Source: Nitrosomonas sp. (GTDB taxonomy: Bacteria; Pseudomonadota; Gammaproteobacteria; Burkholderiales; Nitrosomonadaceae). From it: a DNA stretch of 64,000 nucleotides. The notes under the pieces were generated by a model. It searched no databases. It saw nothing but the letters and a program-made list of their open reading frames with translations, and had not been told where the DNA came from. The stretch spans positions 1,777,308 to 1,841,307 of the forward strand of contig CP091135.1 of NCBI GenBank assembly GCA_021582655.1, read 5' to 3'. Position 1 is the first letter of the stretch. Every line of letters begins with the position of its first letter. The position numbers were made by a program, and so were the translations under genes. This document shows, in pieces, positions 1-64,000 of the stretch.

Positions 1-63
1 TACCGTCCCCAGCAGCAACCCTCCCAATACCGCCAAAGCCATCCTCGGCCATAGCTTCTTCAT
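1..63 (-). CDS. Exported or membrane protein, N-terminal fragment cut by window edge
   Basis: Only the first 21 codons are inside the window. They read as a basic start (MKKLWPR) followed by a hydrophobic, glycine- and leucine-rich run (MALAVLGGLLLGTV), as in a signal peptide or N-terminal membrane anchor. A strong ribosome site (GGAGGGAGAG) lies just before the ATG at 63. It is downstream of rpsT on the same strand. The rest of the gene is outside the window, so no function can be given. Confidence 0.6.
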   Translation of the reverse strand, partial: MKKLWPRMALAVLGGLLLGTV

Positions 64-192
64 CTTCTCTCCCTCCTTTGGGTTCCGTTATTTGCTCTTT
101 CTACTGACTTATTTTGTTCGTAACCATTAAAATCTCAAAAACCACTCAAATCAATATTGATTCCATATCTAACTAAAACCATTTATAACAAA

Positions 193-456
193 TTAGCTCA
201 TTAATTTAATAGCGGCATTTAAGCGGCTTTTACAGCGCGCAGCCTTATTCTTATGAATAATTCCTTTTCCCGCAATCGAATCGATTGTACTCATTGCATT
301 ATTAAAAACACCCTGAGCGGTAGCTTGATTTTCTGACAGAATCGCTTTTCTGACAGACTTAATCGCAGTACGCAATTTTGATCTTAAACCAACGTTATAT
401 ACTCTCCGTTTGGTAGCTTGCCTTGCACGCTTTTTTGCTTGAGCGCTGTTAGCCAT
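193..456 (-). CDS. rpsT: 30S ribosomal protein S20
   Basis: This 87-residue basic protein has the S20 pattern: an N-terminal [13 protein letters not shown], rich in Lys and Arg, then helical segments ending in [18 protein letters not shown]20 binds 16S rRNA in the 30S body and is needed for efficient initiation. The length matches the family. The ATG is preceded by AAGGAA at good spacing, and a candidate sigma-70 promoter lies about 35-65 bases upstream. It is transcribed alone or with the cut exported-protein gene that follows. An AT-rich palindrome at 149-162 lies downstream but has no GC-rich stem, so I do not call a terminator. Confidence 0.97.
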
Positions 457-491
457 AAAATTCCTTAATGCTAATAATAATGAAATCCGCG

Positions 492-520
492 ATATTACGT
501 TCTTTTAAGCATCTTTGCAA
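492..520 (-). promoter_or_regulatory. Candidate sigma-70 promoter of rpsT
   Basis: On the minus strand TTGCAA (515-520) and TAATAT (492-497) are separated by 17 bases, each matching the consensus at 4 of 6 positions. The predicted start would give a leader of about 30 bases before the rpsT ATG. The rest of the 457-729 interval shows no gene. Confidence 0.45.
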
Positions 521-729
521 GAAAACTAATATGCGAAATGTAGTGAACAAATAACCTGTCCAGAGCTATAACGCATGATTATTGACCGGCCAGTTGAGAT
601 TCTCATACGGCAATCGAACACATGCTAAAACTCAAATAGTCACCCGAGTAGTCAAAAATTCTCCCATGACTCACATATATAAAAATGAGAACACTACCCT
701 TTTTCCTCTCATCTGCTCACATAAAAGAA

Positions 730-1278
730 TCACAAACACCCATCTATTTTAGCAATGCGTGATCTCCCACTGCTACTTAAAATAATATCACGCCCAATAC
801 CCGAAGGAGCTGGTTTCGCCGGGCACAACGTGATGGTTCCGGACTGAAATCCACCGCTGGTTAATTTTGGAATACCCTGCTCATCAAAAGAAATATAATT
901 ACTGACATTGGAATTTCCAGAAAAACTGTAACCTACTGCAAGTGGTGGCATTGTGGTTATTATCGGTTCAGCACTACCAGCATTGGCATTATTATCCGAA
1001 TCAACAAATACGATCCAACCTTGACTCCAGTCACCGGAGCTTGCGCAAGTCGTGTTATCAGAGCTTTTACAAATTGCCACACGTGTATTACGCTTTATAG
1101 CTTCGGATCTCGCCAGAGACAGATGTTGCATCAAAGCATTTGAATAACTGTTCAAGCGACTACTCAGGGTAAATTGGCTTAACGAAGGCACCCCTACAGC
1201 TAACATGATTGTCAGTATAGACATTGCAATCAGCAGCTCGATTAACGTAAACCCACGGAAATCAGAATAATTACACAT
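730..1278 (-). CDS. fimT: Type IV pilus minor pilin of the FimT/GspH type
   Basis: The 182-residue product begins with a class III prepilin signal: a short leader ending in Gly9, cleavage before Phe10, then FTLIELLIAMSIL with the conserved Glu5 of the mature pilin. This hydrophobic helix is followed by a beta-rich domain typical of GspH/FimT proteins. It would be processed by prepilin peptidase PilD and join the pilus-tip priming complex. It is the last gene of the leftward minor-pilin operon, 15 bases after pilY1. In Pseudomonas the fimT/fimU gene leads the cluster; here it ends it. The exact paralogue (FimT or FimU) cannot be decided by eye. Confidence 0.88.
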   Translation of the reverse strand: MCNYSDFRGFTLIELLIAMSILTIMLAVGVPSLSQFTLSSRLNSYSNALMQHLSLARSEAIKRNTRVAICKSSDNTTCASSGDWSQGWIVFVDSDNNANAGSAEPIITTMPPLAVGYSFSGNSNVSNYISFDEQGIPKLTSGGFQSGTITLCPAKPAPSGIGRDIILSSSGRSRIAKIDGCL

Positions 1279-1293
1279 ATCAATGACTTAGTC

Positions 1294-4200
1294 TTATTGC
1301 TGAAGATACCAGTACGCTCTAGCTTTATAGCTGCTTGTTGGATCCGAAGGTAAAACATCTTTACCTTTGAGGTTGTTCTCTTCGCATTCTGCGTCAGATA
1401 ACATGCATTCATTAGATCCTCCAGAAATAATAAATGCCGTTGTATATTCTTTCCCTGTAGTCACATTATTTACGGTTACCATTCCGCTGATTGGCGATAA
1501 TCCCAGCCCTCCTCCAGTAATTGGCGCAAATCTTTTTACCCCGACAGCACTTCCATCCAGATAATGAAGATTATAAACACGCGCCAATCCCAAATTTGAT
1601 CCACAACTATCCTCGGCAGGATCAGTAGGCGCATGGGTACTAAAGATTACCACCCCTCTTACTACAATTGCAGAAGTTACTACTTGTTCTTTAGCATGAT
1701 TAGCAGTGGTTCCAAATTGCAAATACCAACCTTTCTTAGCAGCCAACTGATCACTTGACGGTGCAACCGCACTATCCGGCTCAATCGCCACTAACGAATT
1801 CATGCACGCTAACGCTTGCGATTGACAATTAGCTGCTTCGGACGCCCACCATGTTAAATCAGACGGTTTATCTTTAATCATAAAAAAAGCATTATTAACA
1901 CTTGTTGTTGTGATATGACTTAACAGCGGATGCTCACGATCACCAGAACCAACTAAAACATAATTAAAATTCTGGGTTACCACAACCTCTGGCGCAAACA
2001 AAAACTTGCGATTAGCAACCCCTCCAGGACAATTTGTTGTACTACACCCAAGCGCTGCAATTTTTGTAATCGTCCAATTCGAAGGTGTCGCCACTCCCAT
2101 AGAAATTCGATAAATATTACCTCCAGTATCAACGACATATGCGTATTCAGCCAATCCTGATATTGCATTTGGTACGACTGTAATATCTCCTGCCACACTA
2201 CGATCTGTCGCTAACGTTGTTAGAAGTGTGCCATTACTCGCATCCACTACAAAAATCTTGTTACCTTTAGGTGTCGAACAGGTATTCAAGTCATTAGCAC
2301 CATCACCATCTTCGCAAGTGTCATAGCCTCCACCAAAAATTAACATTGGTAACGGAGTTGTACCCGATACATAACCTGATGATCTAATATTAATCGCAGC
2401 TGACCAGGTTTGCCCGATACCGTTAAAGTCACTCGAAGTGCATCCAATATCATCCATCAGATTGGGACATCCTTGTCGCCACTTAAAACCAGGATTTGTT
2501 GGCGTACTAACATCAAACGCATAAATCATTCTCCCTCCGCGCCGCTGCGTGGCATATAGCCAAACTGCACCACCATTTTGATATGCTGTAGTCCGTCCAT
2601 CAAAAAAATATGGTTTTGCTGTCGTACCATTTGTACTCGGAAAAATAATAGCAGGAGTATTGTCATATAATCGCTTGAGTTTCCCATAGTGTTCTGGCGC
2701 CACAAATGACCACAATTCACTACCAGGTGCAAAAGAACCGATATTGCTTGTTTGATTACCATTAATTGCATGTAATGCGCCATCTCCAGCTCCATAGAAA
2801 ACCACTACGCCCGTGCTTCCACCATAATCAATTGCAACAGGACGAGAATGCACAACATCCCCATGCACGGAGGGTCTCATCTCAGAAGTATTTCCGTTTA
2901 TATTTTCATCCTTAACATCACTACCACGAACCCAATTAATGAGATCAGTACGTTTAGAACTATTCGTTACATTAAGCAGTACCTGAGTTATCGTTGAATT
3001 GGCGTCATTAAAATTCGTTAGTGAATTACAGTTATCTGGATCACAGGTTTTCATATTACGCGACGTGGGATTAATTGCCCGCAGCATATAACCGGCTGCT
3101 CCTTTTTCTACAACCTCTCCATCCGGGGTATTAGAAAACTCTGAGTTTGTAATAGCCGAGCAACTTCCTCGAGAGGAAAACGACCAATAAGTATCCAAAT
3201 TAGTTGTAGCGGGTGTCCAAAAGCTTCTCGCACATTGCGTTATAAACCCAGAATTATCATTAACAATCGGTTGATTATTTGCATCCACCAATCTTAGTTT
3301 TACTTCGTTGTTAACAGAACTCGCTTCAAATTTGTACTGCTTAAGATTACCTGTCCATCGAGGGCTCCCATTGGAGTCCGGACGAAACATGCCAAGAAAT
3401 ATCTGGTTTAAATAAGTACCCTGCGCATTGACACTTAGTGGAAGGCTTGCTGAAGCAAAGACAGTATCCACAGACTGTATTTCTGAAAAAATATTATTCA
3501 ATGCAGTAGAAACCTCTGCTCCGCCATCTGCTGAAGAATTCACTGCAAAATACTTCCCTTTCCCTTGATTCGCCATACTTTTTAAGAGTGCAGTAAATCC
3601 AGGCCCCTGTCCCGTTAATTTTGGATCCACATCAATAGTGTAGGTAATGATTTTAGTCGAAGACTTCGTGACCATAAATCGCGCCCACTCGTCCCCTGTG
3701 CCCGATTGTGAGCCGCTAGGCGATAAAGAAATTTGCGTTGTTACACCACCTGCCGCCGATAGTTTCGAGTTCGCAGTAGCAGTATCAGAACTATTATCCT
3801 GCACAGGACCGTTGCTAATGTAGATAATATAATTCTTTTGACAACCCGAGCTTACTGGATTCTCATAAACCGTATCACCAGACGAAGTGAACGCATTGCC
3901 TTCAAGAGCATATATTGCCTTGGAAGCCGAAACTCCAGTGACATTACCGGCATAATCCCGCTTAGCTTTATTATGCCCCGCATAAGCGCTCATTCCGGAA
4001 AAATAATAATATGCTTCCGTCATTGCTAATCCCAGCTTGCCATTATTCGATTTATCGTTCAAAACATGCAGGCTATTGACCAAATTTTGATAAAGCACTT
4101 TGTTACCCGCATTCATCGGACGCACCGCTGCGCGTATATATCCTCCATCAGGATTACTATTTCCCGCGCCAGTCTCACTAAACATCATCAAACCCACTCT

Positions 4201-4431
4201 AAATTTATTGACATCCAGACCTGCTAATACACTTGCAAGTGCATTTATCTCATTGGTAAAGGCAGCGTTCCAGTTGGCAGTATTATCAAGTATAATTAGT
4301 ACGTTAGGGGCATCATTGATATTTTTTGGTGTAACTCCGGTGAACAAATCAATATCATCGGCTACTAAGCTGCTAATCACCAAAAACGAACCTGTTAAGA
4401 CCAATAAGAATTTCTTTAGCACGAATAACAT
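1294..4431 (-). CDS. pilY1: PilY1-type pilus tip adhesin
   Basis: With the start at 4431 the protein has 1045 residues and a clean signal peptide (MLFVLKKFLLVLTGSFLVI... ending VADD). The longer frame from 4461 would put 10 residues before this and overlap pilX. The N-terminal third has a von Willebrand A-like fold pattern (NVLIILDNTANW), with the metal site reduced from DxSxS to DNTAN. The C-terminal half is the PilC/PilY1 beta-propeller, with an acidic loop (CEDGDGANDLNTC) resembling the calcium site that controls pilus retraction in PilY1 of Pseudomonas. It would sit at the pilus tip and take part in adhesion, surface sensing and twitching. Neighbouring minor pilins support the call. Confidence 0.93.
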   Translation of the reverse strand: MLFVLKKFLLVLTGSFLVISSLVADDIDLFTGVTPKNINDAPNVLIILDNTANWNAAFTNEINALASVLAGLDVNKFRVGLMMFSETGAGNSNPDGGYIRAAVRPMNAGNKVLYQNLVNSLHVLNDKSNNGKLGLAMTEAYYYFSGMSAYAGHNKAKRDYAGNVTGVSASKAIYALEGNAFTSSGDTVYENPVSSGCQKNYIIYISNGPVQDNSSDTATANSKLSAAGGVTTQISLSPSGSQSGTGDEWARFMVTKSSTKIITYTIDVDPKLTGQGPGFTALLKSMANQGKGKYFAVNSSADGGAEVSTALNNIFSEIQSVDTVFASASLPLSVNAQGTYLNQIFLGMFRPDSNGSPRWTGNLKQYKFEASSVNNEVKLRLVDANNQPIVNDNSGFITQCARSFWTPATTNLDTYWSFSSRGSCSAITNSEFSNTPDGEVVEKGAAGYMLRAINPTSRNMKTCDPDNCNSLTNFNDANSTITQVLLNVTNSSKRTDLINWVRGSDVKDENINGNTSEMRPSVHGDVVHSRPVAIDYGGSTGVVVFYGAGDGALHAINGNQTSNIGSFAPGSELWSFVAPEHYGKLKRLYDNTPAIIFPSTNGTTAKPYFFDGRTTAYQNGGAVWLYATQRRGGRMIYAFDVSTPTNPGFKWRQGCPNLMDDIGCTSSDFNGIGQTWSAAINIRSSGYVSGTTPLPMLIFGGGYDTCEDGDGANDLNTCSTPKGNKIFVVDASNGTLLTTLATDRSVAGDITVVPNAISGLAEYAYVVDTGGNIYRISMGVATPSNWTITKIAALGCSTTNCPGGVANRKFLFAPEVVVTQNFNYVLVGSGDREHPLLSHITTTSVNNAFFMIKDKPSDLTWWASEAANCQSQALACMNSLVAIEPDSAVAPSSDQLAAKKGWYLQFGTTANHAKEQVVTSAIVVRGVVIFSTHAPTDPAEDSCGSNLGLARVYNLHYLDGSAVGVKRFAPITGGGLGLSPISGMVTVNNVTTGKEYTTAFIISGGSNECMLSDAECEENNLKGKDVLPSDPTSSYKARAYWYLQQ

Positions 4432-4451
4432 AGAGATCCCGTTCGTGATTA

Positions 4452-4961
4452 TTATGAACATGACGACAAATCGTATTCACTCAATGTCAATTGTTTGCTA
4501 ATGCCTTGTTTAGCAGTAACCAAAGCTCCTGTTGCTTGGTTCTGAGCTGTAACCTCAATTTCCCACAAGGTTAAATAATCCACTGAATTTGCAATATTGG
4601 AATTTTGTCCACTGCTATCTTCTTCCTTAGTACTTGATGGCGCCAATCCTGCTCTAATGCAGAGCGGAGCTTTTATCGTCACTAAATAATCAATGATGTT
4701 ATCCTGGTCGATATCAATTTCAATTGTCTCTGGATAATTCGCAGAATCAATCGCCGCGAAATTCAAATTGATCGTTTGCTCGATAGCCATATTTGCTGCG
4801 GCAATGGCTTCATTGCGATATTGCATGTTGCTCACCGCCTTGAGATTACCACCACTTAGTGAAAAAGCCGATATCATCAACAACGTTATAGAAACTAAAA
4901 TAATCAAACCGACAATCAAGGTAGCGCCACTTTGATTCGAAGTTATTGCGTAGTTATTCAT
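4452..4961 (-). CDS. pilX: Minor pilin PilX
   Basis: The 169-residue protein has the PilX N-terminal pattern: QSGATLIVGLIILVSITLLM, a hydrophobic helix following a Ser-Gly processing site, then NxQYRNEAIAAANMAIEQ. PilX is a minor pilin of the tip priming complex that recruits PilY1. Its ATG overlaps the pilW stop by four bases, so translation is probably coupled. A C-terminal region with two cysteines could form the usual disulfide-bonded loop. The start was kept because the TIR of the helix is correctly spaced. Confidence 0.88.
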   Translation of the reverse strand: MNNYAITSNQSGATLIVGLIILVSITLLMISAFSLSGGNLKAVSNMQYRNEAIAAANMAIEQTINLNFAAIDSANYPETIEIDIDQDNIIDYLVTIKAPLCIRAGLAPSSTKEEDSSGQNSNIANSVDYLTLWEIEVTAQNQATGALVTAKQGISKQLTLSEYDLSSCS

Positions 4962-5989
4962 GGTCTTTCTCTTCTTCCGGATGGATTCACGAGTCGAACA
5001 TAGCTGCTGTATACGTGTCGCATATACCCGTCGCTAAAAGGGCCCAGTGTGGTATCACCCAGTCGATAAGTTTTACCATCGACATAAGCTACAGAGGCTT
5101 CCAAGTTACGTGCTAATACGTGCATCTGTACCGCGACCACTTGAGCCCAGTCCAATGCCGTACAAGCGATACAATCATCAAAAACGTCCGGACTTCCGTC
5201 ATTATCTGTATCACGACCATACTCAAACTTAATACTTTGTATTCCCTCAATCAGAGGTTGCGCGGATTTCATCGTCACACTGTCGCCACTTTTGCCGAAA
5301 TCAGCGCGCATCAGTGTCGGAATACCATCATTCGAAACAGAAGAATAATTCCGCACATAAAAAATAGAGATAATGATTTTTCTTTTATCAGCCATGGTCG
5401 TACAATTTTTTTTGTAAACCACTTTATTTCCGGTGGCATCAAGAATTGGCTTATTTGCAGCACCTGGATCGTAATAACCAGTTGCCCCAGTATCCGAACA
5501 ACCCTGTGTTTGCAAATACAGTTTGTTTGCATCATAGTTCTCACAATTTACCGCATCAGCAATGCATGTGTTTGCGTAACGAACTACCAATACATCGGAG
5601 TTAGCTTGTTTATTTGCGACAATACCACCGCATTCACTGGGCACGCCAATTCCATTCGCATACCCCTGAACCGGGATTAGATACATATCGTCTGTGTCCG
5701 TGGCACTCCAATCCGCAAATGCGATACATGGATTAGGAATATTAAGCGGTGCAGTAACAGATGGCAGTGGAGGTGCAAAAGAATCCCAGAAACCCGCATG
5801 CCATAATTCTTGCTGCAATAACTGTATGGTAAATCGTCCATTCTCAATCTGCCGGTTGATTTTGGCGAGCTCAGCGTTACTTCGTGTGATATCAAGATAT
5901 AAAGCAAGTACACCGGTCATAATAAACATACCAATAGCTACCGAGATCATCAATTCGAGTAAAGAGAAACCGCTGTGGCGACCATTCAT
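4958..5989 (-). CDS. pilW: Minor pilin PilW
   Basis: A 343-residue pseudopilin with a short leader (MNGRHSG), cleavage before Phe8 and FSLLELMISVAIGMF as the processed N-terminal helix with Glu5. The large C-terminal domain with several cysteine pairs (for instance ENY, NCTT and DDCIACT segments) fits PilW, the largest of the minor pilins. It acts with PilV and PilX in the periplasm and inner membrane to prime pilus assembly. The gene overlaps pilX by four bases and follows pilV after 35 bases, which supports one transcript. Confidence 0.9.
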   Translation of the reverse strand: MNGRHSGFSLLELMISVAIGMFIMTGVLALYLDITRSNAELAKINRQIENGRFTIQLLQQELWHAGFWDSFAPPLPSVTAPLNIPNPCIAFADWSATDTDDMYLIPVQGYANGIGVPSECGGIVANKQANSDVLVVRYANTCIADAVNCENYDANKLYLQTQGCSDTGATGYYDPGAANKPILDATGNKVVYKKNCTTMADKRKIIISIFYVRNYSSVSNDGIPTLMRADFGKSGDSVTMKSAQPLIEGIQSIKFEYGRDTDNDGSPDVFDDCIACTALDWAQVVAVQMHVLARNLEASVAYVDGKTYRLGDTTLGPFSDGYMRHVYSSYVRLVNPSGRRERP

Positions 5990-6024
5990 AGCAACCTGAT
6001 AATAGATATTTAATTAATGGATTA

Positions 6025-6603
6025 TTATGGCGATGCGAGATCTGCGATACGAATTACTGTACTCATGGCTCTACGACACAAGTCATTGATACATTTTGAG
6101 TTATCACTATCATACATACCCGATGCACAATGAGATGCAGGAGCGGCAACTGGTGTCAAACCTTGCCATACTACCGTGATCATAAATTGCTCACCTGTCC
6201 CCAGGTCTTCGATACAGCCTCGTGCACCGATCATGGCACCAACATTTGCCGAAGAAGATGATTGCTCGCTAGCCCCCTTAAGTGCACTGCTCCACTGACA
6301 TGCATCATAACTTTGGCCGGCCCCAACACAACTACTGGGTTGATCGTCATCTGCGCCAAGCGGAAAGGCCGTTACATACAACGCAGCATTAGCTCGATTA
6401 GCGGAAAGCCTATTTGCCATGTCCTCCAGTAAAATTAACGCTTGCACACGTTGATAAGATTCAAGTTCCGATAATTGCAAACGTGCTTGCAAACCAGCCA
6501 ATCCCAATAATCCAACCGCCAGAATGGCTGTAGTAACCAGCACCTCCATCAATGAAGCGCCTCGCACAAAAAAAGGAAAACAAAAATCGCGGACTGCTTT
6601 CAT
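6025..6603 (-). CDS. pilV: Minor pilin PilV
   Basis: The 192-residue product carries a longer than usual leader (MKAVRDFCFPFFVRG) before the processed N-terminus ASLMEVLVTTAILAVGLLGL, the PilV signature in which Ser-Leu-Met-Glu replaces Thr-Leu-Ile-Glu. The following LAGLQARLQLSELESYQRVQA is typical of PilV. Several cysteines in the C-terminal half probably form disulfides in the periplasm. It lies six bases after pilE on the same strand. Assignment rests on the N-terminal motif and operon position. Confidence 0.9.
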   Translation of the reverse strand: MKAVRDFCFPFFVRGASLMEVLVTTAILAVGLLGLAGLQARLQLSELESYQRVQALILLEDMANRLSANRANAALYVTAFPLGADDDQPSSCVGAGQSYDACQWSSALKGASEQSSSSANVGAMIGARGCIEDLGTGEQFMITVVWQGLTPVAAPASHCASGMYDSDNSKCINDLCRRAMSTVIRIADLASP

Positions 6604-6609
6604 TGTTAC

Positions 6610-7014
6610 TTACCACTTATTAGCAGGAGTTTTTACTCCCTCGCTATTGAGGGTCAGATTCCCGTCACTCACCTGAATACCAATTGAAGTAAAAGTAAGT
6701 GTATAAGTTGGAACTACTCCAGCGCCGATATCGATCGTATAACTGTATTTACTGTTTACATCCGTTGGCAACGAATACCCACTCGCTTCCATAATCGCTT
6801 TACTCGCATAATTCCGATTGGTTAACAGAAATTGTTGTTGCCAGTTAGCAATGGTCATCATCTCGGATTGTGCTGCTGCACGATTCCCTCGAATCATGTA
6901 TTGTGTATAAGAAGGGTACGCAACAGCCGCCAAAATACCAACAATAGCAACTACAATCATTAATTCGATCAATGTAAAACCATATTGATTCTCTGAAACC
7001 CCATTTATTTTCAT
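6610..7014 (-). CDS. pilE: Type IV pilin PilE, minor pilin of the pilY1 operon
   Basis: A 134-residue pilin with leader [12 protein letters not shown], cleavage before Phe13, and mature N-terminus [20 protein letters not shown] followed by [20 protein letters not shown], a hallmark of PilE-type minor pilins. The ribosome site AAGGGG lies eight bases before the ATG. It is the first gene of the operon that runs through pilV, pilW, pilX, pilY1 and fimT. Because major pilins usually have their own locus and a C-terminal disulfide loop, which is absent here, a minor role is more likely than the main fibre subunit. Confidence 0.88.
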
Positions 7015-7141
7015 TTTATCAACCCCTTAAAAACCAATTATTTACAGCAGATTTTCTCGGATTAACGGTTTGATGGGTCAATAACTTTAGTTTTGTGACC
7101 CTTATCTGTACTTTTTAGATAAAAAACTTTAATTAATCATG

Positions 7142-7157
7142 CAAGCAATATTGCTTG
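7142..7157. repeat. 16-bp perfect palindrome upstream of thiO
   Basis: CAAGCAATATTGCTTG is self-complementary and lies 19 bases before the thiO ATG in the divergent pilE/thiO region. It could be an operator for a dimeric regulator. There is no T-run to suggest a terminator. Confidence 0.4.
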
Positions 7158-7176
7158 ATCATTAACGTATACACAT

Positions 7177-8256
7177 ATGAAACCAGACATCATTGTGATC
7201 GGTGCCGGAATCATCGGACTTGCCACTACTGAGCACTTACTTAGGCAAGGTGCCAACGTAATGTTGATAGAACGCAATTTAGCCGGTCACGAATCATCAT
7301 GGGCAGGCGGCGGTATTTTGGCACCGCTGCATCCGTGGAACTACACTAATGAAGTCACACTTCTTACAAGCTATAGTGCCATGCAATTTTCTGGATGGGT
7401 TTCTAGCTTACGCGAGAAAACCGGGATTGATGCTGAGCATGAAAAATCGGGTATGCTAGTGTTGCCACCTTATGATGAGGCTGCCGCACGGCATTGGTGC
7501 TCGCAACAAAACATCAAATTTGAATTTAGTACGATATCGAAGGGTTGGTTCGATAATGATACGAAGAAATACGAACCAGCATTGTTTCTCTCTGATGTTG
7601 CACAAGTGCGTAACCCTAGATTGATACACGCACTTTATTTGCGCATAGTGCAGCTAGGTGGAAAAATCATTGAAAATTGCGCAATCAGTAAGTTGCATAT
7701 AGAACAACAGTACGTCCAATCGGTCACAACAACCTGCGGTGAATTCTCAGCTGATTCTTACGTGGTCAGCGCCGGTACCTGGAGCGAAGCGATATTAGGC
7801 GATTATGCACTGGGACTGAAAATTAGGCCGGTTAAAGGACAAATGTTGCTATTTAAGTATGACTCACCGCCGACTTCTACGATCCTGGTTCGGAATGATA
7901 CCTACCTTATCCCAAGACGTGACGGTCATCTACTTGTTGGCAGCACACTGGAAGATTCCGGCTTTAATAAACAAATAACCGACACAGCAAAAAAATATTT
8001 ACTCACTCAAGCTTGTACTCTATTACCATCACTCGACAAACAAAAGATTATACGACATTGGGCTGGACTACGTCCCAGCTCCCCAGGAAATATTCCCACG
8101 ATTGGCCGGCATCCAGAAATTCGCAACTTATTCATTAACAGTGGCCATTTTCGTTATGGCGTTACCATGGCTCCCGCCAGTGCAGAAATTTTAACCAATG
8201 AAATTACGGGGAAAGGTCAACCCTTCGATATATCCCCTTATCAATGGCGACAATAA
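7177..8256 (+). CDS. thiO: Glycine oxidase ThiO (FAD-dependent)
   Basis: The 359-residue protein starts with a dinucleotide-binding Rossmann motif (IIVIGAGIIGLATTEHLL) and the acidic end of strand 2 (LIERN), then SSWAGGGILAPLHPW, which is characteristic of ThiO. The C-terminal GLRPSSPGNIPTIG and HFRYGVTMAPASAE segments close the FAD site of the DAO family. ThiO oxidises glycine to iminoglycine (dehydroglycine), which feeds the thiazole ring of thiamine in aerobes. No other thi gene is next to it; it converges on ispH with seven bases between. A related D-amino acid oxidase is the alternative, but the N-terminal motif favours ThiO. Confidence 0.88.
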   Translation: MKPDIIVIGAGIIGLATTEHLLRQGANVMLIERNLAGHESSWAGGGILAPLHPWNYTNEVTLLTSYSAMQFSGWVSSLREKTGIDAEHEKSGMLVLPPYDEAAARHWCSQQNIKFEFSTISKGWFDNDTKKYEPALFLSDVAQVRNPRLIHALYLRIVQLGGKIIENCAISKLHIEQQYVQSVTTTCGEFSADSYVVSAGTWSEAILGDYALGLKIRPVKGQMLLFKYDSPPTSTILVRNDTYLIPRRDGHLLVGSTLEDSGFNKQITDTAKKYLLTQACTLLPSLDKQKIIRHWAGLRPSSPGNIPTIGRHPEIRNLFINSGHFRYGVTMAPASAEILTNEITGKGQPFDISPYQWRQ

Positions 8257-8263
8257 ACCATAC

Positions 8264-9208
8264 TTAAGCTTTCGGTAACGGAAACACTACGGATTCAACT
8301 ACACCACTTAATTCTTCGATCATCACGTCTTCGCCAATTTGATCTGCGCCTATCTGTTTAAGGCGGGAGATGACTTGCTGCACCAGAATCTCGGGGGCTG
8401 AAGCCCCGGCGGTTATTCCGATATTTTTTTTGCCGACAAACCAGGATTCTTGTAATTGTTCTGCCCGATCGACCATGTAAGCTTCGACATTAGCATTTCT
8501 GGCAACCTCGCAAAGCCGATTCGAATTCGAACTATTCGGTGATCCGACCACAATCACCAAATCGCAATGCTTCACCATTTTCTTTACTGCGTCTTGGCGA
8601 TTCTGCGTAGCATAGCAAATATCATCTTTCTTAGGTCCGGTAATCAAAGGAAAGCGTCTTCTTAGCGCATCCACAATGCGCGCAGCATCATCGACGGATA
8701 ACGTAGTTTGCGTCACATACGCCAGATTAGCCTCATTCTTCACTTGCAAATTCTCGACATCCTCTTCGGTCTCAACCAAATACATACCCTTATCTTCACC
8801 CTCAATTTGCCCCATGGTTCCCTCCACTTCTGGATGGCCCTGATGGCCGATCATGATGATCTCTTTACCCTCCTTACGCATTTTGGCAACCTCAACATGA
8901 ACCTTAGTCACCAACGGGCAAGTTGCATCAAAAACTTTCAGTTTACGATCGGCCGCTTCACGGCGCACTGCATGCGATACCCCATGCGCGCTAAAAATCA
9001 AAATACTGTCTTGTGGAACTTCATCCAGATTTTCAACAAATACAGCCCCCTTCTTCTCCAGATTTTCAACAACAAACCGGTTATGCACTACCTCATGTCG
9101 CACATATATGGGTGCGCCATGCATGGTAAGCGCCCGCTCCACGATTTCTATCGCGCGATCTACGCCGGCACAGAATCCCCTAGGGTTCGACAGCAGTACT
9201 TTAATCAT
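8264..9208 (-). CDS. ispH: 4-hydroxy-3-methylbut-2-enyl diphosphate reductase
   Basis: The 314-residue protein has all landmarks of IspH (LytB): Cys13 in [20 protein letters not shown], the HEVVHN and [11 protein letters not shown] histidine motifs, the second cysteine in [11 protein letters not shown], and the third in [11 protein letters not shown]. The three cysteines hold the iron-sulfur cluster that reduces HMBPP to IPP and DMAPP in the last step of the MEP isoprenoid pathway. The ribosome site GGAGGAAA precedes the ATG. The usual partner fkpB is not upstream; the next gene is a divergent regB. Confidence 0.98.
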
Positions 9209-9478
9209 TTTATTTCCTCCAACGATAGAATTTGTCCGTAATTTATTTTTTGTATCCTAAACAACTGCTATTGCAGTATCTTGCGCTTCAATATGATGGC
9301 ATTCATCGGTTAGATGTAATTCAGTTCAAGCATGTGAGTCGAGTTATAAAAAATGCAAGAATGATATGAAATTATTGATGGCAGGTGAGATAGAATGGAC
9401 TAAGATTTTAGCCGAAAAAAAAATTGGTTACCATGCTCTTATACTGCAAATCCCCCGAATTCCTTTATTACCCTCAAA

Positions 9479-10750
9479 ATGTTCAGTGATCTGAGTCAAT
9501 CACCACTTAGCAAGAATTTGCAACGCTTGTTCCTTTTGAGAAATATCTCCATTCTCGCTGAATGTCTGACCTTCGCCATTGTTTATTGGACGATTGACAT
9601 TGAAATTCCATGGACAAAAATGATAGTTGTCGTCATTTTACTGTCAGCAATCAATTTATTAACATGGTTGCGCTTACATCAGCCGTGGCCGGTTTCCCAC
9701 CATGAGTTTTTCTTTCAACTGCTGGTTGATGTATTCGCATTAAGCGCATTATTGTACTTTAGCGGCGGCTCAACCAATCCATTTATTTCACTGTATTTAC
9801 TGCCACTGACGATCGCAGCCACCGCATTGCCATGGCACTTCACATGGATTATGGCAATGATTACCATCGCCTGCTATTCATTGCTACTTTTTGTATATAT
9901 ACCCTTACCACATGATCACAGCAATCATCTGCTCGAGTTTGCATTACATGTATCCGGTATGTGGTTGGCCTTCGTACTCAGCACCGTGATCATTGCCTGG
10001 TTCGTGGTTAAAATGAGTGCATCGATTCGTGAACGCGATCAGGATCTCGCCAAAGCTAGAGAACAAGCATTGCGGAACGAACAAATTATCGCTTTGGGAA
10101 CTTTGGCCGCCGGCGCGGCCCATGAATTGGGAACTCCCTTGTCCACAATGGCTGTTGTAACCGGAGAACTGCAAAAGGAATATCCTGATGATACGGAATT
10201 TCAAGGCAATATCAAAATATTGCGCGACCAGATCATGCATTGCAAGCAAACCTTGACGCACTTACTGGCAAAGGCGGGACAAAACAGAGCGGAGCAAGGC
10301 AGCGAATTAACCGTTGACACTTTCTTACATCAGATTCTAGATAAATGGAAATTGATACGTCCGTCGGTTAAATTTACCTACCAAAGCACAGGCATGCAGC
10401 CAGTTCCAACGATCATGGAAAATCAATTACTTTACCAATCAATATTGAATTTGCTTAATAATGCAGCGGACGCATCATCAAAATGCATCGAGATTAACAG
10501 TCATTGGGATTATAAAACATTGCACCTCGAAATCATCGATGATGGTAAAGGACTATCCACGGAAGCACTGCAACGTGCCGGTGAAGCTTTTTTCTCAAGC
10601 AAAGCGCCCGGACACGGCTTCGGCATCGGTCTGTTTCTTGCCAATGCCAATATTGAGCGATTCGGCGGTAGTGTTCGTTTGTTCAATCTCGAAAATGGCG
10701 GAGCCTGTACTCAGGTTGTTTTACCCTTGATAGGAAAAAATCATGACTGA
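9479..10750 (+). CDS. regB: RegB/PrrB-type redox sensor histidine kinase
   Basis: A 423-residue kinase with about six N-terminal membrane helices, then a HisKA/HATPase module. Between helices 3 and 4 is GGSTNPF (residues 96-102), the GGxxNPF heptapeptide that binds quinone in RegB. The phospho-acceptor His215 lies in AAGAAHELGTPLSTMAV, the RegB-type H-box, and Cys255 (IMHCKQTLTHLL) corresponds to the redox-active cysteine of the family. ATP-site boxes NLLNNAAD, DDGKG and GFGIGLFL follow. It would sense the redox state of the respiratory chain. The stop overlaps the regA start by eight bases. No good ribosome site is visible before the ATG at 9479. Confidence 0.92.
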   Translation: MFSDLSQSPLSKNLQRLFLLRNISILAECLTFAIVYWTIDIEIPWTKMIVVVILLSAINLLTWLRLHQPWPVSHHEFFFQLLVDVFALSALLYFSGGSTNPFISLYLLPLTIAATALPWHFTWIMAMITIACYSLLLFVYIPLPHDHSNHLLEFALHVSGMWLAFVLSTVIIAWFVVKMSASIRERDQDLAKAREQALRNEQIIALGTLAAGAAHELGTPLSTMAVVTGELQKEYPDDTEFQGNIKILRDQIMHCKQTLTHLLAKAGQNRAEQGSELTVDTFLHQILDKWKLIRPSVKFTYQSTGMQPVPTIMENQLLYQSILNLLNNAADASSKCIEINSHWDYKTLHLEIIDDGKGLSTEALQRAGEAFFSSKAPGHGFGIGLFLANANIERFGGSVRLFNLENGGACTQVVLPLIGKNHD

Positions 10751-11303
10751 TTCTTCATTGACGGAAACAGATGATTCTCCCAGTCTCCTCATCGTCGATG
10801 ATGACGACGTATTTTGTGGTGTATTGGCAAAAGCTATGACTAAACGGGGTTTTAGCGTCACGTGCGCACATACCATCAGCGGTGCACTGGGATTCGCTGA
10901 AACGGCCATGCCGGAATATGCCATCGTCGATTTGAAATTGGCCAATGAGTCCGGATTGGTAATGGTTGAAAAACTGAAGCAACTGGACCCCGGCACCCGT
11001 ATCGTAATGCTGACAGGTTACGCCAGTATCGCCACCGCTGTTGAAGCTATTAAGCTTGGCGCGACACACTATCTTGCCAAACCGGTTGATGCGGATGAAA
11101 TCATGGCGGCCTTCGAGCGCACCGCCGGTGAATCGAACACACCAATCAGCGCCAATCCGCTATCCGTAGGAAGGCTTGAATGGGAGTACATCCATCGGAT
11201 TCTCGCTGAGAATGACAACAATATTTCCGTAACCGCAAAAATCCTGAACATGCACCGCCGTACGCTGCAACGTAAATTAGCCAAGAAACCATTGCGTGAA
11301 TAG
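10743..11303 (+). CDS. regA: RegA/PrrA-type response regulator
   Basis: The 186-residue protein has a receiver domain with acidic pocket DDDD (19-22), phospho-acceptor Asp63 (AIVDLKL), Thr in MLTGY and Lys in LAKPVDADE. A short linker leads to a Fis-type helix-turn-helix (NNISVTAKILNMHRRTLQRKLAKK). This small one-HTH layout is the RegA/PrrA/ActR family, which controls respiration, carbon fixation and related pathways in response to RegB. It is translationally coupled to regB. It ends six bases before ribD, which is on the other strand. Confidence 0.93.
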   Translation: MTDSSLTETDDSPSLLIVDDDDVFCGVLAKAMTKRGFSVTCAHTISGALGFAETAMPEYAIVDLKLANESGLVMVEKLKQLDPGTRIVMLTGYASIATAVEAIKLGATHYLAKPVDADEIMAAFERTAGESNTPISANPLSVGRLEWEYIHRILAENDNNISVTAKILNMHRRTLQRKLAKKPLRE

Positions 11304-11309
11304 CGGAAC

Positions 11310-12398
11310 TCAGTCAAACCGCGCAATGACGCGAATATCGCTACCGATCATGCAAAGATCTTGAATTTTAAGCGCCACTTTCTGATCAAGCTGCTTCAAT
11401 TCAGGCAAGTTCAACATACCGCGCGCGCGCCCGAGAAACTGCGGCGCCAAATAGATTATCGCCTCGTCGGCCAAGCCTGCTGCCACCAAAGCACCATTTA
11501 ATCCGTACCCGGATTCCACCAGAATTTCGTTAATGCCGAAATCAGCCAACATCACCATCATTGCTTTTAAATCAACTGCGCCGCCGCTATCAGGCAATTC
11601 AATCACGTTAGCGCCCATGCCCAACAACATGTCTTTCTTTTTCAGATGGCCGGTATTTGCGGTAAAAATCCAGGGTCGTTCTTCGCCCTGCAGCAATTTG
11701 GCATCCAAAGGAATCGACAGATCTCGATCAACCACAATTTTCTTCGGTTGACGAACAGCCTTGATATGACGTACCGTCAATTGCGGATTATCCGCCAGCA
11801 CTGTACCGCTTCCAGTTAAAATTGCACATGACCGTGCACGCCATCGATGTCCATCGACACGTGCCGGTTCACCGGTAATCCATTGACTGCTACCATTGTT
11901 AAGCGCCGTTTTACCATCCAAACTGGCTGCAATTTTCAATCTCAACCAGGGTTTTTTACCAACCATACGCGATATAAAACCGATATTCAGCACATACGCC
12001 TCTTCCCGCATCAAGCCTTGTTGCACGAGAATACCGGCCTGCTGCAATAATGCAACACCCTGCCCGGATACAATCGGATTGGGATCTTCCATAGCAATAA
12101 TCACTTTGGCAATCCCAGCTTCGATCAACGCATTCGTGCAAGGCGGCGTGCGGCCATAATGACTGCAAGGCTCTAACGTGATATAAGCGGTACCACCCCG
12201 CGCAGCTATACCAGCATGACTCAGAGCATGAATTTCCGCATGCGGCTCTCCAGCCGCTTCGTGCCAACCGCAACCCATGAGCTGCCCATCACGCACGATG
12301 ACACAACCAACGCGAGGATTCGGTGTTGTGGTACACAATCCACGCTCGGCAAGTCGGAGCGCATGCGCCATGTAAAGATGATCTATTGCCGTAAACAT
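11310..12398 (-). CDS. ribD: Bifunctional riboflavin biosynthesis deaminase/reductase RibD
   Basis: The 362-residue protein joins an N-terminal cytidine-deaminase-like domain, with zinc ligands in GEPHAEIHAL and LEPCSHYGRTPPCTNAL, to a C-terminal DHFR-like reductase domain (ASLDGKTALNNGSSQWITG onward). It carries out the second and third steps of riboflavin synthesis, removal of the pyrimidine amino group and reduction of the ribose side chain. It is the third gene of a glyA-nrdR-ribD order that is common in Proteobacteria. The 76-base gap after nrdR has no obvious terminator. Confidence 0.96.
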   Translation of the reverse strand: MFTAIDHLYMAHALRLAERGLCTTTPNPRVGCVIVRDGQLMGCGWHEAAGEPHAEIHALSHAGIAARGGTAYITLEPCSHYGRTPPCTNALIEAGIAKVIIAMEDPNPIVSGQGVALLQQAGILVQQGLMREEAYVLNIGFISRMVGKKPWLRLKIAASLDGKTALNNGSSQWITGEPARVDGHRWRARSCAILTGSGTVLADNPQLTVRHIKAVRQPKKIVVDRDLSIPLDAKLLQGEERPWIFTANTGHLKKKDMLLGMGANVIELPDSGGAVDLKAMMVMLADFGINEILVESGYGLNGALVAAGLADEAIIYLAPQFLGRARGMLNLPELKQLDQKVALKIQDLCMIGSDIRVIARFD

Positions 12399-12474
12399 TT
12401 AAGGCAAAACCCGAAACGCGATATAGCATCAACCAAGAACATTGCTCACGGGGTGTATCATGTCAACAGCAGAT

Positions 12475-12957
12475 TCAAGAGACTTTTTTAGATTGCAGAT
12501 GTTGGTGGGGTTTTTGCACTTCCTTAATCGCATCGCGAAAATCATCAACATCCTGAAAGCTCTTGTATACCGAAGCAAAGCGAATATACGCAACTTTATC
12601 GAGTTTATACAGCTCTTCCATCACACTCTCGCCAATACTACGCGACAACACTTCTCGTTCTCCCATAGCCAACAGCTTCTGCACGATACGATCGATTGCG
12701 GCATCCACATAATTGGTCGGAACCGGCCGCTTATGCAGTGCCCGTTTAAACCCAGTCATCAATTTATTACGATCGAACTCTGCCCTGGTACCATCGTGCT
12801 TCACCACCTGCGGCAAGCGCAACTCGACCGTTTCATAAGTAGTGAAGCGCTTATCGCAGGACGGACAACGCCGACGGCGGCGAATTTTATGTCCATCTTC
12901 GCTGACACGTGAGTCGATCACACTGGTATCATCAGTATTACAAAAAGGGCATTTCAT
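12475..12957 (-). CDS. nrdR: Transcriptional repressor NrdR
   Basis: A 160-residue protein with an N-terminal zinc ribbon (Cys3, Cys6, Cys31, Cys34) enclosing a run of arginines, then an ATP-cone domain ([20 protein letters not shown]...). NrdR binds NrdR boxes ahead of ribonucleotide reductase genes and represses them when dATP is high. Length and motifs are standard; the C-terminal tail ([13 protein letters not shown]) is slightly longer than usual. It lies between glyA and ribD on the same strand. Confidence 0.97.
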
Positions 12958-12991
12958 GCTGACGAATTATGCCGATACAATTGCAGAGGAG

Positions 12992-14239
12992 CTATCCATA
13001 CACCGGGAATCTCACACAAAGTTGCCGTGCTTCCGTTGCCACGCGCGACAAAACCGCTTCATCTTCCGGTGCCGCTAGTACATCCGCGATCAGATGCGCC
13101 AATTGCTCTACTTCCAACTCCTTGAAGCCACGCGTCGTGATCGCTGGAGATCCAATACGGACACCACTGGTTACGAAAGGCTTTTGCGGATCATTTGGAA
13201 TGGCGTTTTTGTTGACTGTGATATGCGCCCTTTCCAACGACTCTTCCGCTTGTTTACCGGTCAGATTCATCGCACGCAAATCGACCAAAAACAAATGACA
13301 ATCGGTTTGCCCCGAAACAATCCGCAAACCACGTTGAGTAAGTACCTTTGCCATGACACGGGCATTTTCAATGACCTGCTCCTGGTAATTTTTGAATTCC
13401 TGGCTTGCAGCTTCCTTAAATGCTACCGCTTTAGCTGCGATTACATGCATCAACGGCCCTCCTTGGGTTTGCGGAAAAATCGCGGAATTGAGTGCTTTTT
13501 CATGCTCCGGTTTGGCTATAATGACGCCACCGCGCGGGCCACGCAGGGTTTTGTGCGTAGTGCTGGTAACAAAATCCGCAATCCCAACCGGATTAGGATA
13601 AAAACCCGCAGCGATCAAACCGGCATAATGTGCCATATCAACGAATAGGTAAGCACCTACCGCATCTGCAATTTTGCGAAAACGCTTCCAATCGATAACC
13701 CGTGCATAAGCTGATGCACCGGCCACGATCATTTTAGGTTTGTGCTCATGTGCCAACCGTTCCACTTCTTCATAATCGATCGTTTCAGTTTCTGGATGCA
13801 AACCGTAGGAAATTGAATTAAAAATCTTACCGCTCATGTTGACGCTGGAACCATGCGTTAAATGCCCCCCATGCGCAAGCGACATACCAAGCAAGGTATC
13901 GCCCGGCTTTAACGCGGAAAGATAAACAGCAGCATTAGCCTGAGAGCCTGAGTGCGGCTGCACATTGACATACTCCGCACCAAACAGCGCTTTCAATCGA
14001 TCAATTGCAAGCTGCTCCACCCGATCGGCATACATGCACCCACCATAATAACGTTTAGCCGGATAACCTTCAGCATATTTGTTAGTTAAAACAGATCCTT
14101 GTGCCTGCATAACCGCGGGGCTAGCGTAATTTTCCGATGCAATGAGTTCGATATATTCTTCTTGACGCTGCATCTCACCTTTGATCGCTTGCCACAGATC
14201 AGGATCGACAACTTCTACTGTTTGTTTTTGCGAAAACAT
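12992..14239 (-). CDS. glyA: Serine hydroxymethyltransferase
   Basis: The 415-residue enzyme interconverts serine and glycine with tetrahydrofolate, supplying one-carbon units. Visible signatures are [29 protein letters not shown], and the PLP lysine in [14 protein letters not shown]. The start at 14239 ([10 protein letters not shown]) is chosen over an in-frame ATG at 14293 because AAAGGA lies about nine bases before it and the extra residues do not match the family. It leads the glyA-nrdR-ribD cluster. A perfect inverted repeat at 14293-14314 lies in its upstream region. Confidence 0.98.
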
Positions 14240-14292
14240 GGTAATAACAATCCTTTGAAATTTTGGAAAACCGTAAAACTCGTATATTACCA

Positions 14293-14314
14293 CTACCGAC
14301 TGGAACGTCGGTAG
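14293..14314. repeat. Inverted repeat upstream of glyA
   Basis: CTACCGAC and GTCGGTAG form a perfect 8-bp stem around a 6-base loop, 54 bases before the glyA start and about 100 bases after the clpA stop. No T-run follows on either strand, so a leader RNA structure or operator is as possible as a terminator for clpA. Confidence 0.4.
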
Positions 14315-14414
14315 CGGATAGCAATACGGAAATAGACAAGAAACGGGAATTTATCGTAACTGCGGTAACTACGGATGGCTTACGCTGATAACTCTGTCAA
14401 AATTATGGAACGAA

Positions 14415-16667
14415 TCAGATAGCAACCACTTCTTCTTCGAACATCAAGATCACTTTATTATCTTTCACATCGACGGTTACCTTGCCACCGTTGGCTAACC
14501 GGCCAAACAGCAACTCATCAGCCAATGCGCTGCGAATAGTATCCTGAATCAAGCGCTCCATTGGACGTGCGCCCATCAATGGATCGAATCCATTCTTGGC
14601 CAAGTAGCTACGCAACTGATTCGTAAAAGTAACCTCAACTTTCTTTTCGTTCAATTGTGTTTCCAGTTGAATCAAAAATTTATCTGTCACACGCAAGATA
14701 ATTTCCTGATTGAGTGGTGCAAACGATATCACGGCATCAAGCCGATTTCGGAATTCCGGTGTGAATAATTTTTTGATATCAACCAATTCATCACCTACCG
14801 ATTTAGATTGTGCAAATCCAATCGACGACTTCGTTAAAGCTTCGGCACCAGCATTAGTAGTCATAATGATAATGACATTGCGAAAATCCGCTTTGCGGCC
14901 ATTATTATCGGTCAACGTCCCGTAATCCATCACTTGTAACAGGATATTGAAAATATCAGTATGTGCTTTTTCAATCTCATCCAACAACAGCACCGAGTAC
15001 GGATTCTTAATAACAGCTTCTGTCAGCAAGCCGCCTTGATCATAACCTACATATCCGGGCGGCGCGCCAATTAATCTGGATACGGCATGCCGCTCCATAT
15101 ACTCTGACATATCAAAGCGATGCAAATGAATACCCAACGCATAAGCCAATTGTCTTGCGACTTCCGTTTTTCCAACCCCTGTCGGGCCTGAGAAAAGAAA
15201 TGAGCCAACCGGTTTTCTCGGATTCCCCAGACCACTCCTTGCCATTTTGATAGCGGCTGTCAGTGTGTCAACAGCTTTATCCTGACCAAACACTACCGCC
15301 TTCATATCACGTCCAAGTGTTTTTAGCTTATTGCGATCATCTGTTGAAATAGTCTGTGACGGAATTCTGGCAATCTTGGCAACCACGCTTTCGATTTCAC
15401 TTTTTCCAATTACCTTGCGCTTCTTCGACTTTGGCAACAACCGCTGCATTGCACCCGCCTCATCAAGTACATCAATCGCCTTATCCGGTAAATGCCGATC
15501 GTTGATATAGCGCTCGGACAGCTCGGCCGCTGAAATTAATGCACTATTTGTATACTTTACTTTATGATGCTGCTCATATCGCGACTTCAGTCCGCGTAAA
15601 ATCGCCACAGTCTCATCAACACTGGGTTCATTGACTTCAATTTGCTGAAAACGTCTTGATAGCGCGCGGTCTTTCTCAAAGATTCCCCGATATTCACTAA
15701 ACGTAGTCGCACCGATACACCGCAACTGCCCCGAGCTTAATACCGGCTTCAGTAAATTCGATGCATCCAAAACACCGCCTGATGCAGCACCAGCACCGAT
15801 AAGCGTATGAATTTCATCAATAAACAAAATTGCCATTGGATTCTCGGTTAATTGTTTTAGGAGCGATTTCAAGCGCTGCTCAAAATCTCCTCGATACTTA
15901 GTCCCTGCTAACAAAGCCCCCATGTCCAGCGCATAAATTTGGTGCTTCAGGAGCAAATCAGGAACATTCTCTTCGACAATGCGTTTAGCGAGTCCTTCCG
16001 CAATTGCAGTTTTACCCACACCCGCTTCACCAACCAGCAATGGATTATTTTTACGACGCCGGCATAGCGTTTGAATAACACGCTCAATTTCTTTCTCTCG
16101 CCCGACCAATGGATCAATCTTATTCATTAGCGCCAGATGATTGAGATTGATTGTATAACTTTCGAGTAATCCACCGGAATTTGATTCCGGTTCCATATCA
16201 GCTTCGTTCCCAATCTTAGTGGAGCTGTCTTGTGGAACTTTCCTAATATTGTGAGAAATATAATTCACTACATCCAGTCGAGTAACACCTCGCTGCTGCA
16301 AAAAATAAGCTGCATGGGAGTCCTTTTCACCAAAGATCGATACCAGTACATTAGCACCAGTGACCTCTTTCTTTCCAGACGATTGGACATGCAAAATCGC
16401 ACGCTGAATGACACGCTGAAACCCGAGCGTCGGCTGAGTATCAACCTCATCAGTACCTTTAATTACCGGGGTATGCCGTTCAATATGATCAAGCAGTATC
16501 GCACGTAACTCTTCAATATCAACCAAACACGCCTGCAGTACTTCGGCAGCGCTCGTATTATCAAGCATAGCCAACAACAGATGCTCGACTGTAATAAATT
16601 CATAGCGTTTCTGTCGTGATTCTACAAACGCCATATGCAAACTCACCTCCAGATCAGGAGCAATCAT
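14415..16667 (-). CDS. clpA: ATP-dependent Clp protease ATPase subunit ClpA
   Basis: A 750-residue unfoldase with an N-domain (to about 150), a first AAA module with Walker [11 protein letters not shown] and Walker [12 protein letters not shown], and a second with [10 protein letters not shown] and [10 protein letters not shown], ending in the ClpA C-terminal [10 protein letters not shown] region. It feeds substrates to ClpP. The start at 16667 is preferred over 16688 because GAGGAAAA sits at the right distance and [14 protein letters not shown] matches the ClpA N-terminus. The ribosome site lies inside the end of clpS, one base away, so the pair is coupled. No clpP is in the window. Confidence 0.97.
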
Positions 16668-16668
16668 A

Positions 16669-16977
16669 TCAATTTTCCTCCATAACACACCGAAGTGGAT
16701 GTTGATTCAATCTAGCAAATTCAATCACTTGCTTGACTTTCGTACTTGCAATATCTTCTGGATAAATTCCGCATACACCAACACCTTCGGTATGTACTTT
16801 TAACATTATATGAGTTGCTTGCTCTTGATTCATGAAAAAAAACATCTCCAACACCTCAGTTACAAAATCCATCGGGGTAAAATCATCATTTAACAATAAA
16901 ATTTTATACATGGACGGGGGTTTCTGTATTACTTTCTTTTGTGTTAGCAAAATTGTGTCTGATTTACTAGCTGACAT
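16669..16977 (-). CDS. clpS: ClpS adaptor protein
   Basis: This 102-residue protein matches Clp[30 protein letters not shown], then the [21 protein letters not shown] segment that forms the N-degron pocket, and [10 protein letters not shown] at the end. It delivers N-end-rule substrates to ClpA. It is followed directly by clpA, the usual pairing. The N-terminal extension ([18 protein letters not shown]) is disordered and of normal length. Confidence 0.97.
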
Positions 16978-17131
16978 CGCTGTTTCCTTTAGCTTTTTAG
17001 TCCTCTAAGGATCATCAATCTTAGTACAAAATTCAGCACGATACTACTGGCATGTTTTGCGATTACGACAAAATTTTCAAGTATCTTGAGACATTCACCC
17101 TTTAGAACAAATAGAAAAATAACGTAAGCGC

Positions 17132-17160
17132 TTGACTTTAACACTCGATTTGCGTAAAAC
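17132..17160 (+). promoter_or_regulatory. Candidate promoter of the cold-shock gene
   Basis: TTGACT (17132-17137) and TAAAAC (17155-17160) are 17 bases apart. The start would leave an mRNA leader of about 105 bases before the cspA-like ATG, which fits the long structured leaders of cold-shock genes. The -10 is a weak match. The rest of the 16978-17272 gap shows no gene. Confidence 0.35.
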
Positions 17161-17272
17161 AGCAAACGGCGTTTGATTTCAAGTTCTCAGGGGTGTTGGT
17201 TAAATCCGTGAGTAACCTTTGTTTTCAAATAGTGTTAGGGTTTCCGGCCCAGTTTTTATATAGGAAGTAGAA

Positions 17273-17476
17273 ATGGCAACAGGCACAGTTAAATGGTTCA
17301 ACGATTCCAAAGGTTTTGGTTTTATTACTCCTGATGATGGCAGTGAGGATTTATTTGCACACTTCTCAGCAATCAACATGTCTGGTTTTAAGACTCTCAA
17401 AGAAGGCCAGAAAGTGAGCTTTGACGTCACTCAGGGACCGAAAGGAAAACAAGCCTCTAACATCCAAGCCACTTAA
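17273..17476 (+). CDS. cspA: Cold-shock protein, CspA family
   Basis: The 67-residue protein is a single cold-shock domain: [15 protein letters not shown] contains RNP1 and DLFAHFSAI contains RNP2, the aromatic residues that stack on single-stranded RNA or DNA. Such proteins melt mRNA structure at low temperature or serve as general RNA chaperones. AGGAAG precedes the ATG. Which numbered Csp paralogue it equals cannot be told. Confidence 0.96.
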
Positions 17477-17536
17477 CTTATCCTTTCTTTTAAATTCCGG
17501 TCCGAATTAATTCGTCCGATACAAGCAAAGGTTTTA

Positions 17537-17574
17537 AGATAACTAATCCTTATTTAAATGAGGATTAGTTATCT
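17537..17574. terminator. Stem-loop between cspA and tRNA-Arg
   Basis: AGATAACTAATCC and GGATTAGTTATCT pair perfectly over 13 bp with a 12-base loop. It lies 60 bases after cspA and 33 bases past the 3' end of the oppositely oriented tRNA gene, so it could end either transcript. The stem is AT-rich and the T-run is poor, so the terminator role is inferred from position. Confidence 0.5.
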
Positions 17575-17606
17575 GTGATTTCTGTATCACCACTTAACCT
17601 TTGTTG

Positions 17607-17679
17607 CGCCCTGAACACGAATCGAACGTGCGACCTACCCCTTAGGAGGGGGTTGCTCTATCCACTGAGCTACCAGGGC
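17607..17679 (-). tRNA. tRNA-Arg (anticodon CCT)
   Basis: The minus strand folds into a full cloverleaf. The acceptor stem pairs GCCCTGG with TCAGGGC (one G-T pair); the D arm is GCTC...GAGC; the anticodon stem ACCCC/GGGGT holds loop CTCCTAA with anticodon CCT, reading AGG; the T arm has loop TTCGATT. The CCA end is not encoded. A matching promoter lies just upstream. Confidence 0.95.
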
Positions 17680-17688
17680 AACGCGGAT

Positions 17689-17716
17689 ATTCTACGCTAT
17701 TAATCATCTTAAACAA
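17689..17716 (-). promoter_or_regulatory. Candidate promoter of tRNA-Arg
   Basis: On the minus strand TTGTTT (17711-17716) and TAGAAT (17689-17694) are 16 bases apart, and the -10 box ends 10 bases before the mature tRNA 5' end. Position and boxes agree with a sigma-70 tRNA promoter. Confidence 0.45.
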
Positions 17717-17777
17717 CGAGTCTTTACACAAAGCCTGCATCAAACACACGAAGCTTTCTGATCGCTTTTATTGTTGC

Positions 17778-18956
17778 TCATTTTTTAGGCAACAAAACCC
17801 ACATTTTTCCGGATTGCTTCATTCTTCCGGCTTGAACCCCAGCTTCGTGACCGAAACCCCAGAAAAAATCGGCGCGAACTCCTCCTTTAATGGCGCTACC
17901 GACATCTTGCGCTATCATCAGACGATTGAGCGGCTTATTGGAATTGGGCCAAGTAGTAGCCAAAAAAACCGGAGCACCTTGCGGCACCGACTGAGGATCA
18001 ACAGCGATACTTCTTCCGGCCGTCAATGGCACACCGAGAGCACCGATAGGACCCGACAGATCGGCAGACAATTCACGAAAAAACACATAACGTGCATTTT
18101 GCTGCAACAGTTCCGGTAGTTTATCGGGATTTTGCTGCCCCCACTGCTTGATACCTTGCATAGAAGCTTTTGCCAACGGCAATTCACCACGCTGAACCAG
18201 GGTCTTGCCAATTGAATTATACGGATAGCCGTTTTGGTCGGCAAAACCGATTTTCATGGTTTCACCAGTATCCAACACGATACGGCCAGAACCTTGTACA
18301 TGCAAAAAAAACAATTCGACTTCATCCTCCACCCATAGCAGCTCGTATCCCCGCAACAATTCCGGGTTATTCATGATATCGGCGCGACTATAATATGGAA
18401 CCACTTTACGACCGTTCAAGCGACCGCGCAGTTTCAAATCCTTCAGTTCAGGATATGCGGCGCCCAACTCAATGGTCAGTAGTCCATCGGGAGCCGCGTA
18501 AATCGGGTAACGATACCGACCGGAAGATTTACGGCTGCCTTTGAGTAAAGGTTCGTAATAGCCGGTAATCAACCCCTCAGTTGTATTATCGATATTAATT
18601 ATCTGATAGGGAACAAAGTAAGTTTCAAAAAAATTTCTGATACCGGAACGATTCGGATTTTTTAATGAAACCGCCGATTGGCAGCTATCACGCCAGGCAG
18701 CTCGCTGATTTAAAGCTATACAGCTGTTAAGAAACGCTGCCCACGCGGGCGTCAAATCATCATCCACCCAACCTGTCAGATCCGACCACTGAACACGCTT
18801 GTGAGTTGATTTTGTTAACGGCGGCTCCAGAGGAGGCAAGGGAACGGCGATCTCCGCCGGCTTTTCCGGCGAGCTTATCGGTGCGATAGGTTCTGTAGCA
18901 CAACCCGCCAGCACCGACAAAATGATAACGATAATAAAACGAGATTGGTTTTTCAT
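17778..18956 (-). CDS. mltA: Membrane-bound lytic murein transglycosylase A
   Basis: The 392-residue protein has a lipoprotein signal with lipobox LAGC (Cys19), so it is probably outer-membrane anchored. A proline-rich linker (PLPPLEPPLT) is followed by the MltA domain (TGYYEPLLKGSR, FFLHVQGSGR) and a C-terminal 3D domain (SIAVDPQSVPQG ... IAQDVGSAIKGGVRADFFWG) that carries the catalytic aspartate. MltA cleaves peptidoglycan glycan strands to anhydromuropeptides. It is divergent from a possible small membrane protein gene at 19007. Confidence 0.95.
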   Translation of the reverse strand: MKNQSRFIIVIILSVLAGCATEPIAPISSPEKPAEIAVPLPPLEPPLTKSTHKRVQWSDLTGWVDDDLTPAWAAFLNSCIALNQRAAWRDSCQSAVSLKNPNRSGIRNFFETYFVPYQIINIDNTTEGLITGYYEPLLKGSRKSSGRYRYPIYAAPDGLLTIELGAAYPELKDLKLRGRLNGRKVVPYYSRADIMNNPELLRGYELLWVEDEVELFFLHVQGSGRIVLDTGETMKIGFADQNGYPYNSIGKTLVQRGELPLAKASMQGIKQWGQQNPDKLPELLQQNARYVFFRELSADLSGPIGALGVPLTAGRSIAVDPQSVPQGAPVFLATTWPNSNKPLNRLMIAQDVGSAIKGGVRADFFWGFGHEAGVQAGRMKQSGKMWVLLPKK

Positions 18957-19006
18957 CGACTTTTAGTTAAAGTAACGGCTTTATAGAAACTTGCCTTGTA
19001 ATAATT

Positions 19007-19120
19007 ATGTGGTTACTTGCGGTTGAAGCGGCTGTCGCACTGGGTTTATTTCTTTTTATTATCTGGTGGACCATGTTTTCCGGAAAAAAAAAGAAAAAAG
19101 ACAAAAACGAGGACGAATAA
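19007..19120 (+). CDS. Small single-span membrane protein, 37 residues
   Basis: The frame begins at ATG 19007. It encodes one hydrophobic helix (LLAVEAAVALGLFLFIIWW) and then a highly charged tail, first lysines (KKKKKDK) and then acidic residues (NEDE). This positive-after-helix layout predicts an N-out, C-in inner-membrane protein. It sits in the short interval between mltA and the NIF3 gene, too short for usual gene callers. No clear ribosome site precedes the ATG, which weakens the call. I do not recognise a family. Confidence 0.5.
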   Translation: MWLLAVEAAVALGLFLFIIWWTMFSGKKKKKDKNEDE

Positions 19121-19155
19121 TATCTTACCGGGTGTAAATTGCCGTATCGGTTTAC

Positions 19156-19902
19156 TTATACGGGATTCTCGATGTCCATGAACTGATGCCGGATGCCGAA
19201 CTGCTGCACAAGATGATCGCCGAGCGCTTGCACGCCGTATCGCTCAGTAGCGTGATGACCGGCCGCGATGAATGCCACACCCGATTCACGCGCAGCGTGT
19301 ACATTGTGCTCTGAAATTTCGCCGGTGAGATATGCATCGACACCTTGCCGGATCGCTTCCTCGAAATAACCTTGCGCCCCACCGGTACACCATGCGATAT
19401 TCCGAATCACTCTGGCACGATCGCCGACAATCATAGGCGGACGCATTACCGTACGTGCGATTATTCCCTCCAGAGCCGCCAACGTCATGGCTTCACCGAG
19501 CACTCCCCGCATCATGATATCCTGGCCACCGAATCGGCCGGTCTCAACAAATCCCAGTTTCTGGCCCAATAAGGCGTTATTACCAAATTGCGGATGCGAA
19601 TCGAGCGGCAGATGATACGCAAACAAATTGATCTGATGATTCATCAGCAATGCAATGCGGCGACTTTTAAGCCCGGTGATGCGCAAATCCTCACCACGCC
19701 AAAAATAACCGTGATGCACCAGCACGGCATCCGCATTGGCCGCCACTGCGGACTGCAGCAACGCCAACGACGCCGTAACGCCGCTCACGACCGTTTCAAT
19801 CTGGGTGCGCCCTTCCACTTGCAGGCCATTTGGGCAATAATCATGGAAACGGGATATGTCCAATAATTGATTCAGATAAGCTTCCAGTTCGTCGCGATGC
19901 AT
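19156..19902 (-). CDS. NIF3/YbgI family metal-binding protein
   Basis: The 248-residue protein matches the NIF3 family (annotated as GTP cyclohydrolase 1 type 2 homologue): CPNGLQVEG near the N-terminus, the metal ligands in VLVHHGYFWRGE and AYHLPLDSH, and the C-terminal AAGHHATERYG. Members form hexamer rings with a dinuclear metal site; the cellular role is not settled. The start at 19902 is chosen over 19923 because AAGGAGA lies at the right distance. It is divergent from a DegS-type protease gene, an arrangement I recall from other Proteobacteria. Confidence 0.92.
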   Translation of the reverse strand: MHRDELEAYLNQLLDISRFHDYCPNGLQVEGRTQIETVVSGVTASLALLQSAVAANADAVLVHHGYFWRGEDLRITGLKSRRIALLMNHQINLFAYHLPLDSHPQFGNNALLGQKLGFVETGRFGGQDIMMRGVLGEAMTLAALEGIIARTVMRPPMIVGDRARVIRNIAWCTGGAQGYFEEAIRQGVDAYLTGEISEHNVHAARESGVAFIAAGHHATERYGVQALGDHLVQQFGIRHQFMDIENPV

Positions 19903-19984
19903 CGGTCTTTCTCCTTGGCGCATATACTACACCGCATATATTCATAACCGTAGCGTTTTTTCTTCTCGGGAGTGCCTTGCTTTG

Positions 19985-21124
19985 ATGTACAGACTGTGGT
20001 TGATTTTTGCCCAAACGGCGGCTGTGCTGCTCGCAATATTTTTTGTGGTATCGACGCTTCGGCCCGATTTGTTATCCTGGCGGCCGCGTGGCGAGATAGT
20101 AACCGTCAGAGAAGTCGCACCTGCCGTAATTGCGGACAGATCCGACAGCTACGCCAAAGCCGCTGAAATCGCAATGCCGTCGGTCGTCAATATCTTCACC
20201 AGCAAGGAAGTCAAAGAACCGGGGCATCCGCTACTGGACGATCCGATGTTTCGCCGTTTTTTTGGTGAACAATTGGAAACCAAACCGCGGCGCACGTTCA
20301 GCCTGGGTTCCGGTGTGATCGTCAGCCCCAGCGGCTATGTTCTGACCAATCACCATGTCATCGAAACCGCCGAAGACGTTGAAGTCGCGCTGGTTGACGG
20401 CAGAAAAGCCAAGGCGAAGCTGATCGGCTCCGATCCAGAAACGGATCTGGCGGTACTAAAAATCGGCCTGAAAGATCTGCCGGCCATGGTATTCGGACAA
20501 TCACAGCACATCAAAGTGGGCGATGTGGTACTTGCGGTGGGCAATCCGTTCGGAGTCGGACAAAGCGTTACCATGGGCATCGTCAGCGCATTGAGCCGCA
20601 GCGGTGTGGGAATCAACACTTTCGAAGACTTCATTCAGACCGATGCAGCCGTCAATCCGGGCAATTCCGGCGGCGCATTGACCGATACTTCGGGTAATCT
20701 GGTCGGCATCAACACAGCGATATATTCACGTAGCGGCGGGTCCTTGGGTATCGGATTCGCGATCCCGATCCATGTCGCCAGCCAGATTATGGAAAAAATC
20801 ATCCAATCCGGCAGTGTCACTCGCGGCTGGCTTGGCGTCAGCATGCAGGATTTAACCGGAGAATTGGCGGAATCATTCGATATTGAAAATCTCTCCGGCG
20901 CACTGGTCGCCAGCGTATTGAAAGACGGCCCGGCAGACAAGGCGGGGATCAAACCCGGTGACATCTTGACCGCCATCGAAGGAAAATCGCTCAAAAATTC
21001 CTCGGAAATACTCAATCATGTCGCCGCGCTGCCACCCGGCGATGCGGTAACCGTCACCATCATTCGCAATAAGCAGCGGCAGTCGTTCCCGATCAAGGTC
21101 GGCGTACGTCCAAGGCAACGTTAG
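19985..21124 (+). CDS. Membrane-anchored periplasmic serine protease, DegS/AlgW type
   Basis: The 379-residue HtrA-family protease has one N-terminal membrane helix (LWLIFAQTAAVLLAIFFVV) instead of a cleaved signal, a trypsin-like domain with His124 (TNHHVI), Asp154 (ETDLAVL) and Ser228 (GNSGGA), and a single C-terminal PDZ domain. One PDZ and a membrane anchor fit DegS/AlgW rather than DegP/DegQ, which have two PDZ domains. Such proteases start regulated cleavage of an anti-sigma factor during envelope stress. No rpoE/rseA genes are in the window. A TTG directly before the ATG is not needed as start. Confidence 0.92.
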   Translation: MYRLWLIFAQTAAVLLAIFFVVSTLRPDLLSWRPRGEIVTVREVAPAVIADRSDSYAKAAEIAMPSVVNIFTSKEVKEPGHPLLDDPMFRRFFGEQLETKPRRTFSLGSGVIVSPSGYVLTNHHVIETAEDVEVALVDGRKAKAKLIGSDPETDLAVLKIGLKDLPAMVFGQSQHIKVGDVVLAVGNPFGVGQSVTMGIVSALSRSGVGINTFEDFIQTDAAVNPGNSGGALTDTSGNLVGINTAIYSRSGGSLGIGFAIPIHVASQIMEKIIQSGSVTRGWLGVSMQDLTGELAESFDIENLSGALVASVLKDGPADKAGIKPGDILTAIEGKSLKNSSEILNHVAALPPGDAVTVTIIRNKQRQSFPIKVGVRPRQR

Positions 21125-21162
21125 CCCGCCAATCATTCATCTCATAAAGCAAAGCGATCATC

Positions 21163-22815
21163 ATGAAAAGCATCTTACCCGCCAACGGACTCCGGTCTGT
21201 CATCGCACAATGGTTCAGCGTGAATATACTCGCGCTCGGGCGTGAAATGCGCCTATCTTATCTGCCACCGCTGATGGTATATGTCGCGGCGGGCATCTCG
21301 GGGTTGACCGGTATCGTCGGCACGTTCTACGTCAAGGAGAAATTAGGACTTTCTGCGGAATTTCTCGCCATGCTCGGGTTCTGGATGATGCTGCCGTGGG
21401 CGATCAAAATGCCGCTCGGGCACTTGGTCGATTTGATTTGGCGCTGGAAGGAATTGCTGGTGTACTTGGGTGCCAGTCTGATCATGTTGAGCCTTCTTAT
21501 GATGATCGGCTTGCTCGGACATACCGACGCCATGGCGGAAATTGCCGCGATTGAAACATGGTATATCGCGTCCGCACTGCTCGCACCGATCGGCTATGTG
21601 CTGCAAGATGTGGTCGCCGATGCGATGACTGTCGAGGCGGTGCCACGCGTCGATGAAAACGGCCGGAAACTGGACCCGGAACAACGCAAGCTGATGCACA
21701 TCACGATGCAAACACTGGGTCGGGTCGCGATCATCGGCGGCGGTGTGCTGGTATCGATCGCCAATGTATTTTTACTGCGCGATGCCGCTTCATTACCCGC
21801 GGCGGAAAAAGAAGCCGTCTACTTACTGGTATACCAACTGGCGCTGATTATCCCTTTCATTTCCGTTTGCGGTGTGGTATTCGCGTCCTGGCTGCAGCGA
21901 CAAGAACGCAAGCGTCTGCTCACACAAGGGCACAACCGGGAGCAGGTGGAAAACATGCTAAACGGACACATCGAAACCCCGCCAGTGAATTGGTGGATAC
22001 TCGGCGGCGGGCTGGCCTTTACCGTGATGTCGTTAGGTGTGGGTATCAGTGGTGTATCCGGCGGCGAAGAAATCGTTTTCACCGTTTCGATGACAATCAT
22101 CGTATTTCTGATGTGGCGGTTGACCGGGGAACTCGAGCCTGACGCGCGCAATGTACTGGTCGGCACCGCGATTATGATTTTTGTATTTCGCGCCATTCCG
22201 ACACCGGGCGCAGGCGCGACCTGGTGGATGATCGACGAACTGAATTTTGATCAGCAATTCCTCGCCGTGCTATCGTTGGTCGGGGCGGTACTGACATTAT
22301 TCGGCATGTTCATTTTCCGCCGCTTCATGGCCGAACGCTCGATCGCCTACGTCATCGTCTTCTTAACCGTGATCGGCACCTGCTTATCGCTGCCGATAAT
22401 CGGTATGTACTTCGGTTTGCACCAATGGACCGCCGCAATGACCAACGGCATCGTCGATGCACGCTTCATCACGCTGATCGATACCGCACTGGAATCGCCG
22501 CTGGGACAGATCGCAATGATACCGATGCTGGCGTGGATCGCCAATTCGGCGCCGGAAAAACTCAAGGCGACCTTCTTTGCCGTAATGGCATCCTTCACCA
22601 ACCTTGCGTTATCGGCCTCGCAACTTGGCACCAAGTATCTCAATCAAATTTATGACGTCAAGCGCGAAATAACGGATGCCGCCACAGGCCAAATCACCGT
22701 ACCGGCTGATTACAGCGAATTGGGGCAGTTGTTGATCACTGTGACACTGATCGGTTTCGTATTGCCGCTTGCCACTATTTTGATCATCAAGCGTTCGCGC
22801 TTCCGTAATGCATAA
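21163..22815 (+). CDS. Multi-span MFS transporter, folate-biopterin (BT1)-like
   Basis: A 550-residue integral membrane protein with about twelve predicted helices. The N-terminal half has GLTGIVGTFYVKEKLGLSAEFLAMLGFWMMLPWAIKMP..GHLVDLIWRWKE, a pattern like BT1/folate-biopterin carriers of the major facilitator superfamily, in which a conserved Asp and Arg lie in the loop after helix 2. Substrate cannot be predicted. A soluble loop around residue 240-265 (QRQERKRLLTQGHNREQ) separates the halves. It lies between the DegS-type gene and lysS; an AmpG-like permease is another possibility. Confidence 0.75.
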   Translation: MKSILPANGLRSVIAQWFSVNILALGREMRLSYLPPLMVYVAAGISGLTGIVGTFYVKEKLGLSAEFLAMLGFWMMLPWAIKMPLGHLVDLIWRWKELLVYLGASLIMLSLLMMIGLLGHTDAMAEIAAIETWYIASALLAPIGYVLQDVVADAMTVEAVPRVDENGRKLDPEQRKLMHITMQTLGRVAIIGGGVLVSIANVFLLRDAASLPAAEKEAVYLLVYQLALIIPFISVCGVVFASWLQRQERKRLLTQGHNREQVENMLNGHIETPPVNWWILGGGLAFTVMSLGVGISGVSGGEEIVFTVSMTIIVFLMWRLTGELEPDARNVLVGTAIMIFVFRAIPTPGAGATWWMIDELNFDQQFLAVLSLVGAVLTLFGMFIFRRFMAERSIAYVIVFLTVIGTCLSLPIIGMYFGLHQWTAAMTNGIVDARFITLIDTALESPLGQIAMIPMLAWIANSAPEKLKATFFAVMASFTNLALSASQLGTKYLNQIYDVKREITDAATGQITVPADYSELGQLLITVTLIGFVLPLATILIIKRSRFRNA

Positions 22816-22897
22816 CGGAATGTGCATTCACCCGGTGCGATTGCTGTAATTTCACACATGCAAGGTATAATCCGACACTTTATCTACCGATCACGAC

Positions 22898-24406
22898 ATG
22901 ACCCAAGACAACCCACCGGCCATCCCGCAGGACGAAAATCAAATCATCGCCGAACGGCGCGGCAAGCTGGCGCAATTGCGCCAAGCCGGCAATGCATTCC
23001 CGAATACCTTCCGGCGCGATCGCGTTGCATCGGCACTGCACCGTCAATTCGGCGAATTAACCAAAGAATCGCTGGAAGCGCAGTCGGTTACCGTCAAAGT
23101 CGCGGGACGCATGGTACTAAAACGGATAATGGGCAAAGCCAGTTTCGCGACCATCCAGGACATGAGCGGACGCATTCAATTGTACGTTTCCGATGATCAC
23201 AGCGGTGAAGCGGTGCACGCGGCGTTCAAACACTATGATTTGGGCGATATTCTCGGTGCACAAGGCACGTTGTTCAAAACCAAGACCGGCGAATTGTCGT
23301 TGCGGGTAACGCAATTACAATTACTGACCAAATCGTTGCGCCCACTACCGGAAAAATTCCACGGCTTGGCCGATCAGGAACAAAAGTACCGCCAGCGTTA
23401 CCTGGATTTAATTACCAACGAAGACGCGCGCAAGGTGTTCACCATGCGCTCCAGAATCATCCAGGCGATGCGCGAATTTTTCGTCGCGCGCGATTATCTT
23501 GAAGTGGAAACACCGATGATGCATCCGATCCCCGGCGGCGCCACCGCGCGGCCTTTCGTCACCCACCATAATGCGCTCGATATGGCATTGTATTTGCGCA
23601 TCGCACCGGAACTTTATCTGAAGCGGCTGGTGGTCGGCGGCATGGAGCGCGTGTTTGAAATCAACCGCAATTTCCGCAACGAAGGCATTTCCACCCGCCA
23701 CAACCCCGAATTCACCATGGTGGAATTCTACGAAGCCTACCAGGACTTCACCTATTTGATGGATTTCACCGAGAAAATGCTGGCCGAAATCGCGCAAAAA
23801 GTACTGGGCACCACGCAAGTCACGTATCAGGGTAAAACCATGGATCTGGCAAAACCGTTTGCGCGCCTGACCATCACCGCGGCAATCAAGAAATTCCATC
23901 CGGAATACACCGACGTGCAACTGAATGACCGCAATTTTCTGATCAACAAATTGCAAGCATTGAACATACACTTTAACCCGAAAGACGGCATCGGCGGACT
24001 GCAATTATCGCTGTTCGACGAAACCACCGAACACCTGCTGTTCGAACCCACTTTCATCGTCGACTACCCCGCCGAAGTCTCCCCGTTGGCGCGGCGCAAC
24101 GATACCAACCCGGACATCACCGACCGCTTCGAGCTGTACATCGCCGGCCGCGAAATCGCCAACGGCTTCTCTGAACTGAACGACCCGGAAGATCAAGCGG
24201 CGCGCTTTCTGGAACAAGCCAAAGCCAAAGACGCCGGCGACAAGGAAGCGATGCACTACGATGCGGATTACATCCGCGCGCTGGAATACGGCTTGCCGCC
24301 TACGGCGGGCGAAGGCATCGGCATCGACCGGCTGGTGATGCTGTTGACTGATAGTCCCAGTATCCGCGATGTGATTTTGTTTCCGCAGTTGCGGCGGGAA
24401 GAGTAA
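22898..24406 (+). CDS. lysS: Lysyl-tRNA synthetase, class II
   Basis: The 502-residue enzyme has an OB-fold anticodon-binding domain ([21 protein letters not shown]) and a class II catalytic core with motif 1 ([15 protein letters not shown]-like [13 protein letters not shown]), motif 2 ([18 protein letters not shown]) and motif 3 ([14 protein letters not shown]). It charges tRNA-Lys. Length and motifs are those of bacterial LysRS. It probably forms a single unit; the downstream interval is full of repeats. Confidence 0.98.
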
Positions 24407-24504
24407 GAAATTCAGGGTAATTCGTTAAACGATCATGTAACACGGTTTTTATGGATAAATGATATCAAGACACGACCCTTTAGCACAGGTAGTGGAATTG
24501 GAGA

Positions 24505-24546
24505 CTTACAGCAATTAAGTGGAGGGCGGGCGAAGCCCGCTGTAAG
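24505..24546. repeat. Nested inverted repeat downstream of lysS
   Basis: CTTACAGC (24505-24512) pairs with GCTGTAAG (24539-24546), and inside it GCGGGC/GCCCGC (24526-24531, 24535-24540) closes a 3-base loop. The two stems compete for 24539-24540. It could terminate lysS, but no T-run follows; it may be a REP-like element. The rest of the 24407-24568 stretch shows nothing else. Confidence 0.45.
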
Positions 24547-24568
24547 CCAGTCCCGCTTGACTGCAATG

Positions 24569-24719
24569 TTAAGGAAACGCTGATTAATTCGACGAACGAG
24601 ATGAAACATGAGGCGCACGGAACACAGCAACCGAGACATATCAATAAGATAGGCGAGGGTGCGAGTACCGCGCAACGAAGTGATTCGCTCGTGCAGTCAA
24701 TTAATCAGCGTTTCCTTAA
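24569..24719 (-). mobile_element. MITE-like element, copy A (complete, 151 bp)
   Basis: The element is bounded by perfect 21-bp terminal inverted repeats that begin TTAAGGAAACGCTGATTAAT. It encodes no protein. Six further full, deleted or fragmentary copies are in this window at 34789, 41400, 42491, 43242, 54233 and 59045, sharing internal blocks such as GCACGAGCGAATCAC, TCGCCTATCTTATTGATA and GTTCCGTGCGCC. Size, terminal repeats and copy number fit a non-autonomous miniature transposable element. The right end supplies the stop codon of the methyltransferase-like gene. Confidence 0.85.
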
Positions 24720-25399
24720 ACAGGCTTGATAACCAGCATTTCATTGCCGCCTCGCTGAAACTCGTAAGGTACGCACATGACATCTACGCCGAAACCCTTT
24801 TCCACAAAATATTCATTCATCGTATGGAGATATGGTGATGAAGCGCCGCCGAGAGTAAGCAGCGGGAACACTCTCACTTCGCACGATACACGTAACATTT
24901 CCTGGAGGGCACGAAGATGGAACTCCGTCGATAAGTGCGCGCTGTATAGGAACAAGAAGTGGGAAGACAAGGCGATATCGAATTGCTCGTTCCCGAAAGG
25001 CAATGACGGCAGTTCGCCTGCGATGTACCTGCCTTGTTGTTTTCCAGAATCGAAGTCAGCGAGAAAATCTTCCATTGCGGACATGCGAATTCTGCCAAGT
25101 TGTTCAACCGATGGAATATCTTTCCAAACATAGTCGCCTTGGTTCTTGTGCATCTGGATCATCACAGTTTCATATGTTTCGGCGATGCGACTTCTGATTC
25201 GCGTAGTGTCAAAAACATAGACCGGATCGACTGAAACGACACTTCCACCGCGTTTAGTTAGCACGGTATTGAATGCAGCGGGACCATCTCCACAGCCGAG
25301 AATGCGAAGACTCAAATCTTTCTCAGTGAGGTTGAACATACTGACATATTCGTCATACGAACGTCCCCACGGCACGACTTTGTCAAGTGTAAACCCCAT
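24716..25399 (-). CDS. Class I SAM-dependent methyltransferase-like protein
   Basis: The 227-residue protein has a Rossmann-type SAM motif I (LRILGCGDGPAAFN), the acidic end of strand 2 (VVSVDPVYVFD), and a motif IV/V area (LPFGNEQFDIALSSHFLFLYS). This fits a class I methyltransferase, substrate unknown. The stop codon TAA lies inside the terminal repeat of the adjacent MITE-like element, so the original C-terminus may have been altered by the insertion. It stands alone between lysS and a dead toxin-antitoxin locus. The 240 bases upstream to 25639 show no gene. Confidence 0.75.
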   Translation of the reverse strand: MGFTLDKVVPWGRSYDEYVSMFNLTEKDLSLRILGCGDGPAAFNTVLTKRGGSVVSVDPVYVFDTTRIRSRIAETYETVMIQMHKNQGDYVWKDIPSVEQLGRIRMSAMEDFLADFDSGKQQGRYIAGELPSLPFGNEQFDIALSSHFLFLYSAHLSTEFHLRALQEMLRVSCEVRVFPLLTLGGASSPYLHTMNEYFVEKGFGVDVMCVPYEFQRGGNEMLVIKPV

Positions 25400-25639
25400 A
25401 CTAAAGTTTCACGCTTTTTTTATGAACCGATGATTCAATTATCTGGAATTTTGGATTATCGGGATTTTTTCTTGAGTGACAAGATAGCACTGATATCGAT
25501 CCTATTGATAGTGAACAGAAAAGGGTCAAACCTTACATTTAACATCACACTACCTCCCTCTTAGTAATCTGACAAAAAGAAAGAAAGGGCTTGGCTTGGC
25601 ATTTTAGATAAGTAGATTAATTCCAGAGCTATGCAGCGG

Positions 25640-25880
25640 CTAACATCCCATCCGGGATAAGACCAGTACCACTGGGTAGCATTTGAGGGTTTTTACCAAT
25701 ATTTTGGCACGTTCAATTCCCAAGTTAATTTTGTCGTGTTCGATGGCGGAGAGGGTTGATTGCGGAATACCGGTGAGGGCAGACAGCTCATTCTGGCTTA
25801 GTCCTTGGAGCTCGCGGATAATTTTACCGACTCGCTGACCGACACGTCGCATGTTTCTTTGCCAATTGATATTCGTCCAT
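25640..25880 (-). pseudogene. Decayed XRE-family antitoxin gene
   Basis: The main open part (25852 to 25640) encodes an XRE helix-turn-helix: GLSQNELSALTGIPQSTLSAIE. The natural start appears to be ATG 25880, overlapping the toxin stop as TAATG, and its first codons (MDEYQLAKKHAT) are in a frame one base off the HTH part. At the C-terminus the frame ends VLVLSRMGC, whereas removing one base would give the more family-like VLVFPGWDV. Two frame breaks make a functional antitoxin unlikely, though the HTH could still be translated from ATG 25852. Confidence 0.7.
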
Positions 25881-26132
25881 TATTTTCTCCGGTAATCGTG
25901 CGGTGAGATCTGCTCAACGAGAACATAAACTTCATTGTTGTCTATTTTATAGATAACCTGGTACTGCTGGTTTAACCGTGAAGAGCGATAGCCATTCCAT
26001 TTACCGGTTAAAGCTTTATTCACAAAACTTTTAATCAGCGCCAATCCTTATTGTCAGAAGATCGTTACCACATCCTTCCATTTTTCGCATTTCTTCAATA
26101 CCGATATCGGGCACGATTTTAATTGCTTCCCA
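25880..26132 (-). pseudogene. Decayed RelE/HigB-type toxin gene
   Basis: The frame ending at 25880 reads KALTGKWNGYRSSRLNQQYQVIYKI and ends in VYVLVEQISPHDYRRK, which is the conserved core and C-terminus of RelE-superfamily mRNA interferases. Upstream the same gene continues only in another frame (WEAIKIVPDIGIEEMRKMEG) with stops between, and no start codon with a ribosome site remains. The toxin precedes the antitoxin, the HigBA order. It is probably inactive. A second, shorter copy lies at 30124-30346. Confidence 0.7.
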
Positions 26133-26153
26133 ACACGTTTATGCTCGTAAACG

Positions 26154-26281
26154 TACCATAAATGGTATGTCAGTTTTTGAAAAAAGCCATGGGTTTTGTT
26201 TGTCCTGCAGAGAACATAAAACCACCTTGGCTTGTTGCCAGTAGCGGCGTGCTTACTATATCAACGTACCAAAAGGGTACG
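26154..26281. promoter_or_regulatory. Two operator-like inverted repeats with GTACC half-sites
   Basis: TACCAT-AA-ATGGTA (26154-26167) and CGTACC-AAAAG-GGTACG (26265-26281) lie upstream of the dead toxin-antitoxin locus, about 110 bases apart. They share the half-site TACC/GGTA, as would two binding sites of one autorepressor. The interval 26133-26521 holds no other gene and is AT-rich towards 26521. Confidence 0.35.
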
Positions 26282-26521
26282 CATCTGGACATCACACTCC
26301 CTTTCTTCTTAGTTCACTGATCAAGGTACATTAGCCGTGATCTCTTTACTGTAATAATTTTCTTACAACATTTAATAACACTACGATAGAATATCATTAA
26401 ATTTACATTATAGAATATGACATAGCAATTAAAAGCTTACGTAATAAGGAAGGATATAAAAATAATTAATATTATGTCTCAAATGCCTATTAAACATCAA
26501 TGAAATCCGGAAAGTGATTTT

Positions 26522-29500
26522 ATGCACTTCCGTTCACCCCCCAAACGATACGGTCAGCAGTCAATCAATATGAGTGAAAAGACACAACGCATCCCCGGCA
26601 GAACTTTTTTTCAATATGAAACCGGCGATACGATCTATATCTACAGCAGCTTAGAAAAAATTGTACTCACGACGGACAACAAGGAAAACTCGGACGAGTT
26701 GGTGTATATCGATACCAACAAGCACAATAAAATTTATGCCGATACCGTTCAGCTCAATGGCGATCTGGTGCTCAACCCAAAGTATTCTTTTCAATTATTT
26801 GCCCGTGAAATGAGATGCCTGATACCCGGCATAACCACGATACGCTCAAATGGTAAAAGTGGCGATGCGATAAAGAGTCGCCCCATAAAAGCGAACAAGG
26901 CAGGCAGAGGGATTGATGGAAAGAATAAATCTGGAGAACCGTATCATTGCACTGAAAATACACAGGATGGCCATCCAGGTGCTCATGCTGATGCATCCAT
27001 TGTCAGTGGTAACAATGGTAACAATGGTGGTGAGATCGTTTTGTATGCACACAAGCTAGTATTACCCGATGACAAGAGTCGATTGTCATGCGAAGCGCTC
27101 GGCGGCAATGGCCAGCAAGGGCAAGACGGACAAGATGGTGGTGATGGCGGTGCTGGATTTTATCGGCTTTACGATAGATTCTTAGGTAAAAGTATTTATC
27201 AATCGGGCTATGGCGGGCAAGGCGGTAATGCAACGTATGGTGGCAAAGGCGGCGATGGCGGCAATGGCGGAACGATCTCGATTTGGATCGAGTCGGCTTC
27301 TTTCGGAACTGACGACATCAGGAATAGGGGAGGTGCTGGCGGTAAGAAAGGAAATAATGGAACACCAGGTACAGGTGGAAAACACAGTAACAATCGCAGT
27401 GATCGCTCAACACCTGGTTTAAGTTATGAAGTAACAAGCGGAAGCTGGGATGCAGGATACACAACCATAACCTATTGGCGTATCTGGGAAAAAAGAAAAG
27501 ACGGCAATCGTGATGATCGCGAAGTTAGCACGACCCAAGCGCCCAATGGCGGATACACAGGTACAGCAAAACCCGATGGCAGTTCCGGCAAAGAAGGAAT
27601 CACCAATCTTCATTTCAACCCCGACACCCTGGCAAGCGCCACGCATCTCATGATGCTGCTGGAGCGTGCGCAAGCCATGCATCTCATTGCCGGTCTACGA
27701 GCGGAAGGTTCCATTTCCAAAGATACATTGCAGCAAAGTTTCAAGAGCATTTGTGAATTGCTCGATTGGATCATACAACGAAGTGCATGGGTGCAAGATG
27801 AGGGTAGGAAAAAAGCGGCCAACCGCAATCCGCTTGAAGTGCGCGCATTTGAAGATGTCTTTAACACCGCAAAGCGCTTAAGAAGCTATGCAGCGGCGGG
27901 TCTTAGCCCGTTTGGCGAGAATATTCTCGATCCCGTTATTCCAAACTTAAGCTATGACACGCTGGACACATTCTTGAGAGATAATATCGAGAATCTGAGG
28001 ATCATAGAGAAAGAATACCATGATGCCTTAGAGGCAGAAAATGGTTATGGAAACGAGCAAAATGCTTTTTCAAGGCGAACCAATGCCAATATAGCGTTGA
28101 GCAGCATCACCAAAGAGCAGAAAAGCAAATGTCTTGAGGTGCTTAGAGAAACGGCAGCAGAGATTGAGTCCATCGATCAATCCGTCTTTGAGCTAAAAGA
28201 ACAGCTCATTGATAGAGCGGATGCTTTCAAAGCGGCTGTCACGGCTTTTCAATTCCCCACTTGGAGTGAATTGGTCGAAGCAGCCACTATGATTGCATTC
28301 ACAAAGTATTTGGCGCCCGTAGAAGGCATTGATCTTCTGGTCAAGGGAATCACAGAAACAAGTAGCGATGATGAAACCAAAATAAAAAAAGATCTCATCA
28401 TCCAGGAAACGGGGACTCTTAAGGAAGATCTGGAGGGTTCTTTAAGAACCAGCTATAGCAGCTTGGGTACTATTGAATCTGGAGAGCAAAAATTATTGCT
28501 GGCCGATTTAGCGCAGTATAACAAGATTGTGCAGAAATTCATGCGGCTTTCGTCCGCAAAAGAACTCCACCAGCTCATACAGACTTTCTTTTCGACAGTA
28601 TCGGGAAAAAATGATTTAATCATACAATACAATAACCTGATACTTAAGATTGCACAACTTGATGAGCGCTTAAAAAACCTTGACGCCGAGCAAGCACAAA
28701 ATCTCGCGGACATGTCCGCACTCAACGACCCGGCGGTGGCTTATCTCACCGCATCGCTTGCCCGTCGGTATGGTGTCGTACTTGAACGATGCGCACACGA
28801 GCTATGCACCTTGGAAAGGGCTTATCGCTATAGCACCTTAGAGGATACTTCTAAAATTTTCAGGGACTTGTTTAGTGTAGACATGCAATGGGGTGGAAGC
28901 CGTGACATTCTCTATCACCTAACGCCTGGCAAGCTTCGCGATTGCAAACAAGAACTGGCTTTCGCTTACAAAAGCTATTTGAATGATCAAACCAACCAAC
29001 CGGCCAGGTTTCCGATCCACAATGCTGACCCTGGAATCATATTAAAACTACAACCCAATGACAAAAAACCTGGTTTTATCAAAGGCGATGGGGGTTACGC
29101 ATTTGAGTTCAGTATCGTGCGCACACAAAAGGAACAAGAAGAAAGTAGCGGTTTTGGACGCTATATTCATGAATTGGCTAGCGCTTATGATGTGCGACTT
29201 TCAGGTGATAAAGGCAATGCAGTCAAGCTTCGTGTCACGCTTCACGACGGCCACCATGAAAAAATCAGCGCTATTTTATTTCATGGGGCACGCGACACAA
29301 TCTATGGCAAATACGACACCTTTCATCAATATCAATTGAGAAGCGGCGTCAATTTTGAAACTATCACCGAACCACAGATCGTTGGTAGCGAATATCTGAA
29401 AAAGGCATTACTTCAATCTGAGCTGGATCAAGAAGTCTATCGACGCATAGGCCCCTATGGGAAGTGGCGCTTGTTCCTCCCAACTAAAAATGGTGCCAAC

Positions 29501-29566
29501 CCTAATCTGGATCCAGCAACAATCAAGGAATTTGAACTGGAGTTTTCTGTCACCTTTCGAGGATAA
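26522..29566 (+). CDS. Large glycine-repeat protein with helical middle and beta-rich C-terminus
   Basis: This 1014-residue protein is not assigned to a known function. Residues 30-110 are beta-rich (YADTVQLNGDLVLNP). Residues 160-290 hold clusters of Gly-Gly-X repeats (GGNGQQGQDGQDGGDGGAG, GGKGGDGGNGG, GGAGGKKGNNGTPGTGG) interrupted by short beta segments. Residues 360-800 are mainly alpha-helical with coiled-coil character. The last 150 residues look beta-sandwich-like and end KWRLFLPTKNG...FELEFSVTFRG, which reminds me of the C-terminus of Tc-type toxin A subunits; that is a weak impression only. There is no signal peptide or membrane helix. GGAAAG precedes the ATG. The gene is followed after seven bases by a small membrane-protein gene and lies between two toxin-antitoxin remnants, suggesting acquired DNA. 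Confidence 0.75.
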   Translation: MHFRSPPKRYGQQSINMSEKTQRIPGRTFFQYETGDTIYIYSSLEKIVLTTDNKENSDELVYIDTNKHNKIYADTVQLNGDLVLNPKYSFQLFAREMRCLIPGITTIRSNGKSGDAIKSRPIKANKAGRGIDGKNKSGEPYHCTENTQDGHPGAHADASIVSGNNGNNGGEIVLYAHKLVLPDDKSRLSCEALGGNGQQGQDGQDGGDGGAGFYRLYDRFLGKSIYQSGYGGQGGNATYGGKGGDGGNGGTISIWIESASFGTDDIRNRGGAGGKKGNNGTPGTGGKHSNNRSDRSTPGLSYEVTSGSWDAGYTTITYWRIWEKRKDGNRDDREVSTTQAPNGGYTGTAKPDGSSGKEGITNLHFNPDTLASATHLMMLLERAQAMHLIAGLRAEGSISKDTLQQSFKSICELLDWIIQRSAWVQDEGRKKAANRNPLEVRAFEDVFNTAKRLRSYAAAGLSPFGENILDPVIPNLSYDTLDTFLRDNIENLRIIEKEYHDALEAENGYGNEQNAFSRRTNANIALSSITKEQKSKCLEVLRETAAEIESIDQSVFELKEQLIDRADAFKAAVTAFQFPTWSELVEAATMIAFTKYLAPVEGIDLLVKGITETSSDDETKIKKDLIIQETGTLKEDLEGSLRTSYSSLGTIESGEQKLLLADLAQYNKIVQKFMRLSSAKELHQLIQTFFSTVSGKNDLIIQYNNLILKIAQLDERLKNLDAEQAQNLADMSALNDPAVAYLTASLARRYGVVLERCAHELCTLERAYRYSTLEDTSKIFRDLFSVDMQWGGSRDILYHLTPGKLRDCKQELAFAYKSYLNDQTNQPARFPIHNADPGIILKLQPNDKKPGFIKGDGGYAFEFSIVRTQKEQEESSGFGRYIHELASAYDVRLSGDKGNAVKLRVTLHDGHHEKISAILFHGARDTIYGKYDTFHQYQLRSGVNFETITEPQIVGSEYLKKALLQSELDQEVYRRIGPYGKWRLFLPTKNGANPNLDPATIKEFELEFSVTFRG

Positions 29567-29573
29567 AATTAAA

Positions 29574-30044
29574 ATGAATGTGGCAGCTGATTCAGTCGCA
29601 TTGTCATTTCTGTCAGACATGTCGGTCGCGCCTGATCTGGGATTGGCCTACGGAAAGAAATTGAGAGCGTGGAAAGATGAGGACACCAGTGATGATGGCA
29701 TACGCAAGTGGTTTCTCGACTTGGATTACACGCTGGCAAATCCCAATCTCTCAGAAATTGCAGCGGGAAAAGTCAGTTTAATTAAAGGCTTCTTAGATGC
29801 CATCACACAAGACGTGCAACAATTCGATACGCCCAACTGTTTGGGCAACAGGTACAAAAAATTGATCCATTGCGTCTTAAACTTGTTGCATCTGCGTCAG
29901 AACAGTCCCGAAGTGAAGAAGATGCTGATGGACAACGGTGGTCTCTACGGTTTTTACCGGCTTGGGCTTCCTTGCTTACATCATAATTTCCTATATCCAG
30001 GGCAAGGGAGAAAAACCGACGGTTCGCAAATTGACGGAGGTTGA
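29574..30044 (+). CDS. Partner protein of the glycine-repeat gene, soluble part; probably frameshifted
   Basis: The start at 29574 is chosen because AGGA precedes it and the longer frame from 29457 runs inside the preceding gene. The 156-residue product is unrecognised; it is helical and acidic at first (WKDEDTSDDGIRKWFLDLDYTLANPN). From about 29935 the reading frame becomes atypical (CLHHNFLYPGQGRKTDG), while the frame one base ahead opens into a membrane helix and coiled coil. A one-base loss near 29920-29938 would join them. It lies seven bases after the glycine-repeat gene and is probably co-transcribed. Confidence 0.6.
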   Translation: MNVAADSVALSFLSDMSVAPDLGLAYGKKLRAWKDEDTSDDGIRKWFLDLDYTLANPNLSEIAAGKVSLIKGFLDAITQDVQQFDTPNCLGNRYKKLIHCVLNLLHLRQNSPEVKKMLMDNGGLYGFYRLGLPCLHHNFLYPGQGRKTDGSQIDGG

Positions 30045-30135
30045 GAATCAATTGAAAACGATCAAAGAAAATATGCCAGCTTATGATCTTCTTAATACAG
30101 TGTATGACGTACAACTAGAGATAGAATGTCGGTGA
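29938..30135 (+). pseudogene. Displaced C-terminal part: membrane helix plus coiled coil
   Basis: Read from GTG 29938 in the +1 frame relative to the preceding gene, this gives TVFTGLGFLAYIIISYI, a membrane helix, then KLTEVENQLKTIKENMPAYDLL, a short heptad-like helix. It has no ribosome site and overlaps the upstream frame by 107 bases, so it is more likely the detached C-terminus of that gene than a separate gene. Its last codons and stop lie in sequence that belongs to the second toxin-antitoxin remnant, so it was also cut at its 3' end. Confidence 0.5.
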
Positions 30136-30346
30136 GGGCAAGCAGTTCATTTCGGTTTCATTGTAATGATTCAGACCCGATCTGACACTTACCCGATTCG
30201 CCCATTGACGCGTCGCATGTTTTTTTGCCAATGGATATTTGTTTATTATTTTCACCGGTAATCGTGCGACGAGATTTGTTCCACGAGAACATAAACTTCA
30301 TCGTTGTTGATTTTATAAACAAACCGGCACTGCTGATTTAACCGTA
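30124..30346 (-). pseudogene. Second remnant of the RelE-type toxin-antitoxin locus
   Basis: Minus-strand codons 30344-30252 read RLNQQCRFVYKINNDEVYVL and end SSHDYR, a near copy of the toxin C-terminus at 25880-26000. The following part, down to 30124, resembles the antitoxin start (KYPLAKKHATR) and, after about 40 unrelated bases, its HTH (matching GTCGGTGAGGGCA on the plus strand). Nothing here is translatable as a whole. The unrelated bases contain GATCTGACACTTACCCGATT, which recurs near 41515. No other gene lies in 30136-30438. Confidence 0.7.
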
Positions 30347-30438
30347 AACAATCACAGGAGTCACTCTTGACATTACGCCGTCTTCCTCTTGGCAATCGGA
30401 CGAAGCGGCTTCACTAGACCGCCCATTGCCAATCCACC

Positions 30439-31104
30439 TCAGCCACGCAAACTGATAATCGGCCAGTTGTTTCTTTCCGCGTGGCTTTTCAGCGTCGGAT
30501 CGGGATCAACCGCCACCGGGTGCGTGACTTTACTGAGCAGCGGCAGATCATTCAGCGAATCGCTGTAAAACCAACTGCGCAGGAACGACAGCCAGGTGAG
30601 ATTGTGCACGTCCAGCCATGTTTCCAGTCGCTCGATTTTGCCTTCACGGAACGACGGCGTGCCGGTAACGCGGCCGGTAAATTCGCCGTCTTTTTCCTCC
30701 GGCTCGGTCGCGATCAGGTGCTCGACACCGAGCGCCTGCGCAATCGGTGCCGTCACGAAACTGTTGGTTGCGGTGATGATAATGCACAAATCGCCATCCA
30801 GCTTATGCCGTTCCAATAACTCACCAGTACCCGGCGCGATCAGTGGCATGATTTTTTTTGCCATGAATTCTTTCCGCCATGTTTCAAGCTGAACGCGCGG
30901 ATGACGCGCCAGCGGTTTGAGTTGAAAATTCAGAAACTCATGAATATCTAATGTTCCCGCCTTATATTGCTCATAAAACTCAATATTTTTCGCTTCATGC
31001 AATTCGCGATCCAATGCTTTCTTTTCGATCAGAAATTGCGCCCATTGAAAATCGCTGTCGCCGGCGATCAGTGTATTATCCAAATCAAATAAAGCTAAGT
31101 TCAT
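30439..31104 (-). CDS. HAD-superfamily phosphatase, subclass IB
   Basis: A 221-residue hydrolase beginning MNLALFDLDNTLIAGDSD, where DLDNT holds the nucleophile and acid/base aspartates. Motif II is in IIITATNSFVT and motif IV in FYSDSLNDLPLL. This is the SerB-like HAD-IB family; the substrate (phosphoserine or another phosphomonoester) cannot be decided. The start at 31104 overlaps the hda stop by one base (TGATG), so translation is coupled, and this rules out the longer frame from 31269, which would run far into hda. Confidence 0.9.
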   Translation of the reverse strand: MNLALFDLDNTLIAGDSDFQWAQFLIEKKALDRELHEAKNIEFYEQYKAGTLDIHEFLNFQLKPLARHPRVQLETWRKEFMAKKIMPLIAPGTGELLERHKLDGDLCIIITATNSFVTAPIAQALGVEHLIATEPEEKDGEFTGRVTGTPSFREGKIERLETWLDVHNLTWLSFLRSWFYSDSLNDLPLLSKVTHPVAVDPDPTLKSHAERNNWPIISLRG

Positions 31105-31781
31105 CAAGTCACCCGTAATAATTCTCTTAACAATGGAATGGTCATTTGCCGCTGATGCGTCAACGCATACCGATCCAAAGCGTCCAGCAGCATCATCAAC
31201 GACGGTAAATCGCGTTGTCCGTGCCTCAGCAAATACAGGCAAATCTCCGGCGGCAGGTCGTAGCCACATTCATCGGCATACGTCCGCATCGCTTGCATTT
31301 TTTCCGTTTCGGTCAATTCATGAATCTGATAGACCAATCCCCACCCCAAACGCGTCACCAGATCCTGGCGCAGCGTCAAATGCATCGGCGCCACCGTACC
31401 GCTGATCAGCAATACCGTTTGACTTTCGTCGCGCAACCGGTTGTACCAATGAAACATATCGATCTGGCGGGATGCGTTTAAACCGTCGATATCGTCAATG
31501 GTCACACAATGAACGTCGTGATCGACAGTAAATCCGCATGGATTCCGGGCGCAGCAATATACCGCTTTTGTGCCTTGCTGCACATAGCCGGACACCACGG
31601 CTTGCAACAAATGCGTCTTACCGCAACCGGGATTGCCCCACACATAAATGAAGCGTTCCTTCGCTTTGCCCGACAGTAGATCATGCAACAACTGCAACAG
31701 CTCTCGGTTTCGCCCTGGCTGAAAATTCGCCAAAGTCGGTAACGGTGCGGGGTGGATATCCAATAGCAATTGCTGCATCAT
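31104..31781 (-). CDS. hda: DnaA-related regulatory inactivator Hda
   Basis: The 225-residue AAA+ protein has Walker A GNPGCGKTHLL and Walker B-like VTIDDIDGLN, followed by DnaA-like GTVAPMHLTLRQDLVTRLGWGLVYQI. It lacks the DNA-binding domain of DnaA, as Hda does. The N-terminal QQLLLDI matches the clamp-binding motif by which Hda contacts the DNA polymerase sliding clamp. It stimulates hydrolysis of ATP bound to DnaA and so limits initiation. Two adjacent ATGs are possible starts. It lies downstream of an AI-2E family permease gene. Confidence 0.93.
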   Translation of the reverse strand: MMQQLLLDIHPAPLPTLANFQPGRNRELLQLLHDLLSGKAKERFIYVWGNPGCGKTHLLQAVVSGYVQQGTKAVYCCARNPCGFTVDHDVHCVTIDDIDGLNASRQIDMFHWYNRLRDESQTVLLISGTVAPMHLTLRQDLVTRLGWGLVYQIHELTETEKMQAMRTYADECGYDLPPEICLYLLRHGQRDLPSLMMLLDALDRYALTHQRQMTIPLLRELLRVT

Positions 31782-31816
31782 CGTGGTACGGCAAATTCGC
31801 CGGTACTTGGCACTGG

Positions 31817-32884
31817 CTATAAGTTATAGAGATTACTGCCCAAATAGCGCTGGTGAATGTGGCGTAACCAAACCAGCAATACCGCGCTTACCGGCAACGC
31901 CAGCAAAATACCGAAGAAACCGAAAAGCTGACCGAACGCCATCAATGCGAAAATGACCACGACAGGATGCAAGCCGATCCGGTCGCCGACCAGCCAAGGT
32001 GTAATCAGCATTCCCTCCAGCATTTGACCGACCGCAAAAACGATCCACACCGGAATCACCGCCCCCCAATCCTGGAATTGCATCAGCACAGCAGCGGTAG
32101 CCAGCGTTAAGCCGACGATCATGCCAAGATAAGGTACAAATACCAGAACACCGGCGACCAGACCGATCGGCAGCGCGAACTCCAATCCCACCGCCCACAA
32201 TCCACTGATATAGCAAATGCTCATCAGCATAATCACCGCCAATTGCCCGCGCAGAAATTCAGCCAGAATGCGATCGGTTTCACGCGCCAATTGAGTGACT
32301 TGGTGATGCCAGTAGCGCGGAATCATCTCGTCGACCAGCTTGATCAGCGTATCCCAATCGCGCAATAAATAAAACAACACCACCGGCACCAGCAGCAAAT
32401 TGATAAAAAATTCCACAATCGCCATGCCGCCGCTGGTGATCGACGGCAGCACTTTCGCGGCAACGCCGCCGGCGCTTTGCCAATGCTCGGACACCGCTTG
32501 CTTCAACAGATTCATATCCGGTTCCAGGCTAATCTTGAATTTTTGTTCCAGCCATGGAATCACCTGATTCTTAAGAATGTCGAGATAACCGGGCATTTTA
32601 TTCACCACCCGCCGGATCTCCTCCTCGAACAGCGGTACCATGATCAGAATCAGCGCGCAAAATACGCCCATCAGCAATAGCATGATCATGATTGCACCAG
32701 CGGTACGGGGAATGTTTCTTTCAGCCATACGGCTTACTGCCGGATTACAAATATAAGCAATCACCGCCGCCAGTAAAAACGGGGTCAGAATCGGGCTGAG
32801 CAAATAAATCACGCCCCCGGACAGGCCGGCCAGCACCAACCACCACAGATGGTTCAAATCTTCCGATCGTTCTGTACTCATCAA
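31817..32884 (-). CDS. AI-2E family (PerM/UPF0118) transporter
   Basis: The 355-residue membrane protein has about eight helices with the family pattern: an N-terminal pair (VIYLLSPILTPFLLAAVIAYI), a soluble helical stretch (EEEIRRVVNKMPGYLDILKNQ), and C-terminal helices with GMIVGLTLATAAVLMQF and HPVVVIFALMAFGQLFGFFGILLALPV. Members export or exchange small molecules or ions; the name comes from the Escherichia coli AI-2 exporter, and the substrate here is unknown. It lies 35 bases upstream of hda on the same strand, an order shared with many Betaproteobacteria as far as I recall. Confidence 0.9.
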   Translation of the reverse strand: MMSTERSEDLNHLWWLVLAGLSGGVIYLLSPILTPFLLAAVIAYICNPAVSRMAERNIPRTAGAIMIMLLLMGVFCALILIMVPLFEEEIRRVVNKMPGYLDILKNQVIPWLEQKFKISLEPDMNLLKQAVSEHWQSAGGVAAKVLPSITSGGMAIVEFFINLLLVPVVLFYLLRDWDTLIKLVDEMIPRYWHHQVTQLARETDRILAEFLRGQLAVIMLMSICYISGLWAVGLEFALPIGLVAGVLVFVPYLGMIVGLTLATAAVLMQFQDWGAVIPVWIVFAVGQMLEGMLITPWLVGDRIGLHPVVVIFALMAFGQLFGFFGILLALPVSAVLLVWLRHIHQRYLGSNLYNL

Positions 32885-32891
32885 TCTTTAT

Positions 32892-34280
32892 TCAACCCGC
32901 TTTTGCCTTCAACGCGTGACTGGCCAAATTCTTGCCCAGTTCCCAGATGGAACCGGGAACCTGGTGCGTATCGGCAATCGTTTTAGTACAGGCTTGAACG
33001 ATGCGATCCAAATCCTGCTGATTCAGTATCAGCGGCGGCAGCAATTTGACCACGTTCATACCGTGTCCGGCAACTTGCGTCAAAATTCGATGTTCTTTGA
33101 ACAACGGAATGGTAATCATCTGGCAGAACAACCCTTTGTTGGCCGCCTCCAACATCATCCACGCAGCTTTCAGCGACAAACTGTCCGGCGCTTTGAATTC
33201 GATCGCGATCATCGCACCTTTACCGCGCGCCTCGCTAAAGAACTCGTATCGATCCGATAATGCATTCAACCGTGCGATCAGATCGTTACCGATTTTTGCA
33301 CTGTTCTCAACCAATTTTTCCGCCTTAATCACTTCCAGGCTCGCCAACCCCGCCGCCATCGCCATGTTGTTCTTCGAAAACGTGGAGCCGTGCACCACCG
33401 CACGATCCATACGGTTAAACACGCTCTCCATCACCCGCTGCGTCATCGCTACCGCACCGACCGGCACGAAACCGCCGGACAACGCTTTCGCCATGCAGAT
33501 CATGTCGGGCTTCACACCCCAATGTTCGATCGCCCAGAATTTTCCGGTACGCCCCAAACCGGTCTGAATCTCGTCGGCAACGAATAAGGTACCGTATTGC
33601 TTGCACAGCCGCTCCACCCCGGACAGATAGTTGTCATCCGGAATGTTGACGCCCTTGCCTTGGATCGGCTCCACCACAAACGCCGCCACATCGCGATTAC
33701 TCAGCGCTCGTTCCAAAGCCGCCAAATTGTTGAACGGAACCGAACCGCAATCCTGCAACAGTGGCCCGAAACCATCCTTGAAAATCTGTTCGCCGTTCAG
33801 CGACAGCGCTCCCATCGTCAATCCGTGATAGGCATGATCACAGCAAATAATACGATTGCGCCGGGTGGTATAGCGCGCAAACTTGAGCGCCGCTTCCACC
33901 GCTTCGGTGCCGGAATTACAAAAGAATATACGATCGAGATTATCCGGTACCGTAGTCAAAATCTCCTTGGCCAGCAATCCGCTTAAAACGGATACATCCA
34001 TTTGCACCAAGTCAGGCATTTCGAGCGATAACACCTCTTTCAACGCATTGACGATCACCGGATGATTGCGGCCAAACGCATACACCCCGAAGCCACTCAA
34101 CAAATCCAAATACTCGTTACCTTGGTCATCGTACAAATACTGTCCCACCGCGCGTTGGTAATTGCGGTCGTACCCGATCGTCTTCAACACCCGTACCATC
34201 TGTGCGTTCAGGTAATGCTCGTGCAATTCAAACTTATCGGCACGGTGTTGAGATAACAAGCTGGCTATGCTGAAAGACAT
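32892..34280 (-). CDS. Class III PLP aminotransferase, HpnO-like
   Basis: The 462-residue enzyme has the class III fold: FFCNSGTEAVEAALKFAR, HAYHGLTMGALSLNG, FVADEIQTGLGRTG and the PLP lysine in MAKALSGGFVPVGA. The N-terminal segment (HEHYLNAQMVRVLKTIGYDRNY) and DLLSGFGVYAFGRNHP agree with the group that includes HpnO, the aminotransferase forming aminobacteriohopanetriol; I make this link from memory of the motif, not a search. Acetylornithine-type aminotransferase is the alternative. No other hopanoid gene is in the window. It lies seven bases before the AI-2E family gene. Confidence 0.8.
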   Translation of the reverse strand: MSFSIASLLSQHRADKFELHEHYLNAQMVRVLKTIGYDRNYQRAVGQYLYDDQGNEYLDLLSGFGVYAFGRNHPVIVNALKEVLSLEMPDLVQMDVSVLSGLLAKEILTTVPDNLDRIFFCNSGTEAVEAALKFARYTTRRNRIICCDHAYHGLTMGALSLNGEQIFKDGFGPLLQDCGSVPFNNLAALERALSNRDVAAFVVEPIQGKGVNIPDDNYLSGVERLCKQYGTLFVADEIQTGLGRTGKFWAIEHWGVKPDMICMAKALSGGFVPVGAVAMTQRVMESVFNRMDRAVVHGSTFSKNNMAMAAGLASLEVIKAEKLVENSAKIGNDLIARLNALSDRYEFFSEARGKGAMIAIEFKAPDSLSLKAAWMMLEAANKGLFCQMITIPLFKEHRILTQVAGHGMNVVKLLPPLILNQQDLDRIVQACTKTIADTHQVPGSIWELGKNLASHALKAKAG

Positions 34281-34394
34281 GAAACGACCTCTGTATTAAA
34301 CGAATACCGTAAAGGCAGTGTTGAAACTCGCGGGCTTCCGGCCGGAAATCCACGATTACGATAATTATTGAAGATCTTGAACGATGAGATGAAA

Positions 34395-34429
34395 ATGAAT
34401 CCGGCTGCACGCCGGAATCTCGGATTCAT
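34395..34429 (-). terminator. Possible terminator of the small membrane protein gene
   Basis: ATGAATCCG (34395-34403) pairs with CGGATTCAT (34421-34429), and CCGGC/GCCGG can pair inside. On the minus strand the stem is followed by TTTTCATCT, a modest T-run. It lies 66 bases after the gene at 34496-34744 and upstream of the aminotransferase. Confidence 0.4.
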
Positions 34430-34495
34430 CTTGTTATTGAATGATACGGACACACTGAATCGGTTGTTTTTTCTGCAGTTCGGTAATAATCGGTA

Positions 34496-34744
34496 TCAAG
34501 CCGCATAAAAATTGATGATGTATTTGACCACACCGCTTAGACCCATAATGATCATAATCAACCCACCGACGATCGCGGTACCTTCCAGTACGATAGAAAA
34601 CAACGCTCGCGTCGTACTTTCAAATTCTTCCTCACCGGACATATTTCTTCGATTTTCCCGGCGGCTCTTGACCCACAACTGCAACCATATCGCCACAGGA
34701 ATAATCAGTAAGGAAAACATTAAGACAATTTCAGCATCTTCCAT
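34496..34744 (-). CDS. Small two-span membrane protein, 82 residues
   Basis: The protein has two hydrophobic helices, EIVLMFSLLIIPVAIWLQLW (near the N-terminus) and IVLEGTAIVGGLIMIIMGLSGVV, joined by a charged loop (KSRRENRRNMSGEEEFEST). GGAG lies about nine bases before the ATG. I do not recognise the family. The loop is strongly basic then acidic, which predicts a cytoplasmic location. It is upstream of the aminotransferase gene on the same strand, separated by a possible terminator, so it is probably its own unit. Confidence 0.65.
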   Translation of the reverse strand: MEDAEIVLMFSLLIIPVAIWLQLWVKSRRENRRNMSGEEEFESTTRALFSIVLEGTAIVGGLIMIIMGLSGVVKYIINFYAA

Positions 34745-34788
34745 TAAGCCAACTCCAATTTAAAAAGCAATAATTCAAGAAACAAACC

Positions 34789-34938
34789 TAAGGAAACGCT
34801 GATTGACTGCACCAGCGAATCGCTTCGTTGCTAAGGTAATTCGCTTACCCGTTTATCTTATTGACAGGTGTCGACACCGCGCTCCGCATGTCTTGCACTT
34901 CTCCCGTTCGCCGAGTTAATCGGCGTTTCCCCACTTAA
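34789..34938 (+). mobile_element. MITE-like element, copy B
   Basis: Begins TAAGGAAACGCTGATTGACT and ends GAGTTAATCGGCGTTTCCCC, imperfect terminal inverted repeats of the same family as 24569-24719. The middle has diverged but keeps GCGAATCGCTTCGTTGC and TTTATCTTATTGACA. It fills part of the 471-base gap before lemA; the remainder (34939-35215) shows no gene. Confidence 0.75.
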
Positions 34939-35215
34939 CAAACACGGCGACACAGATCGTTTTTCAACGGCCTGTTAAAACGCATAGATTACCCTAAACG
35001 GAGTGGTTTGATAAAGATTTTTGCTAATCCCCGGCTATACCGCAAACAGTTTCTTAAAGATCGAAAACAATCCTGTTCCACTGATTCTGGGTCATAAAGC
35101 CGGCATCCCCAATCCGGCTAACAACCCGGATTGCAAAATAATTTTCAACTGGTATTGTAAGGGGGTGGGTTCAACGTCACACACAATCCGTTTCATATTT
35201 TCTGGGGAGAAATTT

Positions 35216-35824
35216 ATGCGTCATGCAATTTCGACTGCAGCCATGATTGTCGCATTGGTGCTGAGCGGCTGCAGTTACAATACGCTGCAATCGACCGACG
35301 AACAGATCAAAGCCAGTTGGGCGGAAGTATTGAATCAATACCAGCGTCGCGCCGATCTGGTACCGAATTTGGTCAATACGGTAAAGGGATTTGCGGCGCA
35401 AGAAAAAGACGTGCTGCTCGGTGTCGCCGATGCCCGCTCCAAAGTAGGCGGCATACAGGCTACGCCGGAACTGATCAACGACCCGGACGCATTTTCCAAA
35501 TTCCAGCAAGCGCAAAGCCAGCTCTCCGGCGCGCTATCCAGATTGCTGATGGTGACGGAGAGTTATCCCGAATTGAAATCCGATACCAATTTCCGCGACT
35601 TGCAAGCACAACTCGAAGGCACCGAGAATCGCATCACCGTGGCCCGCAACCGCTATATCAAGGCAGTGCAGGAATACAATACCGTGGTGCGCTCTTTTCC
35701 CGGCAATCTGACCGCAATGCTGTTCGGCTATCAAACCAAACCCGGCTTCGGTGTCGACAATGAGCAGGAAATCTCATCCGCACCGAAAGTCGATTTCGGT
35801 GCACCGGCATCAACCGGAAAATAA
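35216..35824 (+). CDS. lemA: LemA family lipoprotein
   Basis: The 202-residue protein starts at 35216, with GGGGAGA before the ATG and a signal peptide ending in the lipobox LSGC. The body has the LemA pattern: IKASWAEVLNQYQRRADLVPNLVNTVKGFA, then long helices and TVARNRYIKAVQEYNTVVRSFPGNLTAMLFGY. LemA proteins form a helical bundle and are usually found beside TPM-domain genes, as here; their function is poorly known. The longer frame from 35021 has no ribosome site and would bury the signal peptide. It is the first gene of a unit that runs on into the hydrogenase-maturation genes. Confidence 0.94.
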   Translation: MRHAISTAAMIVALVLSGCSYNTLQSTDEQIKASWAEVLNQYQRRADLVPNLVNTVKGFAAQEKDVLLGVADARSKVGGIQATPELINDPDAFSKFQQAQSQLSGALSRLLMVTESYPELKSDTNFRDLQAQLEGTENRITVARNRYIKAVQEYNTVVRSFPGNLTAMLFGYQTKPGFGVDNEQEISSAPKVDFGAPASTGK

Positions 35825-35833
35825 TCACCCCGA

Positions 35834-36724
35834 ATGACCATGAAACCGGCATCGCTGATCACCCGAAAAACTGTACAACGATTACACTGCTGTTATTTCA
35901 TTTTATTATGCCTGGCACTGGCAGTTTCGCATGTGCAAGCGGAAGTCGCCGTGCCACCCCTGAAAAGGCATGTCACCGACCTGACCGCAACGCTATCGGC
36001 GCAAGAGGTTGCGTCATTGGAGCAACGATTGGCCGCGTTTGAAAGTACCGGTGGCAGCCAAATCGCGGTACTGATGATACCGACCACGCAACCGGAAGCC
36101 ATCGAACAATACGCAATGCGCGTGGCGGAAACCTGGAAACCGGGGCGCAAAGGCATCGACGACGGCGTTCTGTTGCTGATCGCCAAAAACGACCGTGCAT
36201 TGCGCATCGAAGTGGGTTACGGACTGGAAGGCGCGATCACCGATGCCGCAGCCAAGCGGATCATCGCCGAAATCATCACACCGCTGTTCAAACAAGGTCA
36301 TTTCGGCACCGGCATACAAGCCGGGCTCGAAGCCGTCATGCGGCTGATCCAAGGCGAAGCGTTGCCTCCGCCGCAAGCAAAGCCTTCAGCAAACACACCA
36401 TCCGATCTCGATAATTTCCTGTCGATTCTGATTTTCTCTTTACTATTGGGCCGCGTATTGCAGGTGTTCCTGGGTCGACTGGCGGGATCTGGAGTTACCG
36501 GTGTCGGCCTCGGCTTCGTCGGTTGGTTGATTTCTTCATCTGTGATGATGGCAATCATCATCGCAATCGTCGCATTCGTTCTGAATCTGTTTCTGCATGC
36601 AAACCCAGGCATTTACCGCGCCGGCCGCGGCTGGTCAGGTCATGACCGGTATCGTGGCGGCTTCGGTGGCGGTGGATTCGGCGGCGGCGGTTTTGGCGGC
36701 GGTGGTGCGTCGGGGAGGTGGTAA
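35834..36724 (+). CDS. TPM-domain membrane protein (YgcG type) with glycine-rich tail
   Basis: The 296-residue protein has a signal peptide (HCCYFILLCLALAVSHVQA), a TPM domain (KRHVTDLTATLSAQEVASLEQ ... IAVLMIPTTQPEAIEQYAMRVAETW, GIDDGVLLLIAKNDRALRIEVGYGLEG), then two or three hydrophobic segments and a tail of GGGFGGGGFGGGG repeats ending GASGRW. This is the usual layout of YgcG-like proteins encoded after lemA. It probably faces the periplasm from the inner membrane. It starts nine bases after lemA and is directly followed by a second TPM gene. Confidence 0.92.
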   Translation: MTMKPASLITRKTVQRLHCCYFILLCLALAVSHVQAEVAVPPLKRHVTDLTATLSAQEVASLEQRLAAFESTGGSQIAVLMIPTTQPEAIEQYAMRVAETWKPGRKGIDDGVLLLIAKNDRALRIEVGYGLEGAITDAAAKRIIAEIITPLFKQGHFGTGIQAGLEAVMRLIQGEALPPPQAKPSANTPSDLDNFLSILIFSLLLGRVLQVFLGRLAGSGVTGVGLGFVGWLISSSVMMAIIIAIVAFVLNLFLHANPGIYRAGRGWSGHDRYRGGFGGGGFGGGGFGGGGASGRW

Positions 36725-37225
36725 ATGATGATTACGCGCTGGTTCCGTCACCTGGTCACCGGTCAATTGACATTGCGGCTCAGCTTTCCGGCAACCTCAC
36801 TCGATGCCATTGAACGCGCGATCCGGCAATCGGAGACATTGCATCGCGGCGAAATCTGTTTTGCCATCGAAGCCGCACTCAATACCATGCCGCTGCTTAG
36901 CAATCAAACCGCACGCGCACGCGCCATCGAAGTGTTTTCACAACTCCGCGCTTGGGACACCGAGCAAAACAACGGTGTACTCATCTATGTGCTGCTCGCC
37001 GACCGGGATGTCGAGATCGTCGCGGATCGCGGCATCAGCACGAAAGTCCCGGTTCAGCAATGGGAGGTAATCTGCCGTGCGATGGAAACCGCCTTCCGGC
37101 AACGACGGTTCGAAACCGGTGCCATCGAAGGCATTCAAGCAATCAGCCAACTGTTGATTGCACATTTTCCAGCCGATGGCGCAGCAATCCAAAACCAGCT
37201 TTCCAATAAGCCCGTGGTGTTATGA
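36725..37225 (+). CDS. Second TPM-domain protein
   Basis: The 166-residue product begins right after the previous stop. It has a shorter TPM domain: AIERAIRQSETLHRGEICFAIE, TRARAIEVFSQL, then NNGVLIYVLLADRDVEIVADRGI, equivalent to the GxLLLIAxxDRxxRIEVGYGL region of its neighbour. No signal peptide or membrane segment is visible, so it may be cytoplasmic or held by partners. The three-gene set lemA-TPM-TPM is common. Its last four bases overlap the start of the hydrogenase protease gene, which ties the two modules together. Confidence 0.88.
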   Translation: MMITRWFRHLVTGQLTLRLSFPATSLDAIERAIRQSETLHRGEICFAIEAALNTMPLLSNQTARARAIEVFSQLRAWDTEQNNGVLIYVLLADRDVEIVADRGISTKVPVQQWEVICRAMETAFRQRRFETGAIEGIQAISQLLIAHFPADGAAIQNQLSNKPVVL

Positions 37226-37671
37226 TGCGGTTATTATTCGGTTACGGCAATCCGGGCCGCGGCGATGACGCGCTGGGACCGCTGCTGATCGATCGCATTC
37301 AGCAATGCGGATTCGCACAGATTCAATGTTTAACCGCTATGCAGCTATTGATCGAGCATGCCGCCGATCTTCCGGGTTTCGACCAAATTCTATTCGTGGA
37401 TGCGGATATGGGTTGTGCGGCACCGTACCAATTTTCCGCCGTCATTCCCGAAAAAGACGACAGCTATACCAGCCATGCTTTGACACCGGCGGCATTACTG
37501 TTCATTTATCAGCAGGCGTATCACCATCCTGCGCCTGATGCTTTTTTACTACGCATCCGCGGTTACCGATTCGAACTTGGAAATCCACTGAGCGAACAGG
37601 CCGCCGGCAATCTCGACGCAGCCGTAACCAAAGTCCGTCAATGGCATACGCAATTTTCGTCTGTGACTTGA
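37222..37671 (+). CDS. [NiFe] hydrogenase maturation protease, HoxW/M52 type
   Basis: The 149-residue protein has the family start LLFGYGNPGRGDDALGPLL, with the nickel-ligand glutamate position of classic proteases replaced by Asp in GDDALGP, and a second acidic site in LFVDADMG. The end (FLLRIRGYRFELGNPLSEQA) resembles proteases of bidirectional Hox hydrogenases. It would cut the C-terminal extension of the large subunit after nickel insertion. No hydrogenase structural gene is in the window. It overlaps the TPM gene by four bases (ATGA). Confidence 0.88.
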   Translation: MMRLLFGYGNPGRGDDALGPLLIDRIQQCGFAQIQCLTAMQLLIEHAADLPGFDQILFVDADMGCAAPYQFSAVIPEKDDSYTSHALTPAALLFIYQQAYHHPAPDAFLLRIRGYRFELGNPLSEQAAGNLDAAVTKVRQWHTQFSSVT

Positions 37672-37719
37672 AGCGCGAAGGTACGGTCGTTGACCGCCTC
37701 CGTCGACGCAGGATAACCG

Positions 37720-38067
37720 ATGCATGAGTTATCGCTGGCAGAGCATTTATTGCACATCATCGAAGACGCCGCGCAACAGCAACGATTTTCACGCGTCAAG
37801 GCAGTATGGCTCGAGATCGGGGAATTGGCGTGCGTCGAACCTGCATCATTGCGATTTTATTTCGACGTTGTCACGCGAGACAGCATCGCGCATCAAGCTG
37901 CGCTGCACATCATTGATATCCCCGGACAAGCACACTGCAGCGCTTGCGGGAAACATTGCGCCATCAGCAGCTACCATGCCATGTGCCCGCACTGCAGCTG
38001 CAGCGGCACCGGTTTGACGGTAACGCAAGGCGAAGCGATGCGCATTAAAGAATTGGAAGTGGAATAA
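37720..38067 (+). CDS. hypA: Hydrogenase nickel incorporation protein HypA
   Basis: The 115-residue metallochaperone begins MHELSLAEHLL, where Met1-His2-Glu3 bind nickel, and has a zinc loop formed by CSAC and CPHC (residues about 74-95). VWLEIGELACVEPASLRFYFD is a family signature. It hands nickel to HypB and on to the hydrogenase large subunit. It lies between the protease gene and hypB. Confidence 0.96.
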   Translation: MHELSLAEHLLHIIEDAAQQQRFSRVKAVWLEIGELACVEPASLRFYFDVVTRDSIAHQAALHIIDIPGQAHCSACGKHCAISSYHAMCPHCSCSGTGLTVTQGEAMRIKELEVE

Positions 38068-38077
38068 AGGAGTGTAA

Positions 38078-38929
38078 ATGTGCACCACTTGCGGTTGCGG
38101 TAACGGACAAACGCATATCAACGACAAGCCCATGTCAGCCCCTCCTCGCCCGGATCAGCCGATGCATTTCCGTTCACCGGCACACCCTCGCGATATCGAT
38201 ACGATCGATTCCGGCATCGGTATCGCCGGTACGCATGCCCCCGGCATGAGCCGGGCACGCATGGTTAGAATCGAGCGCGACATCCTGACCCAAAACAATC
38301 AATGGGCGCAACGAAATCGTAATTACTTCTCGGCGCATGGCATTTTTGCACTGAACCTGGTATCCAGTCCCGGTTCCGGAAAAACCACACTGCTGGTCGA
38401 TACCATCGTGCGGCTACGCGACCGGTTGCCGATCACCGTGATCGAGGGCGACCAGCAAACCGATCACGACGCCGCCAGAATCCGCGCGACCGGCGTTCCC
38501 GCGCTGCAAATCAATACCGGCAAAGGCTGTCATTTGGATGCACATATGATCGATCGCGCATTGCAGCAATTGACTCTGCAACACGACAGCTTGCTGTTCA
38601 TCGAAAACGTCGGCAACCTGGTGTGCCCATCCGCCTTCGATTTGGGCGAAGCACACAAAGTGGTGATCCTGTCCGTCACCGAAGGTGAAGACAAGCCGCT
38701 CAAATACCCCGATATGTTTCACGCCGCCGATTTGATGCTGTTGAACAAATGCGATTTGCTGCCTTATCTCAACTTCGACGTTGATCTGGCGATCGAATAC
38801 GCGTACCGCGTGCACCCCGGCCTGCCGGTAATCCGACTTTCCGCAACACAAGGCAGCGGCATGCAAGCTTGGTGTGATTGGATCATGGCCAACCGGCATC
38901 CGATGAAATCCCGTTCAACACTTGGTTAA
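38078..38929 (+). CDS. hypB: Hydrogenase nickel incorporation GTPase HypB
   Basis: The 283-residue protein has an N-terminal high-affinity nickel motif (CTTCGCG, residues 2-8), a linker of about 80 residues with few histidines, and a SIMIBI GTPase domain with P-loop [25 protein letters not shown] and [10 protein letters not shown]. It drives nickel delivery with HypA. The linker lacks the long His stretch seen in some HypB proteins, so nickel storage is not expected. It starts ten bases after hypA and its end overlaps the next gene by eight bases. Confidence 0.96.
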
Positions 38930-40079
38930 TATCCCGGTCGATACCGAAATTCCGCTCGCCACCGATGGTCCGGCCGTGCTGGCCTGCGGCGCGTGGCTGA
39001 AAAATACCGTTTGCCTGACACAAGGCGATCGGGCATACATTGCGCCGTTGATTGGCGATCTCGCCACCGCCGACGCTTGCAACCGACTTGATCAGACAGT
39101 GCGACGCATGCTGCAGCAATATCCGGACAAACCCCGCATCGTCGCACACGATCTGCATCCCGATTTTTACAGTACCCGATTGGCGCAACGCATTGCCGAC
39201 GAGTACCGCATTCCCGGCCTGGCGGTGCAGCACCACCACGCACATATCGCCGCGGTATGCGCCGAGCATGGCGTCATACAACCGATGCTGGGCTTGGCGC
39301 TGGACGGTATCGGACTGGGTACCGACCGCATGCCTTGGGGCGGTGAACTGTTATGGGTCGACGGTACACGGTTCGAACGGCTCAGCCATCTTGCCGCACT
39401 GGCATTGCCCGGCAGCGACCGCGCCGCCCGAGAACCATGGCGCATGGCCGCCGCCGCGTTGTTCCGCTTGAATCGCAGGGACGAAATCACAGACCGCTAC
39501 GCCGACCAACCGGCGGCTGCAACCGTAGCCGCCATGCTGGACAGCGGCCTGAATTGTCCATACACCTCAAGTATGGGGCGATTATTCGACGCGGCAGCGG
39601 GTTTGCTGCGCATCAATTTGGTGCAGGTACACGAAGCACAAGCCGCGATTCAATTGCAGCAACTCGCCGAGCAACATGGCACTGTCGCGCCGTTAACCGG
39701 CGGCTACCAATTCACCGGAACCGGTGAACTGGACTTCGCGCCGCTACTGGCGGCATTGATCGATTGCCATGATAGCGGCCGCGACACCGCTTACGCCGCT
39801 GCATTGTTTCATGCCACACTGGCCGACGGCCTGGCGACATGGCTGGAATACACGGCGCAGCAACAGCAACTTTCATTGCTCGCATTCGGCGGCGGTTGCT
39901 TTCACAATACCCTACTGCGCCGGGGATTGCTCGATCGATTATCGCCAAGCGGACTGCAGCTGTTGTTTCCCCAACGGCTGCCGCCGGATGACAGCGCAAT
40001 CGCATTGGGTCAGGCTTGGATAGCCCGTCAGTACCACCCCGAAGAACCGGGTGCCTGCGGACAATGCCAGCATCAATAA
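38922..40079 (+). CDS. hypF: Free-standing HypF C-terminal (Kae1-like) carbamoyltransferase domain
   Basis: The 385-residue product matches only the C-terminal half of HypF: it begins at [21 protein letters not shown] and carries [36 protein letters not shown] and [14 protein letters not shown]. Full HypF is about 750 residues with acylphosphatase, zinc-finger and YrdC-like domains before this; all are missing, and no such sequence lies upstream in any frame because hypB is there. Translation probably begins at TTG 38922, inside the hypB end, by coupling. The Kae1-like domain transfers the carbamoyl group to HypE, so the N-terminal activities would have to come from another protein. Confidence 0.88.
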
Positions 40080-40161
40080 TACGGCAAGGAAAAATCGGCA
40101 AAATCAGGATTGATTGAGTAACCGGCGATCGACAAGCGTAAAACGCGGCAATACGAACAAC

Positions 40162-40219
40162 CTTCCGGTTCCGGAAGTAATCAGCCGGCTTATCGAAACG
40201 ACCTAAACCGATAAGCCGG
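40162..40219. terminator. Two stem-loops between hypF and hslO
   Basis: CTTCCGG-TT-CCGGAAG (40162-40177) is followed by CCGGCTTATCG (40185-40195) pairing with CGATAAGCCGG (40209-40219), an 11-bp perfect stem with a 13-base loop. The second stem is followed by TATAATAATCG rather than a T-run. They probably end the lemA-hyp operon or shape the hslO leader. Confidence 0.5.
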
Positions 40220-40254
40220 TATAATAATCGTTTACACATACAAGGGTTTTGGCA

Positions 40255-41109
40255 ATGAGTAATTACCTACAGCGTTTTATGCTGGAAAACCTGGACATCC
40301 GCGGCGCCGTGGTGCATCTCGATTCGATCTGGCGACAAATGACCACCGGGCGCAACTATCCGTCGCCGGTAATACGACTGCTCGGCGAAATGAGTGCGGT
40401 CACGTTATTACTCGGTGAGAACCTCAAACAAACCGGGCGCTTGACCATCCAACTCAGCGGCAACGGCCCGGTGTCGATGCTGGTGCTCGATTGTACCGAG
40501 AGTCTGCATCTGCGCGGCATGGCGAAATGCGATTCGGTCGTCGCGCTGCAGCCGGTTCCCAAGCTGCTCGGCAACGGCCGGTTACTGCTCACGCTCGACA
40601 TGCCATCGATGCGCGAAAGCTACCAAAGCATCGTACCGCTGGAAGGCGAAACCATCGCCGGCATCTTCGAGCATTATTTTCAGCAATCCGAACAACTGCC
40701 GTCGCGCCTGTTCCTGATCGCCGAAAACAACACCGTCCTCGGCCTGCTGTTGCAAAAACTCCCCAACGCCGACTTGGCGGACCCCGACGGTTGGTCGCGC
40801 GCCGAAGCATTGGCGTCCACTCTTCACGACCACCGAGTGCTCGGTCTGAACGCGGAACAAATCCTGGCACGCCTGTTCCACGAAGAAACCATTCGCATTT
40901 TTGCCGCGCAGCCGGTCCATTACGGCTGCAAGGAAGATCCCGCCAAAATCTATGCCATGCTGCGCTCGCTCGGCCGCGAAGAAGTCGATTCGATCCTGAG
41001 GGAATTCGGCGCAGTCATCGTCAACGACGATATCTGCAACCGTGAATACCGGCTGGATGCGTTAATGGTGGATGCGATATTTCGCGAAGCGGGACCGGCG
41101 ATACATTGA
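40255..41109 (+). CDS. hslO: Hsp33-family chaperone HslO with incomplete zinc/redox centre
   Basis: The 284-residue protein is Hsp33 along its length: RGAVVHLDSIWRQM, LLGEMSAVTLLLGENLK, and the C-terminal YAMLRSLGREEVDSILRE. Normal Hsp33 has CxC and CxxC pairs that bind zinc and form disulfides under oxidative stress. Here the first pair is Tyr223-Gly-Cys225 and the second is Asp258-Asp-Ile-Cys261, so one cysteine of each pair is lost. His222, three residues before Cys225, and Asp258 could still act as metal ligands. Redox switching by two disulfides is not possible. Start 40255 (ATG) follows AAGGG; a TTG six bases earlier is not needed. Confidence 0.92.
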   Translation: MSNYLQRFMLENLDIRGAVVHLDSIWRQMTTGRNYPSPVIRLLGEMSAVTLLLGENLKQTGRLTIQLSGNGPVSMLVLDCTESLHLRGMAKCDSVVALQPVPKLLGNGRLLLTLDMPSMRESYQSIVPLEGETIAGIFEHYFQQSEQLPSRLFLIAENNTVLGLLLQKLPNADLADPDGWSRAEALASTLHDHRVLGLNAEQILARLFHEETIRIFAAQPVHYGCKEDPAKIYAMLRSLGREEVDSILREFGAVIVNDDICNREYRLDALMVDAIFREAGPAIH

Positions 41110-41193
41110 TCGGAATTTGAAATTCAATAACGAAAATCCGACTCTCCGCAACCTTACCGCGGCGGTACGTGCGAATGATGCGATTATTGAATC

Positions 41194-41271
41194 ATGGGAA
41201 GCAAAGAAACTCGCCATAAGTACACACCGGAAATTTGCGAACGGGCGATTTTCATGGTTCTGGGGCAATAA
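41194..41271 (+). mobile_element. Remnant of an IS3-family OrfA N-terminus
   Basis: A 25-codon frame reads MGSKETRHKYTPEICERAI and ends FMVLGQ before a stop, resembling the first residues of IS3/IS911-type OrfA (KYTPEFREEAVRLVLE pattern). No transposase continues after it. It is a fragment, so the identification is tentative. The interval 41110-41707 otherwise holds repeat debris and no intact gene. Confidence 0.4.
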
Positions 41272-41399
41272 GGGAAATTCTGATCTTGAATCCCGGTATG
41301 GGATTTCATGCACTGACTCCCTTATTTGACGCAAATCTCGCAGCCCGGGAGTGCACAAGATGATCACTTGAAGGAGTGTCAGAATTATTTTGACAAATA

Positions 41400-41506
41400 A
41401 GATAAAGCGCAAAGCGCACGGAACACAGCGACCGAGGCCTATCCATAAGATGGGTGAAGAAGCGAATCACCTCGCAACCAAGCGATTCGCCGGTGCAGTC
41501 AAGTAA
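41400..41506 (-). mobile_element. MITE-like element, copy G (internal fragment)
   Basis: GCGCACGGAACACAGCGACC, CCATAAGATGGGTGA and GCGAATCACCTCGCAACCAA match the inside of copy A in the same orientation. Both terminal inverted repeats are missing, so this is a decayed or partial copy. Confidence 0.7.
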
Positions 41507-41513
41507 TCTGACC

Positions 41514-41556
41514 TGATCTGACAGTTACCCGATTTGACGATGTGCCTGTCAGATCA
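41514..41556. repeat. 11-bp perfect inverted repeat
   Basis: TGATCTGACAG (41514-41524) and CTGTCAGATCA (41546-41556) flank 21 bases. The left arm with its following TTACCCGATT recurs, one base changed, at about 30177-30197. They may be ends of a lost insertion sequence. Confidence 0.45.
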
Positions 41557-41707
41557 AATCAGTTATTCCATGCGGTGATTTTATCTGTATCACTGCCCGG
41601 AAAATCTTAGCACTCAAATGCCTCTCACGTGCTTTTCACCCTGGATGTATTCGATGTTAAGCATGCACCATGCCGCCGCTTTCGCACCTCAACCTAAAAA
41701 CCGCCAA

Positions 41708-42466
41708 TCATAATTCCATTGTTGCAAGCCCAAGATAAATAGGATCAAGCTTACCAATCCAACTGGACGCTTCATAGCCATTGATAATGTCTATGGCTTC
41801 ACCGTATACCAATTCGGCTAGTACCTTATCAGTCCAAATCGTATTGGAAGGAACATCACCCAATGCCGCTTGCAGCATTACTTGAAAAGCGTCAAAGTTA
41901 TCGGCTGTTAAATCACCGAAATTGGTAATTTGCTCGATTTCATCCGCATCCAGAGCTATGTATTGGTTAATCAAGGTGCCATAAAATAAAGATTCAATAC
42001 TTTCATGGGTTGCAGGAACGCTTCCTATTTGATCTGAGCCCAATTCGTCCGGGCTATAAACGCCATCGGCAGCCTGGTAGCCCCAGGTATATTCAAAGAA
42101 ATCATTGTATGTGTCGTTGTCGACTGAGGCTTTGACTTGCGATCTTAATGCTTCAATCGATAAAACCCCTGAAAGATCATTGGTACCGACCAGATAATTC
42201 AGATCACCTAAATTGGCGTTAAACAAAATCCTTACTTCATCCAGTGCAAGCGTATCCAATCCTGCACCTTCGAAATAGTCTTTTATGACATCAACCGAAA
42301 TTCCGGGGATCTCATTCAAAATATCGTTTAAATGCTGAGTCGTTATGCCAGAATCCCAAGCCGCATCGTATACAAGCTCAGGATTATCAGCATTTGTCAG
42401 CACAAAATTAACCGCGTCGTCTTTTGTTATACCGTAGTATTTCAATACTTCTTCCCCTGTTGCCAT
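41708..42466 (-). CDS. Acidic cysteine-free protein of unknown function, 252 residues
   Basis: The start at 42466 is set by a strong GGAGGA site; the longer frame runs into the MITE-like copy C. The product begins MATGEEVLKYYGITKDDAV, is rich in Asp and Glu, has no cysteine, no signal peptide and no membrane helix, and ends with a hydrophobic stretch (DPIYLGLATMEL). Acidic composition, lack of cysteine and a hydrophobic C-terminus are common among type I secreted proteins, but there are no RTX nonapeptides and no transporter genes nearby. I do not recognise the family. Confidence 0.65.
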   Translation of the reverse strand: MATGEEVLKYYGITKDDAVNFVLTNADNPELVYDAAWDSGITTQHLNDILNEIPGISVDVIKDYFEGAGLDTLALDEVRILFNANLGDLNYLVGTNDLSGVLSIEALRSQVKASVDNDTYNDFFEYTWGYQAADGVYSPDELGSDQIGSVPATHESIESLFYGTLINQYIALDADEIEQITNFGDLTADNFDAFQVMLQAALGDVPSNTIWTDKVLAELVYGEAIDIINGYEASSWIGKLDPIYLGLATMEL

Positions 42467-42490
42467 AATTTCCTCCTGTAGTGAGTAGAG

Positions 42491-42642
42491 TAAGGAAACA
42501 CTGATTAACCGGCTACACGAGCAAATCGCTTTGTTGCACAATATTCGTCGCCTCTTCGCCTATCTTGTTGATAGGTTCCGGCATTGTGTTTCGTGCGTCT
42601 CACGCTTCATCTCGTGCGCCGAATTGATCAGCGTTTCTTTAA
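42491..42642 (+). mobile_element. MITE-like element, copy C (near complete)
   Basis: Begins TAAGGAAACACTGATTAACC and ends AATTGATCAGCGTTTCTTTAA, with internal blocks TCGCCTATCTTGTTGATAGG and GTGTTTCGTGCG in common with copy A. It separates the acidic protein gene from the PEGA lipoprotein gene and supplies the stop codon of the latter. Confidence 0.8.
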
Positions 42643-43154
42643 GGTTGTGAAATTCTGATCATTTTATTTTTCAGCGATGGTGGTATATCTTGCAGCAGCA
42701 CGATCTTCGCGCTGCCAGTTTCCATTAATTCGCTCTGTTTGGGCGTATTAAATGAAACATTCACCTCATTGGTATCTAACGTCCACATGGCTCCGGTTGC
42801 TGGATCAACGATCAGCAAACCAATGATCCCTCCGAATAGGATATTCCCTACATACCAACCGTTCACTTTGGTATCGATCGTGACAGCCTGCTCTTCATAT
42901 CCTTCTTTCTGAATCTTGACATCATATTTCTTACCGCTGAAATACGCTTTCTTTTTCTCTAGCGACAAGGATGTGGGTGTTCTGCCTTCGAAAATCTTTT
43001 TACCGGACTCATCGGTGATGACCACACGCGCCTGATCCGGCGTGCTGCGCACGTTCAAGGTTTCCGGTGCACTATTCCCCATGATTGTGGCACAGCCACT
43101 TAAAGCGATCAACGCAGCAGCTATAATAATTTTCTTACAATTTTCTGTACTCAT
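42639..43154 (-). CDS. PEGA-domain lipoprotein
   Basis: The 171-residue protein has a lipoprotein signal (KKIIIAAALIALSGC, Cys21), then a PEGA-like beta domain (LNVRSTPDQARVVITDESG, TSLSLEKKKAYFSGKKYDVKIQKEGYEEQ), and a hydrophobic stretch YVGNILFGGIIGLLIVDPATGAMW that is common in this lipoprotein group. It is probably held in the outer or inner membrane facing the periplasm; function unknown. Its stop codon TAA is within the terminal repeat of MITE-like copy C. Confidence 0.82.
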   Translation of the reverse strand: MSTENCKKIIIAAALIALSGCATIMGNSAPETLNVRSTPDQARVVITDESGKKIFEGRTPTSLSLEKKKAYFSGKKYDVKIQKEGYEEQAVTIDTKVNGWYVGNILFGGIIGLLIVDPATGAMWTLDTNEVNVSFNTPKQSELMETGSAKIVLLQDIPPSLKNKMIRISQP

Positions 43155-43241
43155 TTCGTTTTCCGATCATTGATTATGGAAGCCCCATTTTGCGGTACTA
43201 ATGAGCCAGCGCCTATACGTAGGTTTACGCATACTTCTTAT

Positions 43242-43300
43242 TTAGGAAAGCGCTGATTAATCGGTTGCACGAGCGAATCACCTCGTTGCGCGGCACTCGC
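43242..43300 (+). mobile_element. MITE-like element, copy D (left half only)
   Basis: TTAGGAAAGCGCTGATTAAT is followed by GGTTGCACGAGCGAATCACC and TCGTTGCGCGGCACTCGC, close to the left half of the family. The right half is missing. It lies in the 250-base gap before the sensor kinase gene, within its probable promoter region. Confidence 0.7.
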
Positions 43301-43404
43301 TACCAGAAATTCCTTTATTCCCCCTCAAATTAAATTCGTGGTGTTTAATTAGGTGCGTAATAATACATAGCTTCTGCAACAATCAATAAAAAAACGAAAT
43401 CTCT

Positions 43405-44748
43405 ATGAAATCAAGAAATATGCAATTGTTAATACTTGGACCGGTGGTATTAGCTCTTACGGTAAGCACGATCTGGTGGATCATATATTCGCAAGCCAGC
43501 AAATTACCGCAGCAATTACGGGCAGCAATCAGATCCGATTATCTGGAGAATAAAAAGAATGACCTCAAAGGCTATATCAGTTTGGCTGAGCATGCCATCA
43601 AGCATTTACGTGAACCGGGGATCCCAAGCGAGGATGCAAAACGTGAAGCCCGGAAGATTCTGACTAATCTTCGGTATCGTGAAGAAGACGGTTATTTTTT
43701 TGTATACGATTTTTCCGGTAAAAATATTGTGCACCCAATAAAAAAAGATTGGGTAAATCAAGATAAATGGACCTACCAGGATAGAGACGGCAAATATGTC
43801 ATACAGGACTTGATCAAAGCGGCGAGAGAAGGTGATGGTTTTGAAGAGTACATTTTTCGCAAGCCTTCGGTATTCAACGATACGACCGGCAGACTTAAAT
43901 ATGCTTATGTAGTCGAGCTACCGGATTGGGAATGGGTATTGGGTACGGGAATTTATCTGGAAGACGTGGATAATTTCTTGGATGGCACTGAATCACAAGT
44001 ATCTAATTATATTCATGCTTCGATGCTATGGATTGCGGGGATTGCGTTTATTGGCATTATATGCCTGGGTCTGACCCAAAGAAATATAGGCAAGAAAATC
44101 GAACGCCTAAGAATCAGCGCGGATTTGCATGATCAGGTGAAACAAGATTTAGTTTATGTTATCCGCGAACTGAATAATACGCTTCAGCGGCCTTCCGAAA
44201 CTTCATTAGCCTTCCCCAGAAAATTTCTTGAAAAAATCAGAGACTCGGCACAGCACGCACTTGATTGGCTTCGTATTATTATCGATGGAAAAGATCCGAG
44301 CAATCCGATTCTTATAGATGGTTTAGAAAATGCAAAGAGAAAATTTGAATTAAAAGAGCAAGTGCAAATTAATTTTTCTGTATCGCGAGAAAATGAAAGC
44401 CGTGTAGAGGATTTATCAAAAAAACAGGTGAACGAAATTTTAATGGTTGTAAATGAAGCCTTGCATAATATCAGCAAGCACGCGGCTGCTACACACGTAG
44501 CGCTTCAGTTGCAGATCACTATGTGCAATGTTTCCGTGCTGATACGTGATAATGGCATCGGCTTCGATGTTGACCATACAAAAACTGTGAGTAGGGGATT
44601 GGGTCTGTTCAGTATGGAAAATCGCATCCAGAGAAGCGGCGGGAAACTGGCAATACAATCATCTGATCAAGGAACAACCATCGAAATGGTATTTCCAAAA
44701 TATACCAACATATGGAGTCGCATACTATGTGTCCTGAGAAATCTATAG
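43405..44748 (+). CDS. Sensor histidine kinase with single Cache domain (NarL/DegS class)
   Basis: The 447-residue protein has a first membrane helix (residues 8-29), a periplasmic Cache_2-type domain (LRYREEDGYFFVYDFSGKNIVHP ... DWEWVLGTGIYLEDVD), a second helix (LWIAGIAFIGIICLGL), a HisKA_3 dimerisation segment with the probable phospho-histidine in ADLHDQVKQDL, and a HATPase domain with NEALHNISKHA, DNGIGFD and GLGLFSMENRI. The sensed ligand is unknown; Cache domains bind small organic acids or amino acids. It overlaps the next response-regulator gene, which is its likely partner. Confidence 0.9.
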   Translation: MKSRNMQLLILGPVVLALTVSTIWWIIYSQASKLPQQLRAAIRSDYLENKKNDLKGYISLAEHAIKHLREPGIPSEDAKREARKILTNLRYREEDGYFFVYDFSGKNIVHPIKKDWVNQDKWTYQDRDGKYVIQDLIKAAREGDGFEEYIFRKPSVFNDTTGRLKYAYVVELPDWEWVLGTGIYLEDVDNFLDGTESQVSNYIHASMLWIAGIAFIGIICLGLTQRNIGKKIERLRISADLHDQVKQDLVYVIRELNNTLQRPSETSLAFPRKFLEKIRDSAQHALDWLRIIIDGKDPSNPILIDGLENAKRKFELKEQVQINFSVSRENESRVEDLSKKQVNEILMVVNEALHNISKHAAATHVALQLQITMCNVSVLIRDNGIGFDVDHTKTVSRGLGLFSMENRIQRSGGKLAIQSSDQGTTIEMVFPKYTNIWSRILCVLRNL

Positions 44749-45659
44749 AAGTAATCAAATTACTATTGATTGAAGATGATTGGCGCCTAAGAGATAGCCT
44801 GCTGCAAGGACTGGCCTGTGAGTCGAAACTAAAATGCGTTGCTGCGGCAAACGATGGAATGCAAGCATTAAGTTACCTGAGAACCCACCCCATCGATTTG
44901 GTCATTATGGATTACGCTTTAAATAAGCATAGTCTTTGGGGTGTTGAGTTGACCCGGAAAATTTGTGAGCAATTTCCAACCATAAAGATCATGTTCTGGA
45001 GTGCCCATATCAGAGAAGTTGATTTTGATCAGGCAGAAGAAGCAGGAGCAAGCGGATATGTTCCTAAGGACAGACCTGATAAAGATGTAATCGATGCCAT
45101 CTACAGAATCATGCAGGGTGAGAAAATATGGATGCACAAGGTACAGTCTATTGATGGAAAAGATAAAAAACTAACCCCAATGGAAGAAATCGTAATGGAG
45201 TTATTGGCGGAAGGAAAACAAAATGCCCAAATAGCTTTCAGTCTGCTGGAAATGGAATACGGCAACATGATCGAAGATCACGGAATTGATTACACTATTT
45301 CAAACTATGGCACACAAAGGGATTTTATCGATCAGGAAAAGCTTAAATCTCGCACCCGTACTGTAGAACGACATTTCGATAATATAAGGGAAAAATTCAA
45401 TACGCGGAACCGGAATGATCTTTTCAGGCTTGCTGTCGACAAATATGGCAAGCTGGAAAACAGGCGGGATGCTTCGGAAAATGAAATAAAAGCATTAATG
45501 CTGCTGCATGAAGGCAAAAAAGCTACAGAAATCGCTAAAGAACTCAATATTCAAGAATACGAGGTTGAAAATATCCGCAGGAAATTCGACTCCGAAAGTT
45601 TGTCGGATTTGAACAATCATAGCGAACCAAGCGGGAGAGCAAGCAAAGAGTTTTTTTAA
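44727..45659 (+). CDS. Response regulator with split LuxR-type HTH and second HTH-like tail
   Basis: The start at 44727 has GGAG upstream; an ATG at 44712 is also possible. The receiver has the acidic pair EDD (16-18), phospho-acceptor Asp62 (IMDYALN), Ser/Ala in WSAH and Lys in YVPKDRP. The DNA-binding part starts like GerE/LuxR (LTPMEEIVMELLAEGKQNAQIA) and ends like it (TRTVERHFDNIREKFNTRN), but about 40 residues are inserted between the two helices. A further HTH-like segment (SENEIKALMLLHEGKKATEIAKELN) follows. The 310-residue length exceeds the usual 210-220. It is coupled to the Cache kinase. Confidence 0.85.
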   Translation: MCPEKSIEVIKLLLIEDDWRLRDSLLQGLACESKLKCVAAANDGMQALSYLRTHPIDLVIMDYALNKHSLWGVELTRKICEQFPTIKIMFWSAHIREVDFDQAEEAGASGYVPKDRPDKDVIDAIYRIMQGEKIWMHKVQSIDGKDKKLTPMEEIVMELLAEGKQNAQIAFSLLEMEYGNMIEDHGIDYTISNYGTQRDFIDQEKLKSRTRTVERHFDNIREKFNTRNRNDLFRLAVDKYGKLENRRDASENEIKALMLLHEGKKATEIAKELNIQEYEVENIRRKFDSESLSDLNNHSEPSGRASKEFF

Positions 45660-45872
45660 GCATATAGCAGGCCTGTGCAACGAAAAATCAAGAAAACAAC
45701 GACATTTCATCGGTGTAGCAGATTAATCTTCAGTCCGACACACTACCAAAAACTGCGTATTCTTACGTAGTTTAATTTGAGCGGTTTTCTTGTAATCTTT
45801 CAAACAAATAACAATCTGATCATTGAGTTAGTTTTTATCAGCAATAAATGTCTGTCAGAGGAGAAACCCATC

Positions 45873-46676
45873 ATGCCGGCTGAAAAAGTTATAAACATCA
45901 TGCTTGTCGAAGATCATTGGTTGGTACGAGAAAGCATTAGAAATGGCTTGTCCAAATACGGAAATATTCGATTTGTTGCAGAAGCAGAAAACGGTGATCA
46001 AGTATTTAAGCATCTGAAAACGAAAGCGGTGGATCTGATTTTAATGGATTATCAACTGCCTGATTACAGTCTCTGGGGCATTGAATTATCGAAAAAAATT
46101 CTCAAGCAATTTCCTCAAATAAAAATCATCCTTTGGAGCATCCATACGAGAGAGGAAGATATCATCAGTGCCATGAGAGTCGGCTGCCATGGTTATCTAT
46201 CTAAACAAAAAACGAACGATGAAATCAAGAACGCAATTGATAAGGTAATGCATGGTGAAAAGATCTGGCCGCTCGACTTAGTGAATCAGATCGAGCAAAA
46301 AAGATTGTCACCGATGAAAATGAAAGTTACAGCATTACTGGTACAGGGCAAATGTTACAAACAAATAGCCTATGATCTGCTGAAGGAGGAATACAGCAAG
46401 AAAATTAGCAGACTTGGCGCAGAGCACGTACTGAGAGAATTCGGATCTTTTGAAAAATACATTATGCAGCCGGGAAATCGCACGCATAGCCAGCACCATC
46501 ACCGAGAAAATTTAAAAAAATCCCGTTGGGAATCCCGTAAACGAACTGTCGAGGGTTATGCGACCGCAATCAAAAAGTGGTTTGGTGCAAAATCGCTTTG
46601 CATGCTCGGCTGGAAAATTTTTGAAAAGGGGCGTCTTGAGTATAGGCGGACTAAGTCTGTTAATCCTGACGTGTAG
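45873..46676 (+). CDS. Paralogous response regulator with split LuxR-type HTH
   Basis: The 267-residue protein begins at 45873 with GAGGAG before it. Its receiver has EDH (13-15), Asp59 (LMDYQLPDYSLWG, close to the neighbour's MDYALNKHSLWG) and Lys in YLSKQKT. The output domain again begins LSPMKMKVTALLVQGKCYKQIA and resumes at RKRTVEGYATAIKKWFG after an insertion of about 50 residues that contains HSQHHH. It lacks the extra HTH-like tail of the upstream paralogue. Tandem duplication of one ancestral regulator is likely. No kinase follows it, so the Cache kinase upstream may serve both. Confidence 0.85.
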   Translation: MPAEKVINIMLVEDHWLVRESIRNGLSKYGNIRFVAEAENGDQVFKHLKTKAVDLILMDYQLPDYSLWGIELSKKILKQFPQIKIILWSIHTREEDIISAMRVGCHGYLSKQKTNDEIKNAIDKVMHGEKIWPLDLVNQIEQKRLSPMKMKVTALLVQGKCYKQIAYDLLKEEYSKKISRLGAEHVLREFGSFEKYIMQPGNRTHSQHHHRENLKKSRWESRKRTVEGYATAIKKWFGAKSLCMLGWKIFEKGRLEYRRTKSVNPDV

Positions 46677-46781
46677 CAGCCCAAATCTGAAGCGACATGA
46701 CCGATCTGAATTGCTACACATCATATACCCCCACTTCTGCCTCGCCGGAACGGTAATATCGCTCCCCTGAGAACCGGATAT

Positions 46782-47108
46782 TCAGAACGGCATTTTAAAG
46801 CCCGGCGGCAAACCCAAACCGCCGGTCAGTTGCGCCATATGTTCCTGGGTTGTCGTTTCCACACGCCGGACAGCGTCGTTAAATGCGGCGGCGACCAGAT
46901 CCTCGAGCATTTCCTTATCGTCGCCGATCAAGCTATTATCGATGCTGATTCGCTTGACATCATGGCGACAGGTCATGATCACCTTCACCATGCCTGCCCC
47001 GGATTGCCCTTCCACTTCAATGGTAGCGAGTTTCTCCTGCATTTGCCGCATGTTTTCCTGAACCATTTGCGCTTGCTTCATCATATTGCCGAGTTGGCCT
47101 TTCAGCAT
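46782..47108 (-). CDS. ybaB: Nucleoid-associated protein YbaB/EbfC
   Basis: The 108-residue protein shows the family pattern: [24 protein letters not shown], then [26 protein letters not shown] and [11 protein letters not shown]. It forms a dimeric tweezer that binds DNA. GGAGCGG precedes the ATG. It follows dnaX after 14 bases, the usual order. The common third partner, recR, is not downstream. Confidence 0.96.
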
Positions 47109-47122
47109 GTTTCCGCTCCTTA

Positions 47123-48685
47123 TTATTGAATTGGTTTAATAGTTGATAAATTTAATTTCGCATCGAATTGCTCGATCAGTTCCTGCACCACCGGATCGCT
47201 TTCCATAGCCGCGATGGCGTCCGTTTGCTTTTGTTCTTCTTTGCGCTGCTGCAATGCCGCGGGCGTTATTCCGGTAATCGCGCCAACGGAAAATCTAAGT
47301 ACCACCGATTTTCCGAAATACGCATTCAACGCAGCCTGAATTTTATCCTGATATTTTCTTTCCAGCAGGTGCTTGTGCACTTCCGGCACGAATAATTCCA
47401 CCGCTTCCGCACTGACGGCTTTGGCTTCACTGTGTTGCGCGAGCATTTTGGCCATGCCGGTCAATCTTAATTGCTGCGAGAGTTGCGGCCAATCATGCGC
47501 CACCACGCCGGATTGCGGCACCGACCGGTACGCGCCGGCCGGCATTTCATCCGCCGGTGCAGTTACAGATCGGGGTGCAGGCGGCGCAACCACGGTCAAA
47601 TCGTTCGGCAAGAACGCCAGCATACGCATCAGCGTCATGGTGAAACCGGCATATTCATCGGGCGCCAAACTGAGGTCGCCACGTCCGTGCAGCGCGATTT
47701 GGTAAAACAATTGAATATCCTCCGCGTTGAATGTTCCGGCCAGCGCCGTGATGCGCGCATGCTCCGGTGTTTCCTCGTCAATTGCCTGCGGAATGGTTTG
47801 CGCCAGCGCGACGCGATACAGGATAGCCGCCAAATCCTGCAACGCGGATTCGTAGGATAAGCTTTGCGCTTCCATTTCATCGGCAATCGCCATCAGTCTC
47901 GAACCGTCTCTCCGTGCCAAGGCTTCGAGCAAATCAAACAAATAACCTTGATCGATAATACCCAGCATATCCCGTACCCCGGTTTCCGCAACGCTGCCTT
48001 CACCGAAGGCGATCGCCTGATCCAGCAAACTCAGCGCATCGCGCATGCTGCCCTGCGCAGCCCGGGCGATCAATTGCAACGCCTGCGCATCCGCTTCGAT
48101 GCGTTCTTGCACCAGTATTTGTTTCAAACGATCGGCAATCTGGCGCTGCGGTATTTGCTTTAAACCGAATTGCAGACAACGGGATAATACGGTGACAGGG
48201 ATTTTTTGCGGGTCCGTAGTCGCCAGCACGAACTTGATATGCGGCGGCGGTTCTTCCAAAGTTTTCAACATCGCGTTAAAAGCGGATTTCGACAGCATGT
48301 GCACTTCGTCGATGATATAAATCTTATAGCGGGCACTGGCCGGCGCATACATCGCGTTTTCCAGCAACTCGCGCATATGATCGACTTGTGTATTGGATGC
48401 GGCGTCCAGCTCGATCAAATCGATATAGCTGCCTACATCGATTTCCTGGCACGCCGAACAAACCCCACAGGGCGATGCGGTCACGCCGATTTCGCAATTG
48501 AGTGATTTGGCGAGGATGCGCGCAATGGTGGTTTTTCCGACACCGCGCGTACCGGTAAGCAGGTATGCATGATGCAATCTGTTTTGTTGCAGCGCGTTGG
48601 TCAGCGCTTTGACGACATGCTCTTGGCCCGTCAACTGCGAGAAATTCTTAGGGCGCCACTTGCGCGCAAGGACTTGGGTTTGCGG
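47123..48685 (-). CDS. dnaX: DNA polymerase III subunit gamma/tau
   Basis: The AAA+ clamp-loader subunit has [21 protein letters not shown], Walker [13 protein letters not shown], a zinc-binding cysteine set (NCEIG...[11 protein letters not shown]), Walker [12 protein letters not shown] and the SRC motif LSRCLQF. A short domain IV/V follows, so the protein (520 residues) is on the gamma/tau borderline. The frame is open back to 48766, but that part overlaps the SRP RNA gene; GTG at 48685, giving [13 protein letters not shown], is the most probable start. Ribosome site support is weak. Confidence 0.95.
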
Positions 48686-48745
48686 CACGTTCTCGATCAG
48701 ATCAATTAACCATCCGTATAGGTATCGCCCGATGACATGCGGGGC

Positions 48746-48841
48746 GGCGAGCCCGACCCCCGGCACTTGCGATCAATAGCTGTGGCTGCTTCCTTCCGGA
48801 CCTGACCAGATTCACTACCTCACAATGCGGGGAGGCCCGCC
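48746..48841 (-). ncRNA. ffs: Signal recognition particle RNA (4.5S, small bacterial type)
   Basis: The minus strand carries the invariant tip GGTCAGGTCCGGAAGGAAGC followed by AGCC, and the outer arms pair: GGCGGGCC at the 5' end with GGGCTCGCC at the 3' end, and CCCCGCA with GTGCCGGGG further in. About 96 nt, as in the short bacterial SRP RNAs that bind Ffh. It lies just upstream of dnaX on the same strand. Confidence 0.95.
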
Positions 48842-48907
48842 ATAAAACTTGAGCGAGGCGCAAGTATACCAGCAGATCAAGGATTACTCCAATTCCGGGC
48901 TTAACAA

Positions 48908-51151
48908 TTATTTACTGCTGATACGGTAAGTCGGCCAGATACCGGGCACCGGTTCTTTTTCGTATTGTTGGCACAACGATAAATAAAATTGACTGGGACC
49001 GTCGTGCGGACATTCTTGAAGAATCTCCGCAAAGCGATGCCCGGCCAGCTGCCACTGCCGAGCATGATAGGCATCCAGCGCATGCGCAAAACTATCGCAT
49101 AACCAAAATTGCGTATGATTCGCAATCTGCCGCTGCGCAACGAGTTCAAGCAACCGGACGGGCTTGATCCGCCCCAACAGCAGAAAATCCCCTAAAGGTC
49201 GCATCAGAAAACCGTCCAAACCGGTTATCGCGTCATTGGACAGCAGAATACGCGTTTTCAGCATCTTATTCACACCTTGAATCCGGTGGGCGGTATTGAC
49301 GACATCACCCGTCACCGAGTAATGGCCATCTTCGCGGTATAACGCCATTTCGCCGAAATTCAACCCGATTCGGGTCGGCAATCGCGGCTTGCCTTCCGGC
49401 TGAGACCGATTAAAATACTCAACCGCTTCGGCCAGATTCAGCGCCGCACTACATGCATACGCCCGTGCGGTGCTATTTCCCGGATCCGCGATCCAGACTG
49501 CCAACATGGAGTCGCCGGTCATGTCCATGATATATCCATGATGTTGCTTGATCGGGTTTTTCAATACATCGCGATACTGGGTCATCAGATGGCCGAGAAT
49601 GCCCGGATCCATCGGCTCGGACAAAGTGGTGAATCCTTCCACATCGGTCATCAGACACAAACCGTGAATCTCCAATTCATCGCGATCTTTTCCCAATACC
49701 GCCTCGATGGCCGGATTCGGATAAGCGGAGCTCAGGAATTTTTTGATTTCCGTCAGTTGTACTTCCAGCATGCGTGTTTTTTGTTCGGCCCGGTAGTGCT
49801 TCAGTGCTTCAGCCACGACAAACGCCAGCACCAATTGCGTGAGGGGGATCACCGTCGGAATCCAGATTGCGTCCTGCTTGAATAAAACATAAGCGATGAA
49901 GGTATAACAAACAGTCACGACAATACCGGATACCACGGCCTGCCGCGTCGATATATGTTGAAAAACGGTTCCCAGCATCAATCCGAGCAAAACGATAACG
50001 ATCAGACCGTCCTGATGCGAGAAGGGAACGAGCGGCTTGTTTTCCAACAAATTGGCGGTTGCGGTTGCCGCAATTTCGACGCCGCTGATATACAAACCGT
50101 CCGGGTTTGAAAACACCGTATGATAATCGTCGCGCACAACATCCTGCTCCGGCTGGGTTGCGCCCGAGAACCCCACGAAAACCACTCTATCCTTGACGAT
50201 CGCCGATAACGCGTCTGTTTCCCCCAATAATCGGAGTGCTTCAAAATAAGGAATGGTTTTGACGGTGCGCGGCGGACCGTAAAAATTCAGATAATGCTTT
50301 TCATCGTCGGAATACACCGCAATCAGCGCCGCCAGCAGCTGCTTTTGTGTTTTGTTCAAGACGCTATCGTGATACAAACGCGCTTGCAGATTAGCGGCCA
50401 AGCGCGAGTTGTTGGCAAACAACTCGCGCAGAAAAAACACCAAATCTTCAACTGCATCCCGCTCCGCAGTAATGGCGGGCAACCGCGCTGCGGCCAACGG
50501 ATCGGCGAGTGCCAGCAAGCGGGCGAATTCATCATGCAAGGGCAAGGCGAACAGTTGCAGCACGATCACAGGAACCGTCGGCAAATCACCCGCACTCGAC
50601 TTGAACGTCCAGTAATCATTGACCCTTTCCGCTTTCGGTAACGGAAAAGGTGCACTTGCCAGTGCCGCTTCGATAATCTCGGGAAGCAACCGGGTGGTAC
50701 CTTCTTGCCGCACCACCGCAGGGGCCTGGCGATCATCCAGGGCCAGCTCGGCGTTATGGTATGTCAGTCGTTCGATCAACACCGTATTCCCGGCCAAGCG
50801 CATCGCGCGTGACAGTTTTTCATCCTGTCTGGGTACGGGACTCGGTGAATCGAAAATAAGATCAAACACAATCAAGCGTGCACCTGCCGCGGTTAATCGC
50901 TCGATCAATCGCGCGTGCATTTCACGAGGCCATAATCGCGGTAGCAGCGGCAAATCGAGCTGCACTGCCGACGGTTGATCGATCGCGATAATCGCCACCT
51001 GGTCCGGAGCGGGTATTGCGCCGCGCAAATGAAACAACCAATACAAACCGAATTTTTCTTCCAATTTCTGACCGACAGGCATCATCAAAATGCCGGCGCC
51101 TATCAGTCCGATCAACAATCCGGGTAATAAGCGCTTATACCAGCGGATCAT
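48908..51151 (-). CDS. CHASE2-domain class III adenylate/guanylate cyclase
   Basis: The 747-residue protein has an N-terminal membrane helix, a large extracytoplasmic CHASE2 domain (VAIIAIDQPSAVQLDLPL ... VVFVGFSGATQPEQDV), three membrane helices (about residues 375-445) and a class III cyclase domain with the metal-binding CLMTDVEGFTTLSE and TGDSMLAVW, and the Asn/Arg pair in GDVVNTAHRIQG. At the position where adenylate cyclases keep a substrate-selecting lysine (VxKxxGD pattern) this protein has Asp (IMDMTGD). It may use another nucleotide or have altered activity. It ends with about 80 residues without an assigned domain. Confidence 0.9.
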   Translation of the reverse strand: MIRWYKRLLPGLLIGLIGAGILMMPVGQKLEEKFGLYWLFHLRGAIPAPDQVAIIAIDQPSAVQLDLPLLPRLWPREMHARLIERLTAAGARLIVFDLIFDSPSPVPRQDEKLSRAMRLAGNTVLIERLTYHNAELALDDRQAPAVVRQEGTTRLLPEIIEAALASAPFPLPKAERVNDYWTFKSSAGDLPTVPVIVLQLFALPLHDEFARLLALADPLAAARLPAITAERDAVEDLVFFLRELFANNSRLAANLQARLYHDSVLNKTQKQLLAALIAVYSDDEKHYLNFYGPPRTVKTIPYFEALRLLGETDALSAIVKDRVVFVGFSGATQPEQDVVRDDYHTVFSNPDGLYISGVEIAATATANLLENKPLVPFSHQDGLIVIVLLGLMLGTVFQHISTRQAVVSGIVVTVCYTFIAYVLFKQDAIWIPTVIPLTQLVLAFVVAEALKHYRAEQKTRMLEVQLTEIKKFLSSAYPNPAIEAVLGKDRDELEIHGLCLMTDVEGFTTLSEPMDPGILGHLMTQYRDVLKNPIKQHHGYIMDMTGDSMLAVWIADPGNSTARAYACSAALNLAEAVEYFNRSQPEGKPRLPTRIGLNFGEMALYREDGHYSVTGDVVNTAHRIQGVNKMLKTRILLSNDAITGLDGFLMRPLGDFLLLGRIKPVRLLELVAQRQIANHTQFWLCDSFAHALDAYHARQWQLAGHRFAEILQECPHDGPSQFYLSLCQQYEKEPVPGIWPTYRISSK

Positions 51152-51170
51152 CGCTGAAATGCGCGCGCAT

Positions 51171-51770
51171 TCAATCCGCCAACTTCCCGTTCAGCAATTC
51201 AAGCACGCCGCCCTCGCCGGTATGTCGGACACGGGTAATACCGCCGTTGCTGATTTTGATACGATACAAACCGCTCGGCGCAGCATGCACGGTTTTCGCG
51301 ATAACCGCACGAATCACACCGGCGTGTGCAACAATCAGATAATGCCGCCCTTGCAGGCGGCTCAGCGTTTCATCATACGCAGCACCGACCCGCCGCACAA
51401 ATTCGTCAAGCGGCTCCGCGCCTTGCGGTCTGCAATTGACAGGATCTCGCAGAAAAGCTTTGTAAGTATCGATACGGTCGATTTTGATGACATCATGGCT
51501 AAGCCCTTCCCATTCTCCGAATCCCACTTCTTTGAAGCGGGGCTCGACAGTCACTCCGATGCCGTGGCGCTCGCCCAGTGCGTACGCAAACGCCTGGCAA
51601 CGTTGCAACGGGGAAGTGATGATGTGGTGCCAGGATTTATAACCGCCGACCGCATGCCACATTTGCGACCAGCCCTTTTCCGTAAGCGGATCATCAATGC
51701 CGTGTCCCCGGTAACGGCGACCGCCTGCCGGTTCACCGTGGCGAATCAAGTCAATAATCGTTTCAGACAT
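51171..51770 (-). CDS. Histidine phosphatase family protein (phosphoglycerate mutase-like)
   Basis: The 199-residue protein has the RHG motif (IIDLIRHGEP) with the catalytic His, the PLQRC element (SPLQRCQAFA), the catalytic Glu region FGEWEGLS, and the second His in LIVAHAGVIRAV. This fits broad-specificity phosphatases such as CobC/alpha-ribazole phosphatase; the exact substrate is unknown. The start at 51770 (MSETIIDLIRHG) is chosen because the longer frame to 51908 adds residues foreign to the family. It lies 19 bases after the cyclase gene start region on the same strand. Confidence 0.88.
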   Translation of the reverse strand: MSETIIDLIRHGEPAGGRRYRGHGIDDPLTEKGWSQMWHAVGGYKSWHHIITSPLQRCQAFAYALGERHGIGVTVEPRFKEVGFGEWEGLSHDVIKIDRIDTYKAFLRDPVNCRPQGAEPLDEFVRRVGAAYDETLSRLQGRHYLIVAHAGVIRAVIAKTVHAAPSGLYRIKISNGGITRVRHTGEGGVLELLNGKLAD

Positions 51771-51911
51771 AACAAGAAAAACCCAAAAGCAGTTGCATCG
51801 AATTACCGTCGACAAGTTTCCGTTCTGTCGACATTTCCCCGGCCATCGGCACAAAACACCTGCGGAATCGGAAAATGGTAACAATGCGGGCGGCAGTGCC
51901 GCCGCCATCGA

Positions 51912-52190
51912 CTATGGGCGATTTTCCGGCGGAATATAACCGACGGGTTGCTCGGCACCCGAACCAAAAAAATGCGCCTCCAATTGTTCCGCGAGATATT
52001 TACGTGCTTTGCTGTCGGACAGATTGAGCCGGTTTTCGTTAACCAGCATGGTTTGCAATTGCAACCATTGCTGCCAGGCTTCCTTGGAAACGTTGTCGAA
52101 AATACGCTTTCCCAGCTCACCGGGATATGTTTGAAAATCAAGGCCCTCCGCTTCACGCCCCAGTTTGATGCATTTAACCATTCGTGCCAT
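51912..52190 (-). CDS. yggX: Probable Fe(2+)-trafficking protein (YggX family)
   Basis: The 92-residue protein has the family features [26 protein letters not shown] and [19 protein letters not shown], with Cys7 conserved. YggX-type proteins protect iron-sulfur clusters during oxidative stress and affect iron traffic. It is slightly longer at the C-terminus ([17 protein letters not shown]) than the shortest members but typical for Betaproteobacteria. The gap 52191-52406 downstream of tif in the reverse sense has no confident gene. Confidence 0.95.
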
Positions 52191-52406
52191 TCGTTATACC
52201 GTTATTCAAAAAAGTTTGTAAGAGGCGGCATTATGAAATCTTCGCAGCATTCAGTAAACTATCGCCGCAACACGATATCGACTTACCTGGCCGCTACCAC
52301 ACGATCCACGTTGCCGCAATCCGGTTAAAAACAGATTAAGAACCCATTAAATCAATCGGTAATACATTACAACCCGATGAATGCCGGAAAAGAGGGTGCC
52401 AGAAAG

Positions 52407-53318
52407 TTATTGCTTATCGCCCAGCAAATCCTCCAGCGCCGCTCCCAGCTCACTGTATTTAAATCTGAAGCCAAGCTCCTCCAGTAATCTCTTGGGTGCA
52501 ATCCGATAGCTGTTCAACGCGAGTGCGGCTGCTTCACCCAACGCCAGTCTTAATAACAACGCCGGCACGGGAAAAACGGCAGGCCGCTGCAACACTTTGC
52601 CGAGCGCATGCGCGAATTCCCGGTAACGTACCGGATTGGGCGATACCGCGTTGATTGCGCCGTGATACCGCGAATCGAGTGCGGCGTTGGCGAATACGGA
52701 AACGATGTCGTCGATATGTATCCACGGCAGCCATTGCAAGCCGCTCCCGACAGGCCCGCCCAATCCCAGTTTGAAAACCGGCAGCAGTTTTTGCAGCATA
52801 CCGCCCTGTCCGAGTACCACACCGGTACGGATACTGACCCTGCGCACACCGTTTCTTTCGATCCGTGCCGCCTCCTGCTCCCAGTCATGGCAGATGGTTT
52901 GGATGAAACCGCGTTGCTCCGGCATCGTGCAGGATTCATCATAAAGCGTGTCGCCGGATCCCGGATAAATCCCGATAGCCGAGCCGCAAACGAAGGTCTG
53001 CAAACTATCCGGCGCCGCAGCTACCAGTTTCCGCGTACTCAGAATCCGCGATGCGTAAATTTCGTGCTTGCGCGCTTCGGTCCATCGTCCATCGCCCAAA
53101 TTTTCACCCATCAAATTGATCACCACCTGGCAATCGCGCATTGCTTCGCCGGGCACGTCTTCGGTCCTGCAATCCCATTGATAAGCCGGAACACCCAGCA
53201 GGCTGCCCGCCCGCCTGCCATTTCGGCTCAGCACCCGAATAACGTGATCCGGCTGCTGTAAACGCTGCACCAGCCGGCGTCCGATAAACCCGGTCGCACC
53301 CGTAATGAGTATGTTCAT
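52407..53318 (-). CDS. TIGR01777 family NAD(P)-binding epimerase (YfcH-like)
   Basis: The 303-residue short-chain dehydrogenase-like protein begins MNILITGATGFIGRRLVQ, a GxxGxxG nucleotide site, and has the family markers INLMGENLGDGRWTEARK, FVCGSAIGIYPGSGD and RTGVVLGQGGMLQKLLPVFKLGLGG. The C-terminal extension (RPAVFPVPALLLRLALGE) is typical of the YfcH/TIGR01777 group. Its substrate is unknown. It lies upstream of no clear operon partner. Confidence 0.93.
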   Translation of the reverse strand: MNILITGATGFIGRRLVQRLQQPDHVIRVLSRNGRRAGSLLGVPAYQWDCRTEDVPGEAMRDCQVVINLMGENLGDGRWTEARKHEIYASRILSTRKLVAAAPDSLQTFVCGSAIGIYPGSGDTLYDESCTMPEQRGFIQTICHDWEQEAARIERNGVRRVSIRTGVVLGQGGMLQKLLPVFKLGLGGPVGSGLQWLPWIHIDDIVSVFANAALDSRYHGAINAVSPNPVRYREFAHALGKVLQRPAVFPVPALLLRLALGEAAALALNSYRIAPKRLLEELGFRFKYSELGAALEDLLGDKQ

Positions 53319-53375
53319 TGTTGTATGCTCCTTATCCGGTGACGATTTTCAAGGTATCGGAACAACCGTAAACAC

Positions 53376-54071
53376 TTATTGGATGCCGAACTCCACTTGA
53401 ACATTGGCGCCGACCGTCACTTTCGCCCATGAAGCGGGCTCCGGGGCGGCATCCATCGCCGCGCTCATGGCCTTGGCTTCCATCCGGCGATAAGCCACCG
53501 GATGCGAAATCCCCGATTCCCGGATGGTCAATACCCGCCCCAACCGCTCGTTGTAGACGGCCACCATTGCCTCCGCTTTTTGGCGTGCGTCCAACAAGGC
53601 AAGTTTGCGTTGTTCCACTTGCAATTGCACTTCATCGGAGCGTGTAAAAGCGGTATGGTGGAATGTCACTTGTGTAATCGCCGACAGACTGTCCGCCAGT
53701 TTCGCCATTTGCTCCAGATCATCCAGCGTAACTCTCAATTGTATTCTGGCGTTGTAGCCCTTGATCACTTGCCGGTCGCGCTCCCATTGATAGTTCGGTC
53801 CCTGCCAGATCTGAGTCTTTTCAATATTCGTATCGGAAATTCCGTGTTTGTTGAGTAGCGCCGCGACAGACCGCAGTGCCGCGGAAACGCCTTGGCGCGC
53901 ATCTTCCAAAGCAGCACTCGTCTGCATCACCTCTAAAGAAAGAATGGCCCGGTTGGGCTCCAGTTCCACTTTCGACTCACCTTGCACCGCGATCAACCGT
54001 ACGGACTGCTCAGCTACGGACAGGGTTGAAAACAAACATCCGATAAAAACCGCCACGATGAATTTACGCAT
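53376..54071 (-). CDS. SIMPL-domain (DUF541) periplasmic protein
   Basis: The start at 54071 gives a signal peptide (MRKFIVAVFIGCLFSTLSVA) and has GGAGACTGAG before it; the frame to 54161 would bury this. The 231-residue product follows the DUF541 pattern: VQGESKVELEPNRAILSLEV, ALRSVAALLNKHGISDTNIEKTQIW, and LLDARQKAEAMVAVYNERLGRVL, ending in a beta strand (VGANVQVEFGIQ). It is probably a periplasmic or outer-membrane associated protein; role unknown. Confidence 0.9.
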   Translation of the reverse strand: MRKFIVAVFIGCLFSTLSVAEQSVRLIAVQGESKVELEPNRAILSLEVMQTSAALEDARQGVSAALRSVAALLNKHGISDTNIEKTQIWQGPNYQWERDRQVIKGYNARIQLRVTLDDLEQMAKLADSLSAITQVTFHHTAFTRSDEVQLQVEQRKLALLDARQKAEAMVAVYNERLGRVLTIRESGISHPVAYRRMEAKAMSAAMDAAPEPASWAKVTVGANVQVEFGIQ

Positions 54072-54232
54072 CTCAGTCTCCGCCAAAAAATTGTATGCCC
54101 TAAGCCAGAATAAAGGAAAGCCTGCATAGAAACAAGCAACATGGCTGAATTTAAGCCGCATTCAGGCCACTTTGAAATCGGAATGATGGTCGACACCGGG
54201 AAATTTGCCATGCCACAGGTAATCCTGCACAC

Positions 54233-54323
54233 TAGGGAAACGCTGATCGCATTGACTGCACGCATGCACCACCGTATGCCTTGTGTTTCATCTCGTTTGC
54301 CGAATTAACCAGCGCTTCCCCTA
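54233..54323 (+). mobile_element. MITE-like element, copy E (internally deleted, 91 bp)
   Basis: Begins TAGGGAAACGCTGATC and ends CAGCGCTTCCCCTA, terminal inverted repeats of the family, with GACTGCACGCATGC and TGTGTTTCATCTCGTTTGCC kept inside. About 60 bases of the centre are missing compared with copy A. It lies upstream of the SIMPL gene. The stretch to 54549 shows no gene. Confidence 0.75.
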
Positions 54324-54549
54324 AAATAAGGCATCGGATTCGATGCTCTTCGTGGTGCAATCGACCGATGCATCGATAGGGTCCAATCAAGAAACACCAA
54401 AAAAGCAATGCTTGATTAAAGATAATACGGTTTTTGCAGTAATACAAACACGGAACAGGCTGTAGAAAAACCTGACTGCATGACACAATGAACCGGAACA
54501 GCAAAAAAAATCGAATGCAACCTTACATTATTTCAAGGGATATCAAGCA

Positions 54550-55566
54550 ATGAAACTCTCAATTTTGATTAAAGCGCTCAATGAAGAAGTCTTGATCGCC
54601 AGTTGCCTGGAGGCGGCATTGGCTGAAACCCAACACATTGACAGTGAAGTGATTCTGGTGGATTCGCTGTCAAGCGACCGAACAGTCGATATCGCGCGGC
54701 ACTATCCTGTCAGAATTGTGCAGTTTTCGAAGAAAAATGATTGTGGATGCGCATCCGCCGCACAGTTGGGCTATCAGTTTGCAAAAGGCGAATTCTTATA
54801 CTTACTGGATGGGGATATGGTCCTGCAACCCGGCTTCCTGGCACAAGCGTTGGATTATCTTGAATCCCACCCCGATGTCGCCGGCGTAGCCGGGAAATTG
54901 GTCGACACCAGCATCAATACCCTGGCGGATAAACGGCGCGTGCATGCCGCAGCGGCTTTGCAACAAGCTCAGGAAGTGGCGACACTCGGCGGCGGCGGTT
55001 TGTATCGCCGCCACGCGGTCGAATCGGTCAATTATCTTGCGCACCGCTGGCTGCCGGCTTGTGAAGAAGCCGAACTCGGCGCCCGGTTGCGGGCTAATGG
55101 CTGGCGCTTGGTGCGGCTGCCGCAAATTGCGGTATCTCACACCGGCCATGCCGAAAGCAGCTTCCAGATGCTGAAGCGATTATGGCGCAACCGGCGCATG
55201 CACGCATACGGAATGTATCTGCGCACCGCATTCGGACAGCCGTGGTGGCGGTTTTGCGTGCGTCACACATGGTTTGTTTTCGCCGCACCGGCGCTGCACA
55301 TCACGGCACTGACAATCACGGCAGTCATAGCATATCTAACAGTGATCACATTGGCTCCCGCGTTTGTAATCGCCGAATGCCTGGTTTGGGTGGTCGCAAT
55401 CGCCGTTTTGGCGGTACGAAAAAAAAGCCTGCCGGATGCGCTGCTATCCGTTTACGCGTGGAACCTTTATGCGATAGCCGCCGCACTTGGCGCCATGCAA
55501 CCGATACCGGACCCCATGGCGCCTATCGATGCGCAAGAACTGACAAACCCTGATAGGCAGCGGTAA
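54550..55566 (+). CDS. Family 2 glycosyltransferase with C-terminal membrane helices
   Basis: The 338-residue protein begins LSILIKALNEEVLIASCLEAA, then VILVDSLSSDRTVDIA and the metal-binding LLDGDMVLQPGF, which define a GT-A fold family 2 enzyme. The acceptor area has CEEAELGARLRANGWRL. Two or three hydrophobic helices close the protein (about residues 235-300), so it works at the inner membrane, probably in polysaccharide or lipid glycosylation. AAGGGA precedes the ATG. There is no neighbouring sugar gene to indicate the product. Confidence 0.88.
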   Translation: MKLSILIKALNEEVLIASCLEAALAETQHIDSEVILVDSLSSDRTVDIARHYPVRIVQFSKKNDCGCASAAQLGYQFAKGEFLYLLDGDMVLQPGFLAQALDYLESHPDVAGVAGKLVDTSINTLADKRRVHAAAALQQAQEVATLGGGGLYRRHAVESVNYLAHRWLPACEEAELGARLRANGWRLVRLPQIAVSHTGHAESSFQMLKRLWRNRRMHAYGMYLRTAFGQPWWRFCVRHTWFVFAAPALHITALTITAVIAYLTVITLAPAFVIAECLVWVVAIAVLAVRKKSLPDALLSVYAWNLYAIAAALGAMQPIPDPMAPIDAQELTNPDRQR

Positions 55567-55785
55567 ATTATCAGAGAGGAAAAGGAGTTATTTTTAGCGT
55601 AACCCAGGGTTGATGTTCGTTGAGAAACCATCTCGTTGCCACAATACGGTCAAAATCAAGCTCAGTATGCTCATTTATTGTGCATAAACTTGCGCTTTCC
55701 CGCTTATTCTTTCCTGATATCGACTTCCGCAACTATGTTTCTCAGCGACTTGTTGATAACATCCTTCCCCGGGTTTGTTTCGCAC

Positions 55786-56961
55786 TCAGATCACAACCAC
55801 ATTCGGCAACGGAAAGCCGTTGAAATTGCTGGCGTAAGCAGTCGTATAGGCACCAGCATTGGGAATATAAATGAAATCGCCTTCCTGCATATCGCCAGGC
55901 AACATCAAATCGTGTGTCAGAATATCGACCGAGTCGCAAGTCGGACCGGCGACAGACCATTGAATCGCGCTCCCCTTGCGGTCAGTAACAATCTCATAGC
56001 GCAATCCTTCGGTCATTTCGATCACACCGCCGAACATTCCCGCATCCCAGTAAATCCAGCGTTTGGCATTGCGCGTCGCAGTACCGACAACACGGCACAC
56101 AAAATACGCGGAATCGGAAACCAGGTACCGGCCGGGCTCCGCCATAACGCGAACATGGTCCGGCAGATCGGCGATGGCTTCGTTGATAACTTCGGCAATG
56201 ATTTCGATTGAAGGAATCGGTTTGACATGACGCACCGGGTAACCGCCGCCGATGTTCAGCAATCTCGGATTCAAGCCGGCTTGTCGCATATCCGCAAAAA
56301 CTTTCATCGCGCGCTCAATGCCGACACGCCAGTTTTGCGGGTTGCGGCATTGCGATCCGACATGAAAGGTTACCCCGGCCAGATCGGCTCCCAAATGTGC
56401 GGCTTCCTGGATAATCGCCTTGATATCGGCCAAATGTGTACCAAATTTTCCGGCCAGAGGCCAATCACTACCGATATTCGGTGTATCGATACGCAGGTAC
56501 ATCTTCGCATCGGGTTTCACACTCACGATCTTTCTCAATTCCTCCACACTGTCCAGAACATACCATTCAACCCCTTTGGCAGCCGCGTACTCAAGGTATG
56601 AACGCGATTTCATCGGGTTACTGTAGTAAATCTCCGCGGCAGGCACGCCCAATCTCATGAGCAGGTCAAGCTCGGCGATGGAAGCGATTTCAAATCCGAC
56701 ACCCTCTTCGATGAGTGTTTTCAACACCCGTTCATCCGGATTGGCTTTCACGGCGTAATGCGGATGCACGCGTGGCATCGCTGTTTTGAATCGTTGGGCC
56801 TTTTGTCGCACGATATCGCTATCGACCAGCAAAAAAGGGCGTTGATAGCCGGACTTTAATGCATTTTGGACATGCTCGAAATTCAAACTGGTTTCGGGGT
56901 GGGTATCAAACAGAACATCGAACGGTTCGGTTTTCTGCAGGGTGGCGGTGCGCTTGGACAT
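55786..56961 (-). CDS. Ornithine/lysine-type decarboxylase, PLP fold type III
   Basis: The 391-residue enzyme belongs to the alanine-racemase-like (group IV) decarboxylases: PLP lysine in PHYAVKANPDE, GVGFEIASIAEL, TFHVGSQCRNP, the phosphate-binding LNIGGGYPV, EPGRYLV and the active-site Cys in TCDSVD. It most likely converts ornithine to putrescine; lysine or both are possible. GGAG precedes the ATG. A 21-codon ORF ends 22 bases before it and shares its transcript, suggesting translational control. Confidence 0.9.
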   Translation of the reverse strand: MSKRTATLQKTEPFDVLFDTHPETSLNFEHVQNALKSGYQRPFLLVDSDIVRQKAQRFKTAMPRVHPHYAVKANPDERVLKTLIEEGVGFEIASIAELDLLMRLGVPAAEIYYSNPMKSRSYLEYAAAKGVEWYVLDSVEELRKIVSVKPDAKMYLRIDTPNIGSDWPLAGKFGTHLADIKAIIQEAAHLGADLAGVTFHVGSQCRNPQNWRVGIERAMKVFADMRQAGLNPRLLNIGGGYPVRHVKPIPSIEIIAEVINEAIADLPDHVRVMAEPGRYLVSDSAYFVCRVVGTATRNAKRWIYWDAGMFGGVIEMTEGLRYEIVTDRKGSAIQWSVAGPTCDSVDILTHDLMLPGDMQEGDFIYIPNAGAYTTAYASNFNGFPLPNVVVI

Positions 56962-56983
56962 GAGTGTACTCCTTTTAAAATGG

Positions 56984-57049
56984 CTACGTTTCTGGAATAT
57001 GGACGTTCACTAAATCAGCAGGGGCAAAAAAGTTCTTGATGCTTCTCAT
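56984..57049 (-). CDS. Candidate leader peptide of the ornithine decarboxylase gene (21 residues)
   Basis: The ORF starts at ATG 57049 behind the strong site AAGGAGG and reads MRSIKNFFAPADLVNVHI, with three more residues before the stop TAG. It lies between a strong promoter (57095-57122) and the decarboxylase start 22 bases downstream. A short ORF with a near-perfect ribosome site directly before a polyamine gene recalls the enterobacterial SpeFL leader, whose translation stalls with ornithine. Sequence similarity to SpeFL is not evident. It could also be a small protein in its own right. Confidence 0.65.
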   Translation of the reverse strand: MRSIKNFFAPADLVNVHIPET

Positions 57050-57094
57050 GATGACCTCCTTATCGGTGTGATTTTGTTTTTAAAAAATGCACGC

Positions 57095-57122
57095 ATTATA
57101 GACTGCATTTCCGGCAAATCAA
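57095..57122 (-). promoter_or_regulatory. Strong sigma-70 promoter of the leader-decarboxylase unit
   Basis: On the minus strand TTGATT (57117-57122) and the perfect TATAAT (57095-57100) are 16 bases apart. Transcription would start near 57088, leaving about 39 bases before the leader ORF ATG. The region from here to 57281 is AT-rich and holds no other gene. Confidence 0.7.
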
Positions 57123-57281
57123 GTATTTTTTTTATCAAAAATTAACCAATATAAACAACAAATTAATTCATTCGTAAATTGAACGGTTAGACGAAAAACG
57201 CAACTAAAAGTTTAACACCTCTGCGTACACCGGATTTCGATACCCATCCGCACTGCGACTTGCTAAAAAAGTCTCAATGAA

Positions 57282-59021
57282 TCAATCACAATGCTGCCAC
57301 AGAATTTTTTCCACCGCGTTTATGATCAAGGCCATTGAAACCGCACCCGGATCAGGTGTGCCGATGCTCTTTTCCGCATGCGGACGAGCACGACCGATTT
57401 TCGGAATCAGATTTGCCGTGGCATGCGCCGCTTCGTCAGCAGCGCGAGCGGCAACCGACCAAGCGTTCACGACTGACAAGCCTTGTACAGCACCGTTTGT
57501 CAACACTACTGAAAAAGGATGCAGCACGTCGACCAGGGTTTTATCGCCGGGCTCCGCTTTGCCAATCTCCCTAACCGCAGCCAGTACACTGGCGATACCG
57601 GCTGCAACGACCGAAGTATCGGGCTTCGCATCATCACCCAATGCATGGCCGAGAGTGCGCAAAATAACCCCCCAGAGTGCGCCCGAAGTACCACCCGCAC
57701 GATCCGACCACGCCTCGCCGGCCATGATCAGCAACGTTCCCGCGCCGACTTGCTCGTCCAGCACTTGCCGCGCCGCACTGACCGCCGCCGCCAACCCGCA
57801 CTGCATGCCGATACCGTGATCGCCGTCTCCCGCAACCGCGTCCAGTCGACCCAGTTCGTTCAGATTCGCTTCCACCACCACCTGCGCGGCTGCCAGCGCT
57901 TTATACACAATCGCCGCTGCGGCACGCGACACCGTAGCACCTTGCCGCACCGAACACCGGGACCGGGCATGCACCAGTGCAATCGCGTTATCTGCAAATG
58001 GCACGGAAGCGGTGACACCGCTACGGTGAAATGCCGGGGTATCCGCGGACGCAAGCCATGTCCGTTCAAGTACATCATCGAGCCAAAACAGCGTTAACGA
58101 AACACCCGCCATATCGAAGCTGGTCACCAATTCGCCCACCACTGGCTCGACGGCAATGAGTCCATGTACAGACAGCAATTGCTCGATCTTGCGGTAAACC
58201 ACAAACAATTCCTCATATTTCACCGCACCCAATCCGTTCAAAATCACCCCCACGCGAGCGCCTTGCAGTTTACCGGTATGTACGGGAATTTCGGCGAGCA
58301 GCTTATCGAGCAGCATTTCAGCCAAGCCGTCCGCAGTTGGTGCATCCAAACGATATAACCCCGATTCGCCGTGTATGCCCATACCGACTTCCATGCTGCC
58401 GCCAGTCACTTCGAATAACGGCTTAACGGCACCCGGCAAGGTACAACCGGAAAACGCCACGCCGAGCGAACGGACATGTTCATTGGCTTGCATGGCAATG
58501 CGCGCCACTTCATTGAGCGGCTCCCCTGCATCAGCGGCTGCGCCCGCGGCCTTGAGCACCGCCAGTACTCCCGCGATACCCCGGCGCCGGTGTCTCTCAG
58601 TGAACGGAGCGGAAGCGATATCGTCGGTGACCGCCACCGAATGTACATCGATTCCGATCGAGCGCAATTGGGTTTGCGCTTCATTGAAATTAAGTACATC
58701 ACCGGCGTAATTGGCATAACAAAACAAGACACCGCCACCCGCGTCGGCGGCCTGCGCCACATCTCGGATTTGCCGCGCGGAAGGTGCGGCGAAAACGTTA
58801 CCCATCGCCGCACCGTGAGCCATTCCTTGACCGACCCATCCGGCAAACGCGGGATAATGTCCGGAACCACCGCCGGTGACGATCACCACCTGACCGGGTT
58901 TGGCCTTGCGACCGCGAATCACACCGCCGTCCACCCGTCGGATCTTATTTCGATGCGCCGCTGCAAAACCCTGCACCAACTCGTCAGCGAAATATACAGG
59001 GTCATTGAATAAATAAGTCAT
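57282..59021 (-). CDS. ATP-dependent dihydroxyacetone kinase, DhaK-DhaL fusion
   Basis: The 579-residue protein has an N-terminal DhaK domain (GGGSGHYPAFAGWVGQGM, the covalent substrate histidine in MGIHGESGL) and, from about residue 370, a DhaL domain with AVAGDGDHGIGM, where the Asp residues bind magnesium-ATP, and AGGTSGALWG. Such fusions phosphorylate dihydroxyacetone, glyceraldehyde or related trioses directly with ATP. The start at 59021 (MTYLFND) is taken because the frame to 59063 runs into the MITE-like copy F; no good ribosome site is visible. Confidence 0.93.
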   Translation of the reverse strand: MTYLFNDPVYFADELVQGFAAAHRNKIRRVDGGVIRGRKAKPGQVVIVTGGGSGHYPAFAGWVGQGMAHGAAMGNVFAAPSARQIRDVAQAADAGGGVLFCYANYAGDVLNFNEAQTQLRSIGIDVHSVAVTDDIASAPFTERHRRRGIAGVLAVLKAAGAAADAGEPLNEVARIAMQANEHVRSLGVAFSGCTLPGAVKPLFEVTGGSMEVGMGIHGESGLYRLDAPTADGLAEMLLDKLLAEIPVHTGKLQGARVGVILNGLGAVKYEELFVVYRKIEQLLSVHGLIAVEPVVGELVTSFDMAGVSLTLFWLDDVLERTWLASADTPAFHRSGVTASVPFADNAIALVHARSRCSVRQGATVSRAAAAIVYKALAAAQVVVEANLNELGRLDAVAGDGDHGIGMQCGLAAAVSAARQVLDEQVGAGTLLIMAGEAWSDRAGGTSGALWGVILRTLGHALGDDAKPDTSVVAAGIASVLAAVREIGKAEPGDKTLVDVLHPFSVVLTNGAVQGLSVVNAWSVAARAADEAAHATANLIPKIGRARPHAEKSIGTPDPGAVSMALIINAVEKILWQHCD

Positions 59022-59044
59022 CGCTACGATCCACGGAAAAATGC

Positions 59045-59193
59045 TTAGGGAAATGCCGATCAATTCGGCAAGCGAAATGAAGTACGAGGCGCACGGAACA
59101 CGGCATCCGATATATCAACAAGATAGATGAGGAGACAAGTTACCTTCGCAACGAAGCAATGCGTTCGTGCGGCCCATTAACCAGCGTTCTTAG
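59045..59193 (-). mobile_element. MITE-like element, copy F
   Basis: Begins TTAGGGAAATGCCGATCAAT and ends CATTAACCAGCGTTCTTAG, with GGCGCACGGAACACGGCATC and ATCAACAAGATAGATGAG inside, in the orientation of copy A. It lies 24 bases before the dihydroxyacetone kinase start, in its promoter area. The rest of 59194-59335 shows nothing. Confidence 0.75.
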
Positions 59194-59335
59194 CATACCG
59201 GCAAGCAACGCAGCGCCTTAACCGAAAAACAGTGGATAATCCCCTTATTTTTCAATCGGAGCATGCGACAAGGAATACCACGACGGCGCCTCTGTCCGTT
59301 TCATAATTGATACGTTGCTTTCGCATTGCCATATC

Positions 59336-59992
59336 TCAAGATTGCTCGGTTACCCAACGCGCTGCATAGCGAATCAAATCCGCGCCATCCTTAAGATTCA
59401 ATTTTGTACGAATATTGAAACGATGCGTTTCAATAGTCTTGATACTGCGACAAAGCAATTTTGAAATTTCGTGATTATTATGTCCTTGACCGATAAGGTG
59501 CAATACTTCAAATTCACTGGGTGTCAGTGAATTGATCGATTGCTCGGGCTCGGATCCTTTCATGAGAATACGCTTCAACAGCATGTCATGCATTTGCTTA
59601 CTTAGAAAGATATTGCCTTTAAGTACTTCGCGAATCGCCGTAATCAGCACGTCCCCCGGCTCTTGTTTCATAACATAGCCGCGCGCACCCGCTCTGAGCG
59701 CCCGTTCGGAATAAACCGATTCGTCGTGCATGGATATAAACAGCACCGGCAATGACGGAATCAGCGCATGTATGCTTTTAACCACCTCGAGGCCGGATAC
59801 GGTTTTTAAGGTAACATCCAATAAAACGATATCTATCGATTGATTCTTTTTGAGTATGTCCAATGCCTCAGTTCCATCGCCAGCTTCCGCGATCACTTCC
59901 ATATCCGGCTCCATATTGATCAGCATCGCCATACCGTGACGCAGCATGGCATGATCATCTACGAGCATTACTTTTGCTTTTTTCGTTGACAT
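59336..59992 (-). CDS. NarL/DegU-type response regulator
   Basis: The 218-residue protein has a receiver with Asp12-Asp13, phospho-acceptor Asp59 (VLLDVTLK), Ser in FISMHDE and Lys in YVMKQEPGD, and a normal LuxR/GerE HTH (LTPSEFEVLHLIGQGHNNHEISKLL ... KTIETHRFNIRTKL). It overlaps the kinase gene by 38 bases and is its cognate regulator by context. Unlike the two regulators at 44.7-46.7 kb, its HTH is not interrupted. Confidence 0.93.
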   Translation of the reverse strand: MSTKKAKVMLVDDHAMLRHGMAMLINMEPDMEVIAEAGDGTEALDILKKNQSIDIVLLDVTLKTVSGLEVVKSIHALIPSLPVLFISMHDESVYSERALRAGARGYVMKQEPGDVLITAIREVLKGNIFLSKQMHDMLLKRILMKGSEPEQSINSLTPSEFEVLHLIGQGHNNHEISKLLCRSIKTIETHRFNIRTKLNLKDGADLIRYAARWVTEQS

Positions 59993-62429
59993 TTTTCGTT
60001 GTTCTCATCTCCAAAAAAACTTCCGCGCCACCTTCCTTGCTTGATTGCAAGGTCAACTTCGCACCCAGCTGTTTGGCACGGTATTGCATGATTTTTATAC
60101 CCATACCGGCTGTCGCCGGCTGATTGACATCCACAGCAAAACCGCATCCATCATCACTGATCGAAAATAAAACATTGTTACGTTCATCATCCCAGTCCAG
60201 CGTGATAATGATGTTTCGCGCCTTTCCATGACGAATCGCGTTATTGATCGCTTCCTGAGCAATCCGGTACAAATTGAGCGACTCACTATTAGCACATACC
60301 GCATTATAATTGCATACCAGCTTACAATTGATGTCGTATGTGGAAGATATCCGGCCAGCTAATTTCTGCAACGCCTCAACCAGACCGTTTGCTTCCAGTT
60401 CAAACGGCAGCAATCCTTGCGCAAGCCGTTTGATTTGAGCAACAGCCGTTTGTGTTTGGGAAGCGATAGCTGCGGCTAACACGGTTGCATCTTCATCTCC
60501 GATCACCGCCACCTTTTTTTCAAGAACGCGCGCCTGATAACTGATCGCCGCAATTTTTTGGCCCACGTTATCATGCAGTTCCTGCCCGAGGGTGTGTGCC
60601 TGCTCTTCCGCCACGGACACCAAGGCTTGTTCCAATCGCCTGAGCTCCAGCCAACTTTGGAGATCGCTTGCAACCGCATCGACGAGTTTCTGTTCCTCGG
60701 GCAACAAAAACGGCTTGTCTTCTTTATAGATTACGCTCAGAAATCCATACTCACGGCCATCCAGGCTGATCGACGACCGTAACATAAATCGATGCAAATT
60801 GTTTCTTTTAATTTTTGCCGTTTTCTTTTCACGCCCCTTGCCATCAATTGACAGCTCGCTTATAAGCGCGTGATCATCTGAAATGAAATGCCGGTCATTC
60901 AATTCAATCACGGCAATTGCATTTTCCGGAAACTGCATTGCCGGTATCAAGTATTTAAAAATTATCTGGCACACATCTTCAATCGCCAACTCCATCCCCA
61001 TGCTGCGCCGGATTTCATACAAACAAGTGATTTCCTTCAAACGCAATTGCAATAACTCATCAACTTGCTTACGCTCGAGCCATCTTGCCAGATCCGTGGT
61101 AACCGCATCGATCAGTCTTTGTTCATCAATATCCAGGAACGGTTTTGCCATCGGATACAGCACATTCAACTGACCATAGGGCTTGCCACTCACCCTGATT
61201 TGCGAACTCAGGCAGTGCATCGGCTCATGACGCGTTGTTGTAGCGAGAATACAGCGATTATCCAGTTCAATGGCAATAAATGCATGCTCGGGATGCTGCA
61301 TCGCCGGAATCAAATACTTGACAATATTCTTGCAAACGACATCGATGGACAGCTCCGGCCCCAAGCTGCGCCTGATCTCATAAAGACAGGTAATTTCTTT
61401 CAATCGCTCGCGCAACTCGCTTTCTTTATGACTCAATTCGATTGAAAATTGCTCCGCAGTATCTCTGGCATCCCTTGCTTCACGTTCCGAATCGATCAAT
61501 TTTTTGACAAACCAATTCAACAGCAATATCTCCGCGATAATTAACGCGGCCAGATATATGCTGATATCTTTGAGCTCTTTGGTAACCGGCGTGAACAATT
61601 CCTCCTGGTCAAGTTTAATAGCCATGCCGAGCCCGATCGAATACAGTGATGCGTATGCCTCTATAACCGGTATATCACGATAGTCTTTGGTCGTGATGAC
61701 ACCGCTTTTACCTTCCAATGCGAAGCTTTTAGGCGAAATATTCCCATCCATCACGCGCTTTAAGCTCTTATATCTAACATTGTCCACTTGACTGATAATG
61801 CACGCCATCTCTTGCCCATCCCCGCCAAGAAAAGAGCACAGCACGAATTCGGCGGTCTCCCCGATCGACCTCACATCGGTAAAGCTGCGCGTCAATTGCG
61901 GCAAGGCCATTTCCGCTTGAATGCTGCCGATGTAACGCATATCCTGATCGAATACCTTGGTACTGGTATGCAAAATAAACCGCGTGTCCCATATCAAATA
62001 CGTGCTGTCGTATTTGCTGAGCAATAAAGATTGCGCTTTTTTCTCTGAAAAATTGCCTACTTGTGATAAAGGATTTCCACTGATATCGTAGATGGCGACC
62101 GCGGTAAATCCGATTTGCGGAAACGAATCAACATTCCGCTTCAAGTCGTTGAGCGCCACCCTGTTATCAGGTTGCACATTCAATTCTTTCATTGCCTGAA
62201 CGATAAAAGGCCGCAACGCAAGCGCATGTGTATCCGCCAATCCGCTTTCAATCTGCGTTTCAAGCAATAATGCCTTACCTTGTAACGCGACATCCAAGCC
62301 TCTCCCCAATACCGACTCAATCTCCTGACGCATTGCACTATAAACGGTAATACCGGTGGTGAGTGTCAGGCCTAACAACAAGATACCGCCAATAATACTG
62401 ACCTTCCGGTCGTCTCGTATCAGCAACAA
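59955..62429 (-). CDS. Sensor histidine kinase with Cache-like sensor and tandem duplicated cytoplasmic domain
   Basis: The 824-residue kinase has a membrane helix (residues 13-32), a large periplasmic double Cache-like domain (to about 275), a second helix, then two similar units of about 160 residues, each starting LKEITCLYEIRRS and containing VC..I.KYLIPAMQ.PE.A...IEL, probably GAF-like. The HisKA_3 box has His619 (LGQELHDNVGQKIA), followed by HATPase motifs (EAINNAIRHGKA, DDGCGF, GMGIKIMQYRA). Translation probably starts at TTG 62429 behind AGGAG. Ligand unknown. Confidence 0.9.
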   Translation of the reverse strand: MLLIRDDRKVSIIGGILLLGLTLTTGITVYSAMRQEIESVLGRGLDVALQGKALLLETQIESGLADTHALALRPFIVQAMKELNVQPDNRVALNDLKRNVDSFPQIGFTAVAIYDISGNPLSQVGNFSEKKAQSLLLSKYDSTYLIWDTRFILHTSTKVFDQDMRYIGSIQAEMALPQLTRSFTDVRSIGETAEFVLCSFLGGDGQEMACIISQVDNVRYKSLKRVMDGNISPKSFALEGKSGVITTKDYRDIPVIEAYASLYSIGLGMAIKLDQEELFTPVTKELKDISIYLAALIIAEILLLNWFVKKLIDSEREARDARDTAEQFSIELSHKESELRERLKEITCLYEIRRSLGPELSIDVVCKNIVKYLIPAMQHPEHAFIAIELDNRCILATTTRHEPMHCLSSQIRVSGKPYGQLNVLYPMAKPFLDIDEQRLIDAVTTDLARWLERKQVDELLQLRLKEITCLYEIRRSMGMELAIEDVCQIIFKYLIPAMQFPENAIAVIELNDRHFISDDHALISELSIDGKGREKKTAKIKRNNLHRFMLRSSISLDGREYGFLSVIYKEDKPFLLPEEQKLVDAVASDLQSWLELRRLEQALVSVAEEQAHTLGQELHDNVGQKIAAISYQARVLEKKVAVIGDEDATVLAAAIASQTQTAVAQIKRLAQGLLPFELEANGLVEALQKLAGRISSTYDINCKLVCNYNAVCANSESLNLYRIAQEAINNAIRHGKARNIIITLDWDDERNNVLFSISDDGCGFAVDVNQPATAGMGIKIMQYRAKQLGAKLTLQSSKEGGAEVFLEMRTTKNVNEKSKSNARR

Positions 62430-62599
62430 GGAGCTCTCCTAAATCAGGTTATGATTCGATCAATGCCATCACCACAAATTACCCTGTTATCTTCGGCATC
62501 GCAAAAAAAAACCGCTTACCGTAAACCGTAATCATAGTAAAAACCGCATCATATTTTTGCAAAACCGGATTGCGGTTAAATGCACTGCGATCATATTAT

Positions 62600-62638
62600 A
62601 AAAAGAAAAGCCGCCGGCTCGCGATGAGCCGGCGGCTT
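62600..62638 (-). terminator. Rho-independent terminator of the beta-propeller gene
   Basis: GCCGCCGGCTC (62610-62620) and GAGCCGGCGGC (62626-62636) form a perfect 11-bp GC-rich stem with a 5-base loop; on the minus strand it is followed by TTTTCTTTTT. It lies about 55 bases after the stop of the gene at 62693. The gap 62430-62692 holds no gene. Confidence 0.9.
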
Positions 62639-62692
62639 GTTAATGTCGTATCAGTCGAATGTTTTGTAATTAAAACATATCGAAAGAAACCA

Positions 62693-64000
62693 TTATTGAA
62701 CCGGATTCAGTTGCGCCGCTGTCAGACTGGCCTTCCATGAGTCCGGCAGATTTTGCACCCAGCCGTTGTAGATGTTCGGAATCGCATAAATGCCCTGTCC
62801 GCCCATGCCGGGAAGACCGGAAACCGTGTCATCGCTTGGAACGCCTGATCCGGCCACCATGGAGATACGTCCCGCAATCGCAGCATCGGCAAAGTTACCG
62901 TCCCCGTTCGGATCCGGATCAACCACGATCAATTCGTTCGAAAATTTGCTGGTTACATAAGCGTAATAACCGCCGCCACTCTTGGCACCGAAATTGGCGC
63001 CATGGCAACCTGGATCGCACGGTAACATAGCAACAACCCTATCAACGGAAGTATCCACGATGGTGATCGTTCCGCCGGTATTGGCGGTTACCACCACACG
63101 ACCGGTCGGATCAACCGGTGTTTGAATGGGTAACACGCCGACTGTAACCAGGCCGTCACCATCACGGTCCTTCAGAGTATCCGGGCCGGTCGGGCCGAAG
63201 GGATCATAATCCGCCAGCAACGCGATGGTTTTAAGCAGGGTACCATCCAAGCTGAGAACATTGATCGAGTGATCCAACAAATTGGTCGCGTAAATTTTGT
63301 CAATACCGACACCGATCGCAATCGGATGCGGCCCTTCGGGGAATATCCCGCCTGCTTTAGGCCGGGCTATGATGCTGCCATTGCTGCTGTCGTAAATACC
63401 GACATCGCTGGTGTTAATGTTTGGCGTAATGATTTTTCCATCCGGGGTGATCCAGTGTCCGTGCGGATTGGCCGGTGTTTGTCCGGGGCCTTGTGTAGGC
63501 ATCATCAGATCCGGCGTAGTCGTTCCCGCTGGAATTCTGACGATACCATTCGCACCGTTAATCGCAACAGTAATATCGTCCGTTGCCGGCAATGTCATGA
63601 CATGCGATGGCGTATCACCGACATCGATATTATGCAACAAAGCGCCGTCCTCCCGATTGATAAAGGTCAGCTTGGTATCGAACCACTGTGTTTGATAAAC
63701 AATCGACTGATCCTTATCACTCCATATATTGTGAGGATTGTTCATATTAATGCTCGGCAGTGCGATTTTACGCTTGATGGTCCAATTGGCCGCATCCAAA
63801 ACCGTGATCGTACCCGGCTTGGTTTTACCCGCGGTTTTCTCGAATTGCGTATTGATCCATACTTCACCCACACCCGGTATCGTTGGATTAAACAGCTTGG
63901 TCAATTGTGTATCCTGACCGTAACGGGCTTCCAAAACATCTCTCAAATTCACAACCGCCCCACCGGTGATTCTAACCGGCACATTGGCATATTTTACATG
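62693..64000 (-). CDS. Secreted-type beta-propeller (YVTN/YncE-like) protein, N-terminus cut by window edge
   Basis: The frame is open to the window end (last codons read HVKYAN before the GTG at 63982), so the start is outside. At least 435 residues remain. Repeated strands such as TITVLDAANWTIKRKIALP, LTFINREDGALLHNIDVGDTPSHV, INVLSLDGTLLKTI and ITIVDTSVDRVVAML form propeller blades. Conserved His sites (NPHNIW, NPHGHWITPDG, EGPHPIAIG) and CDPGCHGANFG suggest metal binding; the last is CxxxCH, not the usual CxxCH haem motif. Calcium-like loops DRDGDGLV and DPNGDGNF are present. Nothing in the window shows the partner. Confidence 0.75.
   Translation of the reverse strand, partial: HVKYANVPVRITGGAVVNLRDVLEARYGQDTQLTKLFNPTIPGVGEVWINTQFEKTAGKTKPGTITVLDAANWTIKRKIALPSINMNNPHNIWSDKDQSIVYQTQWFDTKLTFINREDGALLHNIDVGDTPSHVMTLPATDDITVAINGANGIVRIPAGTTTPDLMMPTQGPGQTPANPHGHWITPDGKIITPNINTSDVGIYDSSNGSIIARPKAGGIFPEGPHPIAIGVGIDKIYATNLLDHSINVLSLDGTLLKTIALLADYDPFGPTGPDTLKDRDGDGLVTVGVLPIQTPVDPTGRVVVTANTGGTITIVDTSVDRVVAMLPCDPGCHGANFGAKSGGGYYAYVTSKFSNELIVVDPDPNGDGNFADAAIAGRISMVAGSGVPSDDTVSGLPGMGGQGIYAIPNIYNGWVQNLPDSWKASLTAAQLNPVQ

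Follow-up and report, generated by a model that had tools for sequence, protein, structure and literature searches.

A conserved 21-residue leader peptide before the ornithine decarboxylase gene of Nitrosomonas and its relatives, with a possible role in termination arrest

A short open reading frame (ORF) directly upstream of a probable ornithine decarboxylase (ODC) gene in the window, by which we mean the whole 64,000-nt stretch of Nitrosomonas sp. DNA that was analysed, encodes a real leader peptide of 21 residues that is strongly conserved among ammonia oxidisers and related bacteria. Among the best-ranked papers of an open-access literature search (most subscription papers lie outside it) none reported this leader, and we found no description of the peptide family, which, judged from sequence, may work like a termination-arrest leader.

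Layout of the locus

On the minus strand a sigma-70-like promoter (57122-57095) is followed by a near-perfect Shine-Dalgarno sequence, the leader ORF, 22 nt containing AAGGAG, and the ODC gene. The features, with their basis in brackets, are as follows:

57117-57122, minus strand: -35 hexamer TTGATT (sequence; TTGATN-N16-TATAAT kept in relatives)
57095-57100, minus strand: -10 hexamer TATAAT, 16 nt from the -35 hexamer (sequence and conservation)
57050-57061, minus strand: extended Shine-Dalgarno sequence (AAGGAGG followed by TCATC) upstream of the leader ATG (conservation in 79 distinct loci)
56984-57049, minus strand: leader ORF with ATG start, 21 codons, MRSIKNFFAPADLVNVHIPET, stop TAG (sequence, and conservation as protein)
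56984-57001, minus strand: putative arrest motif formed by codons 17-21 (HIPET) with UAG (dN/dS of 0.05; near-constant stop)
56969-56974, minus strand: ODC Shine-Dalgarno sequence AAGGAG, 9 nt downstream of the leader stop
55786-56961, minus strand: fold-III ODC gene (Pfam PF02784/PF00278; solved relatives)

This layout, with a 21-codon ORF, AAGGAGG, TTGATT-16-TATAAT and 22 nt to the ODC ATG (56961), had been described in the initial annotation and was confirmed in the sequence. AAGGAGG occupies 57061-57055, leaving 5 nt to the leader ATG, and from the hexamer spacing the transcript is predicted to start near 57087 on the minus strand. The promoter, as TTGATN-N16-TATAAT, is present in 106/115 leader loci with at least 100 nt of upstream sequence. 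The leader initiation region is kept as well: 44 of 79 distinct loci share AAGGAGGTCATC unchanged, and NAGGAGGTCATC, summed over its listed forms, accounts for 68 of them. Across the 79 loci the leader stop lies 5-13 nt from the start of the ODC Shine-Dalgarno sequence. Upstream of ODC on the same strand is a dihydroxyacetone kinase gene (57282-59063), whose Dak1 and Dak2 domains are in one protein.

The best solved relatives of the window ODC are named lysine/ornithine and ornithine decarboxylases, and the protein contains PF02784 and PF00278, which we take to be the domains of alanine-racemase-fold decarboxylases. Because none of the NCBIfam models scored above its own cut-off on this protein, ornithine is considered only the probable substrate. 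The SpeF enzyme has the aspartate-aminotransferase fold, unlike the fold-III ODC. The two domains agree with the earlier view that the enzyme here is of another fold.

Conservation, selection and spread of the leader

An ODC similarity search was run over 61 genomes and the sequence upstream of the matches was then inspected. One genome (G014) gave no ODC match, and another (G019), with an ODC split over contigs, stands outside the leader counts. When a leader was scored as a 21-codon ORF ending in [HQ]IP.T with any stop allowed, it was found at 37 of 40 ODC-derived loci, and in all 37 the stop was TAG. The three loci that lack it have ODCs 71, 68 and 59% identical to that of the window. A pattern scan of one genome per species (84,980 species) returned 89 stretches, 80 of them listed; 79 of the 80 listed directly precede a window-like ODC, and the remaining one (L088) contains an internal stop and is attributed to chance. 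Record titles name Nitrosomonas, Nitrosospira, Nitrosovibrio, Nitrosomonadaceae or Nitrosomonadales, or give unclassified Proteobacteria. In all, 116 leaders were compared, with 62 distinct peptides, and the gap from TAG to ODC is 18-25 nt in every one.

Changes were counted by parsimony on an ODC tree of the 79 distinct loci. Since the scan pattern fixed D/E12, HIP, a G opening codon 20, T21 and TAG, the constancy of these positions in the pattern-chosen set is by construction, and this applies to the values of the 79 loci given here: dN/dS is 0.73 for codons 2-11, 0.28 for codons 12-16 and 0.05 for codons 17-21. In a set not chosen by pattern (29 ODC-derived loci with an ODC of at least 900 nt) the same three blocks give 0.77, 0.30 and 0.11. 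The ODC gene itself has a dN/dS of 0.126. Codons 17-21 accumulated 51.5 synonymous against 6.5 non-synonymous changes in the 79 loci, the latter all at codon 20, which encodes only E or V. At H17, I18, P19 and T21, all fixed by the pattern in the larger set, there were no replacements against 41 synonymous changes (79 loci) and none against 15 (29 loci). The binomial test for codons 17-21 gave p ~1e-22 and 9e-7 for the two sets respectively; codons 2-11 were near neutral (p = 0.006 and 0.1). Moreover, the leader stop did not change on the tree of 29 loci, whereas the ODC stop changed 11 times on the same tree.

Codon choice is also uneven. Thr21 is encoded by ACG in 71/79 loci (56987-56989 in the window), a codon that makes up only 16% of those for Thr in the ODC genes of these loci, and Pro19 by CCT or CCC in 71/79 loci versus 45% (56993-56995), so that the P-site tRNA may perhaps matter. 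The base after the leader stop is C in 65/79 loci. The initial annotation had proposed a leader peptide tied to ODC and had made this depend on the peptide being conserved among relatives; such conservation was found, both in the presence of the leader at 37/40 loci and in the prevalence of synonymous changes in its C-terminal codons, which speaks for selection on the amino acids.

The search was then widened to 399 genomes of the order. ODC was found at E 1e-90 or better in 71, of which 70 were inspected (in the other, G481, ODC is cut by a contig end); one locus, L234, was masked. With the earlier loci included, an ORF ending in [HDQ][ILTV]P.T and a stop lies upstream of 65 of 99 ODC genes. 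All 65 leaders end in [HDQ][ILTV]P[VEL]T, although P and T were required in the member search, making the motif partly a matter of definition outside the genus of the window. Residue -5 is H in 59, D in 4 and Q in 2 of the 65; residue -4 is I in 58, T in 3, L in 3 and V in 1; and residue -2 is V in 33, E in 31 and L in 1. The motif is complete in families f1 (42/42), f116 (6/6), f125 (3/3), f106, f118 and f127 (2/2 each) and f7 and f12 (1/1 each), partial in f11 (4/6) and f115 (2/3, the third masked), and absent from f9 (0/2), f14 (0/2), f18 (0/10), f21 (0/6), f22 (0/6), f107 (0/3), f112 (0/1) and f122 (0/1). Of the 99 ODC genes from the order, 34 had no recognisable leader (one of these being masked), and ODC can therefore do without it. 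Among 11 more distant loci of the class (ODC-like match at E 1e-60) none had the motif.

Leaders of this wider family are 13-24 residues long, a single value of 26 being an artefact of start choice at a locus whose leader has 21, and the shortest natural one is MTADQFNLHIPVT, with 13 residues (L232). Over all families, 12-28 nt separate the leader stop from the start of ODC (63 loci with a value). The stop is TAG in 64/65, the exception being a TAA at L221, where ODC starts with GTG after a gap of 22 nt (read by hand). In some genomes the initiation region AGGAGGTCATCATG is kept before ODC without the C-terminal motif (L226, L228, L235, L236, L238, L243, L248 and L041). In two f22 genomes the ORF before ODC consists of MTR[AT]RNY and a stop alone, and three f22/g325 leaders extend into the ODC start.

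A second occurrence of the motif, HIPVT-TAG 16 nt upstream of a carboxynorspermidine decarboxylase gene (L053), was rejected as chance, the frame not being kept among 29 genomes of that family, that of L053 included. In these genomes HIPVT recurs only in a close relative (L151, carboxynorspermidine decarboxylase 99% identical), and two further ones have RIPLT. Ahead of the carboxynorspermidine decarboxylase start (L150-L166), a block close to GTGACATAGTTGTAGAGAGCCGCCC is kept in many genomes regardless of frame and is possibly a promoter or untranslated element.

Proposed arrest at the leader stop and its alternatives

The conserved residues are concentrated beside the stop and the stop codon is nearly constant (TAG in 37/37 loci, and in 64/65 in the order), as is characteristic of the termination-arrest class of leaders. 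Together with the ACG bias and the C after the stop, this is the picture to be expected if the terminating ribosome is the target. No fold was found that accounts for the conservation, and arrest combined with occlusion is thus the simplest model. We consider it an even call whether the ORF is a nascent-peptide termination-arrest leader through which a pathway product represses ODC by feedback. Translation of the leader with arrest is probable and repression of ODC by occlusion is slightly favoured; a pathway product, rather than ornithine, is suggested only tentatively as the ligand.

Under the arrest model, ribosomes would load at the near-perfect Shine-Dalgarno sequence and translate the 21 codons until Thr21 occupies the P site and UAG the A site, where the nascent [HDQ][ILTV]P[VEL]T would slow or block release. 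UAG is not read by RF2, and RF1 would be the release factor affected. A ribosome whose A site holds UAG extends about 10 nt past the stop, and with the ODC Shine-Dalgarno sequence 5-13 nt away it should clash with a 30S subunit at ODC. Halted over or next to the ribosome-binding site of ODC, with the leader stop 22 nt upstream of the ODC start, it would keep 30S subunits off; likewise, at the 12-28 nt between leader stop and ODC start in the wider family, an arrested ribosome should repress. The stall would be promoted by putrescine or a related compound, giving feedback repression, and without ligand termination at the leader would be fast and ODC would be translated. The 13-residue leader suggests that residues near the peptidyl-transferase centre could suffice. 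Several observations count against an arrest leader. It is missing from many ODC loci of the order, the near-neutral codons 2-11 give no pointer to ligand-binding residues, and the motif has exceptions, namely Q for H17 at the ODC-derived locus L036, T, L or V for I18 in 7/65 leaders, and the one UAA (L221).

Other explanations were weighed against these data. It is extremely unlikely that the region is a structured RNA or riboswitch that contains an ORF by chance. Some codon choice is conserved beyond the amino acids, and pairing between the leader C-terminus and the ODC Shine-Dalgarno region is slightly above the shuffled control (0.156 vs 0.115), so a small RNA contribution may be present. 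Yet none of 15 folded leaders formed a stable structure above shuffles (mean z +0.93), the 79-locus alignment contained no consensus base pairs, 40 column shuffles being equally empty, and no Rfam family passed its threshold in the leader (two weak matches fell below). Moreover, the third positions of codons 17-21 are free: they changed 52 times, second positions 6 times and first positions never. Plain translational coupling, in which ribosomes recruited at the strong leader site go on to reinitiate at ODC and the peptide is irrelevant, would suit the extended Shine-Dalgarno sequence, the short gap and the initiation region retained in some families without the C-terminal motif; it does not predict protein-level selection on the last residues or a near-constant stop, and we hold it to be quite unlikely. 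A trans-acting small protein, for example an ODC inhibitor, could likewise be conserved in sequence and adjoin ODC, as the leader does in 79 of the 80 pattern matches listed and at 65/99 ODC loci, but the identity of the stop, the choice of Thr codon and the length range of 13-24 residues are better suited to a role on the ribosome, which leaves this explanation highly improbable.

The alternative with the most weight, although still unlikely, is an arrest leader of the opposite sign, in which ornithine frees or prevents the stall, or the stall opens the ODC site, so that the leader induces ODC. Precedents from the enterobacterial speF leader point this way: SpeFL is an ornithine sensor (PMC8429421) and Salmonella speF is induced by ornithine (PMC6386406). 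Induction of this kind is harder to reconcile with the lack of any hairpin masking the ODC site, either in the 15 folded leaders or in the 79-locus consensus, and with a stop that only 12-28 nt separate from the start of ODC, a distance at which an arrested ribosome should block.

Known leaders and candidate ligands

The arrest model was compared with published systems. SpeFL (ORF34) is likewise a short ORF before an ornithine decarboxylase gene. It undergoes termination arrest with RF1-mediated release inhibited (PMC8429421); speF expression depends on it, and its action runs through Rho, RNA structure and mRNA decay (PMC6386406). In E. coli MG1655 it has 34 residues with HIRR..H and shares no motif with the Nitrosomonas leader, in line with the initial annotation, which had seen no likeness; this sensor motif is absent from the window leader and, by eye, from the peptides of its relatives. 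In E. coli 257 nt separate the SpeFL stop from speF, against 22 nt here and 12-28 nt in relatives. The suggested parallel with SpeFL survives in part. The leader stands as an independent case, given the lack of likeness and an enzyme of another fold, but the direction of control would not carry over across such different distances to the start.

In its working, and not by kinship, the leader resembles the MAGDIS uORF of mammalian AMD1, also a short peptide with arrest at its stop codon, where the halted ribosome bars access to the start of a polyamine enzyme downstream; MAGDIS differs in being eukaryotic, in acting on preinitiation complexes, in sensing spermidine and in sequence (PMC13025110). 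That [HDQ][ILTV]P[VEL]T-UAG is an independently arisen bacterial counterpart, sensing a diamine such as putrescine and repressing its synthesis by direct occlusion of the start site, is a doubtful reading of the sequences. TnaC, a leader of 24 residues, arrests with Pro24, its last sense codon, in the P site while the stop occupies the A site, as proposed here, but responds to tryptophan, uses UGA/RF2 and works by keeping Rho off (PMC8429421). The spermidine-linked MdtU leader of E. coli mdtJI shares with the Nitrosomonas leader its strongest conservation at the C-terminus (PMC7815308); it differs in its 34 codons including the stop, in a stop 106 nt from mdtJ and in ending RNAL (E. coli MG1655), and the motif is not shared.

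Two further leaders are found at ODC genes. The odc1 (uORF-25-1) motif is a conserved short peptide at the ODC start in proteobacteria, which is alphaproteobacterial, has 11 residues, begins with UUG two nt before the main UUG start and lies in structured RNA (PMC8632094); the window uORF has 21 residues and an ATG start and ends 22 nt before the ODC ATG. The speF RNA element RF00518 is also a leader of fold-III ODC genes, but is a structured RNA. Its covariance model had no match in the window or its own genome and scored over the cut-off in 41/398 genomes of the phylum, where the ODCs are 33-38% identical to that of the window. Kinship with this alphaproteobacterial element was rejected, no shared uORF being seen by eye in 30 loci. 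A weak match under the cut-off (E 4e-4) occurs in a genome of the window's class (G398:C13:17095-17264).

Putrescine or a derivative, or ornithine, would be the main ligand candidates. Spermidine is less likely as a common ligand, since the window's own genome (G000, genus g1, 2.46 Mb, 83% complete) has no spermidine-synthase match and, among 41 genomes from this genus, just 10 have strong ones (E <1e-40). Weaker matches in 23 more bring the total with any match to 33/41, and PF01564 exceeds its family cut-off in 32/41, mostly in partial and weak matches. For nspC, none of the 41 genomes was above the cut-off. The uneven spermidine-synthase matches among these genomes raise the possibility that polyamine end products differ within Nitrosomonas.

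Metabolite-responsive arrest leaders are already known as a kind; what looks new is the C-terminal rule and the geometry. To our knowledge, few bacterial arrest peptides that sense metabolites have been described. If the arrest model is true, the natural leaders of 13-24 residues would provide a compact set in which to define a minimal nascent chain sensing a polyamine-pathway compound. Control would follow a simple roadblock logic instead of Rho or hairpin switching, and would account for how putrescine synthesis is set in ammonia oxidisers.
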